NCBI GenBank assembly: GCA_016200005.1
Contig: JACQFP010000021.1
Location: 1 to 64,000, forward strand
From: Verrucomicrobiota bacterium
GTDB taxonomy: Bacteria > Verrucomicrobiota > Verrucomicrobiia > Limisphaerales > PALSA-1396
Direction of reading: 5' to 3'
Length of the DNA stretch: 64,000 nt
Positions 1-64,000 of this stretch are shown here, one piece after another. Made by a program: the position numbers and the translations under genes. Each line of letters starts with the position of its first letter. Positions within the stretch are counted from its first letter, which is position 1. The notes under the pieces were generated by a model that saw only the letters and a program-made list of their open reading frames with translations, was not told where the DNA came from and searched no databases.

Positions 1-139
1 AGACCTCCGACCTGAAATCCCTCACGCCCGCAGCCTGGGCCAAAGCCAGACGCGCCGCCATGCGTTCCGCCGCCTGATTTACTCCCGTTCCTTCGTCAGC
101 TTCCGTGCCACTCACCCAAGGCAGTCTGGCTGTCGGTTA

Positions 140-1717
140 CGTTGGACCAACCAGTTTGGTTACGACTCGGCGAAACACCTGACGAGTGTCACGGCGCCCG
201 GCGGCACCTTCACCTATACCCTCGGCGCGGCGAACGCGGCAAGTCCATTGCCGAAAAAGGTTTTGCTTGGCAATACTTCCTACATCACCAACACCTACAC
301 CTACGACAGCATGGCGCGGTTGACGGGGACGTATCTCAAGACCAGCGCGAACGTGCTGACGAACAAGCACGAATACTCTTACACCGCGGGCAATCAGCGC
401 ACGCAGCAGACGTTCATGGACGCGGCCACGTACGGTTACACGTACGACAACATCGGCCAGTTGACCAATGCGGACAGTTCGGTGGCGGCTCAGGATCGGA
501 AGTATGTGTACGACGCGGCGTGGAATCTCAATTACCGCACCAACAACACGACGACTTACAGCTTCAAGGTGGACGGGAAGAACCAGTTGACCAACGCGAC
601 GCCAGTCGGCGCGCAGACCTACGATGACAATGGCAACGTAACCTTCAGTGCGGGCATCGCGGATGGTTTCAGCTACGACGACGAGAATCAATTGCAGAAT
701 TGGTATCATTATGACGGCGGCTACAACGGCGACGGGTCGCCCACAGATTCCAAGGACAAGCGGACGGAGTTCATTTACGATGGCAAGGGGCGGTTGCGCA
801 AGCGGGTGGAGTACACGACTGACGGTTCTGTTTGGATCGTTTCTTCTGAGACGCGCTACCTCTATGACGGGATGCGGGTGATTCAAGAACGCAACAGCAG
901 CAACACGCCGACGGTCGCTTATACGCGCGGGACTGATCTGAGCGGGAGCTTGGAAGGTGCGGGTGGAATTGGTGGATTGTTGGGGCGCAGCCACGCGTAT
1001 CAATCGGGCAGTGGCAGTTGGACGAACCATAACGTTTATCATGCCGACGGGAACGGGAACGTGACGTACATGCTGAACAGCTCCCAATCGGTGGTAGCCA
1101 ATTACCGGTATGATCCGTTTGGAAACGCAATCACCGCAAGCGGCACGCTGTCCGGAGCGAACGTGTATCGTTTTTCGAGCAAGGAGATTCATGTCAACAG
1201 CGGGCTGTATTACTACGGCTACCGCTTCTATCATCCCAATTTGCAGCGGTGGCTGAACCGAGATCCCATTGGGGAACGAGGCGGCCTAAATCTTTTTGAG
1301 TTTGCGGGAAATGATCCAGTAGACCTGTTCGACCGCTTTGGCTTGTTCGTCACGCCGACCGATTTTCCACCCGGAGGCGGCCACAATACGGTCATTTGTT
1401 TTAACGGAAAGCTCACCATCCAGAACAAAAACAAAGGTCCTGATAGGAAATGCACAGGCGAACATGAGTATTCGCACTTGCAGGATTGGTTAAAGCGATA
1501 CGGCGATGGCGTCTGCAAAGGTCAGAATAATGGCACTGTACCCGTAGGCGGCGACGGATACCTTGAATTTCTTCGCCAGTCAGAATGCAAGGCCTTCAAA
1601 GCAGGCAAGAAGTGCCGTGAAGATCTTCTGACGCACTGCAAAAAAAAGGATAAGGCTGCCATTCAAGCGGGAATTGACCGTGACAACCAAGGCTTGAAGG
1701 ACAACAAGTGCAATTAA
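140..1717 (+). CDS. RHS repeat-associated core protein, 5'-truncated, with HExxH C-terminal tip
   Basis: RHS/YD-repeat shell protein. YD-type repeats (TYDSMARL, YTYDNIGQL, YVYDAAWNL, FIYDGKGRL) run into the RHS core signature (YRYDPFGN, SGLYYYGYRFYHP, RWLNRDPIGE, NLFEFAGNDPV). RHS-like codons (WTNQFGYDSAKHL) are in frame from about base 140, ahead of the first usable start (TTG 248), so the 5' part is missing or was replaced. A different reading frame closes with a stop at 75-77. After the core, about 120 variable residues follow, as in polymorphic toxins. They are Cys-rich and contain HEYSH (about residue 406 counted from TTG 248) with SECKAF downstream, an HExxH...E zincin-like pattern. I infer a metallopeptidase-type effector tip. 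The next gene is a small lipoprotein that could be its immunity partner. The RHS call is secure; the tip function is inferred. Confidence 0.85.
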   Translation, partial: RWTNQFGYDSAKHLTSVTAPGGTFTYTLGAANAASPLPKKVLLGNTSYITNTYTYDSMARLTGTYLKTSANVLTNKHEYSYTAGNQRTQQTFMDAATYGYTYDNIGQLTNADSSVAAQDRKYVYDAAWNLNYRTNNTTTYSFKVDGKNQLTNATPVGAQTYDDNGNVTFSAGIADGFSYDDENQLQNWYHYDGGYNGDGSPTDSKDKRTEFIYDGKGRLRKRVEYTTDGSVWIVSSETRYLYDGMRVIQERNSSNTPTVAYTRGTDLSGSLEGAGGIGGLLGRSHAYQSGSGSWTNHNVYHADGNGNVTYMLNSSQSVVANYRYDPFGNAITASGTLSGANVYRFSSKEIHVNSGLYYYGYRFYHPNLQRWLNRDPIGERGGLNLFEFAGNDPVDLFDRFGLFVTPTDFPPGGGHNTVICFNGKLTIQNKNKGPDRKCTGEHEYSHLQDWLKRYGDGVCKGQNNGTVPVGGDGYLEFLRQSECKAFKAGKKCREDLLTHCKKKDKAAIQAGIDRDNQGLKDNKCN

Positions 1718-1728
1718 GGGGAATCGCC

Positions 1729-2031
1729 ATGAACTCGATTGCCGCTTGGCTGCTCATTTCGCTGACTGTCTGTTTATTGTGCTCATCGTGCTTGAAAGAG
1801 AAGACAACGACACCTGTGTCGGCTGAGTCTGAGGTGCTCGCAATGGCTAAACGAGAGTTTAGGAAGGCCGGACGCAAGGTTGAGGACTACAGGATTACAG
1901 TTGACCACCCGACTAATGACGTCTGGTGGGTGCGCTTTGATCTTGATGTGCGCTATCCTCCACCTGGAGCGAGTCACTACGTTCGGGTCGAAAAGCAGAC
2001 TGGGCGAGTAGTGTTTATGCCCGGCGAATAG
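1729..2031 (+). CDS. Small lipoprotein, candidate immunity protein for the RHS tip
   Basis: About 100 residues from ATG 1729 (MNSIAAWLL). A hydrophobic N-terminus ends in LLCSSC, a lipobox-like site, so it is probably an envelope lipoprotein. The rest (EVLAMAKREFRKAG, DYRITVDHP, VRVEKQTGRVVFMPGE) resembles small PepSY/NTF2-immunity-like domains, but I cannot assign a family. It starts 11 bases after the RHS stop on the same strand. That position is where immunity genes sit relative to polymorphic toxins. An upstream in-frame start at 1708 would overlap the RHS gene and would not begin with a signal peptide. Confidence 0.6.
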   Translation: MNSIAAWLLISLTVCLLCSSCLKEKTTTPVSAESEVLAMAKREFRKAGRKVEDYRITVDHPTNDVWWVRFDLDVRYPPPGASHYVRVEKQTGRVVFMPGE

Positions 2032-2114
2032 AGCCTGGCAATACCTGCCTGCTCGATTCGAATAGCCCAGCCGGCGTACCGCACAATTTGAACTGGACAC
2101 GCCAACCATAGGTA

Positions 2115-3909
2115 GAGCTTGTCCGCAAAACGCGCATTTTTGAAAAGGGTCGGAAAACGTCGGAGGAAGTTCCGGGCGCGGGCGGCGGCAGGGGTGGTCT
2201 TTATGGTGATCCTGGCTTTTGCAATCGCTTTTGGCCCGGCGGCGGACACACCGCTTCCCTCGTGTTTGGCCGTGGGTTGCGCGCCGTCCTTTTAGGCGGC
2301 TTGCGCCAGCACTTGTTTTTGTTCCAGTCGCGCCAGCACCCACAGGTTGTGGGTCAAGACCTGCCAGACGACCGCCAGCTCCCGATGCGCAAATCCTTTG
2401 GCCCGCAGCGGGCGCCCCAAAAATCCGTTCTTGAATATCCCGATGCGGCCTTCGGTCTGGCTGCGCCGCCGTTGCAGTTGCCCAAAGCGTTCTTCTTCCA
2501 TTCTCTCTTTGAGCCGTGCCGGGTGCTTCGGACAAATCCCGTCGTAAATTTCCTGGGCGGCCAGCAACGCCTGGTTGGCCGCGCTGCAAAAGCCCCGATC
2601 CGTGCCCAGCGCCCGGATCACTCCGACGCCGTAAGCCGCCTCCATCCGTGCCAAACTCTGCGGCAGTTGCCGCCGGTCCGCCGGCGCGCTCTCGCGATGC
2701 AACTGCCAGTCCACGATCACTCCGTCTTTTTGTTCGGCCAGCAACAGGGTGTTGCCAAATTCCACTTCCGCCCCGGCTTTGCCCCGCACGATCACGCGCG
2801 TGTCGGTTTCATACAGGCTCAGCACCTTGTCGGCGTTGTTCACTTGGCGCTCGCCAATGATGCGTTCGTGCGCCTGCTTTTGCGCGGCCGGCAAGAGCGC
2901 CAGCACGCCGTCGATCCGCCGCAACACCACCTCGGCTTGCGGGCGCGTCCAGTCGGTTTGGCCCCAGGCTTGATCCAGTAACTCCCGGTGTCGTCGCGCG
3001 TGTCCGGCCACGACTTTGACCTGCTGCTTCATCAGGCGCAGGGTTCGCTTGCGTTGTTTTTTGGAATCTTTGGCCCGGCGCGCATGGGTCATTTGCAGGC
3101 TCAAGCGGTTCATCGCTTTGAGAAAATTCTCGGGCGGCTCCATGCGCTGCTTGAGACCGTGGGCACGAATCAAGCGCGTGGCTTTCATCAAGGTTCGCAC
3201 CGCATCGCACAACAGCACCCAGTCCACCGGAAAATGAATGTTGGCTTTCAGACACGTCGTATCCACCCACACCGTTTCCAATTCGAGGGCGTGGGCCAGT
3301 TCCAAAGCCGACGCGCCCGACGGCTGCTGGGCCGCTAGGATCATTTGCTCAATCAGCGGGCGCATCGTTTCGGCCGGCAACCAGTGGGCGTAATCCTGCA
3401 AAGTGCTTTTGCCGGGCACACGCACGGCGGCCAGTTCTTCCATCCCGCAAAACCAGCGGAAGAGCGGGCACTCGGCCAGCCGCCGGCTCAGCCCGCGATA
3501 ATCTTCCCCCAACCATCCTCGGAGCACCGTGCAACGCAGGGCGCGGTAACTGTGCTGTTGATGGCCTTGCCGGGCCTTGGTTTTGGCGGCGGGAAATTGC
3601 TGGTCGTAACGCCGGAGGCTTTGTTCGACGAAACTTTTTTCCACGCCGCTCCAGAGCAGGAGCTGGTCGATGCGGCGCAGTTGCTGCTCGAAATCCTGGT
3701 AATCGACATTGCCCAGAACCACAGGCAAAGCTGGACGCAGGGTCGGTTGGAAGGGTAGGATTGGGGCGGCGGGTGAATGGTTTTTCATTAGCGTGAAAAT
3801 CATAACCCGCTGCTTTCGGGCAAAACCATTTTAATCGGTGGTTTTGCCTGATTGTTTTTGTTCCCTCAACCCGCGCCCTGATTGCCCAGGCGATTTCTCG
3901 GACAGGCTC
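2115..3909. mobile_element. Insertion sequence carrying one DDE transposase gene
   Basis: The ends are imperfect inverted repeats. The left end reads GAGCTTGTCCGCAAAAC. The right end, read inward, is GAGCCTGTCCGAGAAAT. Both are flanked by TA (2113-2114 and 3910-3911), compatible with a TA target duplication. The element is about 1.8 kb and holds one intact transposase on the minus strand, so it may be active. The boundaries are from inspection and could shift by a few bases. Confidence 0.6.
2292..3803 (-). CDS. DDE-type IS transposase (DUF772-like N-terminus)
   Basis: 503 residues, full length for this group. The N-terminal part has an InsH/DUF772-like region (RALRCTVLRGWLGEDYRGLSR, CPLFRWFCGM). 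The catalytic core includes VDTTCLKANIHFPVDW, where the Asp is the likely first DDE residue, and later a LGTDRGFCS block. The C-terminal part has RIGIFKNGFLG and FAHRELAVVWQVLTHNLW. These features fit the IS1182/ISNCY-like groups; I cannot choose the subgroup without a search. Start ATG 3803, with an alternative ATG five codons in. No frameshift is visible. Confidence 0.85.
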   Translation of the reverse strand: MIFTLMKNHSPAAPILPFQPTLRPALPVVLGNVDYQDFEQQLRRIDQLLLWSGVEKSFVEQSLRRYDQQFPAAKTKARQGHQQHSYRALRCTVLRGWLGEDYRGLSRRLAECPLFRWFCGMEELAAVRVPGKSTLQDYAHWLPAETMRPLIEQMILAAQQPSGASALELAHALELETVWVDTTCLKANIHFPVDWVLLCDAVRTLMKATRLIRAHGLKQRMEPPENFLKAMNRLSLQMTHARRAKDSKKQRKRTLRLMKQQVKVVAGHARRHRELLDQAWGQTDWTRPQAEVVLRRIDGVLALLPAAQKQAHERIIGERQVNNADKVLSLYETDTRVIVRGKAGAEVEFGNTLLLAEQKDGVIVDWQLHRESAPADRRQLPQSLARMEAAYGVGVIRALGTDRGFCSAANQALLAAQEIYDGICPKHPARLKERMEEERFGQLQRRRSQTEGRIGIFKNGFLGRPLRAKGFAHRELAVVWQVLTHNLWVLARLEQKQVLAQAA

Positions 3910-4030
3910 TAACTTATCCCCGAACAGCTCTCAGTTGCCAGTTGGTTCAAGCAGCCGCCAAAATTTAACGCAACAGCACGCGACGCATACCGCTTGACCA
4001 AGTCAGAAATAATAGCGAAGGATATCCGCC

Positions 4031-5350
4031 ATGTTCAAATTTCCGCTCGCCTTTACCGTGTTCGTTTTGGGCGCGACCACCATTTGTGCCAAAGATTACG
4101 CTGTTCAAACGTTCAAGAAGATACGTCTCTCCGATCAGTTCTGGGGCGAAGGCGCAAACTTTGGCGATTTCAACCACGACAACTATAAGGACATCGTCTC
4201 CGGCCCGTATTGGTATGAAGGCCCTGACTTCAAGAAGCGCCATGAATATTATCCCGCGAACAAAACATTTAAGCGCAAGAAGAATGATGGCACTGAAGAA
4301 GCCATCCAAGGTTTTGAAGGCGCTCTCGGCACAAATAACGCCTACTCTGACAATTTTTTCGCATTTGCCTACGACTTCAACAACGACGGTTGGGACGATA
4401 TTCTGATCTTGGGATTCCCAGGCCAGGACGCGTCATGGTACGAAAATCCGAAAGGTCGCGAAGGCCTCTGGCAACGACATAAGGTGTTTGATGTCGTTGA
4501 CAATGAATCGCCAACTTGGGGCGATTTGACTGGCGATGGTAAACCGGAACTCATTTGCAACTCTGGCGGCTACTTCGGTTTCGCCGAACCGGACTGGTCC
4601 GACACAACCAAACCGTGGACGTTTCATCGCATCTCACCGAAAGGGGACTGGCAACGCTTCACTCACGGGCTTGGTTATGGCGACGTCAATGGAGATGGCC
4701 GGAAGGACATTCTGGAACTTGATGGTTGGTGGGAGCAACCGGCCTCGCTCAGCGGTGATCCCGTTTGGACAAAACACCAGTTTCCCTTCGCACCCGGTCA
4801 TGGCAGCTCCCAGATGTACGTTTACGATGTCAACGGCGACGGCCTAAATGACGTCATCACCAGCCTGGCAGCTCACGGCTACGGCCTAGCGTGGTATGAA
4901 CAAGTCAGGGAGAACGGAATCATCACTTTCAAACAACACTCCATTCTCAACAAAGAGCAGAAACCCAGCCCCAATAAATACGGCGTCACCTTCTCCCAAC
5001 TTCACGCCGTTGATCTGGTGGACATGGACGGCGACGGCCTGAAAGACATCATCACCGGCAAGCGCTTCTGGGCCCACGGACCTGCAGGCGATCCCGAACC
5101 TAATGCGCCAGCCGTGCTCTATTGGTTCAAGCTCGTACGCAACAAAGACAAGTCGGTCGATTTTATCCCCTACCTCATCGACAACGACTCCGGCATCGGC
5201 ACACAAGTTGTGGCGGGCGACATCAACGGCGATAAGCGGCCCGATGTTGTCGTCGGCAACAAAAAGGGGACCTTCGTTTTTTTGCAACAAACGAAAAAGG
5301 TTAGCAAAGCGGAGTGGGAGAAATCCCAACCGAAACTGCTTTCGCCCTGA
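4031..5350 (+). CDS. Secreted FG-GAP/VCBS repeat protein
   Basis: 439 residues. ATG 4031 is followed by a signal peptide (MFKFPLAFTVFVLGATTICA). The mature part is a series of FG-GAP/VCBS repeats with Asp-rich calcium-binding loops: DFNNDGWDD, DVNGDGRKD, DVNGDGLND, DMDGDGLKD and DINGDKRPD. This predicts a seven-bladed propeller outside the cytoplasm. In Planctomycetes and Verrucomicrobia such proteins often sit beside the large PVC dehydrogenase, as here: the next gene follows within 100 bp on the same strand. No catalytic site is evident. The role is probably binding, or part of a secreted catabolic system. Confidence 0.85.
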   Translation: MFKFPLAFTVFVLGATTICAKDYAVQTFKKIRLSDQFWGEGANFGDFNHDNYKDIVSGPYWYEGPDFKKRHEYYPANKTFKRKKNDGTEEAIQGFEGALGTNNAYSDNFFAFAYDFNNDGWDDILILGFPGQDASWYENPKGREGLWQRHKVFDVVDNESPTWGDLTGDGKPELICNSGGYFGFAEPDWSDTTKPWTFHRISPKGDWQRFTHGLGYGDVNGDGRKDILELDGWWEQPASLSGDPVWTKHQFPFAPGHGSSQMYVYDVNGDGLNDVITSLAAHGYGLAWYEQVRENGIITFKQHSILNKEQKPSPNKYGVTFSQLHAVDLVDMDGDGLKDIITGKRFWAHGPAGDPEPNAPAVLYWFKLVRNKDKSVDFIPYLIDNDSGIGTQVVAGDINGDKRPDVVVGNKKGTFVFLQQTKKVSKAEWEKSQPKLLSP

Positions 5351-5446
5351 GCCAAAGAGCAGTCTGCTTTCCCGAATTAAGAGCGTTTGCGTCAGAAAAA
5401 ATACGTGCTCTTTCTGGCGACTTGGCAGATAATCCGCCCACCCTTT

Positions 5447-8400
5447 ATGAAAGATCAACTATTCCGTGCCTGCGGTTTCTTTTCCCTCGCCTTTTTCGTT
5501 TGGATTTCGCCGATTAATGCTGCCACGCTCGAAGTCATTGCGCCCGTCGGAAAAGATGGCAAACCTCTCAACCTAGATTTCGAAGTCGGCACGCTCAAAG
5601 ATTGGACTGCCACCGGCAAAGCCTTCGAAGGTCAACCCATCAAAGGGGATACCGTCACCAAACGGCGCACGGACATGCGAAGCCAGCACACCGGAAACTT
5701 TTGGATCGGCACTTATGAAATCGCCGGCGACGAACCTCAAGGCACGCTGACTTCCGTTCCCTTCAAAGTCACTCAACCTTTCGCCAGTTTCTTAGTTGCC
5801 GGCGGCTTGTCGCCCAACACCCGTGTCGAACTCGTCCGCGCCGACACCGAACGGATCTTCTTCAAAACCTCGGGCACCGATAGCGAAAATCTGCGTCCGG
5901 TCGTCGTCGATCTTCAACCCCACCTCGGCAAGGAAATCTTTATTCGCATCCTCGACCAAGCGAGTGGCGGGTGGGGACACATCAACTTCGACGACTTCAA
6001 GCTCTACGCCCAACGACCGAAATTTGACAACGAACTCGACCCCGCCAAAGTCGCCGCTGATGCTCCGCCCGCCGATGTTGTGCCTTACGCCGGTCTGTCG
6101 CCCGCAGACGCTGCGAAGTTTGCCACGCTACCGCCCGGTTTCAAAATGCACGTCTTTGCCGGCGAGCCGGACATTGTGCAACCCATAGCCTTCTGTCTCG
6201 ACGATCGTGGTCGCGTTTGGGTCGCCGAAGGACTCACCTATCCGATTCGCGCGCCGGAAGGGCAGGGCAAAGACCGCATCCTCGTCTTCGAGGACACCAA
6301 CGGCGATCACAAGTTCGACAAGCGCACCGTCTTCATGGAAGGCCTCAACCTCGTCAGCGGACTCGAATATGGCTTTGGCGGAATTTGGGTCGGTGCCGCT
6401 CCTTACCTGATGTTCATTCCGATTCAAGACAGCGACGCGCCCAAGCCCGCTGGTCCGCCGCAAATCCTCCTCGACGGTTGGGATTACAAACGCGACACGC
6501 ACGAAACTTTGAACACGTTCACCTGGGGGCCGGACGGCTGGCTATACGGTTGCCACGGCGTTTTCTGTCCTTCGCACGTCGGCAAGCCCGGCGCGCCTGA
6601 GAGCGAGCGTCAATGGATGGACGCTGGGGTCTGGCGTTACCATCCCACCAAGCACATCTTTGAAGTCTTCGCGGAAGGAACGAGCAACCCATGGGGCATC
6701 GACTTCGATGAACACGGGCAACTTTGGGAGGAAGCCTGCGTCATCCCGCACCTCTGGCACATGATCCAAGGCGGCCGTTACCTGCGCCAAGGCGGCGAGC
6801 ATTTCAGCATCAACCGCGACGAAACCGCGCGCAACGAAAAGCATCGTGAGAACGGCAGCCGCAAACCGATCTTCCCCTACGTCTATGAAGACATCCAATC
6901 TGTCGGCGATCACGTCCACTACGCCGGCAACAAAGGCCCGCACGCCGGCAACGCGCGCTCCGACGCCGCGGGTGGCGGCCACGCCCACGCCGGCATGATG
7001 GTTTATCTCGGCGACAGTTGGCCCACCGAATATCGCGGGAACCTTTTCATGGGCAACATCCACGGCCAGCGGCTCAACATGGACATCCCCGAGCGCAGCG
7101 GCTCCGGTTACGTCGGCCATCACGGCAAGGACTTTCTGAACTTCAACGACACTTGGTCGCAAACGCTCAACCAACTCTATGACCAGGACGGCTCGGTTTA
7201 CATCATCGACTGGTACGACAAGAACCAATGCCACCACACCAATCCTGATGGCCATGACCGCTCCAACGGCCGCATCTACAAAATCGTTTACAACGATCGG
7301 AAGGTGACGAAGGTGGATTTGCAGAGAGAACCGGACGAGGCTCTTCTGTTTATGCAATGGCGGCAAATGGGGTTACGGTCCGAGTGGGCTGCCAGACATG
7401 CGCGTCGGATTCTTCAAGAGCGCGCTGCAAATGGTAAACTCAAAACCAACATCCCCGAACAAATTGCCAAAGAAAAACTAAGGATGCCGATGAACGAAGT
7501 TGAAGCTCTCCACTTCCTTCAAGTTCAGCATTCCACGATCGGAATTCTGGAAGATGAAGCGTTGAAAATCCTGCAGCGTTCCGATTACGAATTCCTCCGG
7601 GCCTGGACAGTTCAACTCATTTGTGAAAGCAAGAGCCTATCTACAGAAGCCTCAAAAGAATTCGTCCGCCTCGCGCGTGAAGACAAATCGCCCGTCGTCC
7701 GACTTTACCTCGCTTCCGCGCTTCAACGTCTGTCCCCGGAACAACGCTGGGACATTTACACCGCGTTGCTCCAGCACAGCGAAGACGCCAACGACCACAA
7801 TATCCCGCTGATGGTTTGGTACGGTGGCGAAGTCCTCGCAGCAACACAGCCGGTCAAAGCATTGTCGCTCGCGGTCACAGCCAAGCTGCCGAAGATTCTC
7901 AATTTCACCACGCGCCGCATCGCACAACTCGGCACTGCCGAAGCGCGCGACCTCATCGCCGAGACGCTGGCCAAGCTTGACGATTCATCCAAACAACTCG
8001 ACATGCTCACCGGCTTGAGCGCCGCGCTCAAAGGCCAGCGCAGTGTGCCGATGCCACAAGGCTGGGAAAAGGTTGAAGCCAAACTATCCGCCAGTTCAAA
8101 TCCGCAAATTCGCGCCCTTGCTCAATCGCTGTCACTGACATTCGGGAGCGCGAATGCGCTCGCGGCGTTGAAGAAAACGCTGATGGATGAGTCCGCCGAA
8201 GCCGGTGCCCGCCGCACCGCGCTCGATTCGTTGCTGAGCACTCGCGACGCGTCGTTGCCGCTGTTGCTTCAGCAGTTACTCAAGAGCACGGACCTTCGCG
8301 GCCAAGCGATTCGCGCTCTGGCCGGCTACGACGATTCAAACACTCCCGATGCCATCCTCGGAGTTTACGCATCGCTCGGCACCGGCGAAACGCGCGACGC

Positions 8401-9070
8401 GCTGAACACGCTCGCCTCGCGCGCTGCGTTCGCCAAACCGATGCTTGCATCCGTCGAAAGCGGAACGATTCCGCGCAATGCGCTCACCGCCGAAATCATC
8501 CGTCAGTTGCGCAACTTGAAGAACGCCGACATCGACCAGCAGCTTCAAAAAGTCTATGGCACGATTCGTGACAGCAGCGCCGACAAGAAAAAGGAAATCG
8601 AGAAATACAAACGCATTTATTATGCGGGCGGTTCACAGCCGGGAATCGCTTCGCGCGGTCGCGCAGTGTTCGACAAGATTTGCGCCCAATGCCACACGCT
8701 CTTCGACACCGGTGGCAAAGTCGGGCCGGACCTCACGGGTTCAAATCGCGCCGACCTTGACTACATTTTGCAAAACATCCTCGATCCGAACGCCGTCATC
8801 CCGAATGATTATCGAGCTTCCACCATCGAAACCAAGGATGGACGCAGCCTCATTGGTATCGTGAAGCAACAGGACGACAAGTCCGTCACCGTCGCGACGC
8901 AGACCGAGACGCTGGTTCTGCCGCGAAACGAAATCCAATCACAGCAGCAAAGCGAACTCTCGATGATGCCGGAAGGATTGCTCGCTCCTTTGGCCGACCA
9001 GGAAATCCGCGATTTGATTTACTACCTCAGCCGTCCCGGTCAAGTTCCCCTGCCAGCTTCCGCGCAATAG
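5447..9070 (+). CDS. Large secreted PVC-type dehydrogenase with HEAT repeats and cytochrome c domain
   Basis: 1207 residues from ATG 5447, which begins a good signal peptide; the upstream TTG 5387 extension does not. Order: a short N-terminal carbohydrate-binding-like region; a beta-propeller of the 'putative membrane-bound dehydrogenase' class (FCLDDRGRVWVAEGLTYP, ILVFEDTNGDHKFDK, NPWGIDFDEHGQLW); a helical HEAT-like region (about residues 640-1000); and a C-terminal heme domain with CAQCH (Cys1079, Cys1082, His1083) and QEIRDLIYYLSR. This architecture is typical of Planctomycetes and Verrucomicrobia. I infer periplasmic oxidation of a sugar or alcohol with electrons passed to the c-type heme. 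The substrate is unknown. A sulfatase follows 9 bp later. Confidence 0.88.
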   Translation: MKDQLFRACGFFSLAFFVWISPINAATLEVIAPVGKDGKPLNLDFEVGTLKDWTATGKAFEGQPIKGDTVTKRRTDMRSQHTGNFWIGTYEIAGDEPQGTLTSVPFKVTQPFASFLVAGGLSPNTRVELVRADTERIFFKTSGTDSENLRPVVVDLQPHLGKEIFIRILDQASGGWGHINFDDFKLYAQRPKFDNELDPAKVAADAPPADVVPYAGLSPADAAKFATLPPGFKMHVFAGEPDIVQPIAFCLDDRGRVWVAEGLTYPIRAPEGQGKDRILVFEDTNGDHKFDKRTVFMEGLNLVSGLEYGFGGIWVGAAPYLMFIPIQDSDAPKPAGPPQILLDGWDYKRDTHETLNTFTWGPDGWLYGCHGVFCPSHVGKPGAPESERQWMDAGVWRYHPTKHIFEVFAEGTSNPWGIDFDEHGQLWEEACVIPHLWHMIQGGRYLRQGGEHFSINRDETARNEKHRENGSRKPIFPYVYEDIQSVGDHVHYAGNKGPHAGNARSDAAGGGHAHAGMMVYLGDSWPTEYRGNLFMGNIHGQRLNMDIPERSGSGYVGHHGKDFLNFNDTWSQTLNQLYDQDGSVYIIDWYDKNQCHHTNPDGHDRSNGRIYKIVYNDRKVTKVDLQREPDEALLFMQWRQMGLRSEWAARHARRILQERAANGKLKTNIPEQIAKEKLRMPMNEVEALHFLQVQHSTIGILEDEALKILQRSDYEFLRAWTVQLICESKSLSTEASKEFVRLAREDKSPVVRLYLASALQRLSPEQRWDIYTALLQHSEDANDHNIPLMVWYGGEVLAATQPVKALSLAVTAKLPKILNFTTRRIAQLGTAEARDLIAETLAKLDDSSKQLDMLTGLSAALKGQRSVPMPQGWEKVEAKLSASSNPQIRALAQSLSLTFGSANALAALKKTLMDESAEAGARRTALDSLLSTRDASLPLLLQQLLKSTDLRGQAIRALAGYDDSNTPDAILGVYASLGTGETRDALNTLASRAAFAKPMLASVESGTIPRNALTAEIIRQLRNLKNADIDQQLQKVYGTIRDSSADKKKEIEKYKRIYYAGGSQPGIASRGRAVFDKICAQCHTLFDTGGKVGPDLTGSNRADLDYILQNILDPNAVIPNDYRASTIETKDGRSLIGIVKQQDDKSVTVATQTETLVLPRNEIQSQQQSELSMMPEGLLAPLADQEIRDLIYYLSRPGQVPLPASAQ

Positions 9071-9079
9071 GACGTCGCC

Positions 9080-10549
9080 ATGAAACTGATTTCCTCTTCC
9101 ATTGCAGCACTGTTGGCGCTCTCGCTTGTTTCTACTCCAATTTCCCTGCACGCCGCCGCACCCGAAAAACCCAACATCATTTTTATCCTCGCTGACGACC
9201 TCGGCTACACCGACGTCGCCTGTTACGGCAACAAATATTACGAGACGCCGAACATCGACCGCCTGGCGAAACAGAGCATCCGCTTCACCAGCGGCCAGAC
9301 GTGCGCGCCGAACTGCCAGCCCACCCGCGCCGCGCTCATGAGTGGCCAATACATGCCGCGCACCGGCGTCTATACCGTTGGCAGCATTGACCGTTTCGAC
9401 TGGCGCAGCCGTCCGCTTCGGCCCGTGGACAATGTGGAGAAACTTCCGCTCGATAAAATCACGATCGCGCAATCGTTGAAGAAGGCTGGTTACGCCACCG
9501 CCATGTTCGGCAAATGGCATTTGGGCGATGATGGACCGCATCATCCTGGGAAGCGCGGCTTCGATGAGGCGATTGTCAGCGCCGACAAACACTTCGATTT
9601 CAAAACCAATCCGCGCACCGATTATCCGCCAGGCACTTATCTCGCCGATTTCCTGACGGACAAAGCCACCGACTTCATTCGCCGTCATAAGGACGGTCCG
9701 TTCTTTCTCTACCTGCCGCACTTCGCCGTTCATTCACCCCACGAAGCGAAGACCGGTCTCATCGCGAAGTTCAAACCCAAGCCGCCCGCCGGCGGTCATC
9801 ACGACCCAACCTACGCCGCCATGATTTACAGCGTCGATGAAAGCGTGGGCCGCATCGTCGCGCTGTTGGATGAATTGAAGCTCGCCGAAAAAACACTCGT
9901 CATCTTCTCCAGCGATAATGGCGGCGTCGGGGGATACGAACGCGAAGGCATCAAGAAGGCCAATGGCATCACCGACAACGCACCGTTGCGCGGCGGCAAG
10001 GGAATGCTCTACGAAGGCGGCATTCGCGTGCCTTACATCTTCCGCTGGCCCGGCAAGATTCCCAAAGGCACCGTTTGCGACACGCCCATCAACAGCGTCG
10101 ATCTCTACCCAACGCTCCTCGAAGTTGCAGGCGCGTCACCGTCGCCCAATTACCCGCTCGATGGCGAGAGCTATCTCAAACTGCTGACGAGCGGCGGCAA
10201 AGCGACGCTGAATCGCGAAGCGATTTACTGGCACTTCCCCGGCTACCTCGGCGCGGGAGAAAATACCTGGCGCACGACACCCGTGGGCGCAATTCGCTCT
10301 GGCGATTGGAAACTGCTGGAATTCTTCGAGGACGGTCGGCTCGAACTCTACAACCTGCGCGATGACCTCGGCGAAAAAAACAATCTCGTGGCCAAGCTGC
10401 CCGACAAAGTCAGGGAACTGCACGCGAAGCTGGTGGCTTGGCGTCAGGAACTAAAAGCCCCCATGCCAACGAAGAACACCGAGCAACGCCCGCCCGCCAA
10501 ACCCGAAAGGGGCGCGAAGAAACGCAACAAGGCGGACGATGGGGAATGA
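9080..10549 (+). CDS. Secreted sulfatase (arylsulfatase A-like)
   Basis: 489 residues with a signal peptide ending near LHAAA. Metal-binding NIIFILADDLGYTD is followed by the formylglycine motif CQPTR (Cys79), the residue oxidised to formylglycine by a sulfatase-modifying enzyme. VFSSDNGG, HLGDDG and KWHLG blocks complete the alkaline-phosphatase-like fold. It hydrolyses sulfate esters, probably of a sulfated polysaccharide or glycoside, in the periplasm or outside the cell. It lies 9 bp after the PVC dehydrogenase, so the FG-GAP, dehydrogenase and sulfatase genes look like one operon for sulfated glycan use. The Lys-rich C-terminal tail has no obvious domain. Confidence 0.93.
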   Translation: MKLISSSIAALLALSLVSTPISLHAAAPEKPNIIFILADDLGYTDVACYGNKYYETPNIDRLAKQSIRFTSGQTCAPNCQPTRAALMSGQYMPRTGVYTVGSIDRFDWRSRPLRPVDNVEKLPLDKITIAQSLKKAGYATAMFGKWHLGDDGPHHPGKRGFDEAIVSADKHFDFKTNPRTDYPPGTYLADFLTDKATDFIRRHKDGPFFLYLPHFAVHSPHEAKTGLIAKFKPKPPAGGHHDPTYAAMIYSVDESVGRIVALLDELKLAEKTLVIFSSDNGGVGGYEREGIKKANGITDNAPLRGGKGMLYEGGIRVPYIFRWPGKIPKGTVCDTPINSVDLYPTLLEVAGASPSPNYPLDGESYLKLLTSGGKATLNREAIYWHFPGYLGAGENTWRTTPVGAIRSGDWKLLEFFEDGRLELYNLRDDLGEKNNLVAKLPDKVRELHAKLVAWRQELKAPMPTKNTEQRPPAKPERGAKKRNKADDGE

Positions 10550-10756
10550 AAAATCGTTAGTGCGCAACTCACGATTTACGGAACTTGAAGTTCAGGGGAG
10601 CATACGCGTCGCGGGAGTTGTTCGTTGGGCCAGCGCGACGAACACTTGGCGCACGGCTTACGACCGGCGACCGAGCACGTCCGCAAAGGCCAACGACGAG
10701 GGATCAATCGCGGATTGCAACGCAAAGGCTTAGCGCGGCCAAGCCGCAACCGCAGC

Positions 10757-10863
10757 GGAGCGCGGAATTTATTCCGCTTCGACTCTCGCTCCGCTGTACC
10801 GCCTGGAAAGTTCGGCGCCCGCTCGAACCCTCGGACGTTGAAGCGGAATAAATTCCGCGCTCC
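10757..10863. repeat. 107-bp inverted-repeat (REP-like) element, copy 1
   Basis: Outer arms of about 24 bp pair with each other (GGAGCGCGGAATTTATTCC opposite GGAATAAATTCCGCGCTCC). A second copy of nearly the same length lies at 57769-57874, with compensating changes in the arms. The surrounding stretch 10550-10937 holds no credible gene. Confidence 0.8.
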
Positions 10864-10937
10864 AAAATCTTCGCAAGCTGTGACGATGTTGGGAGATAGC
10901 ACTGCAAAGACGGCAAGCCGCGAAGCGGTCACGGAAG

Positions 10938-11487
10938 TTAGCCAGCCAGGAAGTGGCTGGACCACGGCCCCAAGCAACAACGACCATCCGCCGTCCCATC
11001 GGGACGTTTTCCTAACGCCTCCGCTGCACCTAAACGGACAGACAAATTCGGACTTCCGTTAAGCGCGGCGGTGAGAAGGTCGAATGTGTGTGAATGATTC
11101 AGTTCGCCAAGCACTTTGGTGGCAGCCTCCCGCACTCGCCAATCCCTTCTCACGGCCAACGCACTGATGAGTAGCTCGACAGCACGCGGATCTTGCGCAA
11201 CTTGCAGCGCCTCGACAGCAGCGACGCGCACCCTTTCATCTTTGTATTGTAGAAACTTTGAGGAGTGCCTCCAGACATCGTGAGTCTTTCAATTTTCCAA
11301 GAGCAAGAGCCGCGAGCGCGCGAATACTGGCTTCCACATCCCCCAACGCTGAGACAAGCAATTCGAACTGAGCAGATGGAATCAAGCAAGAAACGGATTT
11401 GATGGCAACCATCCGAACTTCGGTCGATTTATCGCGAAGCCCCCATCGCAGAACTTCATTCAAGTGCCATTTCTGGTGGACTGCCAC
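10938..11487 (-). pseudogene. HEAT-repeat protein gene broken by a frameshift
   Basis: Two overlapping reading frames encode consecutive HEAT/PBS-lyase-like repeats. The first (from 11487) has EVRMVAIKSV, SIRALAALALGKL and ends LLKVSTIQR. The second resumes with FLQYKDERVRVAAVEAL and DWRVREAATKVLGEL. The frames join near 11260 at CTCCTCAAAGTTTC; removing one A restores LLKFLQYKDERVRV. This is therefore a single-base insertion, either a mutation or a base-call error. The C-terminus runs into non-HEAT sequence before the stop at 10938. No upstream partner gene is visible in 11488-11614, which otherwise holds nothing recognisable. Confidence 0.7.
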
Positions 11488-11614
11488 CTTTTCGCACCTG
11501 ACTCATGGAGTCTTCAATAAACTTACACCCTTTACCCGGGGACTTGAACGGCCATGAGCAACGCACCCACAACCATTTCAATTTCCAATTGGATTGGTTC
11601 ATCGCTTCTACCTT

Positions 11615-11891
11615 TCAATCCAAGCGGCAATACGCAGCCAACCCCTGCAATCCGCCCTCGCGCCCGAAGCCGCTTTCCTTGTAACCGCCGAACGGACTCG
11701 TCGGGTCGAATTTGTTGTACGTGTTCGCCCAGACGACGCCGGCGCGCAGTTTGTTGACCATCTTGAAAATCTTGCTGCCTTTGTCTGTCCACACGCCCGC
11801 GCTCAAGCCGTAGGGGATGTTGTTCGCGCGCTCGAACGCCTCCTCCGGCGTGCGGAACGTCATCACGCTCAACACCGGCCCGAAGATTTCC
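11615..11891 (-). pseudogene. Duplicate 3' end of the aldehyde dehydrogenase gene (tail B)
   Basis: 277 bp matching 15054-15330, the 3' part of the ALDH gene, and the same length. By eye, the first 221 bp (from the EIFGPVLS codons) differ at one position. The last 56 bp before the stop differ at about eleven. It encodes the ALDH C-terminus (EIFGPVLSVMTF to GLAAYCRLD) with no body of its own. It starts within a few bases of the stop codon of the beta-helix gene upstream. Confidence 0.9.
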
Positions 11892-11892
11892 T

Positions 11893-13845
11893 TCAAAATC
11901 CCTTCAGGCGATAGAGTTTGTTCCCATCCACTGCGCTGTTCGTCACGTTGAACTGATTGCCGACAATTGTTGCGTTCGATACGGTGCTCCAATTATTCGA
12001 CGCAGGCAACGCAGGCGCGCTTTCCAGCGTGAAGTCGCCATAATACAAAGGCCATGTAACTATGACGTTCTTGGTCGGTGTGCGTTGGATGTTCAGAAGC
12101 GGGCTGCCCAATTCAAACGCGCCGATGTCGCTGCCGTCGCCGCCAGCTGCATCCGTCGTGGAGGCGAAATCAAATGGCCGCGGTGCGCCTCGTTGATCGG
12201 ACGCGACACCGAAGCTTTTCCCTTTGTCGATCGCCGGACTGCCGTTCAGCGGTCTGTGCGTGGGTGTGCAGCCGCCGTTTTCCGCCAGCGGGCCGAGCAA
12301 CGGATTGAGCGGCGAACCAATGCTTCCGGCTTGGTCGCCATTTATCCCGTCGGTGAAGCCAATCGCGCCATTGGTGTTACCAATCAGATTGAATCCGCCC
12401 GATGTTTACGTGCCCTTGAGGTCCGGGCCGGTGACGCCGCTGTTGCCCGCGATGATGCTGTTGGTGATGACATGGATGTAGCTGCTGCCGCTGTCGTCAA
12501 TGCCGCCGCCGTTGGTACTCGAGTTTCCGGTGACGGTGCAGTTGATCAGGGTCAGGATTCCGGAACCCAGTCCACCAAAGGCAATGCCGCCGCCGCGTTT
12601 GGTCGTGATCCCACCGACGAACACCGTGCGATTGCTCGAAATGGTGGTGTTGCGGATGGTCAGCACCGCGCCGGCGTTGGCGAAGATTCCGGCGCCGGCG
12701 GCACCGGACTCGTTTCCGGCGAGGGTGCTGTTCTCGACATTCAGATAAACGTCCGAGTCTGCGTAAATCCCGCCGCCGCCGCTGAAGCCGTTAGACTCCG
12801 CGTGATTGCCGACGATGGCGCAGGCCGAAATCGTGTTGCTGCCGCCATCCATCTTGATACCCGCGCCATAGTCTGTCGCGAAACCATTGGCGATCGTCAG
12901 GCCGGAAATGTTGACGACGCCATTGGTGATGTGAAAGACGCGGTTGGAATTGTTGCCGCTGATTGTGAGTTGCTTCGCGCATGGCCCAACGATGCTGAGA
13001 CTCTTGCCGATGACCAATTCACCGTTGGTCAATGTAATCATACCTATGACGTTCGAGGCGAAAGTGATCACATGGCCGGGTCCGGAATCCGCGAGGACAT
13101 ATCGCAGCGAACCTGGCCCGTCATCTCCCGTGTGAGTTACCACGTTTGTGTCAAGGGTGCCGTGAACAGTCAAACTTGCTGCTGTAACCGAACCGACATC
13201 ATTCTGTGCCGCATCTCGAGCCATTAAAGTCCAAGTTCCGTTCGGATTTGTTACTCCCGCGAAAGCCAGATTCAATTGCGTCCGCGGTGCGGGATTGATC
13301 TGGCCAAAATCACCTGCTTCTGTCGTTCGGTAAGTTCCCGGCGTTACGGTGCATGTATCGCCACATGAACCATCGGTCGCAACCGTCCAAATGTGGGGTG
13401 GGGTCGGCGCGGCATCGTTGAACGTGTATGTGCCGCCATAATTGGAATCGTCTCCAAAACCGGTCGCCGTCATAACGCCGATCCTGCTGACCAGCACCAG
13501 GTTTGTGCCATTGGGAGAGGCGAGCCTCATGTCAACATCACCAACCCAAGTGTGAGTTAGTGTGACGGCGACCGAAATGTCGACGATGGGAGCATTGACA
13601 CCAACAACATCAAAACTGATGACCAGCGGAGCACCGTAAACTGGCGGGGTTCCGCTGCCGCCATCCGGAACTGGACCGACTCCAGTTCCCTGAAATGTTC
13701 TTGCTCCAGAACTGAATTCACCCGCAAGAAGCATCGCCAGTGTCATCAGTGCCAGATCAGAACGATGTTGACTCGATCTGAATATCAACTTTGGGCATGT
13801 GCGGGCCATGCTTGGTAATGGGTTTGACAACTCATAACAGAACAC
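11893..13845 (-). pseudogene. Choice-of-anchor Q / right-handed beta-helix surface protein, interrupted by one in-frame TAA
   Basis: An N-terminal signal-like segment is followed by a P-domain-like region (APLVISFDVVGVNAPIVDIS, HTWVGDVDMRL, NGTWTLMARD). A polymorphic right-handed beta-helix comes next ([49 protein letters not shown]). The frame meets TAA at 12406-12408 after GPDLKGT. It then continues in the same frame with [16 protein letters not shown] and the diagnostic choice-of-anchor Q end ([26 protein letters not shown]) to LYRLKGF. A full 650-codon gene is therefore cut by a single codon. It would be secreted and adhesin-like. An ALDH 3'-end copy begins immediately after its stop. Confidence 0.8.
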
Positions 13846-13912
13846 AGGGCGTTTGGAAGGGGAATTTCGGTTTAGCTTCCGAAGTTTCTCTTTGCGACTT
13901 GGGTTTCTTTCG

Positions 13913-14029
13913 ATCTTCCCGGCAATACGCCGCCAGCCCCTGCAATTCGCCCTCGCGACCGACCCAGGCTGCGCCGGAGGCTTCGCCGAGGCGAGAGCCG
14001 CTTTCCTTATAGCCGCCGAACGGCTTCAT
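13913..14029 (-). pseudogene. Third, shorter copy of the ALDH 3' end (tail C)
   Basis: Encodes PFGGYKESG followed, after a short insertion (SRLGEASGAAW), by VGREGELQGLAAYCRED, matching the ALDH C-terminus (PFGGYKESGFGREGGLQGL). Its first codons overlap the stop codon of the 53-residue gene upstream. It is more diverged than tails A and B. Confidence 0.75.
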
Positions 14030-14187
14030 GTGAGGCCCAGTTGCTTGCGAACTTGGTCGGCGGAGAACGTCGGCTTGCCTTTGTTGCGGGCACGGGCTTC
14101 GAGCAGGTCAAGGTAGTCGTTCAAATCTTCCATCTGCTCGCGCATTGAACCGATTTGTTTGAGCACGGCTTGCCGACGACGTTTCAT
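14026..14187 (-). CDS. Small hypothetical protein, 53 residues
   Basis: ATG 14187 begins MKRRRQAVLKQIGSMREQ, then EDLNDYLDLLEARARNKG and ends SADQVRKQLGLT. It is charged and predicted helical, with the flavour of small antitoxin or regulator proteins, but I do not recognise a family. Its ATG shares one base with the TGA of the preceding 64-residue gene (TGATG), suggesting translational coupling. It was found by direct reading because of its length. Confidence 0.5.
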   Translation of the reverse strand: MKRRRQAVLKQIGSMREQMEDLNDYLDLLEARARNKGKPTFSADQVRKQLGLT

Positions 14188-14381
14188 CAGGCCGTCGCCA
14201 GTCTGCGTGAAGCACGATGAACCGCGCCGCGGCCCCGGCGGCGCCCGCGCTTTACGCGATCCAATTCCGCGATGAGCCGCGCCTCGGCCAGCGCGCGCGG
14301 CGCGGCGAAGACAACGGGATGTTTGGCCTCAAATTCCCAGAGTTCTTCGAGGCTTATCGGTTTTGTCCGTTTCACTGTCAT
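14187..14381 (-). CDS. Small hypothetical protein, 64 residues
   Basis: Starts at ATG 14381 (MTVKRTKPISLEELWEFE), four bases after the stop of the GNAT-like gene and overlapping the next small gene by one base. The second half is Arg-rich (RVKRGRRRGRGAVHRASRR). No family is recognised. The tight three-gene packing argues that it is translated. Confidence 0.5.
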   Translation of the reverse strand: MTVKRTKPISLEELWEFEAKHPVVFAAPRALAEARLIAELDRVKRGRRRGRGAVHRASRRLATA

Positions 14382-14385
14382 GGCG

Positions 14386-15039
14386 TCAATGTAGTTCAGT
14401 TGTCGTCTTTGTTGCAAGGGTTGGATGACTGATTTTCTCCTGCCGCTTGGTGATGGCGGTCATCTCCGGCGTTTGAATGATAAACAAATCCTGAATGGGA
14501 GAAACGGCCAACAGCTTCTCGTAGAACGTCGCGGAATTCACCGTGGCCTCGCCCCAAATTCGGGGAATGTTCAAAGCTTTCGCCAATTGAACCAGGCCGA
14601 AAATGATGCCGCTGCCCACGCCGCTCACCGGCCATGTCGGTTGGAGGGCGCGCGGGTGCAGCGCGAGAAAATCGAGCGCAAGGTGATGACACCAAGTGCG
14701 TCGGCAATAGGCGAGGCCAATGGGCAAATCCCGGCCTCCTTGCCGGATCGTGGCGACCATGATGAAGGCGATTTCGCATTTCGCATCGCGGCGAATCTCG
14801 CGCTGAAGTCCGGCAAAACTTTCGGCGGCTTCATCGGTGCGCGAGTAATAGCGCCAGCGCTTGGCGGCGAGCCGCGTGAATTCGACCGCTTCCCGGATGA
14901 TAGTGGAGGACTTGCGCGCGAACGGAGAAAGGCTGCGATGATAACGGCGGAGTTCGGCTTGGTTTGCAAAACGAAGCGTCGCCTTGTGTGGCAAGTTTTC
15001 CACTATGATTTGGAACGGAAATTCGTTCACAATCGGCAT
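14386..15039 (-). CDS. GNAT-like N-acetyltransferase
   Basis: About 217 residues from ATG 15039 (MPIVNEFPFQIIVENL). The C-terminal half resembles an acetyl-CoA-binding GNAT core: CEIAFIMVATIR, LPIGLAYCRRTW, then GVGSGIIFGLVQLAKALN and the Asn/Tyr segment ATVNSATFYEKLL. The substrate is unknown. It heads a tight trio with two tiny genes. The trio lies between the damaged ALDH gene and a third ALDH tail, so it is probably acquired. A TTG start at 15069 would overlap the ALDH end and is less likely. Confidence 0.6.
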   Translation of the reverse strand: MPIVNEFPFQIIVENLPHKATLRFANQAELRRYHRSLSPFARKSSTIIREAVEFTRLAAKRWRYYSRTDEAAESFAGLQREIRRDAKCEIAFIMVATIRQGGRDLPIGLAYCRRTWCHHLALDFLALHPRALQPTWPVSGVGSGIIFGLVQLAKALNIPRIWGEATVNSATFYEKLLAVSPIQDLFIIQTPEMTAITKRQEKISHPTLATKTTTELH

Positions 15040-15053
15040 TAAGTATTTTTGAA

Positions 15054-16554
15054 TCAATCCAGACGACAATACGCCGACAATCCCTGCAATCCGCCTTCAC
15101 GACCAAACCCGCTTTCCTTGTAACCGCCGAACGGACTCGTCGGGTCGAATTTGTTGTACGTGTTCGCCCAGACGACGCCGGCGCGCAGCTTGTTGACCAT
15201 CTTGAAAATCTTGCTGCCTTTGTCTGTCCACACGCCCGCGCTCAAGCCGTAGGGGATGTTGTTCGCGCGCTCGAACGCCTCCTCCGGCGTGCGGAACGTC
15301 ATCACGCTCAACACCGGCCCGAAGATTTCCGTCCACGCCGCTTTGCACCAGCTCGCGGATTTTTTCGAGCTGCGGCCGCGAGTTGATCGCGCCGATGTCG
15401 GTGTTTTTGTCGAGCGGATTGCCCACGCGCAAGGTCTGGATGCGGTCGCGCAATTTCTTGATGACGGTGGAATAAATTCCTTCCTGCACGAACAGGCGCG
15501 AGCCGGCGCAGCAGACGTGGCCTTGGTTGAAATAAATGCCCGCGATGACGCCTTCGATGGCCTGGTCAATCGGCGCGTCCTCGAACAAGATGTTCGCCGC
15601 CTTGCCGCCGAGTTCGAGCGTCAATTTCGGCGTAGCTGGGTTCGGCAGAACGCGGCCAATTTTGTTTGTTGAGAAGTTACCGGCGCTCTGCCGAGCGCCG
15701 CTACGTTCCGCAATTGCCCTCGCAATCGCCTTACCGACTTCCGTGCTCCCCGTAAAAGCAATCTTGTCAATGTCCGGATGATTGACGAGCGCCGCGCCGG
15801 TTTCGCCCGCGCCGGTGACGATGTTCACCACGCCTTCGGGCAATTCCGCCTCCTGAAAAATCTGCGCCAGCCGCAGCGCCGTGAGACTCGTGGTCTCGGC
15901 GGGCTTGAGCACGACGGTATTCCCGCACGCGAGCGCGGGCGCGATTTTCCACGCGGCCATGAGCAACGGAAAATTCCACGGAATGATCTGCCCCGCGACG
16001 CCGAGCGGCTGCGGCGTTTTACCGGGGAATGCGTATTTCAGCTTGTCCGCCCAACCCGCGTAATAAAAGAAGTGCGCAGCCACGAGCGGCAAATCCACGT
16101 CGCGGCTTTCCTTGATGGTCTTGCCGCCGTCCATCGTTTCGAGCACGGCCAGTTCGCGCGATTTCTCCTGAATGATGCGCGCAATGCGATAAAGATATTT
16201 GCCCCGCTCGCGTCCCGGCATCTTGCTCCAGACTTTATCGTAGGCTTTGCGCGCGGCCTTCACCGCTGAATCAACATCGCCCTCATTCGCAGCCGCAATT
16301 TCCGTGAGTTGCTGCTCGGTCGCGGGGTTGATAGATGGTAAATATTTTCCCGAGCGCGGCTTCACAAACTTGCCGTTGATGAACAGCTCATGCCGCGGCG
16401 CGATGACGTAATGTTTTGATTCCTCCGGCGCGGGCGCGTAATCCCATTTGTTGCCGAACACGAGCCGGCGCTCTTTCAGCGGCACGACGGCGTGAGTTGG
16501 AGCGGCGACTACGCGCCTGGCTGAAACTTTGCGGGAGAGATGTTTGAGTTTCAT
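15054..16554 (-). pseudogene. Aldehyde dehydrogenase, frameshifted by an internal deletion
   Basis: NAD(P)-dependent aldehyde dehydrogenase family. The 5' frame runs from ATG 16554 through the cofactor region ([29 protein letters not shown]), LELGGK (general-base Glu) and the nucleophile region NQGHVCCAG to ELVQSGVD. It then jumps out of frame to EIFGPVLSVMTF, which continues to the normal C-terminus AYCRLD (stop 15054). About 30 usual residues and the frame are missing at the junction near 15330. A palindromic insert of about 25 codons also interrupts the NAD-binding region (15630-15705). With deoC on the same strand, it probably once oxidised acetaldehyde from deoxyribose-phosphate. As read it is unlikely to be functional. 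Confidence 0.85.
15630..15705. repeat. Palindromic element inserted in frame within the ALDH gene
   Basis: About 76 bp with outer arms CGTAGC / GCTACG and an inner hairpin CGGCGCTCTGCCGAGCGCCG. It adds roughly 25 codons (GARQSAGNFSTNKIGRVLPN) between the NAD-binding region and LELGGK, where other ALDHs have a short loop. Confidence 0.65.
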
Positions 16555-17129
16555 AACAATCGAGAATCGGACTCCCTCTCCCCCATCGGGGGAGAGGGTT
16601 GGGGTGAGGGGGCGGGCTGTGGCAAATAGCCATCAATTTCCTCCTGGCGTCCCGTTCGTTCCATCAATGCGTGCCAGATTTCAAATCGCACCGTCTCAAG
16701 TTCACCGCGCAATTGATGATTCCAGAAGCGGAGCAGTTTAATCCCTTGGCCGACGAGGAACTGATTTCGTTTTTCGTCTCGGGCGCGCTGGTCGGGAAAG
16801 CCACGCCCGCCGCCATCAAGTTCAACTGCGATTTTTGCGGCCGTGCAGAAGAAATCGAGGGAGTAAATGCCGCATGGATACTGGCGGCGGAATTTGAATT
16901 CGACGAAGCGGCGGTCGCGCAGCAAACGCCACAGGCGTCTTTCGGCTTCAGTGGATTTTTTCCGCAAGTGGCGCGCGAAGTTGCGGACCTCGACGGTACG
17001 TGTGCGGCGTTTGCCGTATTGTGGCGGTCGCCCCCTCACCCCACCCCTCTCCCCTGATGGGGGAGAGGGTGACTGCGATGCCGCACGGGCACAATTTACG
17101 GTCTGTGTTGCGGCTAATTTTTGTTTCAC
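16551..17129 (-). CDS. DUF559 domain protein (Vsr-like endonuclease fold)
   Basis: 192 residues. The core has the DUF559 signature: FARHLRKKSTEAERRLWRLL, FKFRRQYPCGIYSLDFFC, KIAVELDGGG and LLRFWNHQ. DUF559 proteins have a restriction/very-short-patch-repair endonuclease-like fold with catalytic Asp/Glu residues in LDFFC and VELDGG. Both ends of the frame are translated repeat sequence (SPSPPSGERGGVRG; APSPQPSPPMGERE), so the true start may be nearer VEVRNFAR. Its stop overlaps the ALDH start (ATGA). It lies between two near-identical inverted repeats. Confidence 0.8.
   Translation of the reverse strand: MKQKLAATQTVNCARAASQSPSPPSGERGGVRGRPPQYGKRRTRTVEVRNFARHLRKKSTEAERRLWRLLRDRRFVEFKFRRQYPCGIYSLDFFCTAAKIAVELDGGGRGFPDQRARDEKRNQFLVGQGIKLLRFWNHQLRGELETVRFEIWHALMERTGRQEEIDGYLPQPAPSPQPSPPMGERESDSRLL
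16574..17069. mobile_element. Candidate mobile unit: DUF559 gene between 41-bp inverted repeats
   Basis: The 41-bp sequences at 16574-16614 and 17029-17069 are inverted copies with about two mismatches. Each contains a CTCTCCCC...GGGGAGAG hairpin and CCCCTCACCCC. The DUF559 core lies between them. Related repeats occur elsewhere in the window (32256-32450, 57507-57566, 59489-59543). Mobility is inferred from the structure only. Confidence 0.45.
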
Positions 17130-17242
17130 GGCAGCGAAAAGTAATCCGGGCCTTGATGATTCGCATCCACCTGCTTGGCTCTTTGCATGAGCACTTCGTT
17201 GACGAGCGTGCGCGCACGGAAGGATTTGAGTTTGGTTTTCAT
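17126..17242 (-). pseudogene. Copy of the 3' end of deoC
   Basis: A 38-codon frame from ATG 17242 ends RTLVNEVLMQRAKQ then GPDYFSLP. This parallels the end of the intact DeoC (STLVNDVLMQIAKL then GADYFSLP, stop 19631). The DNA is related over roughly 95 bp but clearly diverged. Its ATG overlaps the TGA of the GDSL gene (ATGA). The first ten residues are unrelated to deoC. Confidence 0.8.
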
Positions 17243-18243
17243 GGGGCGTTTTTCTTCAGCGTTTTCCAGCCGGAAATCTGCTCGTCAATTTCTTTTCCCT
17301 TCGCCTTTGCCACGGCAAGCGGCAAGCCTCGATTCATCCCGGGCCGTTGGTGGCCGGTTTCGGTGAGCCATGCGTCTTTCATCATGCGCTGTTTGTCTTG
17401 AACCAGCTTCAGGATTTCCTTGCCGCGCGGGTGGGCCGCCAGCATCGCCTGCGGATCGTCAATGGCCGTCAGGTCCTTCGCGCCGAGATGCAATAGGATT
17501 TGTTTCGCGATGATCCAATGGCCGGTCTCGTTGCAATGCACGCCGTCGCCGGCGAGAAAAAATTTCGGGTCGCGCACGCGCTGCTCGGTGAGATCACGGT
17601 TCATTGGCCCGTGCAAGTCCGCCACGTCCCAGCCCGCCGCGCACTGCGCCAGCAGCCAGTCGGAGTAGCGGTCGAGCGCGTTGCCGTAGCCGGGATGACC
17701 GCCTTTGACTTCATCGAACGTCGGGGGCGTGATGAGAATGATTTTCACGCCCGCCGCCGTGACTTGTTCACGCAGCCGCTTGATGCCGGCTTGAAATTTT
17801 CGAAACCGTTCCGCGCTGAACGGCAGATAAATACCGTCATTCATTCCGTAACAAGCGATGACCAGGTCGGGCTTCGTTTTCTCCAGCACGCGGCTCAAAC
17901 GTTCGTGCAAATCGGGCCGGGGAAATTGGCCACCCGCATGACCTTCTTCGGAAAGGCCGGAGACAGTTTCGCTGGGTAGGCCAAGATTCAGAAACTCGAA
18001 TTGCCGCTCAGGGAAGCGCGTCACGAAGTAGGCCTCAATGATTTCAACATATTGGCCCGCATAGGTGATGCTGTCGCCGAGAAAAACGATGCGACGAACA
18101 TCTTGTAACTTCGACAACGCGTTGGTGGACTCGGCCGCCGTCAGAGGTGATGGCATCAGGCAAAACAACAAGACGGCGAACAGGAAATGCGGCGAACGCC
18201 AGACCTCGACAACTTTTGAGTCGACTTCGAGCGCTCTAAGCAT
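17239..18243 (-). CDS. Secreted SGNH/GDSL-family hydrolase
   Basis: About 334 residues from ATG 18243; a GTG at 18255 is the alternative. A signal peptide (FLFAVLLFCLMPSPLTAAE) is followed by block I FLGDSITYAGQY with the nucleophile Ser, block III YGMNDGIY, and block V DGVHCNETGHW supplying catalytic Asp and His. It is an esterase or deacetylase acting outside the cytoplasm; the substrate is unknown, with carbohydrate esters common for the family. Its ATG lies inside the last codons of the phosphofructokinase gene (8-bp overlap), so the two are co-translated. A deoC 3'-end copy begins at its stop codon. Confidence 0.87.
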   Translation of the reverse strand: MLRALEVDSKVVEVWRSPHFLFAVLLFCLMPSPLTAAESTNALSKLQDVRRIVFLGDSITYAGQYVEIIEAYFVTRFPERQFEFLNLGLPSETVSGLSEEGHAGGQFPRPDLHERLSRVLEKTKPDLVIACYGMNDGIYLPFSAERFRKFQAGIKRLREQVTAAGVKIILITPPTFDEVKGGHPGYGNALDRYSDWLLAQCAAGWDVADLHGPMNRDLTEQRVRDPKFFLAGDGVHCNETGHWIIAKQILLHLGAKDLTAIDDPQAMLAAHPRGKEILKLVQDKQRMMKDAWLTETGHQRPGMNRGLPLAVAKAKGKEIDEQISGWKTLKKNAP

Positions 18244-19579
18244 TGACTGATTCACGGGGTCTTTCGCTTGCGGTCGGGCCGGAGCTTAAGCCGACAATGT
18301 AACCAAACCGTGCGCGAAATTGTTCCCGCGTCATGTTTGCGGTCTCGGCAAATCGGGCGAGCCGCGTCGGTTTCTGGAAATCTTCCGGTTCGAGCCGGAT
18401 CATGTAACGGCGCGCACATTCGTAGGCCTCGGCGTCCACATTGACTTTGCGCACCTGCATGCGGCCCGTCGCCGGATTGAGCAGTTGCTCGAACGGCAGT
18501 GGCATCATTTTGCCGCCGACAAAGGAAATGATGGCGCCATGTCTGGCCGCCTGTTCCGAACGCAGAAACTTCACCGCGGCATAACCGAGGTCGCGCGTGT
18601 ATTCGGCATCGAACGGAATCGGATCGGCGCAGCGCAATTCGTAACCGAGGTCTTTGGCCACCAGCACCAGCTTCAGGCCAAGCTTCTCCAGCCGCTCGCC
18701 GAGCATGTCCGTGATCATCCGGCCGAAATCAATTTCGCCCAGCCGCAGGTGGCCGTGATCGTCACGGCTGATTTTTCCGTAACGCTCAAGCTTTCCGTGC
18801 TCAACCGCTCCCAACAATCCCTTCTCCCCGATGGACTCCAATAATCCTTCCGCCAAAACCGCGACGCCAAAACGGTTTCCGGTTGCGCGGCGTTTGATGA
18901 TCGCGCCCAGGAGAATGTCGCAAACCTCGTCGAACGTGACGGGGCGTTCGCGAAACTCCTCCGGGATGATGGTCAGCGTGGCCGCGGCGGCCTTGCCCAT
19001 ACCAAGCGCAAGGTGTCCCGCTGCGCGCCCCATGCTGATGATGATGTACCAGCGCGAGGTCGTGCGCGCGTCTTCGGCCAGGTTGCGGACGATGGCCACA
19101 CCGTGGTGTCGCGCGGTCTCGAAGCCAAACGTTGGCGTTGAGCCGGGCAACGGCAGATCGTTGTCAATGGTCTTGGGCACATGCGCGACGCCGATGGCGC
19201 CACCGGCTTCCTTGTAAACGCGGCTGGCGGAAAAGGCCGTGTCGTCGCCGCCAATGGTCACGAGCGCGCCGATGTTCCAGCCGCGCAGGACCTCCAGCAC
19301 ATTCTTCATGCTCGCTTCGGACTTCGTGGGATTGGCCCGCGCCGTGCCAAGAATGGAACCACCGCGCAGGTGAATATCTTTGACGCCCTCGATGCTCAAC
19401 TTGGAGTAATGTTCCGCGTCACCTTGCGCGAGCCACTTGAAGCCGTCCCGAAAACCGATGACTTCGTAGCCCTGGTTGACGCCTTCAATCGTGGCGGCAC
19501 TGATGACGCCATTGATGCCGGGCGCCGGACCACCCCCGACCAGGATGGCCAGCCGGCCTTTCTTTACAAGCTCTGCCAT
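18236..19579 (-). CDS. 6-phosphofructokinase, probably PPi-dependent
   Basis: 447 residues of the phosphofructokinase superfamily. The N-terminal GGGPAPGIN loop is followed by TIGGDDT and PKTIDND. In ATP-dependent enzymes the equivalent motifs are usually GGDGS and PGTIDND. Asp in GGDD and Lys in PKTIDND are the known determinants of pyrophosphate use, so I predict diphosphate-fructose-6-phosphate 1-phosphotransferase, reversible and cytoplasmic. The sequence is otherwise complete (GFETARHHG, SMGRAAGHLALGMG). It lies 51 bp after deoC. The deoC product glyceraldehyde-3-phosphate could feed gluconeogenesis through this reversible step. Confidence 0.88.
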   Translation of the reverse strand: MAELVKKGRLAILVGGGPAPGINGVISAATIEGVNQGYEVIGFRDGFKWLAQGDAEHYSKLSIEGVKDIHLRGGSILGTARANPTKSEASMKNVLEVLRGWNIGALVTIGGDDTAFSASRVYKEAGGAIGVAHVPKTIDNDLPLPGSTPTFGFETARHHGVAIVRNLAEDARTTSRWYIIISMGRAAGHLALGMGKAAAATLTIIPEEFRERPVTFDEVCDILLGAIIKRRATGNRFGVAVLAEGLLESIGEKGLLGAVEHGKLERYGKISRDDHGHLRLGEIDFGRMITDMLGERLEKLGLKLVLVAKDLGYELRCADPIPFDAEYTRDLGYAAVKFLRSEQAARHGAIISFVGGKMMPLPFEQLLNPATGRMQVRKVNVDAEAYECARRYMIRLEPEDFQKPTRLARFAETANMTREQFRARFGYIVGLSSGPTASERPRESVNA

Positions 19580-19630
19580 GAACTTATTCTAGCGGGTTGG
19601 ATTTGATAGGAAAGCAATTTGACGCAAGCT

Positions 19631-20665
19631 TTACGGCAGCGAGAAGTAATCCGCGCCCTGGTAACTGCCATCTGCGAGCTTGGCGATTTGCATGAGCACG
19701 TCGTTGACGAGCGTGCTGGCGCCGAAGCGGAACAGGTCGGGCGTGAGCCAGTCGTCGCCGAGGGTTTCCTTGACCATCACGAGGTAGGCGAGCGCCTGCT
19801 TGGACGTGCGGAGGCCGCCGGCCGGCTTCATGCCGATGCGGATGCCGGTGGCAAAAAAATAATCGCGGATGGCTTCCAGCATCACGAGCGTGACGGGCAG
19901 GGTAGCAGCGGGCGAAGCTTTGCCGGTGCTGGTCTTGATGAAATCGCCGCCGGCTTGCATAGCGATTTCGCTGGCGAGACGGACGTTGTCGTAGGTCACG
20001 AGTTCACCGGTTTCGAGAATCACCTTCAAGTGTGCCGGGCCGCAGGCTTCCTTCGTGGCGGCGATTTCGTCGAACACTTTAGCGTGGTTGCCGGCGAGGA
20101 AGGCGCAGCGGTTGATGACCATATCAATTTCATCCGCGCCATCGGCCACGGCGCGACGGACTTCACCGAGTCTCGTCGGCAAGGGAAATTGTCCGCTGGG
20201 AAAACCGGTGGCGACGGAAGCCACGCGAACGGGCGAATTGTCGCCGAGGAATTTACGGGCGTATTTCACCATGTTCGGATAAACGCAGACTGCGGCGCAG
20301 GGCGGCACGTTGTATTTAGCCTCCGCGGGTTGGAGCGCCTTGCGGCAGAGATAGGCGATCTTGCCTGGCGTGTCTTTGCCTTCGAGCGTGGTGAGGTCGC
20401 ACATGCTCACGGCCATCTTGAGTCCGACGAGCTTGGTGCTGGTCTTGATGCTGCGCTTGGAGAACGCGGCGGCGCGTTCCTCGACCATGACGGCGTCAAC
20501 GGTAGGTGTTGTGAAGCCGGACTGGCGCGAAAGCTTCTCTGCTTTTGGGAGGACGGCTGGTTTCATGTCCAGCGTGACTGTGCCGACGCCATGCACGTTC
20601 GTCAATTCAAAGCGGCGCGGGGGGTTCGGTTTGTTGTTGGTCAATTTTTTTTGGCCCGTTTTCAA
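19631..20665 (-). CDS. deoC: Deoxyribose-phosphate aldolase
   Basis: 344 residues. Cleaves 2-deoxyribose-5-phosphate to acetaldehyde and glyceraldehyde-3-phosphate. The Schiff-base Lys lies in LKVILETG, the second catalytic Lys in FIKTSTGK, and the catalytic Asp in ADEIDMVIN. An extra N-terminal segment of about 80 residues precedes the TIM barrel compared with E. coli DeoC, as in several long bacterial forms. First gene of a minus-strand run (deoC, pfk, GDSL, then the damaged ALDH). A second, diverged copy of its C-terminal end sits at 17126-17242. Confidence 0.95.
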   Translation of the reverse strand: MKTGQKKLTNNKPNPPRRFELTNVHGVGTVTLDMKPAVLPKAEKLSRQSGFTTPTVDAVMVEERAAAFSKRSIKTSTKLVGLKMAVSMCDLTTLEGKDTPGKIAYLCRKALQPAEAKYNVPPCAAVCVYPNMVKYARKFLGDNSPVRVASVATGFPSGQFPLPTRLGEVRRAVADGADEIDMVINRCAFLAGNHAKVFDEIAATKEACGPAHLKVILETGELVTYDNVRLASEIAMQAGGDFIKTSTGKASPAATLPVTLVMLEAIRDYFFATGIRIGMKPAGGLRTSKQALAYLVMVKETLGDDWLTPDLFRFGASTLVNDVLMQIAKLADGSYQGADYFSLP

Positions 20666-20730
20666 TTCATTACTCTGGCAGTAATTCGCCTTGACCGGCC
20701 AAGAGTGTAAGGCACGATACAGATAAGATT

Positions 20731-21006
20731 ATGAAAAACCTTATTTGCGTCTTACTACTCAGCTTGGTTTTCGGGTGTGCGTCAGTTCCGCCTGCGGGCC
20801 ATATTCAGCCCGGCAAAATCAGTCACATCAATGTCGGCATGACGAGGCAGGAAGTCATTAACGCCATCGGTGAGCCAGAGAGTGTGTCGGCGGCAAAGGA
20901 TTCCGAGACTCTCTATTATGTCGAAGAAAGACCGTGGTGGCAGTGGGCACGGATTGCCGTCAAGCTTGAGAACGGCAAGGTCACACAATTCGGCGAGGGC
21001 AGATAG
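20731..21006 (+). CDS. SmpA/OmlA (BamE-like) small lipoprotein
   Basis: 91 residues with a lipoprotein signal (LLLSLVFGCAS, lipidated Cys in FGC). The mature part has the BamE-like pattern ISHINVGMTRQEVINAIGEP followed by a short strand-rich end (LYYVEERPWW, VKLENGKVTQFG). BamE helps outer-membrane protein assembly, but many small proteins share this fold, so the exact role is open. It is a single gene, divergent from deoC and convergent with the efflux operon. Confidence 0.8.
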   Translation: MKNLICVLLLSLVFGCASVPPAGHIQPGKISHINVGMTRQEVINAIGEPESVSAAKDSETLYYVEERPWWQWARIAVKLENGKVTQFGEGR

Positions 21007-21074
21007 TGCTCATTGCGCCGGCGCATTCGCGTCAGCCGACAAACAGTCAAGCAGTCCGCGACGCGGGCGCCTGG

Positions 21075-22418
21075 CTACAGTTTCCCGATCGCCTTGTTAA
21101 GTGAGTATTGCGCCTTGTTGAACTCAGCGACGGCTTTGAAATAATCCAACCGCGCGCGGGTCAGGTCTTGTTCGGCCTGAATGTTTTCGAGAACAATTCC
21201 AACGGCGAACTCCTTCCGCTCGCGGGTCAGTCGCAGACCTTCTTCGGCAGCAACCAACGCGCGCTTCGCCGTGTCGATCTGGTCGCCCAAGGATTGCCAG
21301 CGCGTGAAGGCTTCCACCACCTGGCGAGTAATGTCGTCGCGGAGTTTATCAACGGTGAGCCGCGCCACGTTTAAGCGCGAGTCTGTGGAATGAATGCGAC
21401 CAAAGTCGAACAGGCCGCCCGGACCGATGCGCCAGCTCATGCCGACGAAGTAATCCTCCTGCTCACCGAACGTATCGGCAACACCGCGCCGGCCGCCGCC
21501 CAGCCCTCCCGCAAAAGCCTGCGCGCCGAGTGAAGGAATCACCGGCCCGTAAACGGCGCCGTTTTTCGTGTCGCGCGCCGCTGTCATGAGCGACTGGCTT
21601 TGTTTGAGTTCCGGGCGCGAGGTGAACGTTTGCTGAACGAGCGAATCGAGTGCCGCGTTGGTTTGGATGAGCGTGAGTGGCGCAAGGTCGGAATCGCGGG
21701 CGACCAATTCCACGACCGGATCAAGGTGCAACGTTTGCGCGAGCCGGGCGGCGGCGATGCGTTGTTGTTCGGCGGCCTGGCGAAGAGCAAGTTGGTTTCT
21801 TTCCGACTGAACCTTGGCGCGGAGCTGATCGCCTTTGTAAGCAATGCCGGCTTCGACGGCGTTTTGAATCTGCTTTTCATAGTCTGCAGAAATCCTGACA
21901 GCCTCACGCGCAACATCGACGGCGGCCTGGGCCAGCGTCAGATCGAAGTAACCTTGCGCCGCCGCGAGAGTGCTGTCCTGTCGCTGCGATTCGAGGGCGT
22001 GATCGGCGGCTTTGATGAGTTGTCTGGCCGCCAACGATTTGTAGATGGCATCGCCAATGTCCAGTTGCGCGCCAATGGTTCCGCCGGGAGCATAAGATTG
22101 TTTGTGGACTTCAATAATGTTGCCCGCCACGTCCTGAATCAAGTTATCGTGCCGGCGATAAGTGATTCCCGGCGAAAGCCACGGGAAGAACTGGGCGACG
22201 GCGCTTTCGTGATTAGCGCGGGCCTCGGCAAGTTTCTCGCGGGCAATTTTGATGTCGAGATTCTGCGCGCCCGCCAGTTGCAACGCAGTGGGCAGGTCGA
22301 TCTGGTGAGCGACGTTCGTTTCGGCGGGTGAGGTGCGGATTGAGATTAAGAGAAAGATTAAGATTAAGATGGGGCTGCGGTGATTGCTATTCCTCTTAAT
22401 CTCTCTCTTAATCTTCAT
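21075..22418 (-). CDS. TolC-family outer-membrane efflux protein
   Basis: 447 residues with two coiled-coil repeats typical of TolC (LQLAGAQNLDIKIAREKLAEA; RLTRERKEFAVGIVLENIQA; LDYFKAVAEFNKAQYSLNKA). It forms the outer-membrane exit duct. It is the third gene of an RND-adaptor-TolC operon on the minus strand. Its start region is odd: the hydrophobic core of the signal peptide (PILILIFLLISI) is encoded by a dispersed TTAATC repeat, and ATG 22418 is inside that repeat. Confidence 0.9.
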   Translation of the reverse strand: MKIKREIKRNSNHRSPILILIFLLISIRTSPAETNVAHQIDLPTALQLAGAQNLDIKIAREKLAEARANHESAVAQFFPWLSPGITYRRHDNLIQDVAGNIIEVHKQSYAPGGTIGAQLDIGDAIYKSLAARQLIKAADHALESQRQDSTLAAAQGYFDLTLAQAAVDVAREAVRISADYEKQIQNAVEAGIAYKGDQLRAKVQSERNQLALRQAAEQQRIAAARLAQTLHLDPVVELVARDSDLAPLTLIQTNAALDSLVQQTFTSRPELKQSQSLMTAARDTKNGAVYGPVIPSLGAQAFAGGLGGGRRGVADTFGEQEDYFVGMSWRIGPGGLFDFGRIHSTDSRLNVARLTVDKLRDDITRQVVEAFTRWQSLGDQIDTAKRALVAAEEGLRLTRERKEFAVGIVLENIQAEQDLTRARLDYFKAVAEFNKAQYSLNKAIGKL

Positions 22419-22436
22419 CTTAATCTCTCCAGAAAT
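22338..22436. repeat. TTAATC-rich stem-loop repeat, copy 1
   Basis: Iterations of CTTAATCT on one side and its complement AGATTAAG on the other form an imperfect stem with a loop of about 25 bases. The same element is at 44891-44982. Here it overlaps the start and signal-peptide codons of the TolC gene. Confidence 0.7.
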
Positions 22437-22442
22437 CGTAAA

Positions 22443-23525
22443 TCACTTCGCCTCCATCACGCTGACTGCCTGCCCGTCGTTCAAAACGTGCTTGCCAATC
22501 AAAATCACCGGCTCGCCACCTTTCAGACCATCAAGAATCTCGACTGAGACAGCGTCGTTGAATCCGGTTTTAACCGTGACCTTTTTGGCTTTGTTGTCAG
22601 TCACAGTGAAGACGGAGCTCTTTGCTTTTTCGATTAAAAGCGCCTCGACAGGCACCAACAGCACGTCAGTTTTTCGTTCGATGCCGAGCTTAATGGTTGC
22701 GAACATGCCGGGCCGCAGTTCGCGCGTGGGGTTGGGCAGTTCGGCCTCCGCCAGCATCGTCTTGGTCGCGTCGTCCAATGCGTAACTGAAGCGGGTGATC
22801 TTTCCATCAAAAGTGCGACCAGCTAATCCCTCCACGTTGACTTTGATCGGCTGATCTTTTTTTACAAAGGCGGCCTCAAGCTCTGGCACCGCGACCTGGA
22901 TGCGCACCTTGCTGAAGTCCATCAACGTGAGCAGGGCGGCGTTCTGCGCGGCGCTGCCGGAAGTCGCGGCGGGAATGAAAGCGCCGGGATCAACCATGCG
23001 TTTGGTCACGACGCCGGAAAACGGAGCGGTGATTTTGGCGAAGCCGAGCAATGTTTCCGTGCGTTCCAGATTCGCCTTGGCGATGTCGAGTTTTCCTTTG
23101 GCGTTATCGACGGTCTGCGGGATGACCAGATCGGGAGCTTTTTTCTGCGCTTCGCTCACACGCCTGTAATCGATGGCCGCCACTTCAAGCTCGGCCTTGA
23201 ACTTGGCGAGGTCGGCGAGCAGTTCGGGAACTTCGATGTCCGCCAGCAGCGCGGCTTCCTTGACCTCGTCACCCTTATCGACCGTGATCGTTTTCAAATA
23301 ACCCGCGACCTTGGCGTAAAGCGTCGCCTGTTGATACGCCAGGACACTGGCCGGCAACGTGATGCTGCGCGTGATTTCGCCTCGATGCGGATGGACGATT
23401 TTCACCGAGATTGGGGAAGCGGGCTTGCCGATCGGCTCGGTAGCAGCAGGCTTGCAACTCAACAGTAATGTCGGTGCGAGTACGGTCAACAGAATGGAAG
23501 TGAAGCGAGCGATTTTAGGATTCAT
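22443..23525 (-). CDS. RND efflux periplasmic adaptor (MFP), lipoprotein
   Basis: 360 residues. The lipobox LLLSC places it in the periplasm, anchored to the inner membrane. The lipoyl/barrel-sandwich halves (YAKVAGYLKTITVDKGDEV; ITAPFSGVVTKRMVDPGAF) flank a helical hairpin, followed by beta-barrel and membrane-proximal domains (LRPGMFATIKLGIE). It bridges the RND pump encoded immediately upstream (11 bp) and TolC encoded downstream (24 bp). The drug or solute is unknown. Confidence 0.92.
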   Translation of the reverse strand: MNPKIARFTSILLTVLAPTLLLSCKPAATEPIGKPASPISVKIVHPHRGEITRSITLPASVLAYQQATLYAKVAGYLKTITVDKGDEVKEAALLADIEVPELLADLAKFKAELEVAAIDYRRVSEAQKKAPDLVIPQTVDNAKGKLDIAKANLERTETLLGFAKITAPFSGVVTKRMVDPGAFIPAATSGSAAQNAALLTLMDFSKVRIQVAVPELEAAFVKKDQPIKVNVEGLAGRTFDGKITRFSYALDDATKTMLAEAELPNPTRELRPGMFATIKLGIERKTDVLLVPVEALLIEKAKSSVFTVTDNKAKKVTVKTGFNDAVSVEILDGLKGGEPVILIGKHVLNDGQAVSVMEAK

Positions 23526-23536
23526 GATATTCTCAT

Positions 23537-26500
23537 CTATTGACTTTTTCCGGGCAGAAGAGCGGGGCTGCTCCCAGCATCATCTGGATCAAGTGACGCC
23601 GAGCGTCGATGGCTGCGCGCTTGAACGATGGCAAACACCGACGGCAACACCAGCAACGTCGCGACTGTCGCCACCGCGAGTCCGCCGACAACCGCCCGAC
23701 CAAGCGGCGCGGTTTGCTGGCCGCCTTCGCCCAGGCCCAAGGCCATCGGCATCATGCCGGCAATCATGGCCAAGCTCGTCATCAAGATGGGGCGCAGGCG
23801 ACTTTGCGCTCCATCAACCGCCGCCGCGGCTGCCGTTGCTCCGCCGATGCGACTGCGCTCTGCAAAAGTGACGAGGAGAATCGCGTTGGCCACCGCCACG
23901 CCGATGGCCATGATTGCGCCCATGAACGATTGAATGTTGAGCGTCGTTCCGGTCAACCAGAGCGTAAGCACGACGCCTGCAATCACAGCAGGAACGGTGG
24001 AGACGACGATGACTGACAACTTCACCGATTGGAAATTGGCCGCCAGCAGCAGGAATATCACAACCACGGCGAGCAAAAGGCCGGTTCGCAGTCCATCCAA
24101 CATTTGCTGCATCGGCACGACCTGTCCGCGAACCGCGACGCTCACCCTTGGCGGCGGATTGCCCAGTTCTTTAATCGCCTTCGTCACTTGCTGCGCAACA
24201 CTTCCCAAGTCCGCGCCGCCGATGTTGGCCGTCACCGTTATCATCCGCTGCATGTTGTAGCGTTCGTATTGGCCGACCGTGGTGCCCTCGGTGACGTTTG
24301 CTATATTGCGGAGCAAAATCGCCTGGCCGTTGCGATACGTCACCGGGAGGTTTTGAGCTTCTTCAACCGAGTCCATGTAGGTCTGTGGGATTTGCACTTG
24401 GATTTGGTAGGCCACGCCACTGTTCGGGTCGGCCCAAAAGTTCGGGACGACAAAGCGACTCGACGATGTGGCAGCGACAAGAGAACGAGAAACTTCCGCC
24501 ATCTTCACCCCCATGATGCCGGCGCGTTCGCGATTCACGGCCACGTCCACGGTCGGATAATCCAGTGCCTGACCGAACTGCACGTCACGCAAAGTGGGAA
24601 CCTGGTGGAGCTTGTCCTTTACTTTCTCTGCGAACTCGCGATTAGCCGCCAGATTCGGACCGCTGACCGCCACCTCAATCGGCGTGGGCGCGCCCAAACT
24701 CATGACGCGGCTGACGATGTCACTCGGCTCGAACGAGAAGCTCACTTCCGCCAATTCCGCAGCGAACCTTTTACGCAGCCGTTCCTTAAGTTCTTCGATG
24801 CGAATCGACGTGCCGGGCTGCAATTGAACCTGAACCACTCCTTCCTCCGAGCCGCCGTTCCAGAGGTAAATCAAATTGATGGGATAACTCGAAGGGTGAA
24901 CTCCGATGAAGCCAAGAGTGATTTCGACATTATTTGTGCCGACTTCATTCTTGATGATGTCCAACGCTTGCAATGCGATGGCTTCCGTGCCATCGACGTG
25001 TGTGCCTGTGGGCGCGCGCAGGCGCACTTGAAGCTGACCCGCATCCACCTTGGGGAAAATCTCGGTGCCAAGCTGCCGCCCAATGAAGACAATCATTACT
25101 GCTGCCACGGCGAGATACGCGCCCACCACCAGCCAGCGCACGCGTACGACTTTTTGCGCAAAGCCAGCATAGTGTTTCTGGAATTTTGCAAATCCAGTTT
25201 CAAGTTTGCGTTCCTCCTCCACGACTTTCTCCTGAACCTCCTTATGGCCACGCAGAACCCAAACCGACAAAATCGGCACCAGCGTGCTCGACAGGAGATA
25301 AGAAGCAACCATCGAGAAACCGACGGCGAGTGAGAGCGGCACGAACATCGCCTTGGCAGCGCCGACCATGAAGAACGACGGGACAAACACGGCCAGCACA
25401 CAAAGCATCGCGATAAGCAATGGCAAGGCGACTTCATGGCCGGAGTCCACCACGGCACGGCCGACCGCTTTGCGGCGTCCCAAATGGGTGTGGATGTTTT
25501 CAATCACGACCGTGGACATATCGACGAGGATGCCGATGGCCAAAGCCAACCCGCCGAGCGTCATGATGTTGATGGTCTGTTTGGTAATCCACAACGCGAG
25601 CACCGCGCCCATCAGCGCGAGGGGGATGTTGATAACGACAATCAAGGAACTCCGCCAATCGCGCAAAAACAAGAGCACCATCAAGCCTGTTAGCAGAGCG
25701 CCCAAAGCGCCCTCCAAAGTCAGTCCCGCAATCGCGCCGGTCACGTAGGGCGACTGGTCAAATTCATAGCTAACCTTCACATCTGCCGGCACCACACTTT
25801 GGAACTTGGGGATGTTTTTCTTCACCAGATTGACCACCGAAAGCGTGGAGGCATCGCTGCGCTTGGTGACCGGGATGTAAACGGTCCGGCGGCCGTTCAC
25901 CAGCGCATAGCTGGTAATGATGTCGGAGGCGTCCCTCACCTCGCCGATGTCGCGCAGAAAGACAGCGGGATACGTGCCCGTGCGAATTGGAACGCTTTCC
26001 AGGTCCTTGATGTTCCTCACCACCGAATTGAGTGGCACCATCGGATACTTCCGTTTGATGGGCATGTTTCCAGAGGGACTGATGATATTCGCCGCGGTGA
26101 TTGCCGCGACGATTTCGTCGGGCGACATGTTGTAGGAACGCAAGCGGTCGGGCTTGACATTGATGACAATACTGCGCGCGCTGCCGCCGAAGGGTGGCGG
26201 CGCCGAGACGCCGGGCAACGTGGCGAACAGCGGGCGCACGAGATTCAACGCTGCATCCTGCATCTCACCAACCGTGCGGGTCTCGCTGGAGAACACCAGA
26301 TTGCCTACCGGAACGCTGCCGGCATCGAAGCGCATGATGAACGGCGGCACGGTGCCTGGTGGCATGAAGGCGCGGGCGCGGTTGACATATGCGACGGTCT
26401 CGGACATCGCCTGGGACATGTCGGTGCCGGGATAAAATTGCAGCTTGATGATGCTCGCGCCCTGGATCGATTTGGATTCCACGTGCTCGATGCCGGTGAT

Positions 26501-26719
26501 GTAAAGGAAGTGATACTCGTAGTAATAGGTGAGGTAACCTTCCATCTGCGCCGGGTCCATGCCGCCGAAAGGTTGCGCGACGTAAATCGTGGGAATACCC
26601 AACGTGGGGAAAATGTCACGCGGCATTTGTCTCAGCGCCAGGACGGAGCCGAGGGCCACAGCGATAACCGCTACGGCGATTGTCAGAGGACGGCGGAGTG
26701 CAGGTTGAAGGAGATTCAT
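23537..26719 (-). CDS. RND-family efflux pump, inner membrane
   Basis: 1060 residues, full length for an AcrB/MdtB-like pump. N-terminal TM1 ([20 protein letters not shown]) and porter subdomains precede the TM4 region [19 protein letters not shown], which keeps the first proton-relay Asp but has Met-Ser where HAE1 pumps usually have Asp-Ala. The C-terminal half repeats the fold ([17 protein letters not shown]). It is a proton-driven exporter and the first gene of the three-gene efflux operon. The substrate cannot be deduced, but the absence of the HME signature argues against heavy metals. Confidence 0.93.
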
Positions 26720-26803
26720 CGGGCTATTGGATATTGATTTTCCGGCAACTATTTAATCGTTCAAAATAAACACGCCGTGTTCGGCACGACAAAGAAATTC
26801 TCA

Positions 26804-27793
26804 TCACTCCGTAATCTGATAAATGCGGGTTTCCGCCGATTGATTTCCTCGATGTGGAACGGCCAGATACAACAGGCTCAATTCAGGTGAGAAGAAGGAC
26901 GTGCGCGCACCGGCAGCCGTCGGAATTTTCTCCAACGATTTGTAGTTGTCAGCATCGCGCTGTTCGATGATATCGATAAAACCTTCGCCGCATGAAATGT
27001 AAAGCCGTTTGTGTTTCGCATCGTAGAATAAATCATCCGTGTCGCCGGAAATGGCAAGGTCGGCAACGGGTTTGCCGGAAGCCGTGTCGAAGACAACCAG
27101 TCGCGACGGCTGTCGGCAGCCGAGGAAGAGCCGGTGGTTTGCTTCCTCAAGCGCCATCGGGAAGTTGGCTTTGAACTGCTTCATCGGCCATGTCGCCATA
27201 ATGCTTTTCTTCTCGCGATCAATTACGACGACCTGTTGCGCATCGGGCACATTGACGAAAATGCGCGAGCCATCGGCTTCCAACTGGAATGATTCCGGGT
27301 GGGCGGGAAGTTTGACTTCGCCGAGTTTCGTCCGGCCCGCACTGTCGAGAATGGCGAGAGCGCCGTCGCCATAGCCGACGTAGATGAGTTTGGTTTTGGC
27401 GTCGCGGCGCACGTTGTCGGCGTCGTCTAGGCCCGGAAGGTTGTTAGCCAGTTGGTAGGAAACGCCGTCGAACAATTTGAACGAGCCGTCATCGCCGTTG
27501 GCGACGCCGATTTGATTCAACTCCGGCAGAAAAACCACGCCGGTCGGTTTGCGAAGGCCGGTGATGCTTTTGAGGCGCTTGCCCGCTGCCACGTCGAGCA
27601 CTTCGAGCGTGTTGTTGCCGAGCGCGGCGACGAACAGCCGCCCGCCTTTTGCGTCCACGGCGAAATGGTCGAACCGGCCTTTGACGCCCGGCAGCGGGAT
27701 TGTTTTGACGAGCTTGAGCGCGGCAGGCTCTTGCGCGAGCGCGCCCGACAATAAACCTGTCGCCAGAACCGCCATCGGAACGATGCGTTTCAT
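26804..27793 (-). CDS. Secreted YncE-like beta-propeller protein
   Basis: 329 residues with a signal peptide (MKRIVPMAVLATGLLSGALA). Repeated blades of the YVTN/NHL type follow: FDHFAVDAKGGRLFVAALG, NTLEVLDVAAGK, RRDAKTKLIYVGYG, YDAKHKRLYISCG. No catalytic residues stand out; the role is probably binding or scaffolding. Third gene of a minus-strand set with DUF1259 and LamG/DUF1080-like genes. It lies 84 bp upstream of the RND pump, so it could also be co-transcribed with the efflux genes. Confidence 0.8.
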   Translation of the reverse strand: MKRIVPMAVLATGLLSGALAQEPAALKLVKTIPLPGVKGRFDHFAVDAKGGRLFVAALGNNTLEVLDVAAGKRLKSITGLRKPTGVVFLPELNQIGVANGDDGSFKLFDGVSYQLANNLPGLDDADNVRRDAKTKLIYVGYGDGALAILDSAGRTKLGEVKLPAHPESFQLEADGSRIFVNVPDAQQVVVIDREKKSIMATWPMKQFKANFPMALEEANHRLFLGCRQPSRLVVFDTASGKPVADLAISGDTDDLFYDAKHKRLYISCGEGFIDIIEQRDADNYKSLEKIPTAAGARTSFFSPELSLLYLAVPHRGNQSAETRIYQITE

Positions 27794-27805
27794 GAACGTG
27801 AACCT

Positions 27806-28426
27806 TTACTTGCTCCCGAAAGTGAAATCGTCAAACAAGGTCACGCTGTCGGCCTTCGTCCACACGCCGACCATTCCAGCATCGGAGAAAGTCTTGTCGT
27901 CCCACTCGATGGCTTTCTTCCCGTCAAAGGTGACGGTGAAATGCTCGCCACTGAAGTCCACGCGCAAAGTGTGCCACGCGCCGGTTGCAACTTTCATTTG
28001 GGTGCGCTTCTTCTCGCTGCGTTTGCCCTTGATCGTGTGATAAATGCAGACGTTGTCTTCGAGCGCATTGGCGCGGGCGATGTAATAATTGTCCGAGTCC
28101 TTCGCCCGCCAGACCACGCCGCCGGCCTGATCTTCTTTGCCGGAGATCGGTTTGAACTTCACTTCGACAAAGCCGTCTTTCAGGCTGGTGTCGTTCTTGA
28201 GGCAGACCGGATAGGTGGCTACCCCGGATTGCTTGAGGACGTTCGGTTTGCTCGGCGCGCTGTCGTCCTTCTCGATTGTCCACTTCGCTTCGCCTTTACC
28301 GGTTTTCGTGGCGGTCCAGCCGGGCGGCGCTGCGCCCGGCGTGGCGTCGTCGAAGTTGATGGTTTCGGCCAGTGCGTTGCTACTTATCAGACTTGTCATA
28401 ACGAATACTAAGTTGAGTTTTTTCAT
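27806..28426 (-). CDS. Secreted LamG/DUF1080-like domain protein
   Basis: About 206 residues from ATG 28426, which gives a signal peptide ending SSNALA. The mature part is a concanavalin-like jelly roll resembling DUF1080 / GH16-like domains: DGFVEVKFKPISGKEDQAGG, RAKDSDNYYIARANALE, TGAWHTLRVDFSGEHFTV and GMVGVWTKADSVTLFDDF. DUF1080 members include 3-keto-glycoside hydrolases, but this short version may only bind sugar. It is flanked by a propeller (13 bp) and DUF1259 (22 bp) and is clearly co-transcribed with them. Confidence 0.75.
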   Translation of the reverse strand: MKKLNLVFVMTSLISSNALAETINFDDATPGAAPPGWTATKTGKGEAKWTIEKDDSAPSKPNVLKQSGVATYPVCLKNDTSLKDGFVEVKFKPISGKEDQAGGVVWRAKDSDNYYIARANALEDNVCIYHTIKGKRSEKKRTQMKVATGAWHTLRVDFSGEHFTVTFDGKKAIEWDDKTFSDAGMVGVWTKADSVTLFDDFTFGSK

Positions 28427-28448
28427 GGTCTTCTCCGGTTGGTTGGTT

Positions 28449-29378
28449 TCACTTCGCGGTCTTTTGCACATCGAGCGTCTGCTTGAGATTACGGGCCAGC
28501 GACTCAGCTTTTCCTTTGCCCCAGTAATGCAGAAAAATCATGCGGGGTTCTTCGTGCGTCATGTGGTGATGAATCGCGACGATGTTGATGCCGGCTTTGC
28601 GCAACGCTTTGAGCACACCTTGCAATTCGTTTTCATGCACCGCGAAGTCGCCGTCCACGACCGCATTTTCGTCCGTGCCGGCGAAGGCGGCCCACGTGTT
28701 CACGCCCATTTCTTTACCGACCTCACAGCCGCAGGGCATTTTTGTTTTACGGCCAATCACTACTTTGAACATGCCGTTGTTCGCCTGGCCTTTAATGCCG
28801 AGGAGGTCCTCGATGGCTTTACCCGTGATGGAGCTTTGCGCCGGCAAACGCGCGCCGTTAAAACTTTTCGCCGGTTGAGGGGTGGCTGCGCGAATTTCCT
28901 TCACCTTGTCGAGCGCTTTTCGGACGCCGGTCGCGACTCGTTCCACGCTGCCTTCGCCGCCGATGTGCATGAAAAAAACCTTCGGCTCGTCAAAGAAGAA
29001 GTGATTGTGCAACGCCGTTACGTTGAGGCCAGCGTCAAGCGCAGCGCTCATCACCGGGTTCACTTCGTCCTGGAAGAGAACCAGATCGCCCATCACCATC
29101 GCTTCGGCGGTTTTGCCGGGTGTGAACGCGGCCCACGAAGTGAGGCCCATGAACGGCGGCATCACCCATTCATCCACGGCGACTTTCACGTCGGTGCGGG
29201 GCGCGGAAACCTTAAACACATCTTCCTGTTCATTGAACGCGCCTTTCAATCCGGTGAGTCGTTCGATGGCGGCGGTGTCGATTTTCTCGACCGCACAGAA
29301 GGCGGAGATTTCGGCGCTGAGAAAAACTGCGATGGACGCGAGGATGATCTTCACATGTAAACGTTGTTCTATTTTCAT
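28449..29378 (-). CDS. DUF1259 (LppY/LpqO-like) secreted protein
   Basis: 309 residues from ATG 29378 (MKIEQRLHVKIILASIAVFL), a signal peptide; the longer in-frame start would overlap the ChrB promoter region. Two tandem DUF1259 units share the pattern MxxGDxVLxxxE...L...HNHxxxxEPxVxxxHxxG (ALHNHFFFDEPKVFFMHIGG; AIHHHMTHEEPRMIFLHYWG). The paired His/Glu suggest metal binding. Function unknown; known members are lipoproteins of Actinobacteria. Divergent from the chromate-resistance gene, an association that suggests a metal- or oxyanion-stress role. Confidence 0.85.
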   Translation of the reverse strand: MKIEQRLHVKIILASIAVFLSAEISAFCAVEKIDTAAIERLTGLKGAFNEQEDVFKVSAPRTDVKVAVDEWVMPPFMGLTSWAAFTPGKTAEAMVMGDLVLFQDEVNPVMSAALDAGLNVTALHNHFFFDEPKVFFMHIGGEGSVERVATGVRKALDKVKEIRAATPQPAKSFNGARLPAQSSITGKAIEDLLGIKGQANNGMFKVVIGRKTKMPCGCEVGKEMGVNTWAAFAGTDENAVVDGDFAVHENELQGVLKALRKAGINIVAIHHHMTHEEPRMIFLHYWGKGKAESLARNLKQTLDVQKTAK

Positions 29379-29440
29379 AGCAAGCTCTCCGGTTCGGAAT
29401 TCCATTGAAATACATCTTACATTCATGTATTCAAGTCAAC

Positions 29441-30367
29441 ATGATTTTTCCGAAGGCCTGGCTGCTTCTACTCTACGGGCTGCCTACCAAGCACAGTGCC
29501 GAGCGCGTCAGCTTATGGCGCAAGCTTCGGAAGTTCGGCGCGCTGCAACTCAAAACTTCTGCCTATGTGCTGCCGGACCAGCCGGTGCACTTCGAGCGAT
29601 TCCAGTGGCTCGCCAAACAAGTGCGCGATGACGGCGGCGACGCCACACTGATTCGCGTGACCGAAATCGAAGGGCTGTCCAATCAACAAATCGCCCAGAA
29701 GTTTAACGACGCGCGTGCGAAGGACTACGCGGATTTGAGCCGGGTTGCGACGGCCTTCATCAAAAAGAAAAGAGGAAAAAGACAGGGTTCATCCAACGAC
29801 GAACTCGAAAAGTTCCAGCAGCGGTACAACGAAATCCGGGAGATTGATTACTTCGACTGCCCCGCCGCGCACGACGCGCAGATTCTGTTGAAACGCGCGG
29901 CGGGGTTGTTGCCCTCAGTTTTCAAGGTAGGCCGGAAACTCGACGCCAAAACATTCTCGGGCAAAACCTGGCTCACCCGTCCACGACCCGAAATTGACCG
30001 CGTCGGCTCGGCCTGGTTGATTCGCAAATTCATTGAACCGACGGCGCGTTTTGTATTCGCCACAAACCCGGCGACTCATCCCGAAGCGATTCCATACGAC
30101 ATGCTTGACGTTGAGTTCACGCACCAGGGCGAAGATTGCACTTATGAAACCCTGCTGAGGCGCTTCGGCATCCGCGACCGCGCGGCCCAGCAGATCGGTG
30201 AGATGATTCACGACGCCGATCTCGAGGACGGCAAGTTTCAACGCGTCGAAGGTTTTGGTCTCGACCGCGTGTTCAAGGGCTGGGCCAAGCTCGGTCTCAG
30301 TGATACGGAGATTCTCGCCAAAGGCTTTGATTGCTTCGAGGCGCTTTACAACTGGCTGAAAAAATGA
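29441..30367 (+). CDS. chrB: Chromate resistance protein ChrB family
   Basis: About 308 residues from ATG 29441 (MIFPKAWLLLLYGLP). The N-terminal winged-helix-like ChrB domain (LWRKLRKFGALQLKTSAYVLP, RVTEIEGL) is followed by the C-terminal domain (WLTRPRPEIDRVGSAWLIRK, FTHQGEDCTYETLLRRFG, IHDADLEDGKF). ChrB-type proteins act as chromate-responsive regulators or in chromate reduction. No chrA transporter is visible nearby. It shares a 62-bp intergenic region with the divergent DUF1259 gene, so that region must hold both promoters. Confidence 0.88.
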   Translation: MIFPKAWLLLLYGLPTKHSAERVSLWRKLRKFGALQLKTSAYVLPDQPVHFERFQWLAKQVRDDGGDATLIRVTEIEGLSNQQIAQKFNDARAKDYADLSRVATAFIKKKRGKRQGSSNDELEKFQQRYNEIREIDYFDCPAAHDAQILLKRAAGLLPSVFKVGRKLDAKTFSGKTWLTRPRPEIDRVGSAWLIRKFIEPTARFVFATNPATHPEAIPYDMLDVEFTHQGEDCTYETLLRRFGIRDRAAQQIGEMIHDADLEDGKFQRVEGFGLDRVFKGWAKLGLSDTEILAKGFDCFEALYNWLKK

Positions 30368-30400
30368 AACGTGATCAATCTGTGGCTGTCCGCCAAATCG

Positions 30401-30428
30401 TTGACACGGGTAGGCTTTCCCGTATAAA
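30401..30428 (+). promoter_or_regulatory. Near-consensus sigma-70 promoter with a palindrome in the spacer
   Basis: TTGACA (30401-30406), 16 bp, TATAAA (30423-30428). The spacer and edges contain ACGGG...CCCGT, a likely operator for a regulator acting between -35 and -10. It precedes a small exported protein and the metal efflux genes. Confidence 0.65.
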
Positions 30429-30438
30429 AGTCTCACCC

Positions 30439-30804
30439 GTGATCCGCATTCACAGAATCATTGCGCTGCTAATGTTGCTGCTTTGGTGGCCAACGACCTC
30501 GCACGCCCTTCTTGAGGAAGTGGGTTGCATTCACCAAGACCCAACCGATGCTGACTCGGATCAACACGATGCGGCAGATGGCATTTCGTTGGCGACCTCC
30601 CTCAGCGACCAAGTCCAGCCGGAATGGGTTGTCTGCCCGTCGTCGCTACTTCCCGTTTTATTCAGCGGTTCCTCACTGGCTGAATCGCTTTCTGGCTTCG
30701 TTCCGCTTCCCATCATCAATCCGTCTCCGCCTGAACTACAGGTGGCCTGGCAATTCCATTGGCGCGCGGCGCTTCCTGCCCGCGCTCCTTCCTTCGCTTC
30801 CTGA
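30439..30804 (+). CDS. Small exported protein heading the metal efflux operon
   Basis: About 121 residues from GTG 30439, 10 bases after the -10 box (longer in-frame starts lie upstream of the promoter). A signal peptide (IIALLMLLLWWPTTSHALL) is followed by an acidic, His-containing stretch (GCIHQDPTDADSDQHDAADG). There is no family match that I recognise. The position before tolC and the CusA-type pump suggests an accessory or metal-sensing/binding role, which is inference. Confidence 0.5.
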   Translation: MIRIHRIIALLMLLLWWPTTSHALLEEVGCIHQDPTDADSDQHDAADGISLATSLSDQVQPEWVVCPSSLLPVLFSGSSLAESLSGFVPLPIINPSPPELQVAWQFHWRAALPARAPSFAS

Positions 30805-30897
30805 GAAGTTCTCCGGCTGAGAACTTCTTTTCCTGGCGTTGGCGTGCTTGCGCGCCTTTCGTCCGTCAAGTCGTCGTGTTTCTAAAACCTCTGCATT

Positions 30898-32241
30898 ATG
30901 AAGCAAAAAGAAATTTTGAAATTGTGTGGCCTTGCCATGGTGTTGGCCGTAGTAATTTATTTTGCGAGCGAGCCAATATCAGCGCAAGAAACACCGAAAG
31001 AAACCGCTGCCGGGTTGCCTACTGCTACGAATCAAGTGACTCTCGCCGCGCTCGTGGCCGAAGTGCTGGAGAAAAATCCTGAGCTGAATTTCTACCAAGC
31101 CGAAATCGCCGCAACAAAAGGCGAGCGTCGCACCGCTGCGGCGTGGGCCAATCCTGAAGTGTCTTCGACCGTCGGGCAAAAACTCGTGCGAAGCGGCGGA
31201 CTTTCAGATGAGGGTGTCGCGTGGTCGGTGGGTGTGCAGCAGACGTTTGATTGGCCGGGCCGCATTCCGCTGCGAAAGGCGATTGCCAACCGCCAGATGC
31301 AACTGGCCGAACTCGGCTTCGCGCAATTCAAGGCGTCGCTGGCGGCGCGGACACGCACGCTCGCTTACGGTGTGTTTGCGGCGCAGGAAAAAGCGGCGGC
31401 GGCGAAAGAAGTCGCCGACCGATTCCAGCAATTGCGCGAGGTCCTGGTCCAACGCGACCCGGCCGGACTCACGCCGCAGTTGGAGACGCGCATCATCGAA
31501 GCGACGGAGTTGACGCTTCAGCGGAAAGCGACGGAAGCCGCCTTGGAATCACAGGGGGCATTGCTTGAACTGAATCAACTGCGCGGACAGCCGTGGACGA
31601 ACGCGACAAAAGTCGAGCCGGTCAAACTGACGTTTGGCAAAGCGCCGGGACCGGATGATTTGCTCGTCGCAGCGCAAACAAACAACTTCGAGTTGCAAAT
31701 GCGGCGTGTGGAATTGGAGCAACAAGGCTTCAAGGTTTCGCTCGCACGAAAGGACGGTTATCCGTCGCTCACAGCCGGGCCGTATTACTCGCAAGAGCGG
31801 GCCGGCGACCGCGAACAACAAGTCGGCATTGGCGTTTCACTGCCGCTGCCTTTGTGGAATCGGAACAAAGGCAGCGTCGAAACAGCGGAAGCGCGGCGAA
31901 AGCAAGCGGAGACTTCACTTTTCATCACGCAACGCGATCTTGACCGGCGCATACTTGAAAGACTTTTGGCGTATCAAACGAAGCTCGCAGAAATCAGCAA
32001 GTGGCGGCCCGAATCAGTGGACGAATTTCGCCAAGCAGCGGAACTGGCTGACCGGCATTACCGTCTTGGCGCAGTGCCGATTGCCACTTACGTCGAGTTG
32101 CAGAAGCAATACCTTGAAGCAGTCGAGGCGTTGCTCGACACGCGGCGTGAGGCTTTGGATGCCGGTCAGGAATTACAGCGGCTCACGGGACTGAACTTCA
32201 ACGCGGGGCGGGTCGCCACACCAACGGAGGGGAAGCAATGA
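30898..32241 (+). CDS. CusC/CzcC-type TolC-family outer-membrane protein
   Basis: 447 residues with a signal-like N-terminus (GLAMVLAVVIYFASEPISA). TolC repeats: LAALVAEVLEKNPELNFYQA, EVSSTVGQKL, YFSQ-like SLTAGPYYSQERAG, then GVSLPLPLWNRNKGSVETA, a signature of heavy-metal (CzcC/CusC) duct proteins, and the second coiled coil (FRQAAELADRHYRLGAVPIA, YVELQKQYLEAVEALLDTR). It exports metal ions together with the HME pump encoded downstream. Confidence 0.9.
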   Translation: MKQKEILKLCGLAMVLAVVIYFASEPISAQETPKETAAGLPTATNQVTLAALVAEVLEKNPELNFYQAEIAATKGERRTAAAWANPEVSSTVGQKLVRSGGLSDEGVAWSVGVQQTFDWPGRIPLRKAIANRQMQLAELGFAQFKASLAARTRTLAYGVFAAQEKAAAAKEVADRFQQLREVLVQRDPAGLTPQLETRIIEATELTLQRKATEAALESQGALLELNQLRGQPWTNATKVEPVKLTFGKAPGPDDLLVAAQTNNFELQMRRVELEQQGFKVSLARKDGYPSLTAGPYYSQERAGDREQQVGIGVSLPLPLWNRNKGSVETAEARRKQAETSLFITQRDLDRRILERLLAYQTKLAEISKWRPESVDEFRQAAELADRHYRLGAVPIATYVELQKQYLEAVEALLDTRREALDAGQELQRLTGLNFNAGRVATPTEGKQ

Positions 32242-32255
32242 GCGTGAGCAACGTC

Positions 32256-32450
32256 CGCCCTCACCCCGGCCCTCTCCCCAAGGAGAGGGAGAACGGTTCG
32301 CCGCCCTCGAGGGATGTGAACGCGTCGGTTTACCGCGCGCGCTCAGAAACGCATGTCAGAAAAGCGGCGACTGCAACCGTGACTTCCGAGCCGTCGAATG
32401 ATGCTGCTTCGCCCTCCTTCTCCTCGGGGGAGAGGGCCGGGGTGAGGGCG
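32256..32450. repeat. Inverted pair of GC-rich hairpin repeats between tolC and cusA
   Basis: A sequence related to CGCCCTCACCCCGGCCCTC occurs at 32256-32295 and inverted at 32410-32450. The 115 bp between them hold no credible gene. The 85-residue frame over this region (ATG 32238) is mostly translated repeat. This is where the periplasmic adaptor gene of a CusBA-type system would be expected. Confidence 0.7.
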
Positions 32451-32491
32451 AGCGTTCTTCAAATCAATTCAGCGTGTTCGCACATCTGCTT

Positions 32492-35400
32492 ATGATTGAC
32501 CGCATTCTTGAATTCTCTCTCCGACAGCGCGCCATAGTTTTATTTGCCGCCGTCGCGCTGTTCGCGGGCGGTCTGTGGTCGGCGCTGAATTTGCCGATTG
32601 ACGCCGTGCCGGACATCACCGGCGTGCAGGTGCAAATTAACACCGAAGTGTCGGCCCTCGCGGCTGAGGAATCGGAAAAGCTCGTCACGCGACCCATTGA
32701 AATCGAAATGGCCGGCCTGCCCGGAATGGAGGAGATGCGTTCGCTGACGAAGTTCGGGCTGTCGCAGGTGACGCTGCAATTTCGGGACGGCACGGATATT
32801 TTCCGCGCCCGTCAACTCGTCACGGAGCGTTTGCAAGGTGTGCTGGACAGCTTGCCGCCCGGCGCGTCGCCGAAGCTCGCTCCAATCAGCACCGGACTGG
32901 GCGAGATTTTTTATTACAACGTCCAGTATCGCGCGGACGCGACGAACAAACCGGCGACCGAACTGGAGCAACTCATCGAGTTGAGTGAAATCCAGGAATA
33001 CATCATCAAACCGCTTTTGCGCACCGTGCCGGGCATCGCGGAAATCAACGGCAGCGGCGGTTACGAAAAACAATTCGTCATTCAGCCGAAACCCGACGCG
33101 CTGGCCGACGTGAACATGACGTTCAGTGAACTGGCTGAGCTCGTTGCGCAAAACGTCGAGAACGCGGGCGGCGGCATCGTCAGTCGTGGCACGGAGCAAC
33201 TCACGATTCGCGCCGTCAGCCGGGTCAGCAACACGGAGGAAATTGAAAACCTGCCGCTGAAATTTGGCGCGGCCGTCAAACCGCTGCTCGTCAAGGACGT
33301 CGCCGAAGTGAAGCTCGGCACAAAGTTTCGCACCGGCGCGGCGACGCTCAATGGACATGAAACTGTCATCGGCACGACGATGATGCTGGCGGGCGAGAAC
33401 AGCCGTACCGTGGCCGAGCGCGTGAAAGCGCGCTTCAAAGAAATTCAAAGCAAGTTGCCGGACGGCGTGGAATTGCAGGTCCAGTATGACCGCTCCGAAC
33501 TGATTGACCGAACGATTCGCACGGTCAGAAACAATTTGTTCGAGGGCGCGATTCTGGTGGTCATCGTCCTTCTGGTTTTGCTGGGCAACTGGCGCGCGGC
33601 GCTCATCGTGGCCACGGCCATCCCGCTTTCATTCTTGTTCGCTCTCACGGGCATGGAGCGCTTCGGCATCTCCGGCAACTTGATGAGCCTCGGCGCGATT
33701 GATTTCGGGCTTATCATTGATGGCGCGGTCGTCATCGTGGAAAACATCGTCCGCCAAATGGGCCAGCGTCAGCATCACCTTGGCCGCGCGCTTACGACCG
33801 AGGAACGCGCGCACGTTGTGCTGGCGGCGAGCAAACAGGTCGGTTCGCCGATGTTCTTTGGCGTGGTCATCATCACGGCGGTCTATATTCCGATTCTCGC
33901 GCTCACTGGGATTGAAGGAAAAATGTTTCATCCCATGGCGCTCACCGTGATGCTCGCACTGACCGGCGCGTTGCTGCTCACGTTGACGCTCATGCCGGTG
34001 CTCTGCTCATTCCTGCTGCGCGGCAAAGTTCACGAGGGTGACAACGAAATCATTCATTTCATCAAGAAACTATACACGCCCTCGCTGGACATCGCGCTGC
34101 GGCATCGCTGGCTTGTGACCGGCTGCGCGGTCGTGCTGTTCGCCGTTTCCATCTGGCTGTTCACGCGGCTCGGCGCGGAGTTTGTGCCCAAGCTCGACGA
34201 AGGCTCAATCACTTCGATGCTCTACAAGCCCGTCGGCATGAGCATGGAGGAATCGTTGCGAACGGACATCGAAGTTGAAAAAACCTTGCTGAAAGAGTTT
34301 CCCGAAGTCACGCGCGTCTTTACCCGCATTGGCACGAGCGACATCGCCACCGACCCGATGCCGCCGAACGAAAGCGATGTTTATATTTTTTACAAGCCGA
34401 TCAAGGAATGGCCCAAGACGCCGGGCCGTCCGCGCACCAAGGCGGAATTGAACGAGCAAATCGGAGTGATGCTCAAGAGGTTGAATCCCGACTACGACAT
34501 CCTTTCCGCGCAGCCGATTGAAATGCGTTTCAACGAAATGCTGGAAGGCACGAAGGCCGAGCTTGCGGTGAAGATTTTCGGCAACGATTACGACGTGCTG
34601 GAAAAACTCGCCGAACAAATCAAAGGCATCCTGGAAAAAATGCCCGGCACGGCGCAGGTCGAACATGAAACTGAAGGTCGCACGCCGCAGTTGGAGATGA
34701 ACGTCAAGCGCGACGTGCTGCAACGCCATGGCTTGCAGGCGGGCGAAGTGAACAAGGCCGTCAACGCCGCGCTCGCCGGACAGAAAGCCGGACAGATTAT
34801 CGAGGGCAACAAGCGATACGACATCGTGGTGCGGATGCCCGAACAACTCCGCGCCGACGACGAGCAAATGAAAAAACTTCCCCTGCGCGTCGGCGAGCAC
34901 GGGCTGTTGCCACTCGGCAAAGCTGTGGCGTTTGCGACCGTGAAAACCGTCGAACCAATTCTGCGCGACTAGGGCCAGCGCCGCGCCGCGTTGATGGTGA
35001 ACCTCAAGACGCGCAACATCGAAGGCTTTGTGCGCGACGCCGAGCGAAGAATCAAAGAGCAAGTGAAGCTGCCGGAGAATTATCTCGTCGAGTTCGGCGG
35101 ACAGTTCGAGAACTTGCAGAAGGCGCGCACGCGGCTCATGGTCGTCGTGCCCGCGACGCTGGCGCTGATTTTCATGCTCGTGTTCATGTCTTTCAGCAGC
35201 GTGCGGCAGACCTTGATTATTTATACCGGCGTTCCGCTGGCCGCGACGGGCGGGGTGCTCGCGCTGTGGATTTGCGGAATGCCGTTCAGCATTTCGGCGG
35301 CAGTGGGTTTCATCGCGCTGAGCGGCGTGGCTGTGCTCGACGGTCTGGTGATGCTGACCTACTTCAACCAACTGCGCGAAGGAGGCAAGAGTGTGCGCGA

Positions 35401-35638
35401 CGCGGTCGTGGAGGGTTCGCTCACGCGCTTGCGTCCGATTCTGATGACCGCGCTCGTCGCGAGTTTCGGTTTCGTCCCGATGGCCGTTGCGACCGGCGCG
35501 GGCGCGGAAGTGCAACGTCCGCTGGCCATCGTCGTCATCGGCGGTCTGCTCAGCTCAACCTTCCTCAAACTCGTGTTGCTGCCGGTGCTTTATGAGTGGG
35601 CTGAAAGCAAAGTCCGCAAACCAGTCGAAGCCCCATGA
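32492..35638 (+). pseudogene. CusA/CzcA-type heavy-metal RND pump, interrupted by one in-frame TAG
   Basis: From ATG 32492 (MIDRILEFSLRQRAIVLFAA; GTG 32474 is the alternative) the frame encodes an HME-type RND pump, including the diagnostic TM4 segment GAIDFGLIIDGAVVIVEN. After VEPILRD it meets TAG at 34970-34972. It continues in the same frame with GQRRAALMVNLKTRN through the C-terminal TM bundle (FGFVPMAVATGAGAEVQRPL) to 35638. Related pumps have an acidic or Ala codon here, so one base change (for example GAG to TAG) explains it. It would export Co/Zn/Cd/Ni or Cu/Ag across the envelope. No adaptor gene is present. The stop overlaps the NicO-like start (ATGA). Confidence 0.88.
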
Positions 35639-36774
35639 ACTCTTTTTCCGATTATCTCGCGCACGGCAACGCCTGGCTCTACATCCCGGCGGCGATTCTT
35701 CTCGGCGCGTTGCATGGGTTAGAGCCGGGTCACAGCAAAACGATGATGGCGGCGTTCATCGTCGCCATCCGCGGGACGGTTGGTCAGGCAGTCTTGCTCG
35801 GCATCTCGGCAACGGTTTCACATACGGCATTGATCTGGATTCTCGCATTTGTTGGACTCCATTATTCCGGCAAGTTCGCCGCCGAAGATGTCGAGCCGTA
35901 TCTGCAAGTCGCCACCGGCGTCATCGTCATCGCCCTGGCGGCATGGATGGTCTGGCGCATTCGGCGGATGCAAAAGCCAACGACGCACGGGCCACACGGT
36001 GGGCCGGTGCTCAAGACCGAAGACGGTTTGGTGGAAGTGAGCGTGTTCGAAACCGATGTGCCGCCGCGATTCCGTCTTTATTTTTTTGACGAGGCGCGGC
36101 TGGCCATCGCGCCGCCGGCGGACTTGGAAGCGACGTGCGTGACTATCCGTCCCGAAGAAGTCGGAAAAGGCGCGGGGCAGATTTTCCAATTCAAAACGCA
36201 CGGCGCGTATCTCGAAGCAACGGCTGAATTGCCCGAGCCGCACGAATTCGAGTTGAAACTGACACTGCATCGCGCCGGAGTTGCGAAGACACTTGCGACA
36301 ACTTTCATCGAGGAGCACGACCATCATCACGATCACGAACATCCTCACGACCACAGCCACGCCCATGAACATGCGCAAAGTCACGACTTGCAAGACCAGG
36401 ACGCGCACGAACGGGCGCACGCTCGCGATTGGCAGCAACGCTTTGCCAATCGGGACGTGACGACTGGACAACTTCTCCTTTTCGGCCTGACGGGCGGATT
36501 GATACCGTGTCCATCAGCATTTGCAGTGCTGCTGGTCTGCCTGCAACTGAAACAATTCGCGCTCGGTTTCGCGCTGGTGCTGGCGTTCAGCGTCGGCCTT
36601 GCGCTCACGCTGGTCACGGTCGGTTCACTGGCCGCGCTCTCGGTGAAACACGCGACGAAACGTTTCGCGGGTTTGCACAAGCTGGCGGCGAAAATGCCTT
36701 ACGCGAGCGCCGCGTTGATGACGCTCATTGGTTTGTTCATTTGCATTCAGGGCGCAAGGCACCTGTTGCATTGA
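35635..36774 (+). CDS. NicO/RcnA-type nickel-cobalt exporter
   Basis: 379 residues. TM region 1 carries the family motif HGLEPGHSKTMMAA. About 170 soluble residues follow (VSVFETDVPPRFRLYFFDEA...). A His-rich loop (EEHDHHHDHEHPHDHSHAHE) precedes the second membrane part (GLTGGLIPCPSAFAVLLVC). RcnA-like proteins export Ni2+ and Co2+; the His loop binds metal. The start overlaps the stop of the CusA-type gene by 4 bp. This pairing points to Ni/Co as the substrates of the whole operon. Confidence 0.9.
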   Translation: MNSFSDYLAHGNAWLYIPAAILLGALHGLEPGHSKTMMAAFIVAIRGTVGQAVLLGISATVSHTALIWILAFVGLHYSGKFAAEDVEPYLQVATGVIVIALAAWMVWRIRRMQKPTTHGPHGGPVLKTEDGLVEVSVFETDVPPRFRLYFFDEARLAIAPPADLEATCVTIRPEEVGKGAGQIFQFKTHGAYLEATAELPEPHEFELKLTLHRAGVAKTLATTFIEEHDHHHDHEHPHDHSHAHEHAQSHDLQDQDAHERAHARDWQQRFANRDVTTGQLLLFGLTGGLIPCPSAFAVLLVCLQLKQFALGFALVLAFSVGLALTLVTVGSLAALSVKHATKRFAGLHKLAAKMPYASAALMTLIGLFICIQGARHLLH

Positions 36775-36889
36775 AGGAGCGAAAATCCTGCGATTGAGAA
36801 CAAATCAACCAGACACTTCGCGCGATCGTCATTCGCGGATTGCTGGAGGCGGTCAGGCAAGTTGACCTTGGTCGGTTTGAAGATTTTTA

Positions 36890-36961
36890 TTCGGCTTCGT
36901 GCCGATGGCGCTGGCCACTGGAACGGACGCGGAAGTGCAACGTCCGCTCGCGCGCGTGGCG
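36890..36961 (+). pseudogene. Short remnant of a CusA-type pump 3' region
   Basis: 24 codons reading FGFVPMALATGTDAEVQRPL then ARVA, matching FGFVPMAVATGAGAEVQRPL near the end of the pump at 35463-35526. It lies after the NicO gene with no start or stop of its own. The rest of 36775-37094 holds nothing recognisable. Confidence 0.75.
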
Positions 36962-37094
36962 AGCGGCCAATTCCAAAAGATTCCAGGTGACAAGGTCACC
37001 TGAAAGAGCCAGGGTCATCACCAGTAGAAAGAAAGGACGGGGTTTCGTTCGGCCCCCGTGAAACCGATTCAAATCGCAACCAAAGGACTGAGTT

Positions 37095-39473
37095 ATGCCA
37101 AACAATCTTCCTCGCCTGATTCCCGCTGCCGACCCCAATGATCGCGTGGTCGTGCAGGATACTGAATTTACCCAGGACGCGCTGGGCCGCTATATCTGCA
37201 ACACCTGGGATGAAGCCACGCAAAACGGCGGCGTCGCGTTCGATGCCGTGGTCATCGGCGCGGGCATGTTCGGCGCGTATTGCGCCGAGAAAATTTACCG
37301 GAACTCGAACATGCGCGTGCTCGTGCTCGACGCGGGTTCGCTGCTCGTGACCGAGCATGTGCAAAACCTCGCGCGCATCGGCTTGAACGCGGGCGGTGCC
37401 GTGAAGGTGGAGTTCAACAATCAAGACCCGGGCGCGCGTGAGTGCGTGTGGGGTTCGCCCTGGCGCAGCCGGGTGCCGTTCCCGGGCCTGGCTTATTGTC
37501 TCGGGGGACGTTCGCTCTACTGGGGTGGCTGGTCGCCGCAACTGACGGAGGACGACCTTGCGCAGTGGCCCGCCGAGGTCGCGCATTACCTGCGCAACGG
37601 CTACATGATCGTCGAACGCGAAACGGGAGTTTTCGACAAGACCGACTACATCTCCGGCAAGCTCTTCGAGGCGCTGCGTGACAAGTTCAACGCGGTGCAG
37701 GCTGGCGTGCCCACCGTGGACAAGATCGAAGACGCGCCGCTTACCGTGCAGGCGGCGGCGCCGGCGTCCGGCTTGTTCAGCTTCGACAAATGGAGCAGTG
37801 CGCCGATCCTCGTGGACGCCATTCGCGAAGCCGCGGGCAATCCCGACTGGCAACGTCGCCTGTTCTTCGTCCCGCGCGTGCACGTCACCCGGTTGCACGT
37901 CACCAACGGCGCCGTCACCACGATCGAAGCGCGCGTTAATGGTCAGCAGAAGTTCTTGAACATTTCGCCCAAGTGCGCCGTGGTGCTGGCCTCCGGTACC
38001 ATCGAGGCCACGCGCCTCGCGATGGAATCATTCCCCACGCCACTCATGGGCGGCAACCTGATGGCTCACTTGCGGAGCAACTTGGTCGTCCGCATCAAGC
38101 GGTCGGCGCTCGGCGGGTCGTTGCCCCAGGCGCTCGAAGCCGCGGCCTTGCTGGTGCGCGGCTCGACGCCGAAATGGCGATACCACTTGCAGGTCACTGC
38201 CGCTGCCATCAGTGGGGCGAACTCCGAGGCGACGATGTGGCGCATGATTCCCGACATCGAGTTACTCGACAAGATGCTGGCGGGGCAGTCGTCGGACTGG
38301 ATTGTCATCACGCTGCGCGGCATTGGCGAGATGCTCGGCAGCCGCAACTCCGCTCAGCCGAAGATCACCGGCACCGCGCCGAGCTGGCAGGACTTGAGCG
38401 ATCAAACCGATGAGTTTGGTATGCGCCGGGCCTGGGTCAATATCGTGGCGTCGCAGGATGACCTCAATCTGTGGAATGCGATGGACACCGCTTCGCTCGT
38501 GATGGCGAAAAAGCTCGCGAACGACGACGCGTCACTGATTCAGTACTTCCACGGTGGCGCATGGCAAAACACGCCGCCCCCAATCGGCAGCATCCGCGAC
38601 GGCCTCGGCACCACGCATCACGAAGCCGGCACGCTCTGGATGGGCGACCCAAACACGTCCGTCACCAACTCCGATGGTCGCTTCCATCACATCAGCAACG
38701 CCTACGTCGCCGGCCCGGCCATTTTCCCAACGCTCGGCTCGGCGAACCCGTCGTTGACGGCCCTCGCCTTGGCGCGACGCACCGCGTTGGCCGTCGTACG
38801 CGAAGCATTGGGCGCAGAACAAGGCTTCAGTGCGCTCGGCACTGGCGGGCTTGCCGGCTGGCAAATGGCAGGCACTGGCAGCTTCGTGGAACTCGGCGGA
38901 AACATCATCGAGTCCGTGGATGGAATCGGATTGCTGTGGTTCACCAAGGAGCAGTTCGACGACTTCATCCTGCGCGTGGACTTCCGGCTTTCCTCGCCGA
39001 CCGATAATTCCGGCATCTTCATCCGCATCCCGGCGCTCGGCGTCAGCGACCCGGCGAACGACTGGAGGCCCGCAGTTGACGGGGGTTACGAGATTCAAAT
39101 CGACAACACGGGTTTCAACCCGGACACGAACAGATTCGACGACCCGCTGCACAAAACCGGGGCCATCTACACTCTCGCGGCATCCAATGCCATCATGCCG
39201 GCGGTGGGGCAATGGCACACGTACGAGATTGAAGCCATCGGTCCGAGAATCACAGTGCGCTTGAATGGCCAACAGGTCAGTCAGCTCACCAATGGTAATC
39301 GGCGGGCGAAGGGTTACATCGGCCTCCAAAATCATCATCCCGGTTCGAAAGTGCAGTTCGCACGACTGCGGATTAAGAAGCTTGTCCCAATCGCACCGGC
39401 CGCCGCTCGGACGCTGGACTGGCCAGCAGCGCGAACCAGCGGCGTTCCGAACCGGACAGTCGCGTCTCAATGA
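37095..39473 (+). CDS. GMC-family oxidoreductase fused to a DUF1080 (3-keto-glycoside hydrolase-like) domain
   Basis: 792 residues from ATG 37095, with no signal peptide. The N-terminal FAD-binding fold has VVIGAGMFGAYCAEK (GxGxxG about residues 53-58), CLGGRSLYWGGW and AVVLASGTIEATRLA. The GMC C-terminal block is present (THHEAGTLWMGDP, with the usual catalytic His; AYVAGPAIFPTLGSANPSLT). From about residue 575 a DUF1080 domain follows (GLAGWQMAGTGSFVELGGNI, FILRVDFRLSSPTDNSGIFI, GGYEIQIDNTGF, YIGLQNHHPGSKVQFARLRI). Some GMC enzymes oxidise sugars at C3. Some DUF1080 proteins cleave 3-keto-glycosides. The fusion would do both steps in one polypeptide; this is inference. It stands alone between two unrelated operons. 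Confidence 0.88.
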   Translation: MPNNLPRLIPAADPNDRVVVQDTEFTQDALGRYICNTWDEATQNGGVAFDAVVIGAGMFGAYCAEKIYRNSNMRVLVLDAGSLLVTEHVQNLARIGLNAGGAVKVEFNNQDPGARECVWGSPWRSRVPFPGLAYCLGGRSLYWGGWSPQLTEDDLAQWPAEVAHYLRNGYMIVERETGVFDKTDYISGKLFEALRDKFNAVQAGVPTVDKIEDAPLTVQAAAPASGLFSFDKWSSAPILVDAIREAAGNPDWQRRLFFVPRVHVTRLHVTNGAVTTIEARVNGQQKFLNISPKCAVVLASGTIEATRLAMESFPTPLMGGNLMAHLRSNLVVRIKRSALGGSLPQALEAAALLVRGSTPKWRYHLQVTAAAISGANSEATMWRMIPDIELLDKMLAGQSSDWIVITLRGIGEMLGSRNSAQPKITGTAPSWQDLSDQTDEFGMRRAWVNIVASQDDLNLWNAMDTASLVMAKKLANDDASLIQYFHGGAWQNTPPPIGSIRDGLGTTHHEAGTLWMGDPNTSVTNSDGRFHHISNAYVAGPAIFPTLGSANPSLTALALARRTALAVVREALGAEQGFSALGTGGLAGWQMAGTGSFVELGGNIIESVDGIGLLWFTKEQFDDFILRVDFRLSSPTDNSGIFIRIPALGVSDPANDWRPAVDGGYEIQIDNTGFNPDTNRFDDPLHKTGAIYTLAASNAIMPAVGQWHTYEIEAIGPRITVRLNGQQVSQLTNGNRRAKGYIGLQNHHPGSKVQFARLRIKKLVPIAPAAARTLDWPAARTSGVPNRTVASQ

Positions 39474-39681
39474 TGATCTCATCCGCGAGAAAATAAAGGT
39501 TGGTCGATCCTGCGCTGATGTGACTCGGCGAAATCATTCGCTCTGACGATACGTGTCGGCGAATGGCTGCGGGGGATGGCACACGGCTTCAGCGCGCCCG
39601 GTCTGAGCAATCACGAAACTCTCCCGAATCGGATTGAACGAAAGGAGTTCTTCCGAGATTCATGAACCAAGAGCCGCGCAC

Positions 39682-39725
39682 GCAATCGTCACGCAATCGT
39701 AACAAACTCGACCTTGGTTCGTAAC
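39682..39725 (+). promoter_or_regulatory. Pho-box-like array upstream of the porin and pst genes
   Basis: Four 11-bp units: gcaaTCGTCAC, gcaaTCGTAAC, aaacTCGACCT, tggtTCGTAAC. The array ends 49 bp before the porin ATG. The same heptamer in the same 11-bp phase precedes phoB. Direct repeats at 11-bp spacing are how PhoB subunits bind, so this is a PhoB site by analogy. Confidence 0.7.
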
Positions 39726-39774
39726 AATTCGCGGCCAAGCTCGCAGCGGATTCAGTGACCACCAAACAGAACCT

Positions 39775-41103
39775 ATGAACAATACCTGGAAATCCTCCAC
39801 GACCGCATTGGCACTACTTTTTATCTCGGCATTCGCGATTCCTGCTGTCGCGCAAACATCCGATGCGTTGATCGACAAACTCGTGCAGAAGGGAATTCTA
39901 ACGGTGAAGGAAGCGGAGGAGTTGCGCGTGGAGAGCGCCAAGAGTTCCGCCAAGACGTTCGCGTCGCAAATGGGTTCGGCGGACTGGGTCAACAAATTGA
40001 AGTTCGGCGGTGATTTCCGGGGCCGTTACGACGGCGTCTTTCAGGACGATTCGAACACCGGCGCCGGCAGCGCCACTCAAGACCGCGACCGCTTCCGTTA
40101 TCGCGTCCGCTACGGCATCACAGCGGAGATGACCGACCACTTTGAAGTGGGCTTGCGTCTTGGCTCCGGCGAAATCGGGTCAGCGGCGCCTTCCCTCGGC
40201 GGCAGTCCCTTCTCCGCCAATACCACCCTGAATAACGATGGCAGCCGGAAGTTCATCTTCGTCGATCTTGCCTACGCCAAGTGGAAGCCGGACGATTGGT
40301 TCAGCGCGCAACTCGGCAAAATGAGCAGCGACTTCTGGTTCACCGACGCCGTCTTGGACCCGGATTACAACCCCGAAGGCGCGCAGGAAAAAATCAGTAT
40401 CGCGTTGAACAAGCAGAACAAGATCGGCTTCTCTGCTGGACAATTCGTCATCGCCGAGAATTTCAGCGGCACCGGCAGCGGCAGCGCGAACCAGGATGTT
40501 TACCTTTTCGTTGGACAGGCGGACTGGACGGCCAAATGGTCGGATCATTTGTCGTCCCGCCTCGGAGTTGGCGCTTATGCGTTTGCTAATCAGGACAGCG
40601 TCTCCACCAACCTTGAAACCTTCTTAAATCAGAACGGCACGTCTGCCGCGGGCGCAACTGCGCCGCATTTCAACCCGATTATTGCCCGCGGCGAAGTGAC
40701 GTACACCTTCGACTCCGGGCCGCTGTTTGACGGCCCGTTCCCGGTGACGCTGGGAGCGGAATACGCCAATAACCCCGGCGCATCCAGCTTCGGCAGTGGC
40801 AGTGAAGCCTGGAACCTCGGCCTTGCGTTGGGCGACGCGAAGAAGAAGGGCAACTGGCAACTCACCTACAACTACAAACACATCGGCACCGCCGCCGTCT
40901 GGCACGGCCTCAACGACGACGACTTTGGCGTCAACGCCAAGGGCGGCACGGGCGTGGCCGGTCATCAAATCGTCGCCAGTTATCGGGTCGCAAATCCGCT
41001 GACGATGAATTTGCGTGTGATGCGGACCGAACAGATCAACACGCCGGCCGGTGTATCCTCGCAGCAGACACGGCTGTTCTTCGATTTGCTCTGGGCCTTC
41101 TAA
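39775..41103 (+). CDS. Putative outer-membrane porin of the Pho regulon
   Basis: 442 residues. Signal peptide (LALLFISAFAIPAVAQ), then a short SLH-like/coiled segment (LIDKLVQKGILTVKEAEELR), then alternating beta-strands of a 16-18-stranded barrel ending in aromatic Phe (FFDLLWAF). It resembles the 'putative porin' family seen with phosphate systems. It lies 51 bp before pstS and behind a Pho-box array, so it probably lets phosphate (and arsenate) cross the outer membrane under phosphate limitation. Confidence 0.85.
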   Translation: MNNTWKSSTTALALLFISAFAIPAVAQTSDALIDKLVQKGILTVKEAEELRVESAKSSAKTFASQMGSADWVNKLKFGGDFRGRYDGVFQDDSNTGAGSATQDRDRFRYRVRYGITAEMTDHFEVGLRLGSGEIGSAAPSLGGSPFSANTTLNNDGSRKFIFVDLAYAKWKPDDWFSAQLGKMSSDFWFTDAVLDPDYNPEGAQEKISIALNKQNKIGFSAGQFVIAENFSGTGSGSANQDVYLFVGQADWTAKWSDHLSSRLGVGAYAFANQDSVSTNLETFLNQNGTSAAGATAPHFNPIIARGEVTYTFDSGPLFDGPFPVTLGAEYANNPGASSFGSGSEAWNLGLALGDAKKKGNWQLTYNYKHIGTAAVWHGLNDDDFGVNAKGGTGVAGHQIVASYRVANPLTMNLRVMRTEQINTPAGVSSQQTRLFFDLLWAF

Positions 41104-41154
41104 GGTCGAGCCGGCCCACAACTCTCAACATCTATCCAAGAAATCAAAAAACCT

Positions 41155-42174
41155 ATGAACAAAAATCTCTTGATCAAATATCTGCTCACGGCGGTTCTGT
41201 TCTGCGGCGCGGTTCTCGCATCGTCCGCCCAAATGCTGATCAACGGCGCTGGCGCGACCTTTCCATATCCGATCTACTCCAAGTGGTTTGACGAATATGC
41301 GAAGGTCGATCCCTCGGCGCGCTTCAATTACCAATCCATCGGCTCCGGCGGTGGTCAAAAACAAATCCTCGCCGAGACCGTGGACTTTGGCGCATCGGAT
41401 GGACCGATGAGCGACGACAATTTATCCAAGGCGCCGGGCAAAATCCTGCACCTCCCCACCGTAGCCGGCGCCGTGGTTGTCACTTACAATCTGCCCGGCA
41501 ACCCGAAACTCAAACTCGATGGCACGACGCTGGCCGACATGTTCCTCGGCAAGATCACCAAGTGGAATGACAAACGCATCGCTGAGCTCAACTCTGGTGT
41601 GAAGCTCCCCAACGTTGATCTAATTGTCGTTCATCGGTCGGACGGCAGCGGAACGAGCTACATCTTCACTGACTACTTGAGCAGCGTGAGTTCATCGTGG
41701 GAGAAAAAGGTTGGGCGGAACACCTCTGTCAAGTGGCCCGTCGGTCTCGGGGCCAAGGGGAACGAAGGTGTCGCCGGCCAGGTGAAACAATTGCCCGGCA
41801 CAATTGGTTATGTTGAGCTGGCCTACGCACATCAGAACAAACTGCCCTTTGCCGACCTCAAGAATGCGGCGGGTAATTTCGTCATGCCGTCGCTGGATTC
41901 TGTCACCGAAGCGCTGGCCACGGCCAACATTCCTGATGACTTTCGGTTTTCGATGGTAAACCCGCCGGGCGAAAAGGCGTATCCGATTGCGGGCGCGACC
42001 TGGCTGCTGGTTTATCAGCAACAGAAGGACGCGGCCAAAGGCAAAAAGCTGGTGGAGTTTCTGAACTGGGCGATGACCAAAGGCGAAGGCATGGCCGCAG
42101 CGCTCGACTACGCGTCGTTGCCCGAGAAAGTGCAACAGCGTGTGCTGGAGAAAATCAAGACGATTAAATACTGA
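41155..42174 (+). CDS. pstS: Phosphate ABC transporter, periplasmic binding protein PstS
   Basis: 339 residues with a signal peptide (LLTAVLFCGAVLASSAQ). PstS motifs line the phosphate site: INGAGATFPYPIYSKWF, YQSIGSGGGQKQI, DFGASDGPM and HRSDGSGTSYIFTDYLS. It delivers phosphate to PstCA. Arsenate is a weaker substrate of such proteins in general. First gene of pstSCAB-phoU, all on the plus strand with short gaps. Confidence 0.96.
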   Translation: MNKNLLIKYLLTAVLFCGAVLASSAQMLINGAGATFPYPIYSKWFDEYAKVDPSARFNYQSIGSGGGQKQILAETVDFGASDGPMSDDNLSKAPGKILHLPTVAGAVVVTYNLPGNPKLKLDGTTLADMFLGKITKWNDKRIAELNSGVKLPNVDLIVVHRSDGSGTSYIFTDYLSSVSSSWEKKVGRNTSVKWPVGLGAKGNEGVAGQVKQLPGTIGYVELAYAHQNKLPFADLKNAAGNFVMPSLDSVTEALATANIPDDFRFSMVNPPGEKAYPIAGATWLLVYQQQKDAAKGKKLVEFLNWAMTKGEGMAAALDYASLPEKVQQRVLEKIKTIKY

Positions 42175-42195
42175 TTTTTGGAATGTGCCAAAAAC

Positions 42196-43164
42196 ATGGG
42201 ATTCACTGCGACCAAGGAATTGCCTGAGCTGACGAACCCGCGCCTCGGCCGACGCAAATTCGGCGATCGCGCCTTCAAATGGCTCACCCTGCTGATGGCG
42301 CTGTCCGTCTTAGTGCTCATTGTGCTGATCGGATTTGAGCTGGCGAAAGGTTCGCACTTGGCGATTGCGAAATTCGGCTGGCGGTTCGTATCCAGTTCGG
42401 AATGGGACCCTGTGAGCGAACACTTCGGCGCGCTGCCGTTTATTTTCGGGACGCTCGTCTCCTCGTTTATCGCGCTGCTCATCGCCGTGCCGCTGAGCAT
42501 CGCCACCGCCGTCTATCTCACCGAACTGGCGCCGCGATGGTTGCGGCAACCGCTCTCGCTGTTCATCGAACTGCTCGCCGCGGTGCCGAGTGTGATTCTT
42601 GGACTCTGGGGAATCTTCGTGATGGTCCCGTGGCTGAGGGAACATTTGTTTCCCTGGTTGCGCAGCACGCTGGGTTTTCTTCCTTTGTTCAAAGGCCCAA
42701 TCTACGGCGTGAGCATGTTGGCCGGCGGCATCATTATCGCCATCATGATCGTGCCGATCATCACCTCGGTCGCGCGGGAGATTCTGCGGTCGGTGCCGGG
42801 TCTCCAGCGGGAAGCCGCTTATGCGCTTGGCGCGACGCGCTGGGAAGTTACGCGCATTGCGGTGTTGAGCTACGCCAAAAAGGGTTTGTTCGGCGCGGTC
42901 ATCCTGGGTCTGGGCCGTGCCCTCGGCGAAACGATGGCCGTCACGATGGTCATCGGCAACCGACCCGAAATCGCCGCTTCATTGTTTGCGCCCGGTTACA
43001 CGCTGGCCAGTGTCATCGCCAATGAATTCACCGAGGCGACTACAGACTTGTATCTTCATGCGCTGTTTGAAATCGGTTTGGTGCTGCTCGGCGTGACCAT
43101 CGTGGTCAACGCTCTGGCGCAGTTGCTTTTGAAAACGTTTGGCGGGCCGCGGGCAACGTGTTGA
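42196..43164 (+). CDS. pstC: Phosphate ABC transporter permease PstC
   Basis: About 322 residues from ATG 42196 (MGFTATKELPEL); a TTG 18 bases upstream is possible. Six membrane segments, with the ABC-permease EAA loop in LQREAAYALGATRWEVTRIA and the PstC-like LAAVPSVILGLWGIFVMVP. It forms the inner-membrane channel with PstA. It begins 21 bp after pstS, and pstA starts just after its stop. Confidence 0.95.
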   Translation: MGFTATKELPELTNPRLGRRKFGDRAFKWLTLLMALSVLVLIVLIGFELAKGSHLAIAKFGWRFVSSSEWDPVSEHFGALPFIFGTLVSSFIALLIAVPLSIATAVYLTELAPRWLRQPLSLFIELLAAVPSVILGLWGIFVMVPWLREHLFPWLRSTLGFLPLFKGPIYGVSMLAGGIIIAIMIVPIITSVAREILRSVPGLQREAAYALGATRWEVTRIAVLSYAKKGLFGAVILGLGRALGETMAVTMVIGNRPEIAASLFAPGYTLASVIANEFTEATTDLYLHALFEIGLVLLGVTIVVNALAQLLLKTFGGPRATC

Positions 43165-43172
43165 ACAGGATT

Positions 43173-44027
43173 ATGACTCGCGCAAATCATCTCTGGCGAA
43201 AATCAAAGAACGGTCTGATGCAGGCCGTCACCTGCGCCTGTGCTTTGCTGGTCATCGCGCCGCTCGCGCTGGTGTTCTTTCACCTCGTAAAGTCCGGCAT
43301 CGGCGCGCTGAACTGGGATTTCTTCACGCACCTGCCCAAGCCCGTGGGCGAACTCGGCGGCGGCATGGCCAACGCCATCGTCGGCACGTTCGTGCTGCTG
43401 GGACTGGCGGCGCTCATCGGCGTGCCGGTTGGTGTGCTTGGCGGCGTCTATCTGTCCGAATACGGAGCTTCGAAAATGAATTGGTGGATTCGCTTTGCGG
43501 CGGACATTCTCAACGGAGTGCCTTCGATTATCTGGGGCATCGTCGTGTATGCGCTCGTCGTCATACCGATGAAAAGTTTCTCCGCCTGGGCGGGTGGCAT
43601 CGTGCTCGGCATGATGATGATCCCGCTGATCATGCGGACGACGGAAGAGGTGTTGCACCTCGTGCCCAACGGCTACCGCGAAGCAGCCCTGGCGTTGGGC
43701 ATCGCGCAGTGGCGGATGATCGTGGCCATCGTTGTCCGCACGGCGCTCAAGGGCATCATCACCGGCATTCTCCTGGCGCTGGCACGAGTCGCAGGCGAGA
43801 CGGCGCCGCTGTTGTTCACGGCGTTCGGCAATCGTTTCTGGAACCACAACCCGTCCGATCCCATCGCGGCGTTGCCCTTGCAGATTTTTAACTATGCGAT
43901 TTCGCCGTATGAAGACTGGCATCGACAAGCCTGGGCGGGCGCGCTGGTGCTGTTGCTGTTGATCGCCAGCGTCAGCGTCGGCGTACGGCTGTTGACGCGC
44001 GACCGATTCAGCCAGCAGGGACATTGA
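43173..44027 (+). CDS. pstA: Phosphate ABC transporter permease PstA
   Basis: About 284 residues from ATG 43173 (a TTG at 43158 would overlap pstC). It has the PstA segments [20 protein letters not shown] and [20 protein letters not shown] (EAA loop). The partner channel subunit of PstC, in the inner membrane. Confidence 0.95.
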
Positions 44028-44037
44028 TGATCGAATC

Positions 44038-44886
44038 ATGATGACAGAACAGGACAAACTAACCGCCGTTTCTCCGGCGATCAAGACGCGGACTACGGCG
44101 ACTCCGCCGGCCGCAGCATCGGCTGCGTCCGTGCCGGCGTTGACGGTTAGAGAGCTGTCCGTTTTTTTTGGCGCGCATCAAGTGTTGAAAAACATTTCGC
44201 TCGATATTCAGGCGAAGACCGTCACTGCCATCATCGGGCCAAGCGGCTGCGGCAAATCCACATTTCTGCGTTCGCTCAACCGGCTGCACGAATTGGTGCC
44301 GCACGCCCGCATGACCGGTGAAATCCGTTTGTTCGGCGAGGACATTTATGCCCGCAGCGTGGAGCCCGTGGTAGTCCGCCGGCGGGTGGGCATGGTGTTT
44401 CAGAAGTCGAACCCTTTTCCCACCATGTCCATCGCGGACAATGTGACCGTGGGATTGCGCTTGAACGGCGTGCGGGATCGCGCGCTGCTCGCTGAGCGAC
44501 GCGATGAATCCTTGCAACAGGCCGCACTCTGGGACGAGGTGAAGGACCGGTTGAACGCGCCGGCCGTCAGCCTTTCGGGCGGTCAACAGCAGCGTCTGTG
44601 CATTGCCCGCGCGCTGGCGGTGCAGCCGGAAGTGCTGTTGATGGACGAGCCGGCTTCCGCGCTCGATCCGTTGGCGACCTCAAAAATCGAGGACCTCATC
44701 ATCGAATTGAAAAGGAATTACACCATTGTGATTGTCACGCATAACATGCAACAAGCCGCGCGTATTTCGGACTACACTGCGTTCCTTTATCTCGGCGAGT
44801 TGATTGAATACGATGCGACCAGCAAGATTTTCACCAACCCGGCCCATAAACGAACGGAAGATTACGTGACTGGACGGTTTGGGTGA
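44038..44886 (+). CDS. pstB: Phosphate ABC transporter ATPase PstB
   Basis: 282 residues. Walker [10 protein letters not shown], signature [15 protein letters not shown], Walker [14 protein letters not shown], and switch His in [10 protein letters not shown]. The N-terminal extension of about 30 Ala/Thr-rich residues is longer than usual. It powers phosphate import. A TTAATC stem-loop separates it from phoU. Confidence 0.96.
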
Positions 44887-44890
44887 TCCA

Positions 44891-44982
44891 GTTCTTAATC
44901 GTAATCTTGCTCTTAATCTTAATCTTCAGGAAAGGCAGGGCGATTAAGATTAAGAGAAAGATTAAGATGAAGATTTAAGAAC
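44891..44982. repeat. TTAATC-rich stem-loop repeat, copy 2
   Basis: Left arm GTTCTTAATCG...CTTAATC pairs imperfectly with a right arm of AGATTAAG units over about 34 bp. It lies between pstB and phoU and could modulate phoU expression. It is related to the element at 22338-22436. Confidence 0.7.
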
Positions 44983-44988
44983 AGTTTT

Positions 44989-45666
44989 ATGGAAACACAT
45001 TTCGAGCACGAAATCGGCGAGTTGAAGCAGCGGTTGTTGACCATGGCGGGCCACGCCGAAACCGCCGTCAACCGCGCATTGCAGGCATTGCTCACCCGCG
45101 ACTACGACCTCGCCCTGCGCGTGAAGGAGGACGACAGCATCATTGACCAGTTCGAAATCGAGATCGACGAACTCGCCATCCATCTGCTCGCCAAGGCGCC
45201 GCTTGCCAGTGATCTGCGTTTTGTCACCGTGGCGATGAAGATTTCACAAAACCTGGAGCGGATTGGCGATGAAGCCGCCAAGATCGCCAAGCGCGCCCGC
45301 GACCTTTCCAAAGAACCGCCCCTCAAACTTGATCTTGAACTACCCCGCATGGCGAAGTTGTCGCTCGAAATGCTCAAGGCCGCGCTCGACGCCTTCGTGA
45401 ACCGCAACTCCGCCGCCGCGCGCGCGCTCATCCCGCGGGACAACGAGGTGGATGCCCTCAACAAACAGATCAATCGCCGGCTCACCGAGTACATGATGTC
45501 CGACCGCGAGAGCATCCCGCGCTGTCTGAACCTGATGATTGCCACGCGCAGCCTCGAACGCGTCGCCGATCACGCCACGAACCTGGCTGAGGAAGTGGTT
45601 TATCTGTGCGAAGCGCAGGACATCCGGCACGAGGGTAAAGGGCAGACCAAGATCGCTGGACGCTGA
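44989..45666 (+). CDS. phoU: Phosphate-signalling regulator PhoU
   Basis: 225 residues with two PhoU three-helix bundles carrying the metal-binding pattern (ERIGDEAAKIAKRA; ERVADHATNLAEEVVYL). It links PstSCAB to PhoR so that the regulon stays off in high phosphate. Last gene of the pst operon. The cognate phoB and phoR genes are about 8 kb downstream, with arsenic genes between. Confidence 0.96.
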   Translation: METHFEHEIGELKQRLLTMAGHAETAVNRALQALLTRDYDLALRVKEDDSIIDQFEIEIDELAIHLLAKAPLASDLRFVTVAMKISQNLERIGDEAAKIAKRARDLSKEPPLKLDLELPRMAKLSLEMLKAALDAFVNRNSAAARALIPRDNEVDALNKQINRRLTEYMMSDRESIPRCLNLMIATRSLERVADHATNLAEEVVYLCEAQDIRHEGKGQTKIAGR

Positions 45667-45720
45667 TCCGCATCATTGCCAAAAAAGTGCTTGCACGCAG
45701 GCAGGGTGAACGGCATATTC

Positions 45721-45740
45721 ATTTCGTTGTTTGGCGAAAT
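45721..45740. promoter_or_regulatory. Candidate ArsR operator
   Basis: Inverted repeat ATTTCG-8 bp-CGAAAT, 11 bases before the arsR ATG, extended by AT-rich flanks. Position and symmetry fit autoregulation by the ArsR repressor. Confidence 0.45.
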
Positions 45741-45751
45741 ATAGAAACACA

Positions 45752-46111
45752 ATGCGCGAGTTTCTGGCGATCACAAAAGCGCTGGCCGACCCGAACCGGG
45801 TGCGGATACTCTTGGCCCTGCGGCGACGCGAACTCTGCGTGTGCCAGATCACGGAGATGTTCAGGCTGGCGACCTCCACGGTTTCCAAGCACCTATCCGT
45901 TCTGCATCACGCCGGGTTGATTCTTTCGCGCAAGAGCGAGCGCTGGGTGTATTATCGGCTGCCGGACAAATCTGCGCCCGTCGCCGTGCGCGAAGCGCTG
46001 GATTGGGTTCACAAGTCGCTCGCCAGGACCCCGGAAGCCATGGCCGACGGGACACGGCTGACGAAAATCGTGAAAATGGACCTGGCGGAAATCTGTCGCC
46101 GGCGATGTTGA
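45752..46111 (+). CDS. arsR: ArsR-family arsenic-responsive repressor
   Basis: 119 residues from ATG 45752 (MREFLAITKALADPNRVRIL). Winged-helix DNA-binding region ATSTVSKHLSVLHHAGLI. The metal site is ELCVCQITE, the classical ELCVC arrangement that binds As(III)/Sb(III) and releases DNA. It heads the arsenic genes (arsM, ABC exporter, ACR3, arsC). A palindrome sits just upstream. Confidence 0.93.
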   Translation: MREFLAITKALADPNRVRILLALRRRELCVCQITEMFRLATSTVSKHLSVLHHAGLILSRKSERWVYYRLPDKSAPVAVREALDWVHKSLARTPEAMADGTRLTKIVKMDLAEICRRRC

Positions 46112-46130
46112 GCCGCCACCAAATGAATTT

Positions 46131-46985
46131 ATGAACACAACTACACTCGATAAAGAACGGGCCGTCCGCGAAATGGTGCGGGGCGGTTACGCAAAAATTG
46201 CTGAGACAACGTCTGCCGGCTGTTGCAGTCCGGGCGTCTCGTGCTGTGGTTCGCTCTCGCACGACGCCGACAAACTTGCGCGTGAACTCGGCTACTCAGT
46301 CGAGGAACTCAGGTCGCTCCCCGACGGCGCGAACATGGGCCTCTCGTGCGGCAACCCCGCCGCGCTCGCCGCGCTCAAACCCGGTGAAGTGGTGCTCGAC
46401 CTTGGCAGCGGTGGTGGGTTTGACGTTTTCATCGCCGGCCGCAAAGTCGGCGCCCGCGGTCGCGCCATCGGGGTGGACATGACGCCGGAGATGCTCGCCA
46501 AGGCGCGGCGAAACACGGCGAGTTACCGCGAGCAGACCGGCTTGGACAACGTGGAATTCCGCCTCGGCGAAATCGAGCATCTGCCCATCGCGGACAACAG
46601 CGTGGACGCGATCATCTCCAACTGCGTCATCAATCTGTCGCCCGACAAGGCGCAAGTGTGGCGCGAGATTTCCCGTGTGCTCAAGCCCGGCGGACGCGTG
46701 GCGGTGTCGGACATGGCATTGTTGAAGCCGCTGCCCGCGGAAGTGCTCAAGATGGTCGAGGCGCTGGTGGGGTGCGTCGCGGGCGTGGCGCTGGTGACCG
46801 AAACCGGACGCATGGTGCGCGAGGCGGGATTGACGGACATCGTTCTCAAACCCAGGTCGGGCTATGTCGCAGCGATGACGAGTTTTGAAGACCCGCTTTA
46901 CAAAGAGGTTGTGGCGAATCTGCCGCCGGGAACGAAGGCGTCGGATTATGTGACCAGCCTCGAAGTTCAAGCGCGCAAACCGTGA
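46131..46985 (+). CDS. arsM: Arsenite S-adenosylmethionine methyltransferase
   Basis: 284 residues. SAM-binding motif LDLGSGGGFDVFIAG. Arsenite-binding Cys candidates lie in NMGLSCGNP, ISNCVINLSPDK and LVGCVAGV, matching the conserved cysteines of ArsM. An extra Cys-rich N-terminus (AGCCSPGVSCCG) may bind arsenic. It converts As(III) to methylated arsenicals in the cytoplasm. 19 bp after arsR. Confidence 0.93.
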   Translation: MNTTTLDKERAVREMVRGGYAKIAETTSAGCCSPGVSCCGSLSHDADKLARELGYSVEELRSLPDGANMGLSCGNPAALAALKPGEVVLDLGSGGGFDVFIAGRKVGARGRAIGVDMTPEMLAKARRNTASYREQTGLDNVEFRLGEIEHLPIADNSVDAIISNCVINLSPDKAQVWREISRVLKPGGRVAVSDMALLKPLPAEVLKMVEALVGCVAGVALVTETGRMVREAGLTDIVLKPRSGYVAAMTSFEDPLYKEVVANLPPGTKASDYVTSLEVQARKP

Positions 46986-46995
46986 GGCATTTGTT

Positions 46996-47181
46996 GTGGC
47001 CAGCGATTTAGACGATTGGCGAAATGACAAAACAGCGCAGCACTGCGCGCTGATGTTGCTTGCCTACGGCGTCGGACATTGTGCCGTGATCGTCGATGTC
47101 GCCAAGATCGTCTGCGGCATCTTTGTTTTCCTGGGCGGTATTTGGCTGAGCTACGCCTCGCCGCGAACCAATCAACCATGA
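46996..47181 (+). pseudogene. Remnant of a CcdA/ArsG-like membrane permease
   Basis: A 61-codon frame ends LMLLAYGVGHCAVIV, then VCGIFVFLGGIWLSYAS. This matches the last two membrane segments of CcdA/DsbD-like proteins, including the ArsG type found in arsenic operons (YGxGHC...). The N-terminal membrane segments are missing and the start (GTG) is weak. A deletion remnant is more likely than a functional 61-residue protein. Confidence 0.55.
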
Positions 47182-48332
47182 AACGCATTTCCCTCCGCAA
47201 ACTCCTGCCGTGGCTGATTGTGGCCGCAGTCGTCGCCTTCGCCGTCTATCGCCTCAAGTTTAGTCCGATGCCGGTGACGGCTCATACCGTTGCCACCGGA
47301 GAAGTGCGCGCAGAAGTCATGGGCACCGGCACGCTGGAGGCGCGCGTCAAGACCATCATCAGCCCACGCATTCAGGAACGATTGGCTGAAGTCCTCGTGG
47401 ATCAGGGCGACACGGTGAAGTCAGGACAACTTCTCGCCCGCCTCGATGACGCGGAGACCAAGCAACAGGTGGCCATCGCGGAAGCCACGCTCGCTGCTGC
47501 TCGCGCCACAGTCGAAAGGGTGAAATCAGACGAAGCCCGCGCGCAGGCGGTGCTTCAGCAGGCGCAGCTTGACCATCGGCGCTCGACTGAATTGCTCGCC
47601 GGCAAAATCGCCGCGCAAGCCGACTTCGACAAAACATCCGAAGCCTTGCACGTCGCCGAGGCGGACTTGAAGCGCGCTCAATCCACCATTGTGGAAGCCC
47701 AGAGCCAGGTGTTCACCGCCGAAAAGACTTTGCTCTATCAAAAAGAACATCTGGCGTTCACCGAAATGCGCAGCCCCTACGACGGTCTGGTCACGCGCCG
47801 CGACCGCGACCCCGGCGGGATTGTCGTGCCGGGCGCGTCCATTCTGCAACTGGTCGCCACGAATGAAATCTGGGTGTCCGCCTGGGTGGACGAAACGGCG
47901 ATGGCTGGTTTGAAACAAGGGCAGCCCGCGCGCGTCGTCTTCCGCTCCGAGCCGGCGAAAAGTTACGCCGGGGAAGTGGCGCGGCTGGGCCGCGAAGCCG
48001 ATCGCGAGACACGTGAGTTCGTCGTGGACGTGCGCGTGAAGGAATTGTCGGAGAACTGGACGATTGGCCAGCGCGCCGAGGTGTTCATCGAAACCGGACG
48101 GAAAGCCAACGCCATCTTGATGCCGGCGTCTTTTCTCCGCTGGCGCGAAAACAAACCCGGCGTGTTCGTCAACGACCACAGCCGCGCTCGCTGGCGCGGC
48201 GTCACGCAGGGCTTGCGCGGATTGCAGAATGTTGAAGTTACGGAAGGACTGTCCGCCGGCGAACAAATCGTCCAGCCCGTGGAAGGCCAGAAACAGCCGC
48301 TCACTGATGGTCAACGCATCAAAGCGAAATGA
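47178..48332 (+). CDS. HlyD/DevB-like periplasmic adaptor of an ABC exporter
   Basis: About 384 residues from ATG 47178. One N-terminal membrane anchor (LLPWLIVAAVVAFAVYRL), lipoyl halves (IISPRIQERLAEVLVDQGDTV; EMRSPYDGLVTRRDRDPGG), a long coiled-coil hairpin, and a barrel domain. Followed by an FtsX-like permease and an ATPase, the DevB-DevC-DevA order. Located between arsM and ACR3, so it may export an arsenical or protect the envelope. This is inference. Confidence 0.87.
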   Translation: MKRISLRKLLPWLIVAAVVAFAVYRLKFSPMPVTAHTVATGEVRAEVMGTGTLEARVKTIISPRIQERLAEVLVDQGDTVKSGQLLARLDDAETKQQVAIAEATLAAARATVERVKSDEARAQAVLQQAQLDHRRSTELLAGKIAAQADFDKTSEALHVAEADLKRAQSTIVEAQSQVFTAEKTLLYQKEHLAFTEMRSPYDGLVTRRDRDPGGIVVPGASILQLVATNEIWVSAWVDETAMAGLKQGQPARVVFRSEPAKSYAGEVARLGREADRETREFVVDVRVKELSENWTIGQRAEVFIETGRKANAILMPASFLRWRENKPGVFVNDHSRARWRGVTQGLRGLQNVEVTEGLSAGEQIVQPVEGQKQPLTDGQRIKAK

Positions 48333-48367
48333 ATCTCGCTGCACAATATGTCCGCCGGACCGGAGAC

Positions 48368-48483
48368 GTAGCGCAGGCGTCCTCGCCTGCGAGTTCGAGG
48401 GGCGTCCCGCCCCGTGTTTCCGCAACGTCACGTCCTGGCAGCGAGACGCTGCCGGAACTCGCAGGCGGGGACGCCTGCGCTAC
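48368..48483. repeat. 116-bp inverted-repeat element between adaptor and permease genes
   Basis: Outer arms GTAGCGCAGGCGTCCTCGC / complement at the far end (GGGGACGCCTGCGCTAC), with two inner hairpins. Size and layout are like the elements at 10757 and 57769 but with different arm sequence. It lies in the gap just before the permease ATG and could affect its translation. Confidence 0.75.
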
Positions 48484-48492
48484 AAACACGCT

Positions 48493-49704
48493 ATGAACCT
48501 CGCTGTCCGTGATATCCGCCACAATCTGGGCCGCTTCGCCCTCACGACCGTGGGCATCGGCCTGTTGTTGATGATTGTCATGGGCATGGGCGGCATCTAT
48601 CGCGGACTGATTTATGAGGCGACACTGCTCGTGGACCAGGTCGGCGCGGATTTATGGGTCGTGCAAGGCAGCACGCGCGGCCCCTTCGCCGAAGTATCGC
48701 GCATCCCTGCCAACCTCGAAGATCGTGTGCGCGCCATGCCGGGTGTGGCTGGCGCGCGACGTTTCGTCTCGCACACGATTCAACGCGAGCATCGCGGCCA
48801 GCCGTTGCGCATGGTCGTGCAAGGACTCTCGTGGCCCGAGGACAAAGGCGATTGGGTGTCGCTGATTGCCGGTCGCCCGTTGCGTCAGGCACACTACGAA
48901 CTGATTGCCGACCGCTCGCTCGGTTTGCCGCTCGGCGAAAAGTTGAGGCTCGGCAAAGACGTTTACGAGGTCGTCGGCCTGACGCGCGGAATGGTCGGCT
49001 CGGGCGGCGATGGCTTGACGTTCTTCACGGTGAGCGATGCGATGGCCGTCCAGTTCGACGTGCCGGGCGAAGCCACGCGCCTCGAACGCGCCGCGCGCCG
49101 TGCCCGCCTCGAAGACTTGGACCTCGGACGCGTGACGCCGCTTTTGTCAGAACGAGTAGTTGGCCCGGCCAGCGAGTTACCCGCGCTCGCGCCGCCGCAA
49201 GTCAGCGCGGTGCTGGTGACGCTGCGGGAAGGCGCGGACCAGGCTCGCGTGGCCGCGACGCTCGCGACGTGGCCGGACGTGACGGTCTATTCCACCCAAC
49301 AGCAGAAAAATCTCCTGCTCTCCGGCATGGTGGACAAAGCGCGGCGGCAACTGGGCCTGTTCCGCGTTCTCCTGATCATTATTTCCGCCATCATCATGGC
49401 GCTGATCCTCTACACGCTCACACTCGACAAGATTCATGACATCGCCCTGCTGAAACTCATTGGCGCGCGCAACGGCGTCATCATTGGATTGATTCTCCAA
49501 CAGGCGTTGCTCATGGGCGCGCTGGGCTACGGACTCGCGTGGTGGTTGGGGCAATACGCCTTCCCGCGCTTCCCGCGTCTCGTCGTCATCGAGACGCCCG
49601 ACCTGCTGATGCTCGCCGGCATTGTGCTCGCAATTTCCGCGCTCGCCAGCCTGCTTGGTATCGGCAAGGCCATGAGCGTTGAGCCGAACAAGGTTTTGTC
49701 GTGA
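48493..49704 (+). CDS. FtsX-like ABC permease (DevC type)
   Basis: 403 residues from ATG 48493 (MNLAVRDIRHNLGRFALTTV). TM1, a large periplasmic MacB-like domain (LVDQVGADLWVVQGSTRGPF), then three C-terminal membrane segments (LLIIISAIIMALILYTLTLD, ALLKLIGARNGVIIGLIL). The upstream in-frame extension is translated repeat sequence and was excluded. The stop overlaps the ATPase start (TGATG). Confidence 0.88.
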   Translation: MNLAVRDIRHNLGRFALTTVGIGLLLMIVMGMGGIYRGLIYEATLLVDQVGADLWVVQGSTRGPFAEVSRIPANLEDRVRAMPGVAGARRFVSHTIQREHRGQPLRMVVQGLSWPEDKGDWVSLIAGRPLRQAHYELIADRSLGLPLGEKLRLGKDVYEVVGLTRGMVGSGGDGLTFFTVSDAMAVQFDVPGEATRLERAARRARLEDLDLGRVTPLLSERVVGPASELPALAPPQVSAVLVTLREGADQARVAATLATWPDVTVYSTQQQKNLLLSGMVDKARRQLGLFRVLLIIISAIIMALILYTLTLDKIHDIALLKLIGARNGVIIGLILQQALLMGALGYGLAWWLGQYAFPRFPRLVVIETPDLLMLAGIVLAISALASLLGIGKAMSVEPNKVLS

Positions 49705-50416
49705 TGAAGACGAACGATTCCAACGCGCCCGCCATCGTGGCCGAAAACCTCACGAAGGTTTATGGCAGCGGCAACACCGAAGTCGTGGCCATGAAGGATG
49801 TCTCGCTGCGCGTAGCGCGCGGTGAAGTCATCGCGCTGCTTGGCCCGAGTGGCGCGGGCAAGTCCACGCTACTCACTGCGATTGGCCTCATCAACCCGCC
49901 CACCGCTGGCCGCATCCACATCGGCGGCGAATTGGTCATGGAGGCGGACGAGGCCAAAGTGGACTTGCGTGCATTTCGCCGCCGCCATCTCGGCTTCGTT
50001 TTCCAAAAAGCGAATCTGATTCCGTTCCTCAACGCGGTGGAGAATGTGCAAGTGGCGCTGGAGATCAACGACGCTTCCCCGCGCGCCGCGCACAAACGCG
50101 CCATGGAACTGCTGGACTACCTTGGCGTCGCGGATCGCGCCAAATATTTGCCCGATGCGCTTTCCGGCGGCCAGCAGCAACGCGTGGCGGTAGCCCGCGC
50201 TCTGGCCAATGAGCCAAGCCTCATTCTTGCCGACGAACCGACCGCCGCGCTCGACAGCCATCGGGGACGGCAGGTGATGGAGTTGTTTGCCAAGGTCGCG
50301 CATGAACGCGGCGCGGCGGTGCTGGTCGTCACCCACGACCAACGCTCGCTCGACGTTTTTGACCGAACTTTCGAGATGGAGGACGGTGAATTGAGACCTG
50401 AACGAAACAAGACGAA

Positions 50417-50420
<4 letters not shown>
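49704..50420 (+). CDS. ABC exporter ATPase (LolD/MacB/DevA type)
   Basis: About 238 residues. Walker [10 protein letters not shown], signature [15 protein letters not shown], Walker [14 protein letters not shown], switch His VVTHDQRS. Works with the preceding permease and adaptor. Its last bases overlap the ACR3 start (ATGA), tying the exporter to arsenic resistance in one transcript. Confidence 0.93.
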
Positions 50421-51502
<1,082 letters not shown>

Positions 51503-51591
51503 AACAGCAAACGTCCAACATCCAAACGTCCCAACACACGCACCCTCGATGTTCGAGTTTTGATGTTGAGTATTGAATGTATCCCCAACCC

Positions 51592-52050
51592 ATGAAGCCC
51601 ACAGTTCTGATTCTCTGCACCGGCAACTCCTGCCGCAGTCAAATGGCGGAAGGAATTTTGCGGGCCGCAGCCGGCGATCTCGTCAATGTGCAAAGCGCCG
51701 GCAGCCAGCCCGCTGGCTTCATTCATCCGCTCGCCCTCAAAGTCATGGCCGAAATCGGCATTGATATCTCCGGCCACCGCTCGAAGCACATGAACGAATT
51801 CCTGTCGCGGCCGGTCAATACGGTCATTACGGTTTGCGGTCATGCAGACCAGGCTTGCCCAATTTTTCCCGGTCAGGTAAACCGTAACCATTGGGAATTC
51901 GACGACCCGGCCAGGGCCGAAGGCAGCGAAGAACTAAGGCTCGCGGAGTTCCGGCGCGTGCGGGACGAAATCCGCCGCCTGTTCGAGGCATACGCGGCGA
52001 GGCTGCGGTCAGGTATTGAGTCGGCAAACAACAATGAGGCCAGCGCGTAG
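51592..52050 (+). CDS. arsC: Arsenate reductase, low-molecular-weight phosphatase type
   Basis: About 152 residues from ATG 51592 (MKPTVLILCTGNSCRSQMAE), with ATG 51577 as alternative. P-loop CTGNSCRS with nucleophile Cys, then TVCGHADQACPIFPG, which supplies the two relay cysteines of thioredoxin-coupled ArsC. Reduces As(V) to As(III) for ACR3 and ArsM. A low-complexity stretch (51508-51575) with CAACATCCAAAC-like repeats separates it from acr3. Confidence 0.94.
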   Translation: MKPTVLILCTGNSCRSQMAEGILRAAAGDLVNVQSAGSQPAGFIHPLALKVMAEIGIDISGHRSKHMNEFLSRPVNTVITVCGHADQACPIFPGQVNRNHWEFDDPARAEGSEELRLAEFRRVRDEIRRLFEAYAARLRSGIESANNNEASA

Positions 52051-52053
52051 AGC

Positions 52054-53268
52054 ATGAAAGCAAAGAATAAATCCAGGTCGGCGAAAACCATCGCCATAAT
52101 AGCCGCGATGGCCGGAGTTGCCGGGTTGCTGCTGTATGCCGCAACGGGACTATCCGGGCGCAAAACGGACACCACCGTCGCTGTAAGCCCAACCCCACCG
52201 CCCAGCACCGCAACGTCGCCGCAACCGACAATTCCGGGATCGGTGCCGGTCCAGCCTTTGCTCTCAGCAGCGAGCGGCGTGTCGCCTGCCACCGTTGCGT
52301 CCGGACCGAGGATCCGGTTTGCAACTCCAGAGTTTGATTTTGGCAGAGTGAACGGCGGCGATGTGGTCAAACACGAATTCTTCTTCACCAACGTGGGCAA
52401 CCAAATGTTGGAAATCAGCAACGTGCAACCGACTTGCGGCTGCACAGCGGCGGGCGAGTGGTCGCGAACGGTGGCGCCGGGCAAGAGCGGCTCCATTCCC
52501 ATCCAGTTCAACAGCGGCAGTTACAGCGGCCCGGTTGAAAAGTCCATTACTGTGACCTGTAATGACCCCACCCAGCCCGCCGTGAACCTCCAGATCAAAT
52601 GCAACATTTGGCGGCCGGTGGAAGTTTCCCCGCAGTTCGCGGTCATCATGGTCACGTCCGAATCGCCGTCCAATGCGACGACGGTGCGCATCCTCAACAA
52701 CGTGAATGAGCCGCTCACCGTCTCCAATCCGGAAAGCAACAACCGCCTCTTCACCGCCCAACTTAAGACCAACCAACCTGGCAAGGAGTTTGAGTTGATC
52801 ATTAGCACTGTGCCGCCATTGGAAGGTGCGAATATGCAAGGGCAGATCTCCTTGAAGACCTCTTCGACCAACACGCCAGTCATCAGCGTCACCGCCCTGG
52901 CAAACATGCAGAAGGTGATCGAGACGGGGCCACCCCAGATCATCCTTCCCGCGGCTCCGCTGACGGGCAACGTGATTTCCAAGGTCTCCATCATCAACAA
53001 CGGGACGAACGTCATGGTACTTACTGACCCGGCAGTAAACGCCAAGGGAGTGGATATCCAGATAAAAGAGTTCCTTCCTGGCCGCCAGTTCATCGCCACC
53101 CTCACGTTCCCGGAGGGATTTGAGATTGGTCGCGATGAGAAAGTCGAGTTCAGCGTCAAATCGAATCATCCACAATTTCCGCTCATCAAATTCCCGGTCT
53201 TGCAACCACCGCGTCCCGCTCCGGTCGCAGTGCCAGCGCCGGGACAACCCAAAGCAGCTGGACCATGA
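52054..53268 (+). CDS. Secreted DUF1573 protein
   Basis: 404 residues. N-terminal membrane anchor (IAIIAAMAGVAGLLLYAATG), a Pro/Thr/Ser-rich linker, then DUF1573 (IRFATPEFDFGRVNGGDVV, NVQPTCGCTAAGEWSRTV, an Ig-like fold with the typical CGC). Two more Ig-like segments follow (SNATTVRILNNVNEPLTV; GNVISKVSIINNGTNVMVL). Function unknown; proteins of this type are common in Bacteroidetes, Planctomycetes and Verrucomicrobia. Four bp after arsC, so probably co-transcribed. Confidence 0.82.
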   Translation: MKAKNKSRSAKTIAIIAAMAGVAGLLLYAATGLSGRKTDTTVAVSPTPPPSTATSPQPTIPGSVPVQPLLSAASGVSPATVASGPRIRFATPEFDFGRVNGGDVVKHEFFFTNVGNQMLEISNVQPTCGCTAAGEWSRTVAPGKSGSIPIQFNSGSYSGPVEKSITVTCNDPTQPAVNLQIKCNIWRPVEVSPQFAVIMVTSESPSNATTVRILNNVNEPLTVSNPESNNRLFTAQLKTNQPGKEFELIISTVPPLEGANMQGQISLKTSSTNTPVISVTALANMQKVIETGPPQIILPAAPLTGNVISKVSIINNGTNVMVLTDPAVNAKGVDIQIKEFLPGRQFIATLTFPEGFEIGRDEKVEFSVKSNHPQFPLIKFPVLQPPRPAPVAVPAPGQPKAAGP

Positions 53269-53280
53269 CAGACCCAAAGC

Positions 53281-53413
53281 ACCAAGCACCAAACTCCAAC
53301 ATCCAGAGAAATTCCAAACATCATATCTAATGCGAATGGCTCACGAAGTTTTGTGTTTGGTGTTTGAAATTTGAAGTTTCTCTGGAGCTTGGATGTTGGT
53401 GCTTGGAGCTTGG
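53281..53413. repeat. Low-complexity inverted repeat (CACCAAGC / GCTTGGTG type)
   Basis: Left arm AGCACCAAACTCCAACATCC pairs with right-hand CTTGGATGTTGGTGCTTGG; TTTGAAATTTGAAG lies in the right arm. A related fragment precedes arsC (51508-51575). Between the DUF1573 gene and the phoB promoter it may act as a transcription barrier. No gene is supported on either strand. Confidence 0.65.
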
Positions 53414-53419
53414 TGAACT

Positions 53420-53459
53420 TCGTCACCCATTCGTCACAATTCCGTCACCCGTTCGTTGC
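53420..53459 (+). promoter_or_regulatory. Pho-box-like array upstream of phoB
   Basis: Four heptamers exactly 11 bp apart: TCGTCAC (53420), TCGTCAC (53431), CCGTCAC (53442), TCGTTGC (53453). The array ends 45 bp before the phoB GTG, nearly the same distance as at the porin. Indicates autoregulation by PhoB. Confidence 0.75.
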
Positions 53460-53504
53460 CCGGTTTGAATTGTTTCACTGCTCGTCGCGTGCTATTTCAA
53501 AACC

Positions 53505-54188
53505 GTGAAGCAGAAGATTCTCGTGGTGGATGACGAACCGGATGCCGTCGAGTTGATTGAATTCAACTTGAAGGCCGCGGGCTTTGAAGTCACGACCGCC
53601 GCCGATGGCGAGGCGGCATTGAAGCAAGCCCGCTCGATCTTGCCGGCATTGATCATATTGGATTTGATGTTGCCGGAAGTGGACGGATTGGAGGTCTGCA
53701 AAATATTGCGCCGCGATCAGCGGACCTCGGCCATTCCCATCATCATGCTCACCGCCAAGGCCGCAGAGATCGACCGCGTGCTCGGTTTGGAACTGGGTGC
53801 GGATGATTACGTGACCAAACCCTTCAGCCCGCGCGAACTGGTGTTGCGGGTGAAAAAAATCCTGCAGCGCGGCCAGAGCACCAAGGAAAAAACCGAACGC
53901 ATTCTCTTGGGAGAACTGTGCGTTGATATTCCCCGACACCAGGCCAGCATGAAGGGCAAGCCGATTGAACTGACCGCCACCGAGTTCAAGTTGTTGACCG
54001 TGCTCGTGCAACGGCGTGGGCGCGTCCAGTCCCGCGAACAACTGCTCAAGGACGTCTGGGACTACGACCGCCTAATCGACACCCGCACCGTCGATACGCA
54101 CATGCGGCGGTTGCGGGAGAAGCTCGGCCCGGCCGCGAAATATCTCGATACCGTTCGCGGGGTCGGTTATCGGTTTGTGGAGGAATGA
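53505..54188 (+). CDS. phoB: OmpR/PhoB-family response regulator
   Basis: 227 residues from GTG 53505. Receiver domain with the phosphoacceptor Asp53 in LIILDLMLPEVDG, Thr in IIMLTAKAAE and Lys in DDYVTKPFSP. C-terminal winged helix (LTATEFKLLTVLVQRRGRV, TVDTHMRRLREKLG, TVRGVGYRFVEE). Paired with the histidine kinase downstream and near pst/phoU, so PhoB is a well-supported name. Preceded by four phased TCGTCAC repeats. Confidence 0.93.
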   Translation: MKQKILVVDDEPDAVELIEFNLKAAGFEVTTAADGEAALKQARSILPALIILDLMLPEVDGLEVCKILRRDQRTSAIPIIMLTAKAAEIDRVLGLELGADDYVTKPFSPRELVLRVKKILQRGQSTKEKTERILLGELCVDIPRHQASMKGKPIELTATEFKLLTVLVQRRGRVQSREQLLKDVWDYDRLIDTRTVDTHMRRLREKLGPAAKYLDTVRGVGYRFVEE

Positions 54189-54267
54189 TTCCTCAGCGAT
54201 CAACCGTCCAACCCTTCGCGCATGGCTGGCGATGCATGGTCAATCTTGAATTGAACCCACTCGGCGC

Positions 54268-55446
54268 ATGTGGCCTTTGTTAATCGCATTTCTCCTCGTT
54301 GCCACGGTGGCGCTGCACTTCTGGTGGCAGCGCCGCTACGAACGCTTGCGCGCACAACAACTGGAGCAAGAGCGCGCGCTCGAAGTCGTGCGTACGCAGC
54401 ACGAACAGGTTTTCGCCCAAAGACAGGCGCAACAATCGGCCTTGTTCGACAGCATGACGGAAGGCGTGCTGGTTTTGGATGCCGCCGGTCGGATTCAATT
54501 GGTCAATCAATCGCTGCAACGGCTGTTCGCCTTGACGGCCGATGTCCGGGGACAAACGATCATGGAAGCCTTCCGCCAGCAGGAATTGGCAACGTTGGTG
54601 AACCGTTTGCCCCACGAACAAACCGTGCAGGGTTATGAACTGGAACTTCCGGGATTGAACCCACGCGGGTTGGAGATCAACGCTACCGCCTTCCGCGACT
54701 CGAACGGAAACCCGCAAGGCTCGATGCTGGTCGTTCACGACTTGACCCGCCTTCGCCAACTGGAAAACACCCGCCGCGAATTCGTCGCCAACGTCAGCCA
54801 CGAACTGCGCACGCCCCTCTCGCTCATCAAAGGTTTTGTCGAAACCCTGATCGACGGCGCGAAGAATGATCCGGAAACCGCCAACCGCTTCTTGCAAACC
54901 ATCGAGAAGCATACGAACCGGCTCACCTACTTGATCGAAGACCTGCTCACGATTTCCCGATTGGAAAGCGGCCAGATCGTCATGAACCGGCACCCGGTTG
55001 ATTTGCGGGAAGAGGCCGCGCGCGTCATGGATGATCTGCAAGCGCGCGCAGCAGAAAGAAAAGTTACGTTGGAGAACCTGGTGCCTGCCGGTTTGACGGC
55101 GCAGGCCGACGCTGATCGTTTGCAACAAGTGCTGTTCAATCTCATTGAAAACGCCATCAAATATGGACGGGACGCAGGCCGCGTGAGCGTCGGCGGAAAA
55201 CCACGTTCGGAAACGGAAGTGGAACTTTGGGTGCGAGATGACGGGCCAGGCATTCCGACAGCGGCCCGCGAGCGCGTGTTCGAGCGTTTCTATCGCGTCG
55301 ATCGTGCGCGTTCCGCCGAAACCGGCGGCACCGGTCTCGGGTTGTCCATCGTGAAACACATTATTCAGGCGCACGGCGGCGAAGTTGGCGTGAAGAGTGA
55401 ACCCGGAACCGGGACAAATTTCTTCTTCACGCTGCCAAGGAATTGA
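54268..55446 (+). CDS. phoR: PhoR-like sensor histidine kinase
   Basis: 392 residues. One N-terminal membrane helix ([20 protein letters not shown]), a coiled coil, and a PAS domain ([20 protein letters not shown]). HisKA with [14 protein letters not shown] (His178) and HATPase_c ([35 protein letters not shown]) follow. PAS plus minimal transmembrane region is typical of PhoR. Responds to Pst/PhoU and phosphorylates PhoB. Confidence 0.92.
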
Positions 55447-55516
55447 AGGGCCGCTTGCCGCCGCCCCGCTTTCTGCGTGTGCATCGCTTCAAGGTGTGGC
55501 AGCATTCGTGTCACCT

Positions 55517-57496
55517 ATGACTGAGACTGACGACCTCTTGCGCGCTGCCAGTGCGGAGATTTATCAGGTTCAAACCCGCGCGGCCGGCCCGATCGGCCGG
55601 ATTCCCCTCACCGAAGAAATACTGCGCGCGAGCCCGAGCGGCGACCTGTTTGGCCTCACTCAAAATGCCGGGATGGGCTGGAATCCGAGTGAGGCGGGTC
55701 GCAAACAATTCCTGATTCTCAGCACGCAAGGCGGCATCCGCGCGCCGGACGGACAACCCATCGCGCTTGGCTATCACACTGGGCATTGGGAAATCGGAAT
55801 GCTGGTTCAAGCGGCGGCGAAAGAGTTGCGTGCCCTCGGTGTGATTCCGTTTGCCGCTTATTGCTCTGACCCTTGCGATGGCCGCACTCAAGGAACTCCC
55901 GGCATGTTCGACAGTCTGCCATACCGCAACGACGCTGCACTGATTTTCCGCCGACTCATTCGTTCGTTGCCTCAACGCGCGGGCGTTATCGGCGTCGCAA
56001 CGTGCGACAAAGGTCTTCCCGCAATGATGATGGCGCTGGCAGCGATGCATGATTTGCCGTGTGTGCTCGTGCCAGGTGGTGTCACGTTGCCGCCGGAACA
56101 CGGCGAAGACGCAGGCACAATTCAAACTATTGGTGCGCGCTTTGCGCACGGTTTGATTTCGTTGCAGGAAGCTGCCGACCTCGCGTGTCGCGCCTGTGCT
56201 ACACCCGGTGGCGGTTGCCAATTTCTCGGCACAGCGGCCACGGCACAAGTTGTTGGTGAAGCGCTCGGCATGTCACTGCCACATTCCGCGCTCGCGCCGT
56301 CAGGGCAACCGGTCTGGCTTGATATGGCCACGCGGTCGGCGCGCGCCGTTCATCAGCTCGAAGCGCGGAAGCGAACGATGCGCGACATTCTCACGCCCGC
56401 CAGCATCCGCAACGCGATGGCCGTCCACGCCGCCTTCGGTGGCTCGACGAATCTGGTCTTACACCTGCCGGCCATCGCTCATGCGGCGGGCTTGGCGCGG
56501 CCGACGGTGGACGATTGGATTGCGGTCAACCGTCAGACGCCGCGCATTGTCGATGTGCTGCCGAATGGACCGACGCACCATCCGACGGTCCGTGTTTTTC
56601 TGGCGGGTGGAGTGCCGGAAGTCATGTTGCACTTGCGGCGACTTGGGTTGTTGGACACCAGCGTTTCAACAGTTGCGGGTCAAACGCTGGATGAAATTTT
56701 GGATTGGTGGGAAAAGTCGGGGCGACGCTTACGCTTCCGGGAGATATTGCGACAGCAGGATGGCATTGATCCCGACGAAGTCATCATGTCGCCGGAAAAG
56801 GCGCGCGCCCGAGGTCTTACTAGCACCGTGACTTTTCCACGCGGCAATCTTGCGCCCGAGGGGTCGATCATCAAGAGCACGGCGATAGACCCGTCGCTCG
56901 CTGATGCCGATGGTATTTGCCGCAAGGAAGGTCCGGCGCGGCTGTTCTTTCGCGAGAAGGACGCGATCGCCGCCATCAAGCAGGGCCGTATCAAAGCGGG
57001 TGATGTGATGGTGTTGATCGGGCGCGGGCCGCTTGGCAGCGGGATGGAAGAGACGTATCAAGTTACTTCCGCTCTCAAGCATTTGCCCTTTGGGAAAGAT
57101 GTGGCGTTGATCACCGACGCTCGTTTCTCCGGTGTTTCAACCGGCGTGTGCATTGGACATGTTGGCCCGGAAGCCCTGGCCGGCGGGCCGGTTGGCAAAT
57201 TGCGTGAAGGCGACATCATCCGGATTGTGATTGATCGTCAACGGCTGGAAGGAAGCGTGGATTTTGTGGGTGAAGCCGGTCACCATTTCATGCCGGAGGA
57301 AGGCGCGGAAATTCTAGCGAGGCGGACGGCGAACGAAAACCTGTCCCCCGATCCCGGTGTGCCGGATGACACCCGGCTGTGGGCCGCGCTGCAACGCGCC
57401 GGGGGCGGCACGTGGGGCGGCTGCGTCTATGACGTTGACCGGATTCTTGAATTGCTTGACGCCGGACGAGAGGCGCTTGCCAATAACAATCGATAA
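55517..57496 (+). CDS. YjhG/YagF-type D-xylonate (sugar acid) dehydratase
   Basis: About 659 residues from ATG 55517 ([20 protein letters not shown]); the in-frame extension to 55397 overlaps phoR. IlvD/Edd family. Fe-S ligand candidates lie in [35 protein letters not shown] and [14 protein letters not shown]. Length and the ends ([30 protein letters not shown]) match the YjhG/YagF branch. It removes water from D-xylonate or a related aldonate to give a 2-keto-3-deoxy acid. No aldolase or transporter gene is adjacent. Confidence 0.88.
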
Positions 57497-57506
57497 GATA
57501 CAAACC

Positions 57507-57566
57507 CCTCACCCGGCCGGAGGCCACCCTCTCCCCCTTGGAGGGGAGAGGGAAGGGTGAGGGGGC
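57507..57566. repeat. GC-rich hairpin repeat of the DUF559-flanking family
   Basis: Contains CCCCTCACCC, CCCTCTCCCCC and GGGGAGAGGG forming a stem-loop right after the dehydratase gene, where it could also terminate transcription. It is related to the repeats at 16574, 17029, 32256, 32410 and 59489. Confidence 0.65.
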
Positions 57567-57623
57567 AAACTCCAGAGGTCACACCGCGTGTTACGCCACG
57601 AATCGCGCGCAATTCCTATCGCG

Positions 57624-57697
57624 TGGCTGTCCGACCTGGATTCGAACCAGGACAAATGCCTCCAAAGGGCATTGTGCTACCGTTACACCATCGGACA
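57624..57697 (-). tRNA. tRNA-Gln (TTG)
   Basis: On the minus strand the acceptor TGTCCGA pairs with TCGGACA. The anticodon loop CTTTGGA gives TTG, the T loop is TTCGAAT, and CCA is encoded at the 3' end. All four arms close. It lies between the dehydratase and PQQ-like genes with no neighbour tRNA. Confidence 0.93.
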
Positions 57698-57768
57698 GTA
57701 ACTTACAGCCTCCAGCCAATATTATGCGTCACTCAAGCGGGGTCGCAAGCAGTTTGTAATGGGTCAGT

Positions 57769-57874
57769 GGAGCGCGGCATTTAAGCCGCGTCAGGGTTCC
57801 GCAACCGGCTACGCTTTGTCCGATTTCAAGCCTTCTACACTTCGGGAGTTGAAGCGGCATAAATGCCGCGCTCC
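57769..57874. repeat. 106-bp inverted-repeat (REP-like) element, copy 2
   Basis: Arms GGAGCGCGGCATTTAAGCC and GGCATAAATGCCGCGCTCC. Same size and layout as 10757-10863. The change A to C at one arm position is matched by T to G in the other arm, keeping the pairing. Confidence 0.8.
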
Positions 57875-58078
57875 TTCGGTCTCACAACCAAAACCGGCTT
57901 TCACTGACCCGCTACAGCAGTTTCGTCGTTCAGACCACGCGCCATGCGGGAGTTCGCCCGTCGTGCGCACCAGAAACTTTCCGGTCCCAATGCAGGCAGA
58001 GTCAATGCCCGCCGATCGGCCGGCGATTTTATTTTCCACCTCATTGACTTGATTTGGTTGCCTTGTCACTCTGTTCCC

Positions 58079-59446
58079 ATGACCAATGAGCAATGCCTGT
58101 TCTCCGTCTGCCCCAGCGAGTCAAGCCGCGTGAACTGGAGCGGATTCCTTTCAGTCTTGGTGGTGATGATGTTGACCCTCGGCTGGTCGGCAGCCGGAGG
58201 GGACTGGCCGGAGTTCCGTGGGCCGTGGGGTGATGGCCATGTCTCGGCGCCGGGCGACACCAAACCGATCGGCCTGCCACTTCACTGGAGCGAGACGAAC
58301 AACCTCAAATGGAAAACGGAAATCCCTTATCGCGGCTGGTCCACACCCGTCGTGCTGGGCGGTCAGGTCTGGTTGACCACGGCGATGGAAGATGGCCACG
58401 ACTACTTCGCCATTTGCTTGGACAAGGAGAACGGCAAGATGCTTTTCAACGAGAAAGTTTTCCACACTGACAACCCCGAGCCGCTCGGCAACGGTGCCTC
58501 CATGAATTGTTACGCCACACCTTCGCCGGTGATCGAGCCGGGCCGTGTTTACGTCCACTTTGGCAGCGCGGGCACGGCGTGTCTGGACACCAAAACGGGC
58601 AAGCCTTTGTGGCGGCGGAGCGATCTGCCTTGCCGCCATTATCGCGGCCCGTCGGCGTCGCCAGTCGTTTTCGAAAATCTGTTGATCCTGACTTTCGACG
58701 GTGCCGACCTGCAATACACCGCCGCCCTCGACAAGCAGACTGGCAAGACCGTTTGGAAAACCAATCGCTCAGTCGTGTGGAATGACGAAAATGTCCCGGG
58801 GCCAATGGCGAAGGATGGGGATTTGCGCAAGTCCCACGGCACGCCGTTGATCGCGACCGTCGGCGGGAAAGCCCAGTTGATCAGCGTCGGCGCCAAGGCA
58901 TCGTATGGTTACGACCCGCGCACGGGACACGAAATCTGGCGGGTGGAATACAACGACTGGTCGAGCGCGCCTCGGCCACTGTTCGACAAGGGTCTCGCTT
59001 TCATCGTCACCGGCCTGACAAAAAAAGAACTGTGGGCGGTCAAAGCGGACGGACGAGGGAACGTTACCGACACGCATGTGGCGTGGAAGCTCACCACGCG
59101 CGTGGGCAAGTACGCCTCGCCCCTGCTCGTGGATGGTCTGATCTACACTGCGGCCGATGAGAGCTTCGTCACCTGCGCCGAAGCGGCCACGGGACAGGTC
59201 GTCTGGACTGAACGCATCGGCGGCAAATACGCGGCCTCGCCGATTTACGCCGATGGACGGTTGTATTTCTTCAGTCAGGAAGGCACAACCACTGTGCTCA
59301 AACCCGGACGCGCCTTGGAAGTGATCGCGACTAACACGCTGGCGAACGGCTTCATGGCCTCGCCCGCGGTGTCCGGGAAGGCGTTCTACCTGAGAACCAA
59401 GACTCATCTTTACCGGGTTGAATCCCCGGCGTCCGCGAGCAAGTAA
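58079..59446 (+). CDS. Secreted PQQ-like beta-propeller protein
   Basis: About 455 residues from ATG 58079. N-terminal membrane/signal segment (FLSVLVVMMLTLGWSAAGGD), then WPEFRGPWGDGH, the start typical of verrucomicrobial PQQ-like proteins. Repeated blades with AxDxxTGKxxW motifs follow (CLDTKTGKPLWRRS; ALDKQTGKTVWKTN; CAEAATGQVVWTERIG). No PQQ ligands are certain, so a dehydrogenase role is unproved; it may be a structural propeller. The longer in-frame start at 57944 overlaps repeat sequence. Confidence 0.85.
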   Translation: MTNEQCLFSVCPSESSRVNWSGFLSVLVVMMLTLGWSAAGGDWPEFRGPWGDGHVSAPGDTKPIGLPLHWSETNNLKWKTEIPYRGWSTPVVLGGQVWLTTAMEDGHDYFAICLDKENGKMLFNEKVFHTDNPEPLGNGASMNCYATPSPVIEPGRVYVHFGSAGTACLDTKTGKPLWRRSDLPCRHYRGPSASPVVFENLLILTFDGADLQYTAALDKQTGKTVWKTNRSVVWNDENVPGPMAKDGDLRKSHGTPLIATVGGKAQLISVGAKASYGYDPRTGHEIWRVEYNDWSSAPRPLFDKGLAFIVTGLTKKELWAVKADGRGNVTDTHVAWKLTTRVGKYASPLLVDGLIYTAADESFVTCAEAATGQVVWTERIGGKYAASPIYADGRLYFFSQEGTTTVLKPGRALEVIATNTLANGFMASPAVSGKAFYLRTKTHLYRVESPASASK

Positions 59447-59488
59447 CGCACGGCGGCGGCGGGTAGCTCACCGGAGGATTTGTTTGAA

Positions 59489-59543
59489 CGCCCGCCCTCA
59501 TCCCGGCCTTCTCCCCCGAGGGGAAGGAGAATCGTTCGCCGCT
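59489..59543. repeat. GC-rich hairpin repeat, further copy
   Basis: Contains CCCGCCCTCATCCCGGCC, CTTCTCCCCCGAGGGG and AAGGAGAATCGTTCGCC; the last matches the flank of the copy at 32281-32302. No gene overlaps it. Confidence 0.6.
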
Positions 59544-59582
59544 TCTTTGGAATGTCGTGCGATGGGAACAGCGGCGGTGAAC

Positions 59583-59650
59583 ACGCACGCACCAAACGCT
59601 TCGCGAGGTTTCGAGTCGTCCGGCAGTCGCGAAGCGTTTGGAGTGCGCGT
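59583..59650. repeat. Inverted repeat with 24-bp arms
   Basis: ACGCACGCACCAAACGCTTC... at 59583-59606 pairs with the complement at 59627-59650 (21 of 24 positions). The surrounding 59651-60060 is repeat-like GC-rich DNA with only spurious reading frames; I see no gene in it. Confidence 0.65.
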
Positions 59651-60076
59651 GGCTTTAGCACCGCTTTATGGCAGGCCGCGACGGGGCGGGCGGTGACGGG
59701 AAAATATCCTGAAGGGATTACGTCATTCAGCCCGGCGTTGACCGATGAAATCGGGCTACGCTGGGTAGTGAATCACAAATTGAAATCAATCCCGAGGGGG
59801 TTGAACCAAATCGCGGCGGGACGGCGATGCAACCCCGCCTGCCCCGATACGGTTTATCGGGGTTGGGGTTGATGTGTTTTTGGACGACCTGCCCCGCCAT
59901 AGCGCAGCGACGGCGGGTGACCCAGGGTAGTCGCTCCGCGCCAACCCTAGGCTGATAGATGGAATGCCGTTGGGATTCGGAGCGCGGGTTTGCGGCATGC
60001 AGCACAGCGCCAAACGCGACACAGTATTCCTTCAAAAACCGTGTGGTTTTACAGCCAAATTTAATGAAAACACTGC

Positions 60077-60105
60077 TTGACGTGAAAAGTGCAGGATGCC
60101 ATATT
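60077..60105 (+). promoter_or_regulatory. Candidate promoter of the NYN gene
   Basis: TTGACG (60077), 17-bp spacer, CATATT (60100). About 100 bp before the NYN start, leaving room for the hairpin leader at 60153. Confidence 0.45.
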
Positions 60106-60152
60106 GTCTCCGCAGCTTCGGAATATAGATTTGAATCGAGGCTGCATATTTA

Positions 60153-60174
60153 GCGAGCTCCTGCGGGAGCTCGC
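60153..60174 (+). terminator. Hairpin in the leader of the NYN gene
   Basis: Perfect 9-bp stem GCGAGCTCC/GGAGCTCGC with a TGCG loop, followed by ATTTTAT, 29 bp before the NYN ATG. It could be an attenuator or a target for the encoded nuclease; there is no upstream gene for which it would be an ordinary terminator. Confidence 0.5.
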
Positions 60175-60203
60175 ATTTTATCTCAAACGTATCTTAAAAA
60201 ATT

Positions 60204-61037
60204 ATGAAAAGAATCGCCGTCTTCGTCGATGCTGGTTACCTCTTCGCACAAGGTTCAAAGCTTCTCACCGGTCAAAATTGCCGACGCAGCGAAATCGAAA
60301 TTGACCTTGATCGCGCCTTTAATGCGTTGGAGGAACTCGCTGTCCGCCTAAGCGGAATTCCGTTACTCAGGATTTATTGGTATGATGGAACAGCCACTGG
60401 TCCGACTCCTCAGCACATTGCTGTTGCCGGGAAGCCTCGAGTCAAGCTCCGTCTGGGTTTCGTCAACACTGCTGGTTTTCAGAAGGGCGTAGATTCGCTG
60501 ATTGTTACCGACATGATTACATTGGCGCGGAATGGCGCGATGGGTGACGCTTTGCTGCTTTCTGGTGACGAAGATGTTCGTGTCGGAGTTCAGCAAGCAC
60601 AAGAATTCGGCGTGCGCGTGCATCTTTTGGGAATTACTCCATGCCGTGGAAGCCAATCTCAATTTCTCCTTCAAGAAGCCGACACGACCAACGAGTGGAC
60701 GCTCGCGGACGTCTCTAAATTTCTTGTCCATCATCCAAGTGTTTTTCCAAGTGCGCAGCCTGGAAAGAAAGCGCTCACTTCATCTGCCAGTGTCCAAGGT
60801 TCGACTCAAGCCGCTTCTTTGACAGCGCTTGCCGACGAAGCCGCCAAAGTAATCCGAATTGAAGCTGCGGTAGTCGACAGCTTGATCGCAAATTACGAGT
60901 CAAATCGTCAACTGCCACCTTTGGTAGATAGACCCCTCTTGGGTTTAGCCAAGAAGCAGTTTGGAATTTTGAGTCCCGACCAACGAGAAAAACTTCGAGC
61001 AGCATTCGTTGAAGCTCTCCGCAAAAATCGTCCGTGA
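60204..61037 (+). CDS. NYN-domain (PIN-like) ribonuclease
   Basis: 277 residues. The NYN/LabA-type fold begins MKRIAVFVDAGYLFAQG (first acidic metal ligand in VDAGY), continues LRIYWYDGTA, GVDSLIVTDMITLARNG (Asp) and LLLSGDEDVRVGVQQAQEFG (SGDxD). These acidic residues form the PIN-like metal site. The C-terminal 110 residues are unfamiliar and partly helical, and may bind RNA. It stands alone behind a hairpin leader. 61038-61242 holds no recognisable gene. Confidence 0.85.
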   Translation: MKRIAVFVDAGYLFAQGSKLLTGQNCRRSEIEIDLDRAFNALEELAVRLSGIPLLRIYWYDGTATGPTPQHIAVAGKPRVKLRLGFVNTAGFQKGVDSLIVTDMITLARNGAMGDALLLSGDEDVRVGVQQAQEFGVRVHLLGITPCRGSQSQFLLQEADTTNEWTLADVSKFLVHHPSVFPSAQPGKKALTSSASVQGSTQAASLTALADEAAKVIRIEAAVVDSLIANYESNRQLPPLVDRPLLGLAKKQFGILSPDQREKLRAAFVEALRKNRP

Positions 61038-61242
61038 GCCTTTTTTGTGAGTCTTGGAACTGGCGGTAAAGATATGGCCGCTCGATTGAAATAATTTTGA
61101 CGGTGGAAAGACCGGGAGCGCACATGCTGGCCCAACCAAAGCTAGGCTGGCCGGAGATGCCCGCACCTGCCACCGCCACTTCCCAAGCGTATTGCACGAT
61201 GGATTATTTCAAATCCAAATTAGGGCTGGCTCATGGTTCATT

Positions 61243-61368
61243 TTACGGCCCATTCTTCCCATGCACCTTCGCCGCGACTTTCAGGCGTAGCGCGTTGAGC
61301 CGGATGAAGCCGGTGGCGTCGTCCTGGTTGTAGGCTTTGGTCGGGTCGGCTTCCATCGTCGTATTCAT
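61243..61368 (-). pseudogene. Copy of the 3' end of argG (tail 3)
   Basis: Reads [20 protein letters not shown] then [21 protein letters not shown]. The DNA of 61261-61360 matches the argG end closely. It starts 3 bases after the stop of the ParE-like toxin gene. There is no argG body in front of it. Confidence 0.9.
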
Positions 61369-61371
61369 TGT

Positions 61372-61662
61372 TTATTCAAATAGCGGGGGCAAATCTCTTA
61401 CACCGTCCAGCACCCGCACAACTTCAACGCCGCCGTCAAACAGGCGATAGAAGATGACATGGTGACCGACAACAAAGCTGCGCAAGCCGGGCGATAATTC
61501 CGGACGCTCGCGTCCCATGTGCGGCATTGAGGCGAGCGTCGGAAACCTCGAGACGATGGCGCGAATGTATTTGTCTGCCGCAGCCGGGTTGTCATGTGCG
61601 ATGTAGAGCCAGATTTCATCCAAGTCTGACCTTGCCTCCGCTGAAACCCGGTATTGATTCAT
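61372..61662 (-). CDS. ParE/RelE-family toxin
   Basis: 96 residues: YRVSAEARSDLDEIWLYIAH, FPTLASMPHMGRERPELSPG, LRSFVVGHHVIFYRLFDGGV. These are the typical ParE-type strand order and Arg/Tyr positions. It inhibits growth by blocking gyrase or cleaving mRNA, depending on subtype. ATG overlaps the antitoxin stop by 4 bp. The pair lies between two argG tail copies, so it is an acquired unit. Confidence 0.9.
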   Translation of the reverse strand: MNQYRVSAEARSDLDEIWLYIAHDNPAAADKYIRAIVSRFPTLASMPHMGRERPELSPGLRSFVVGHHVIFYRLFDGGVEVVRVLDGVRDLPPLFE

Positions 61663-61913
61663 GCACCAGATTTCTTCAGGCGTTCGCGTCCGGCCCGGCC
61701 AACGTCCTCGGCCAGTTGCATCACGTTCTTGTCGTCGTAAGTCTGATAATGCCCGTCGTTCAAATCATCAATGCCGCTGGTGATTTCACCTTTCAAAGCA
61801 GTGAGTTGCCGTTGGCGAAACGCATCTGATCCCGTCCACCAACGGAACAGTTCGTATTGTTCATCCGGGCCAAGCTCGGCGGCGGCCAATTTGATTTTTT
61901 CAACGGCACTCAT
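61659..61913 (-). CDS. Antitoxin of the ParE-type pair
   Basis: 84 residues, helical and charged (VEKIKLAAAELGPDEQYELF, DDKNVMQLAEDVGRAGRERL). It precedes and overlaps the toxin gene, the usual order. No DNA-binding motif is obvious; the family resembles addiction-module antitoxins common in Verrucomicrobia and Cyanobacteria. 31 bp downstream of the second argG tail. Confidence 0.78.
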   Translation of the reverse strand: MSAVEKIKLAAAELGPDEQYELFRWWTGSDAFRQRQLTALKGEITSGIDDLNDGHYQTYDDKNVMQLAEDVGRAGRERLKKSGA

Positions 61914-61944
61914 AGTTTGAGATTATCACACCGCCGAGGCGGTG

Positions 61945-62061
61945 CTATTTCTTTTTATGCACCTTCGCCGCGACTTTCAGGCGCAGGCCGTTCAACCGGA
62001 TGAAGCCGGTGGCGTCGTCCTGGTTGTAGGCTTTGGTCGGGTCGGCTTCCATCGTGGCCAT
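61945..62061 (-). pseudogene. Copy of the 3' end of argG (tail 2)
   Basis: Reads [20 protein letters not shown] then [18 protein letters not shown]. About 92% identical by eye to the corresponding 117 bp of argG. It begins 22 bp after the ORF6N stop. Confidence 0.92.
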
Positions 62062-62083
62062 TATAGCCGGGCGGGGGCGCAGT

Positions 62084-62671
62084 TCACGGTTTTTTCTTTC
62101 GTCTGGATTTGGTTCTTTGTTTTGCCGCCATCCCGGCGTGAAAACCGATTTCACGCCTTGGTGGTTCGGGCAGCGGCGGCGGATCGAGTATGTCCATGAC
62201 GCGCTGCAGCACTTCCACAATGGCAACTTCATGCCCGTCGAGACGCGCGGTCAATTTCTTTTCCAAGGCGGCCAGTTGGCGCGCGAGTTCCTTCGTGCCG
62301 CCGAGCAGTTCGCGCATCTTCACAAACGCACGCACCACGAACACGCTCATGCGCACCGCTTCCGGGCTGTTGAGAACGTTGGCCGCCATGATCGCGCCGT
62401 TTTCGGTGAAGGCGTAGGGCAGTTTGCGCCGCCCGCCGTGCGAACTTGATATCGCAATTTGCGATATCAAGTTGGAATGCTCTTCGCGCGTCAGTTGAAA
62501 GAGGAAATCATCAGGAAACCGCTGACGGTTGCGTTTGACCGCCTCGTTGAAGCGGAATGTCGGGACACCAAAGATGCGCGCCAAGTCAGAATCGAGAATA
62601 ACTTTCTGCCCGCGAATCGTCCGAATCAGCGAACTGATGTTTTCCAAGCGGGATAAGCTCTGTTTGCTCAT
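62084..62671 (-). CDS. ORF6N-domain DNA-binding protein
   Basis: 195 residues. The N-terminal ORF6N domain (LIRTIRGQKVILDSDLARIF, RQRFPDDFLFQLTREEHSNL, SQIAISSSHGGRRKLPYAFT, ENGAIMAANVL) is followed by a coiled coil (ELARQLAALEKKLTARLDG) and a basic tail. Such proteins are phage-type antirepressors or regulators. Codons 67-77 (NLISQIAIS) form a perfect 31-bp palindrome, and five more palindromes of the same design lie upstream of the start. It sits between argG and an argG tail copy. Confidence 0.87.
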   Translation of the reverse strand: MSKQSLSRLENISSLIRTIRGQKVILDSDLARIFGVPTFRFNEAVKRNRQRFPDDFLFQLTREEHSNLISQIAISSSHGGRRKLPYAFTENGAIMAANVLNSPEAVRMSVFVVRAFVKMRELLGGTKELARQLAALEKKLTARLDGHEVAIVEVLQRVMDILDPPPLPEPPRREIGFHAGMAAKQRTKSRRKKKP

Positions 62672-62924
62672 GTTCGTTGCTCTTCCAAGCGGTCACAATT
62701 TGTGACCGGTTCAAGTTCTGATAAATGCCCGAACTTATCGAAATTGCCAATTGGTTCATCATCGGCTTGATATCGCAAATTGCGATATCAAACGGCATTT
62801 CGATCTTCGTTCAAGATCACAAGTTGTGACCTTGAAATTCTTGCCGCTCAACTTGAAGTTCCAATTTGGGACTTCAAGTTGCAGCTTCCGATTTCGTTTA
62901 AGATCGCAATTTGCGACCTCAAAC
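62443..62924. repeat. Set of six palindromes with CAA-N-TTG centres around the ORF6N gene
   Basis: P1 62443-62473 (31 bp, perfect, inside the ORF6N codons); P2 62690-62708 (19 bp, perfect); P3 62767-62791 (25 bp, perfect); P4 62812-62834 (23 bp, one mismatch); P5 62849-62881 (33 bp, one mismatch); P6 62896-62924 (29 bp, two mismatches). Arms differ (ATATCG, GGTCA, GATCA, AAGTTC, GATCG) but the centre is constant. P2-P6 fill the 257 bp between the ORF6N start and the argG stop. Confidence 0.85.
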
Positions 62925-62928
62925 GGGT

Positions 62929-64000
62929 CTATTTCTTCCTCTGCACCTTTGCCGCGACTTTCAGGCGCAGGGCGTTAAGCCGGATAAAGCCGGTGGCGTC
63001 GTCCTGATTGTAGGCTTTGGTCGGGTCGGCTTCCATCGTGGCGAGGTGCGGGTTGTAGAGGCTCACCGGGGACTTGCGGCCGGCGACCATGAGGTTGCCC
63101 TTGTAAAGTTTCACGCGCACCGTGCCGGTCACGTTCTTCTGGCTCTCGGTCACGAGCGCCTGCAACGCCAGCCGTTCCGGCGCGAACCAGTAGCCGTAAT
63201 ACACCAGCTCCGCGTAGCGCGGGATGAGCGAGTCGCGCAGGTGCATGACTTCGCGGTCCATTGTGAGGCTCTCGATCTGCCGATGCGCGAAATGCAGGAT
63301 CGCGCCGCCGGGCGTCTCGTAAACGCCACGCGATTTCATGCCCACGTAACGGTTCTCCACCATGTCCACGCGCCCGACGCCATGTTTGCCGCCGAGTTTG
63401 TTCAAAGTTTTCATCACGCCGAGCGGCGAAAGTTTTTTGCCGTTCACGGCCACGCAATTGCCCTTCGCGAAATCCAGCGTGACGAACTCCGGTTTGTCGG
63501 GCGTGTCTTCGGGGAACACGGAGAGCGTGGTGAACGAGCCGCGAAACTTCTTGTCGCTCGCGTCCAGCCACGGGTCTTCGAGGATGCCCGCCTCGTAAGA
63601 GATGTGCAGCAGGTTGCGGTCGGAAGAAAACGGTTTCTTCGCGCTGGCTTGCACAGGAATCTTCTTCCTGTCGCAGTAGGCGATCATTTCCGCGCGGCCC
63701 GGGAACTCACTGCGATACCGCGCGTCGCGCCACGGAGCAATCACCTGCAAATCCGGCGCGAGCGCGGCGGCGGTGAGTTCGAAGCGCACCTGATCATTTC
63801 CCTTGCCCGTCGCGCCGTGAGCGATGGCGTCGGCCTTTTCCTGTTTGGCGATCTCGACCATCCGCTTGGCGATGAGCGGGCGGGCGATGCTCGTGCCGAG
63901 GAAGTATTGTCCCTCGTAAATCGCGCCCGCGCGAATCATCGGATAGATGAAGTCGCGCGCGAATTCCTCCTGAAGGTCGTCAATGTAAATCTTCGACGCG
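62929..64000 (-). CDS. argG: Argininosuccinate synthase, partial (5' end beyond the window)
   Basis: At least 357 C-terminal residues, open to the right edge. Condenses citrulline and aspartate with ATP in arginine synthesis. Recognisable segments: [105 protein letters not shown]. The N-terminal ATP P-loop is outside the window. Its last 115 bp recur twice downstream (61945-62061 and 61243-61368), each copy following an accessory gene. Confidence 0.95.

Follow-up and report, generated by a model that had tools for sequence, protein, structure and literature searches.

A candidate zincin tip and a candidate lipoprotein immunity gene at an interrupted RHS locus of a Verrucomicrobiota bacterium

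Introduction

Protease toxins that act in the periplasm and are countered by exported immunity proteins are known from the T6SS of proteobacteria, and to our knowledge few families of them have been described. VgrG2b, a zinc metallopeptidase with a glutamate as third ligand, exerts its toxicity in the periplasm, and the immunity proteins that counter it reside in the periplasm, are membrane-bound or are lipoproteins (PMC6899460; this and the other sources are cited here from excerpts). RHS proteins carry zincin domains of their own, Tox-MPTase1-5, for which the table in the excerpt names no immunity protein, and Imm65 is given there as the only lipoprotein immunity protein of the collection (PMC3482391). 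PepSY propeptides are intramolecular inhibitors of M4 proteases, and their fold may inhibit partners in trans (PMC4282423). Our searches of open-access literature on PepSY together with immunity or polymorphic toxins, including the excerpt of PMC12419801, turned up no paper on a PepSY immunity protein, and those on Rhs toxins and immunity in Verrucomicrobiota turned up work on a T6SS DNase; by these searches, the RHS tips of this phylum appear hardly studied.

Here we analyse the start of a 64,000-nucleotide stretch of DNA, termed the window throughout, from a Verrucomicrobiota bacterium (GCA_016200005.1, contig JACQFP010000021.1), in which a first-pass annotation had proposed that an RHS tip with a zincin-like motif is followed by a candidate lipoprotein immunity gene.

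Results

The tip of the RHS protein

An open frame at 2-1717 on the forward strand represents the 3′ portion of an RHS gene and matches the Rhs_assc_core model TIGR03696 (E=1.5e-21). After this core, positions 1331-1714 translate into the 128 amino acids of the tip (Table 1), among which seven cysteines were counted in the printed sequence. The HExxH...E pattern that had been read in this Cys-rich context was borne out: HEYSH spans residues 45-49, Glu85 lies within SECKAF, 36 residues past His49, and both are conserved in all ten tips that were eventually collected. When the tip was shuffled 200,000 times, HExxH arose in 702 cases and was accompanied by a later Glu in 481, so the combination is unlikely to be due to chance. 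The tip has a GC content of 0.497, lower than that of the RHS remnant (0.558) and of the window as a whole (0.58). The genome of the window holds six RHS core loci, and by reading the other five carry different tips; like cores with differing tips within one genome are characteristic of RHS polymorphic toxins. At three of these five loci, small lipoprotein-like or membrane-bound proteins (by reading) stand behind the RHS gene, have no Pfam match and are candidate immunity proteins in their own right (L061:2016-2492; L056:2686-3072; L060:2257-2688).

Table 1. Positions of the features described in the text, in window coordinates.
Feature	Position	Strand	Evidence
Right end of IS66-type element: transposase C-terminal end and terminal repeat	1..141	+	100% match to the final 141 bases of contig C16
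Probable IS66 target-site repeat in RHS gene	142..149	.	Position relative to the element as in the 8-base repeat of C16 and C82
3′ remnant of RHS (YD-repeat) gene, ending in RHS core	142..1330	+	Open frame 2-1717; TIGR03696 at window 1109-1345, over cut-off
Tip: candidate zincin toxin domain, 128 aa, Cys-rich	1331..1717	+	Frame, alignment, AlphaFold2 model
HEYSH (HExxH), tip residues 45-49	1463..1477	+	H, E and H invariant in 10/10 tips; in model helix 37-57
Glu85, candidate third zinc ligand	1583..1585	+	Invariant in 10/10 tips; in model helix 77-101
Candidate immunity gene: 100-aa lipoprotein, mature from Cys21, PepSY/cystatin-like	1729..2031	+	Homologues behind tips in G588 and G395, remote in G740; fold matches
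Neighbouring transposase (DDE_Tnp_1), second mobile element, outside the system	2292..3803	-	PF01609, E=1.4e-5, over cut-off

An AlphaFold2 model of the tip built from two sequences (pLDDT 74.8, pTM 0.66) contains a beta hairpin at residues 20-31, a helix at 37-57 with HEYSH and a helix at 77-101 with Glu85, and in this model the order of hairpin and two helices fits a gluzincin. Comparison of the same two-row model with the PDB by Foldseek placed no zincin among the best 50 of 85 matches at E<=10 (best E 1.5), and a second fold comparison returned mostly helical chains (best Z 5.8) and no zincin. As the model rests on two rows, no conclusion was drawn from the absence of zincins among these matches.

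Relatives of the tip

The tip had no family match in Pfam, NCBIfam, PHROGs, PADLOC or the PDB sequences. The first-pass annotation had suggested a profile search against peptidase domains of polymorphic toxins; none of the ten tips matched any Pfam family at E<=5, and in this they differ from Tox-MPTase1-5, whose models we take to be held in Pfam. Three PDB matches of the tip profile (E 0.005-0.007) were to VP1 capsid chains and were taken as chance.

With the single sequence as query, a search of 146 relatives found the tip in its own genome only, and a search of 387 genomes of the phylum added one strong match, in genome G395 (E=1.2e-31); 29 genomes scored at E<=0.1 in the latter search, from which its own genome and G395 alone were kept. 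A motif scan of L015-L043 returned L015 and one chance pattern in L017. Among genome contigs one locus was found, on Victivallis vadensis contig CAMCYG010000076.1, which is the G395 locus, and the viral contigs and plasmids searched held no relative. Profile searches then matched three of 337 genomes of the class of G395 (G395, G588 and G642), and three of 293 genomes of the order of the window, its own included, with G099 as a new member; G039, also considered from this search, proved to be another protein. Nine of 327 genomes of the phylum matched at E<=0.05, and five of these were kept (its own, G395, G256, G312 and G370), G470 being read and dropped and G187, G210 and G423 left out. Two further tips, both in G740, were reached through the lipoprotein profile described below rather than by a tip search; they carry HExxH..E and matched the other tips in an hhalign profile-profile comparison (E=3.8e-6, probability 87%, 59 columns).

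In total, ten tips were found in nine genomes belonging to at least two classes of the phylum, and wherever the upstream sequence could be read they form the C-terminus of RHS-type proteins. The ten-row alignment has C41, H45, E46, H49, P71, E85, A88 and C95 invariant and C23 nearly so; every row thus combines HExxH with a conserved Glu as candidate third ligand, the pattern of a zincin/gluzincin motif. This alignment grew by iteration, and G642 (E=0.0015), G312 (1.2e-4) and G370 (0.0175), which are weak by score, were kept for their full motif.

The tip of G588 lies in a 268-amino-acid protein (L046:1444-2250, reverse strand) with a scrap of RHS core and an internal signal-peptide-like stretch, and is perhaps an exported stand-alone tip. 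The G256 tip (L063:1016-1758) is headless, with no clear start, and shares four bases with a gene of another family whose product of 154 amino acids looks exported.

A lipoprotein gene recurs behind the tips

The next gene starts 11 nt behind the tip stop and encodes a small putative lipoprotein of 100 amino acids, in line with the earlier proposal: by reading, the product begins with a hydrophobic stretch that runs to Cys21 (LCSSC). Its Cys at -3 is unusual and departs from the strict lipobox pattern. In G588 a 96-amino-acid protein lies 14 nt behind the tip and shares 27% identity with the lipoprotein of the window in a 95-column alignment (pairwise E=6e-10). A four-row profile of the lipoprotein found seven loci, four of them new, in six of 176 genomes of the order of the window; two of the new loci lie in G740, each beginning within the stop codon of an RHS gene with an HExxH..E tip (4-base ATGA overlaps). 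An eight-row profile found four loci, three of them new, in four of 174 genomes of the other class. One of these three, the G395 copy, stands directly behind its tip in a broken frame, with signal part and body in different frames. The G740 copies are remote homologues, and a profile-profile comparison of the lipoproteins gave a match at E=5.9e-8. Weak matches of the lipoprotein to PAG, PsbQ, DruH and ribosomal eS7/L14 were taken as chance.

The lipoprotein therefore stands directly behind an HExxH..E tip at five of 11 distinct loci (the window, G588, G395 and two in G740). No RHS core or tip motif was seen near the other six (G050, G111, G063, G760, G421 and G563) in the stretches read around them, which covered 17 kb for G050, the whole 6.6-kb contig for G063 and about 3 kb for the others; G050 and G111 are apparently the same locus, with a shared neighbour. 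The earlier reading had been made to depend on the lipoprotein family not being common away from RHS genes, and the answer is divided: the family is rare in both genome sets, yet more than half of its loci have no RHS neighbour in the stretches read. These lone copies may be orphan immunity genes, or they may encode lipoproteins with some other function. Two of them, in G563 and G421 (L079:299-2177; L078:1498-2637), lie among small membrane or lipoprotein genes, possibly in immunity islands.

Viewed from the other side, eight tips, that of the window included, were found independently of the lipoprotein search, and three of them have this lipoprotein family behind. Another three (G099, G256 and G370) are followed, in overlap or within 12 bases, by a different protein with an N-terminal hydrophobic stretch (by reading), and the remaining two (G642 and G312) have no clear partner gene directly behind.

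Fold of the lipoprotein

A PepSY domain consists of a helix and an antiparallel sheet of four strands. A single-sequence model of the mature lipoprotein, of modest confidence (pLDDT 68.4), has one helix, at 12-26, and four strands. Its best fold matches were designed cystatin folds (Z 8.1 and 7.7), followed by the C-terminal domain of the PepSY protein YpeB (Z 6.7, 64 aligned, rmsd 3.0), the PepSY protein YpmB (Z 6.0, 60 aligned, rmsd 2.8), the putative lipoprotein CD1622 (Z 6.0, 59 aligned, rmsd 3.2), affimers and cystatins (Z 6.0-5.3) and chain B of an Aspergillus extracellular metalloproteinase entry (Z 5.5, 66 aligned, rmsd 3.2), although Z values of 6-8 for such a model can reflect a common arrangement. 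Chain B of that entry is presumably the propeptide of the enzyme. The model thus aligns with YpeB, YpmB, CD1622 and a second chain of a metalloproteinase entry, while the match by sequence is weak: PepSY (PF03413) was hit by one of eight lipoproteins, at E=0.014 and below the 24-bit cut-off of Pfam.

This resemblance to inhibitors and PepSY domains bears on the substrate of the tip. HExxH and a Glu alone leave the substrate unfixed, and the N-terminus of the partner would bind it to the envelope, so the tip could be a metal-dependent enzyme whose substrate is peptidoglycan or some other envelope component instead of protein, with the lipoprotein still its immunity protein. We regard this as unlikely, given the kind of fold that the partner model resembles and the finding that the tip sequence matched no peptidoglycan enzyme.

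An IS66 element explains the missing 5′ end

The loss of the 5′ part of the RHS gene had been attributed to a displaced tip cassette, as in RHS tip exchange. This was not upheld. Base 1 of the window is base 1 of contig C21, and the first bases belong to an IS66-type element (Table 1): window 1-146 matches the start of contig C82 at 99% identity, and the end of C16 carries the end of an IS66 transposase (PF03050, E=6.4e-88). RHS sequence begins straight after the element, and the loss of the 5′ part is therefore explained by an IS66 insertion within the RHS repeats together with the end of the contig inside that element. An N-terminal delivery domain, as expected of an RHS polymorphic toxin, would have lain in the part cut off. 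An 8-base target repeat is usual for IS66. The IS66 copy of C16 and C82 share one 8-base flanking repeat and thus represent one insertion, whereas the window copy is flanked by a different 8 bases and is thus a separate insertion, the left junction and partner 8-base copy of which were sought in the assembly and not found. C16 was considered as the upstream half of the RHS gene and rejected, as its flank pairs with C82 and the 9.5 kb read to the left of its IS66 copy showed no RHS sequence. Arrays of displaced tips are nevertheless present in this group, with RHS fragments and further tips stacked behind a tip-lipoprotein pair (L044:5998-6720; L076:138-1520, 1749-2687; L074:1541-1846), though they do not account for the 5′ end missing here.

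With IS66 inserted upstream of the core, the toxin is probably not made whole or delivered from the window copy, while the candidate immunity gene is intact. A second transposase follows about 260 bases behind the lipoprotein gene. Further downstream, window 4031-10549 encodes a protein with FG-GAP repeats and, by reading, a large protein that bears a cytochrome-like CxxCH close to its end and a protein resembling sulfatases. A pair enclosed by two mobile elements could be debris, the tip being without a role or the locus a decaying RHS remnant, or the lipoprotein could be an orphan immunity gene; the broken frame of the G395 lipoprotein and the G256 tip without a start would fit such decay. 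We give this account little credence, however, since the tip and lipoprotein frames of the window are intact and all motif residues have been kept.

Discussion

We consider it reasonably probable that the window encodes an RHS-borne zincin toxin tip and a lipoprotein immunity protein that act outside the cytoplasm. To this extent the first-pass annotation stands, carried by a motif present in all ten tips, by the pairing at five of 11 loci and by the cystatin/PepSY-like model of the lipoprotein; the displaced cassette gives way to the IS66 insertion and the contig end. What was computed is the motif, its conservation, the tight gene order, the recurrent pairing and the fold class of the lipoprotein model. 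The strongest evidence that tip and lipoprotein may work together is a gene order that is common across classes and was recovered from both ends, from the tip and from the lipoprotein.

We propose that the tip would be a small, exported, gluzincin-like zinc metallopeptidase with an HExxH...E motif, braced by disulfides, and would form the toxic end of the RHS protein, an exported zincin being the likeliest activity because of the motif and the cysteines. It would cleave proteins outside the cytoplasm, as the conserved cysteines and the lipid-anchored partner suggest, with the periplasm of a competing cell as the likeliest site. The lipoprotein would be the immunity protein, tethered to the cell envelope, and the inhibitor-like fold of its model points to a mechanism in which it binds in or close to the active site and so inhibits the peptidase: it may be a PepSY/cystatin-like inhibitor that does in trans what the propeptides of thermolysin-type enzymes do to their own protease.

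The closest likeness is to the C-terminal domain of VgrG2b with PA0261 and to Tpe1-Tpi1 (Pseudomonas, Acinetobacter and Salmonella arizonae), zinc peptidase toxins of the periplasm in which an HExxH and Glu motif is followed directly downstream by an immunity gene, as it is here by a candidate one, the product being exported there and a lipoprotein in some enterobacteria (PMC6899460). Those toxins are carried on VgrG and are often annotated as DUF4157, whereas the window tip is carried on RHS and its family had no Pfam match; moreover, the cysteines stressed in the excerpt are in their immunity protein, while here they are in the candidate toxin (PMC6899460). With Tox-MPTase1-5 and other zincin tips of RHS polymorphic toxins the window tip shares the place of an HExxH domain at the RHS C-terminus (PMC3482391). 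Imm65, the immunity protein of Tox-JAB-1, is likewise a lipobox-anchored immunity protein of an RHS toxin (PMC3482391); the window lipoprotein is a candidate for that role and belongs with another toxin and to another family.

Another possible explanation is that the HExxH domain serves the RHS protein as a self-processing protease, without being a toxin, and that the lipoprotein is a PepSY-type folding helper or maturation factor. Processing metallopeptidase domains are known in phage-tail-like systems, and the tip resembles the PVC-metallopeptidase (HExxHxxQ-E) in combining HExxH with a polar residue three positions further along (Asp in six of the ten tips) and a Glu in a later helix (PMC3482391); that propeptides of this kind also assist folding is stated in a title cited in PMC4282423. 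However, the PVC-type domain mostly precedes the variable toxin and serves its release, as described in the excerpt (PMC3482391), whereas the window tip is the last domain of its protein and is itself variable, being confined to its own genome among the 146 relatives and replaced by other tips at the five other RHS loci. This makes self-processing quite improbable, and we continue to prefer a toxin tip with a lipoprotein antidote.

The tip domain appears to be a previously unnamed family of a known kind, and its immunity protein may be a trans-acting inhibitor of the propeptide type. A bolder proposal, which we put forward tentatively and hold to be somewhat less probable than its negation, is that the antidote is a lipid-anchored, PepSY/cystatin-like propeptide-type inhibitor encoded by a separate gene, such that the built-in safety catch of gluzincins would now shield the cell surface from an RHS-delivered, disulfide-braced zincin, and the pair would represent a new class of toxin and immunity protein. 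The five small RHS zincin families of 2012 appear in the excerpt without a named immunity protein (PMC3482391), and the pair in the window would set a protease tip beside its likely antidote. It comes from a phylum whose RHS tips have hardly been studied and provides a testable idea of how a cell may be shielded against a protease acting at its surface.
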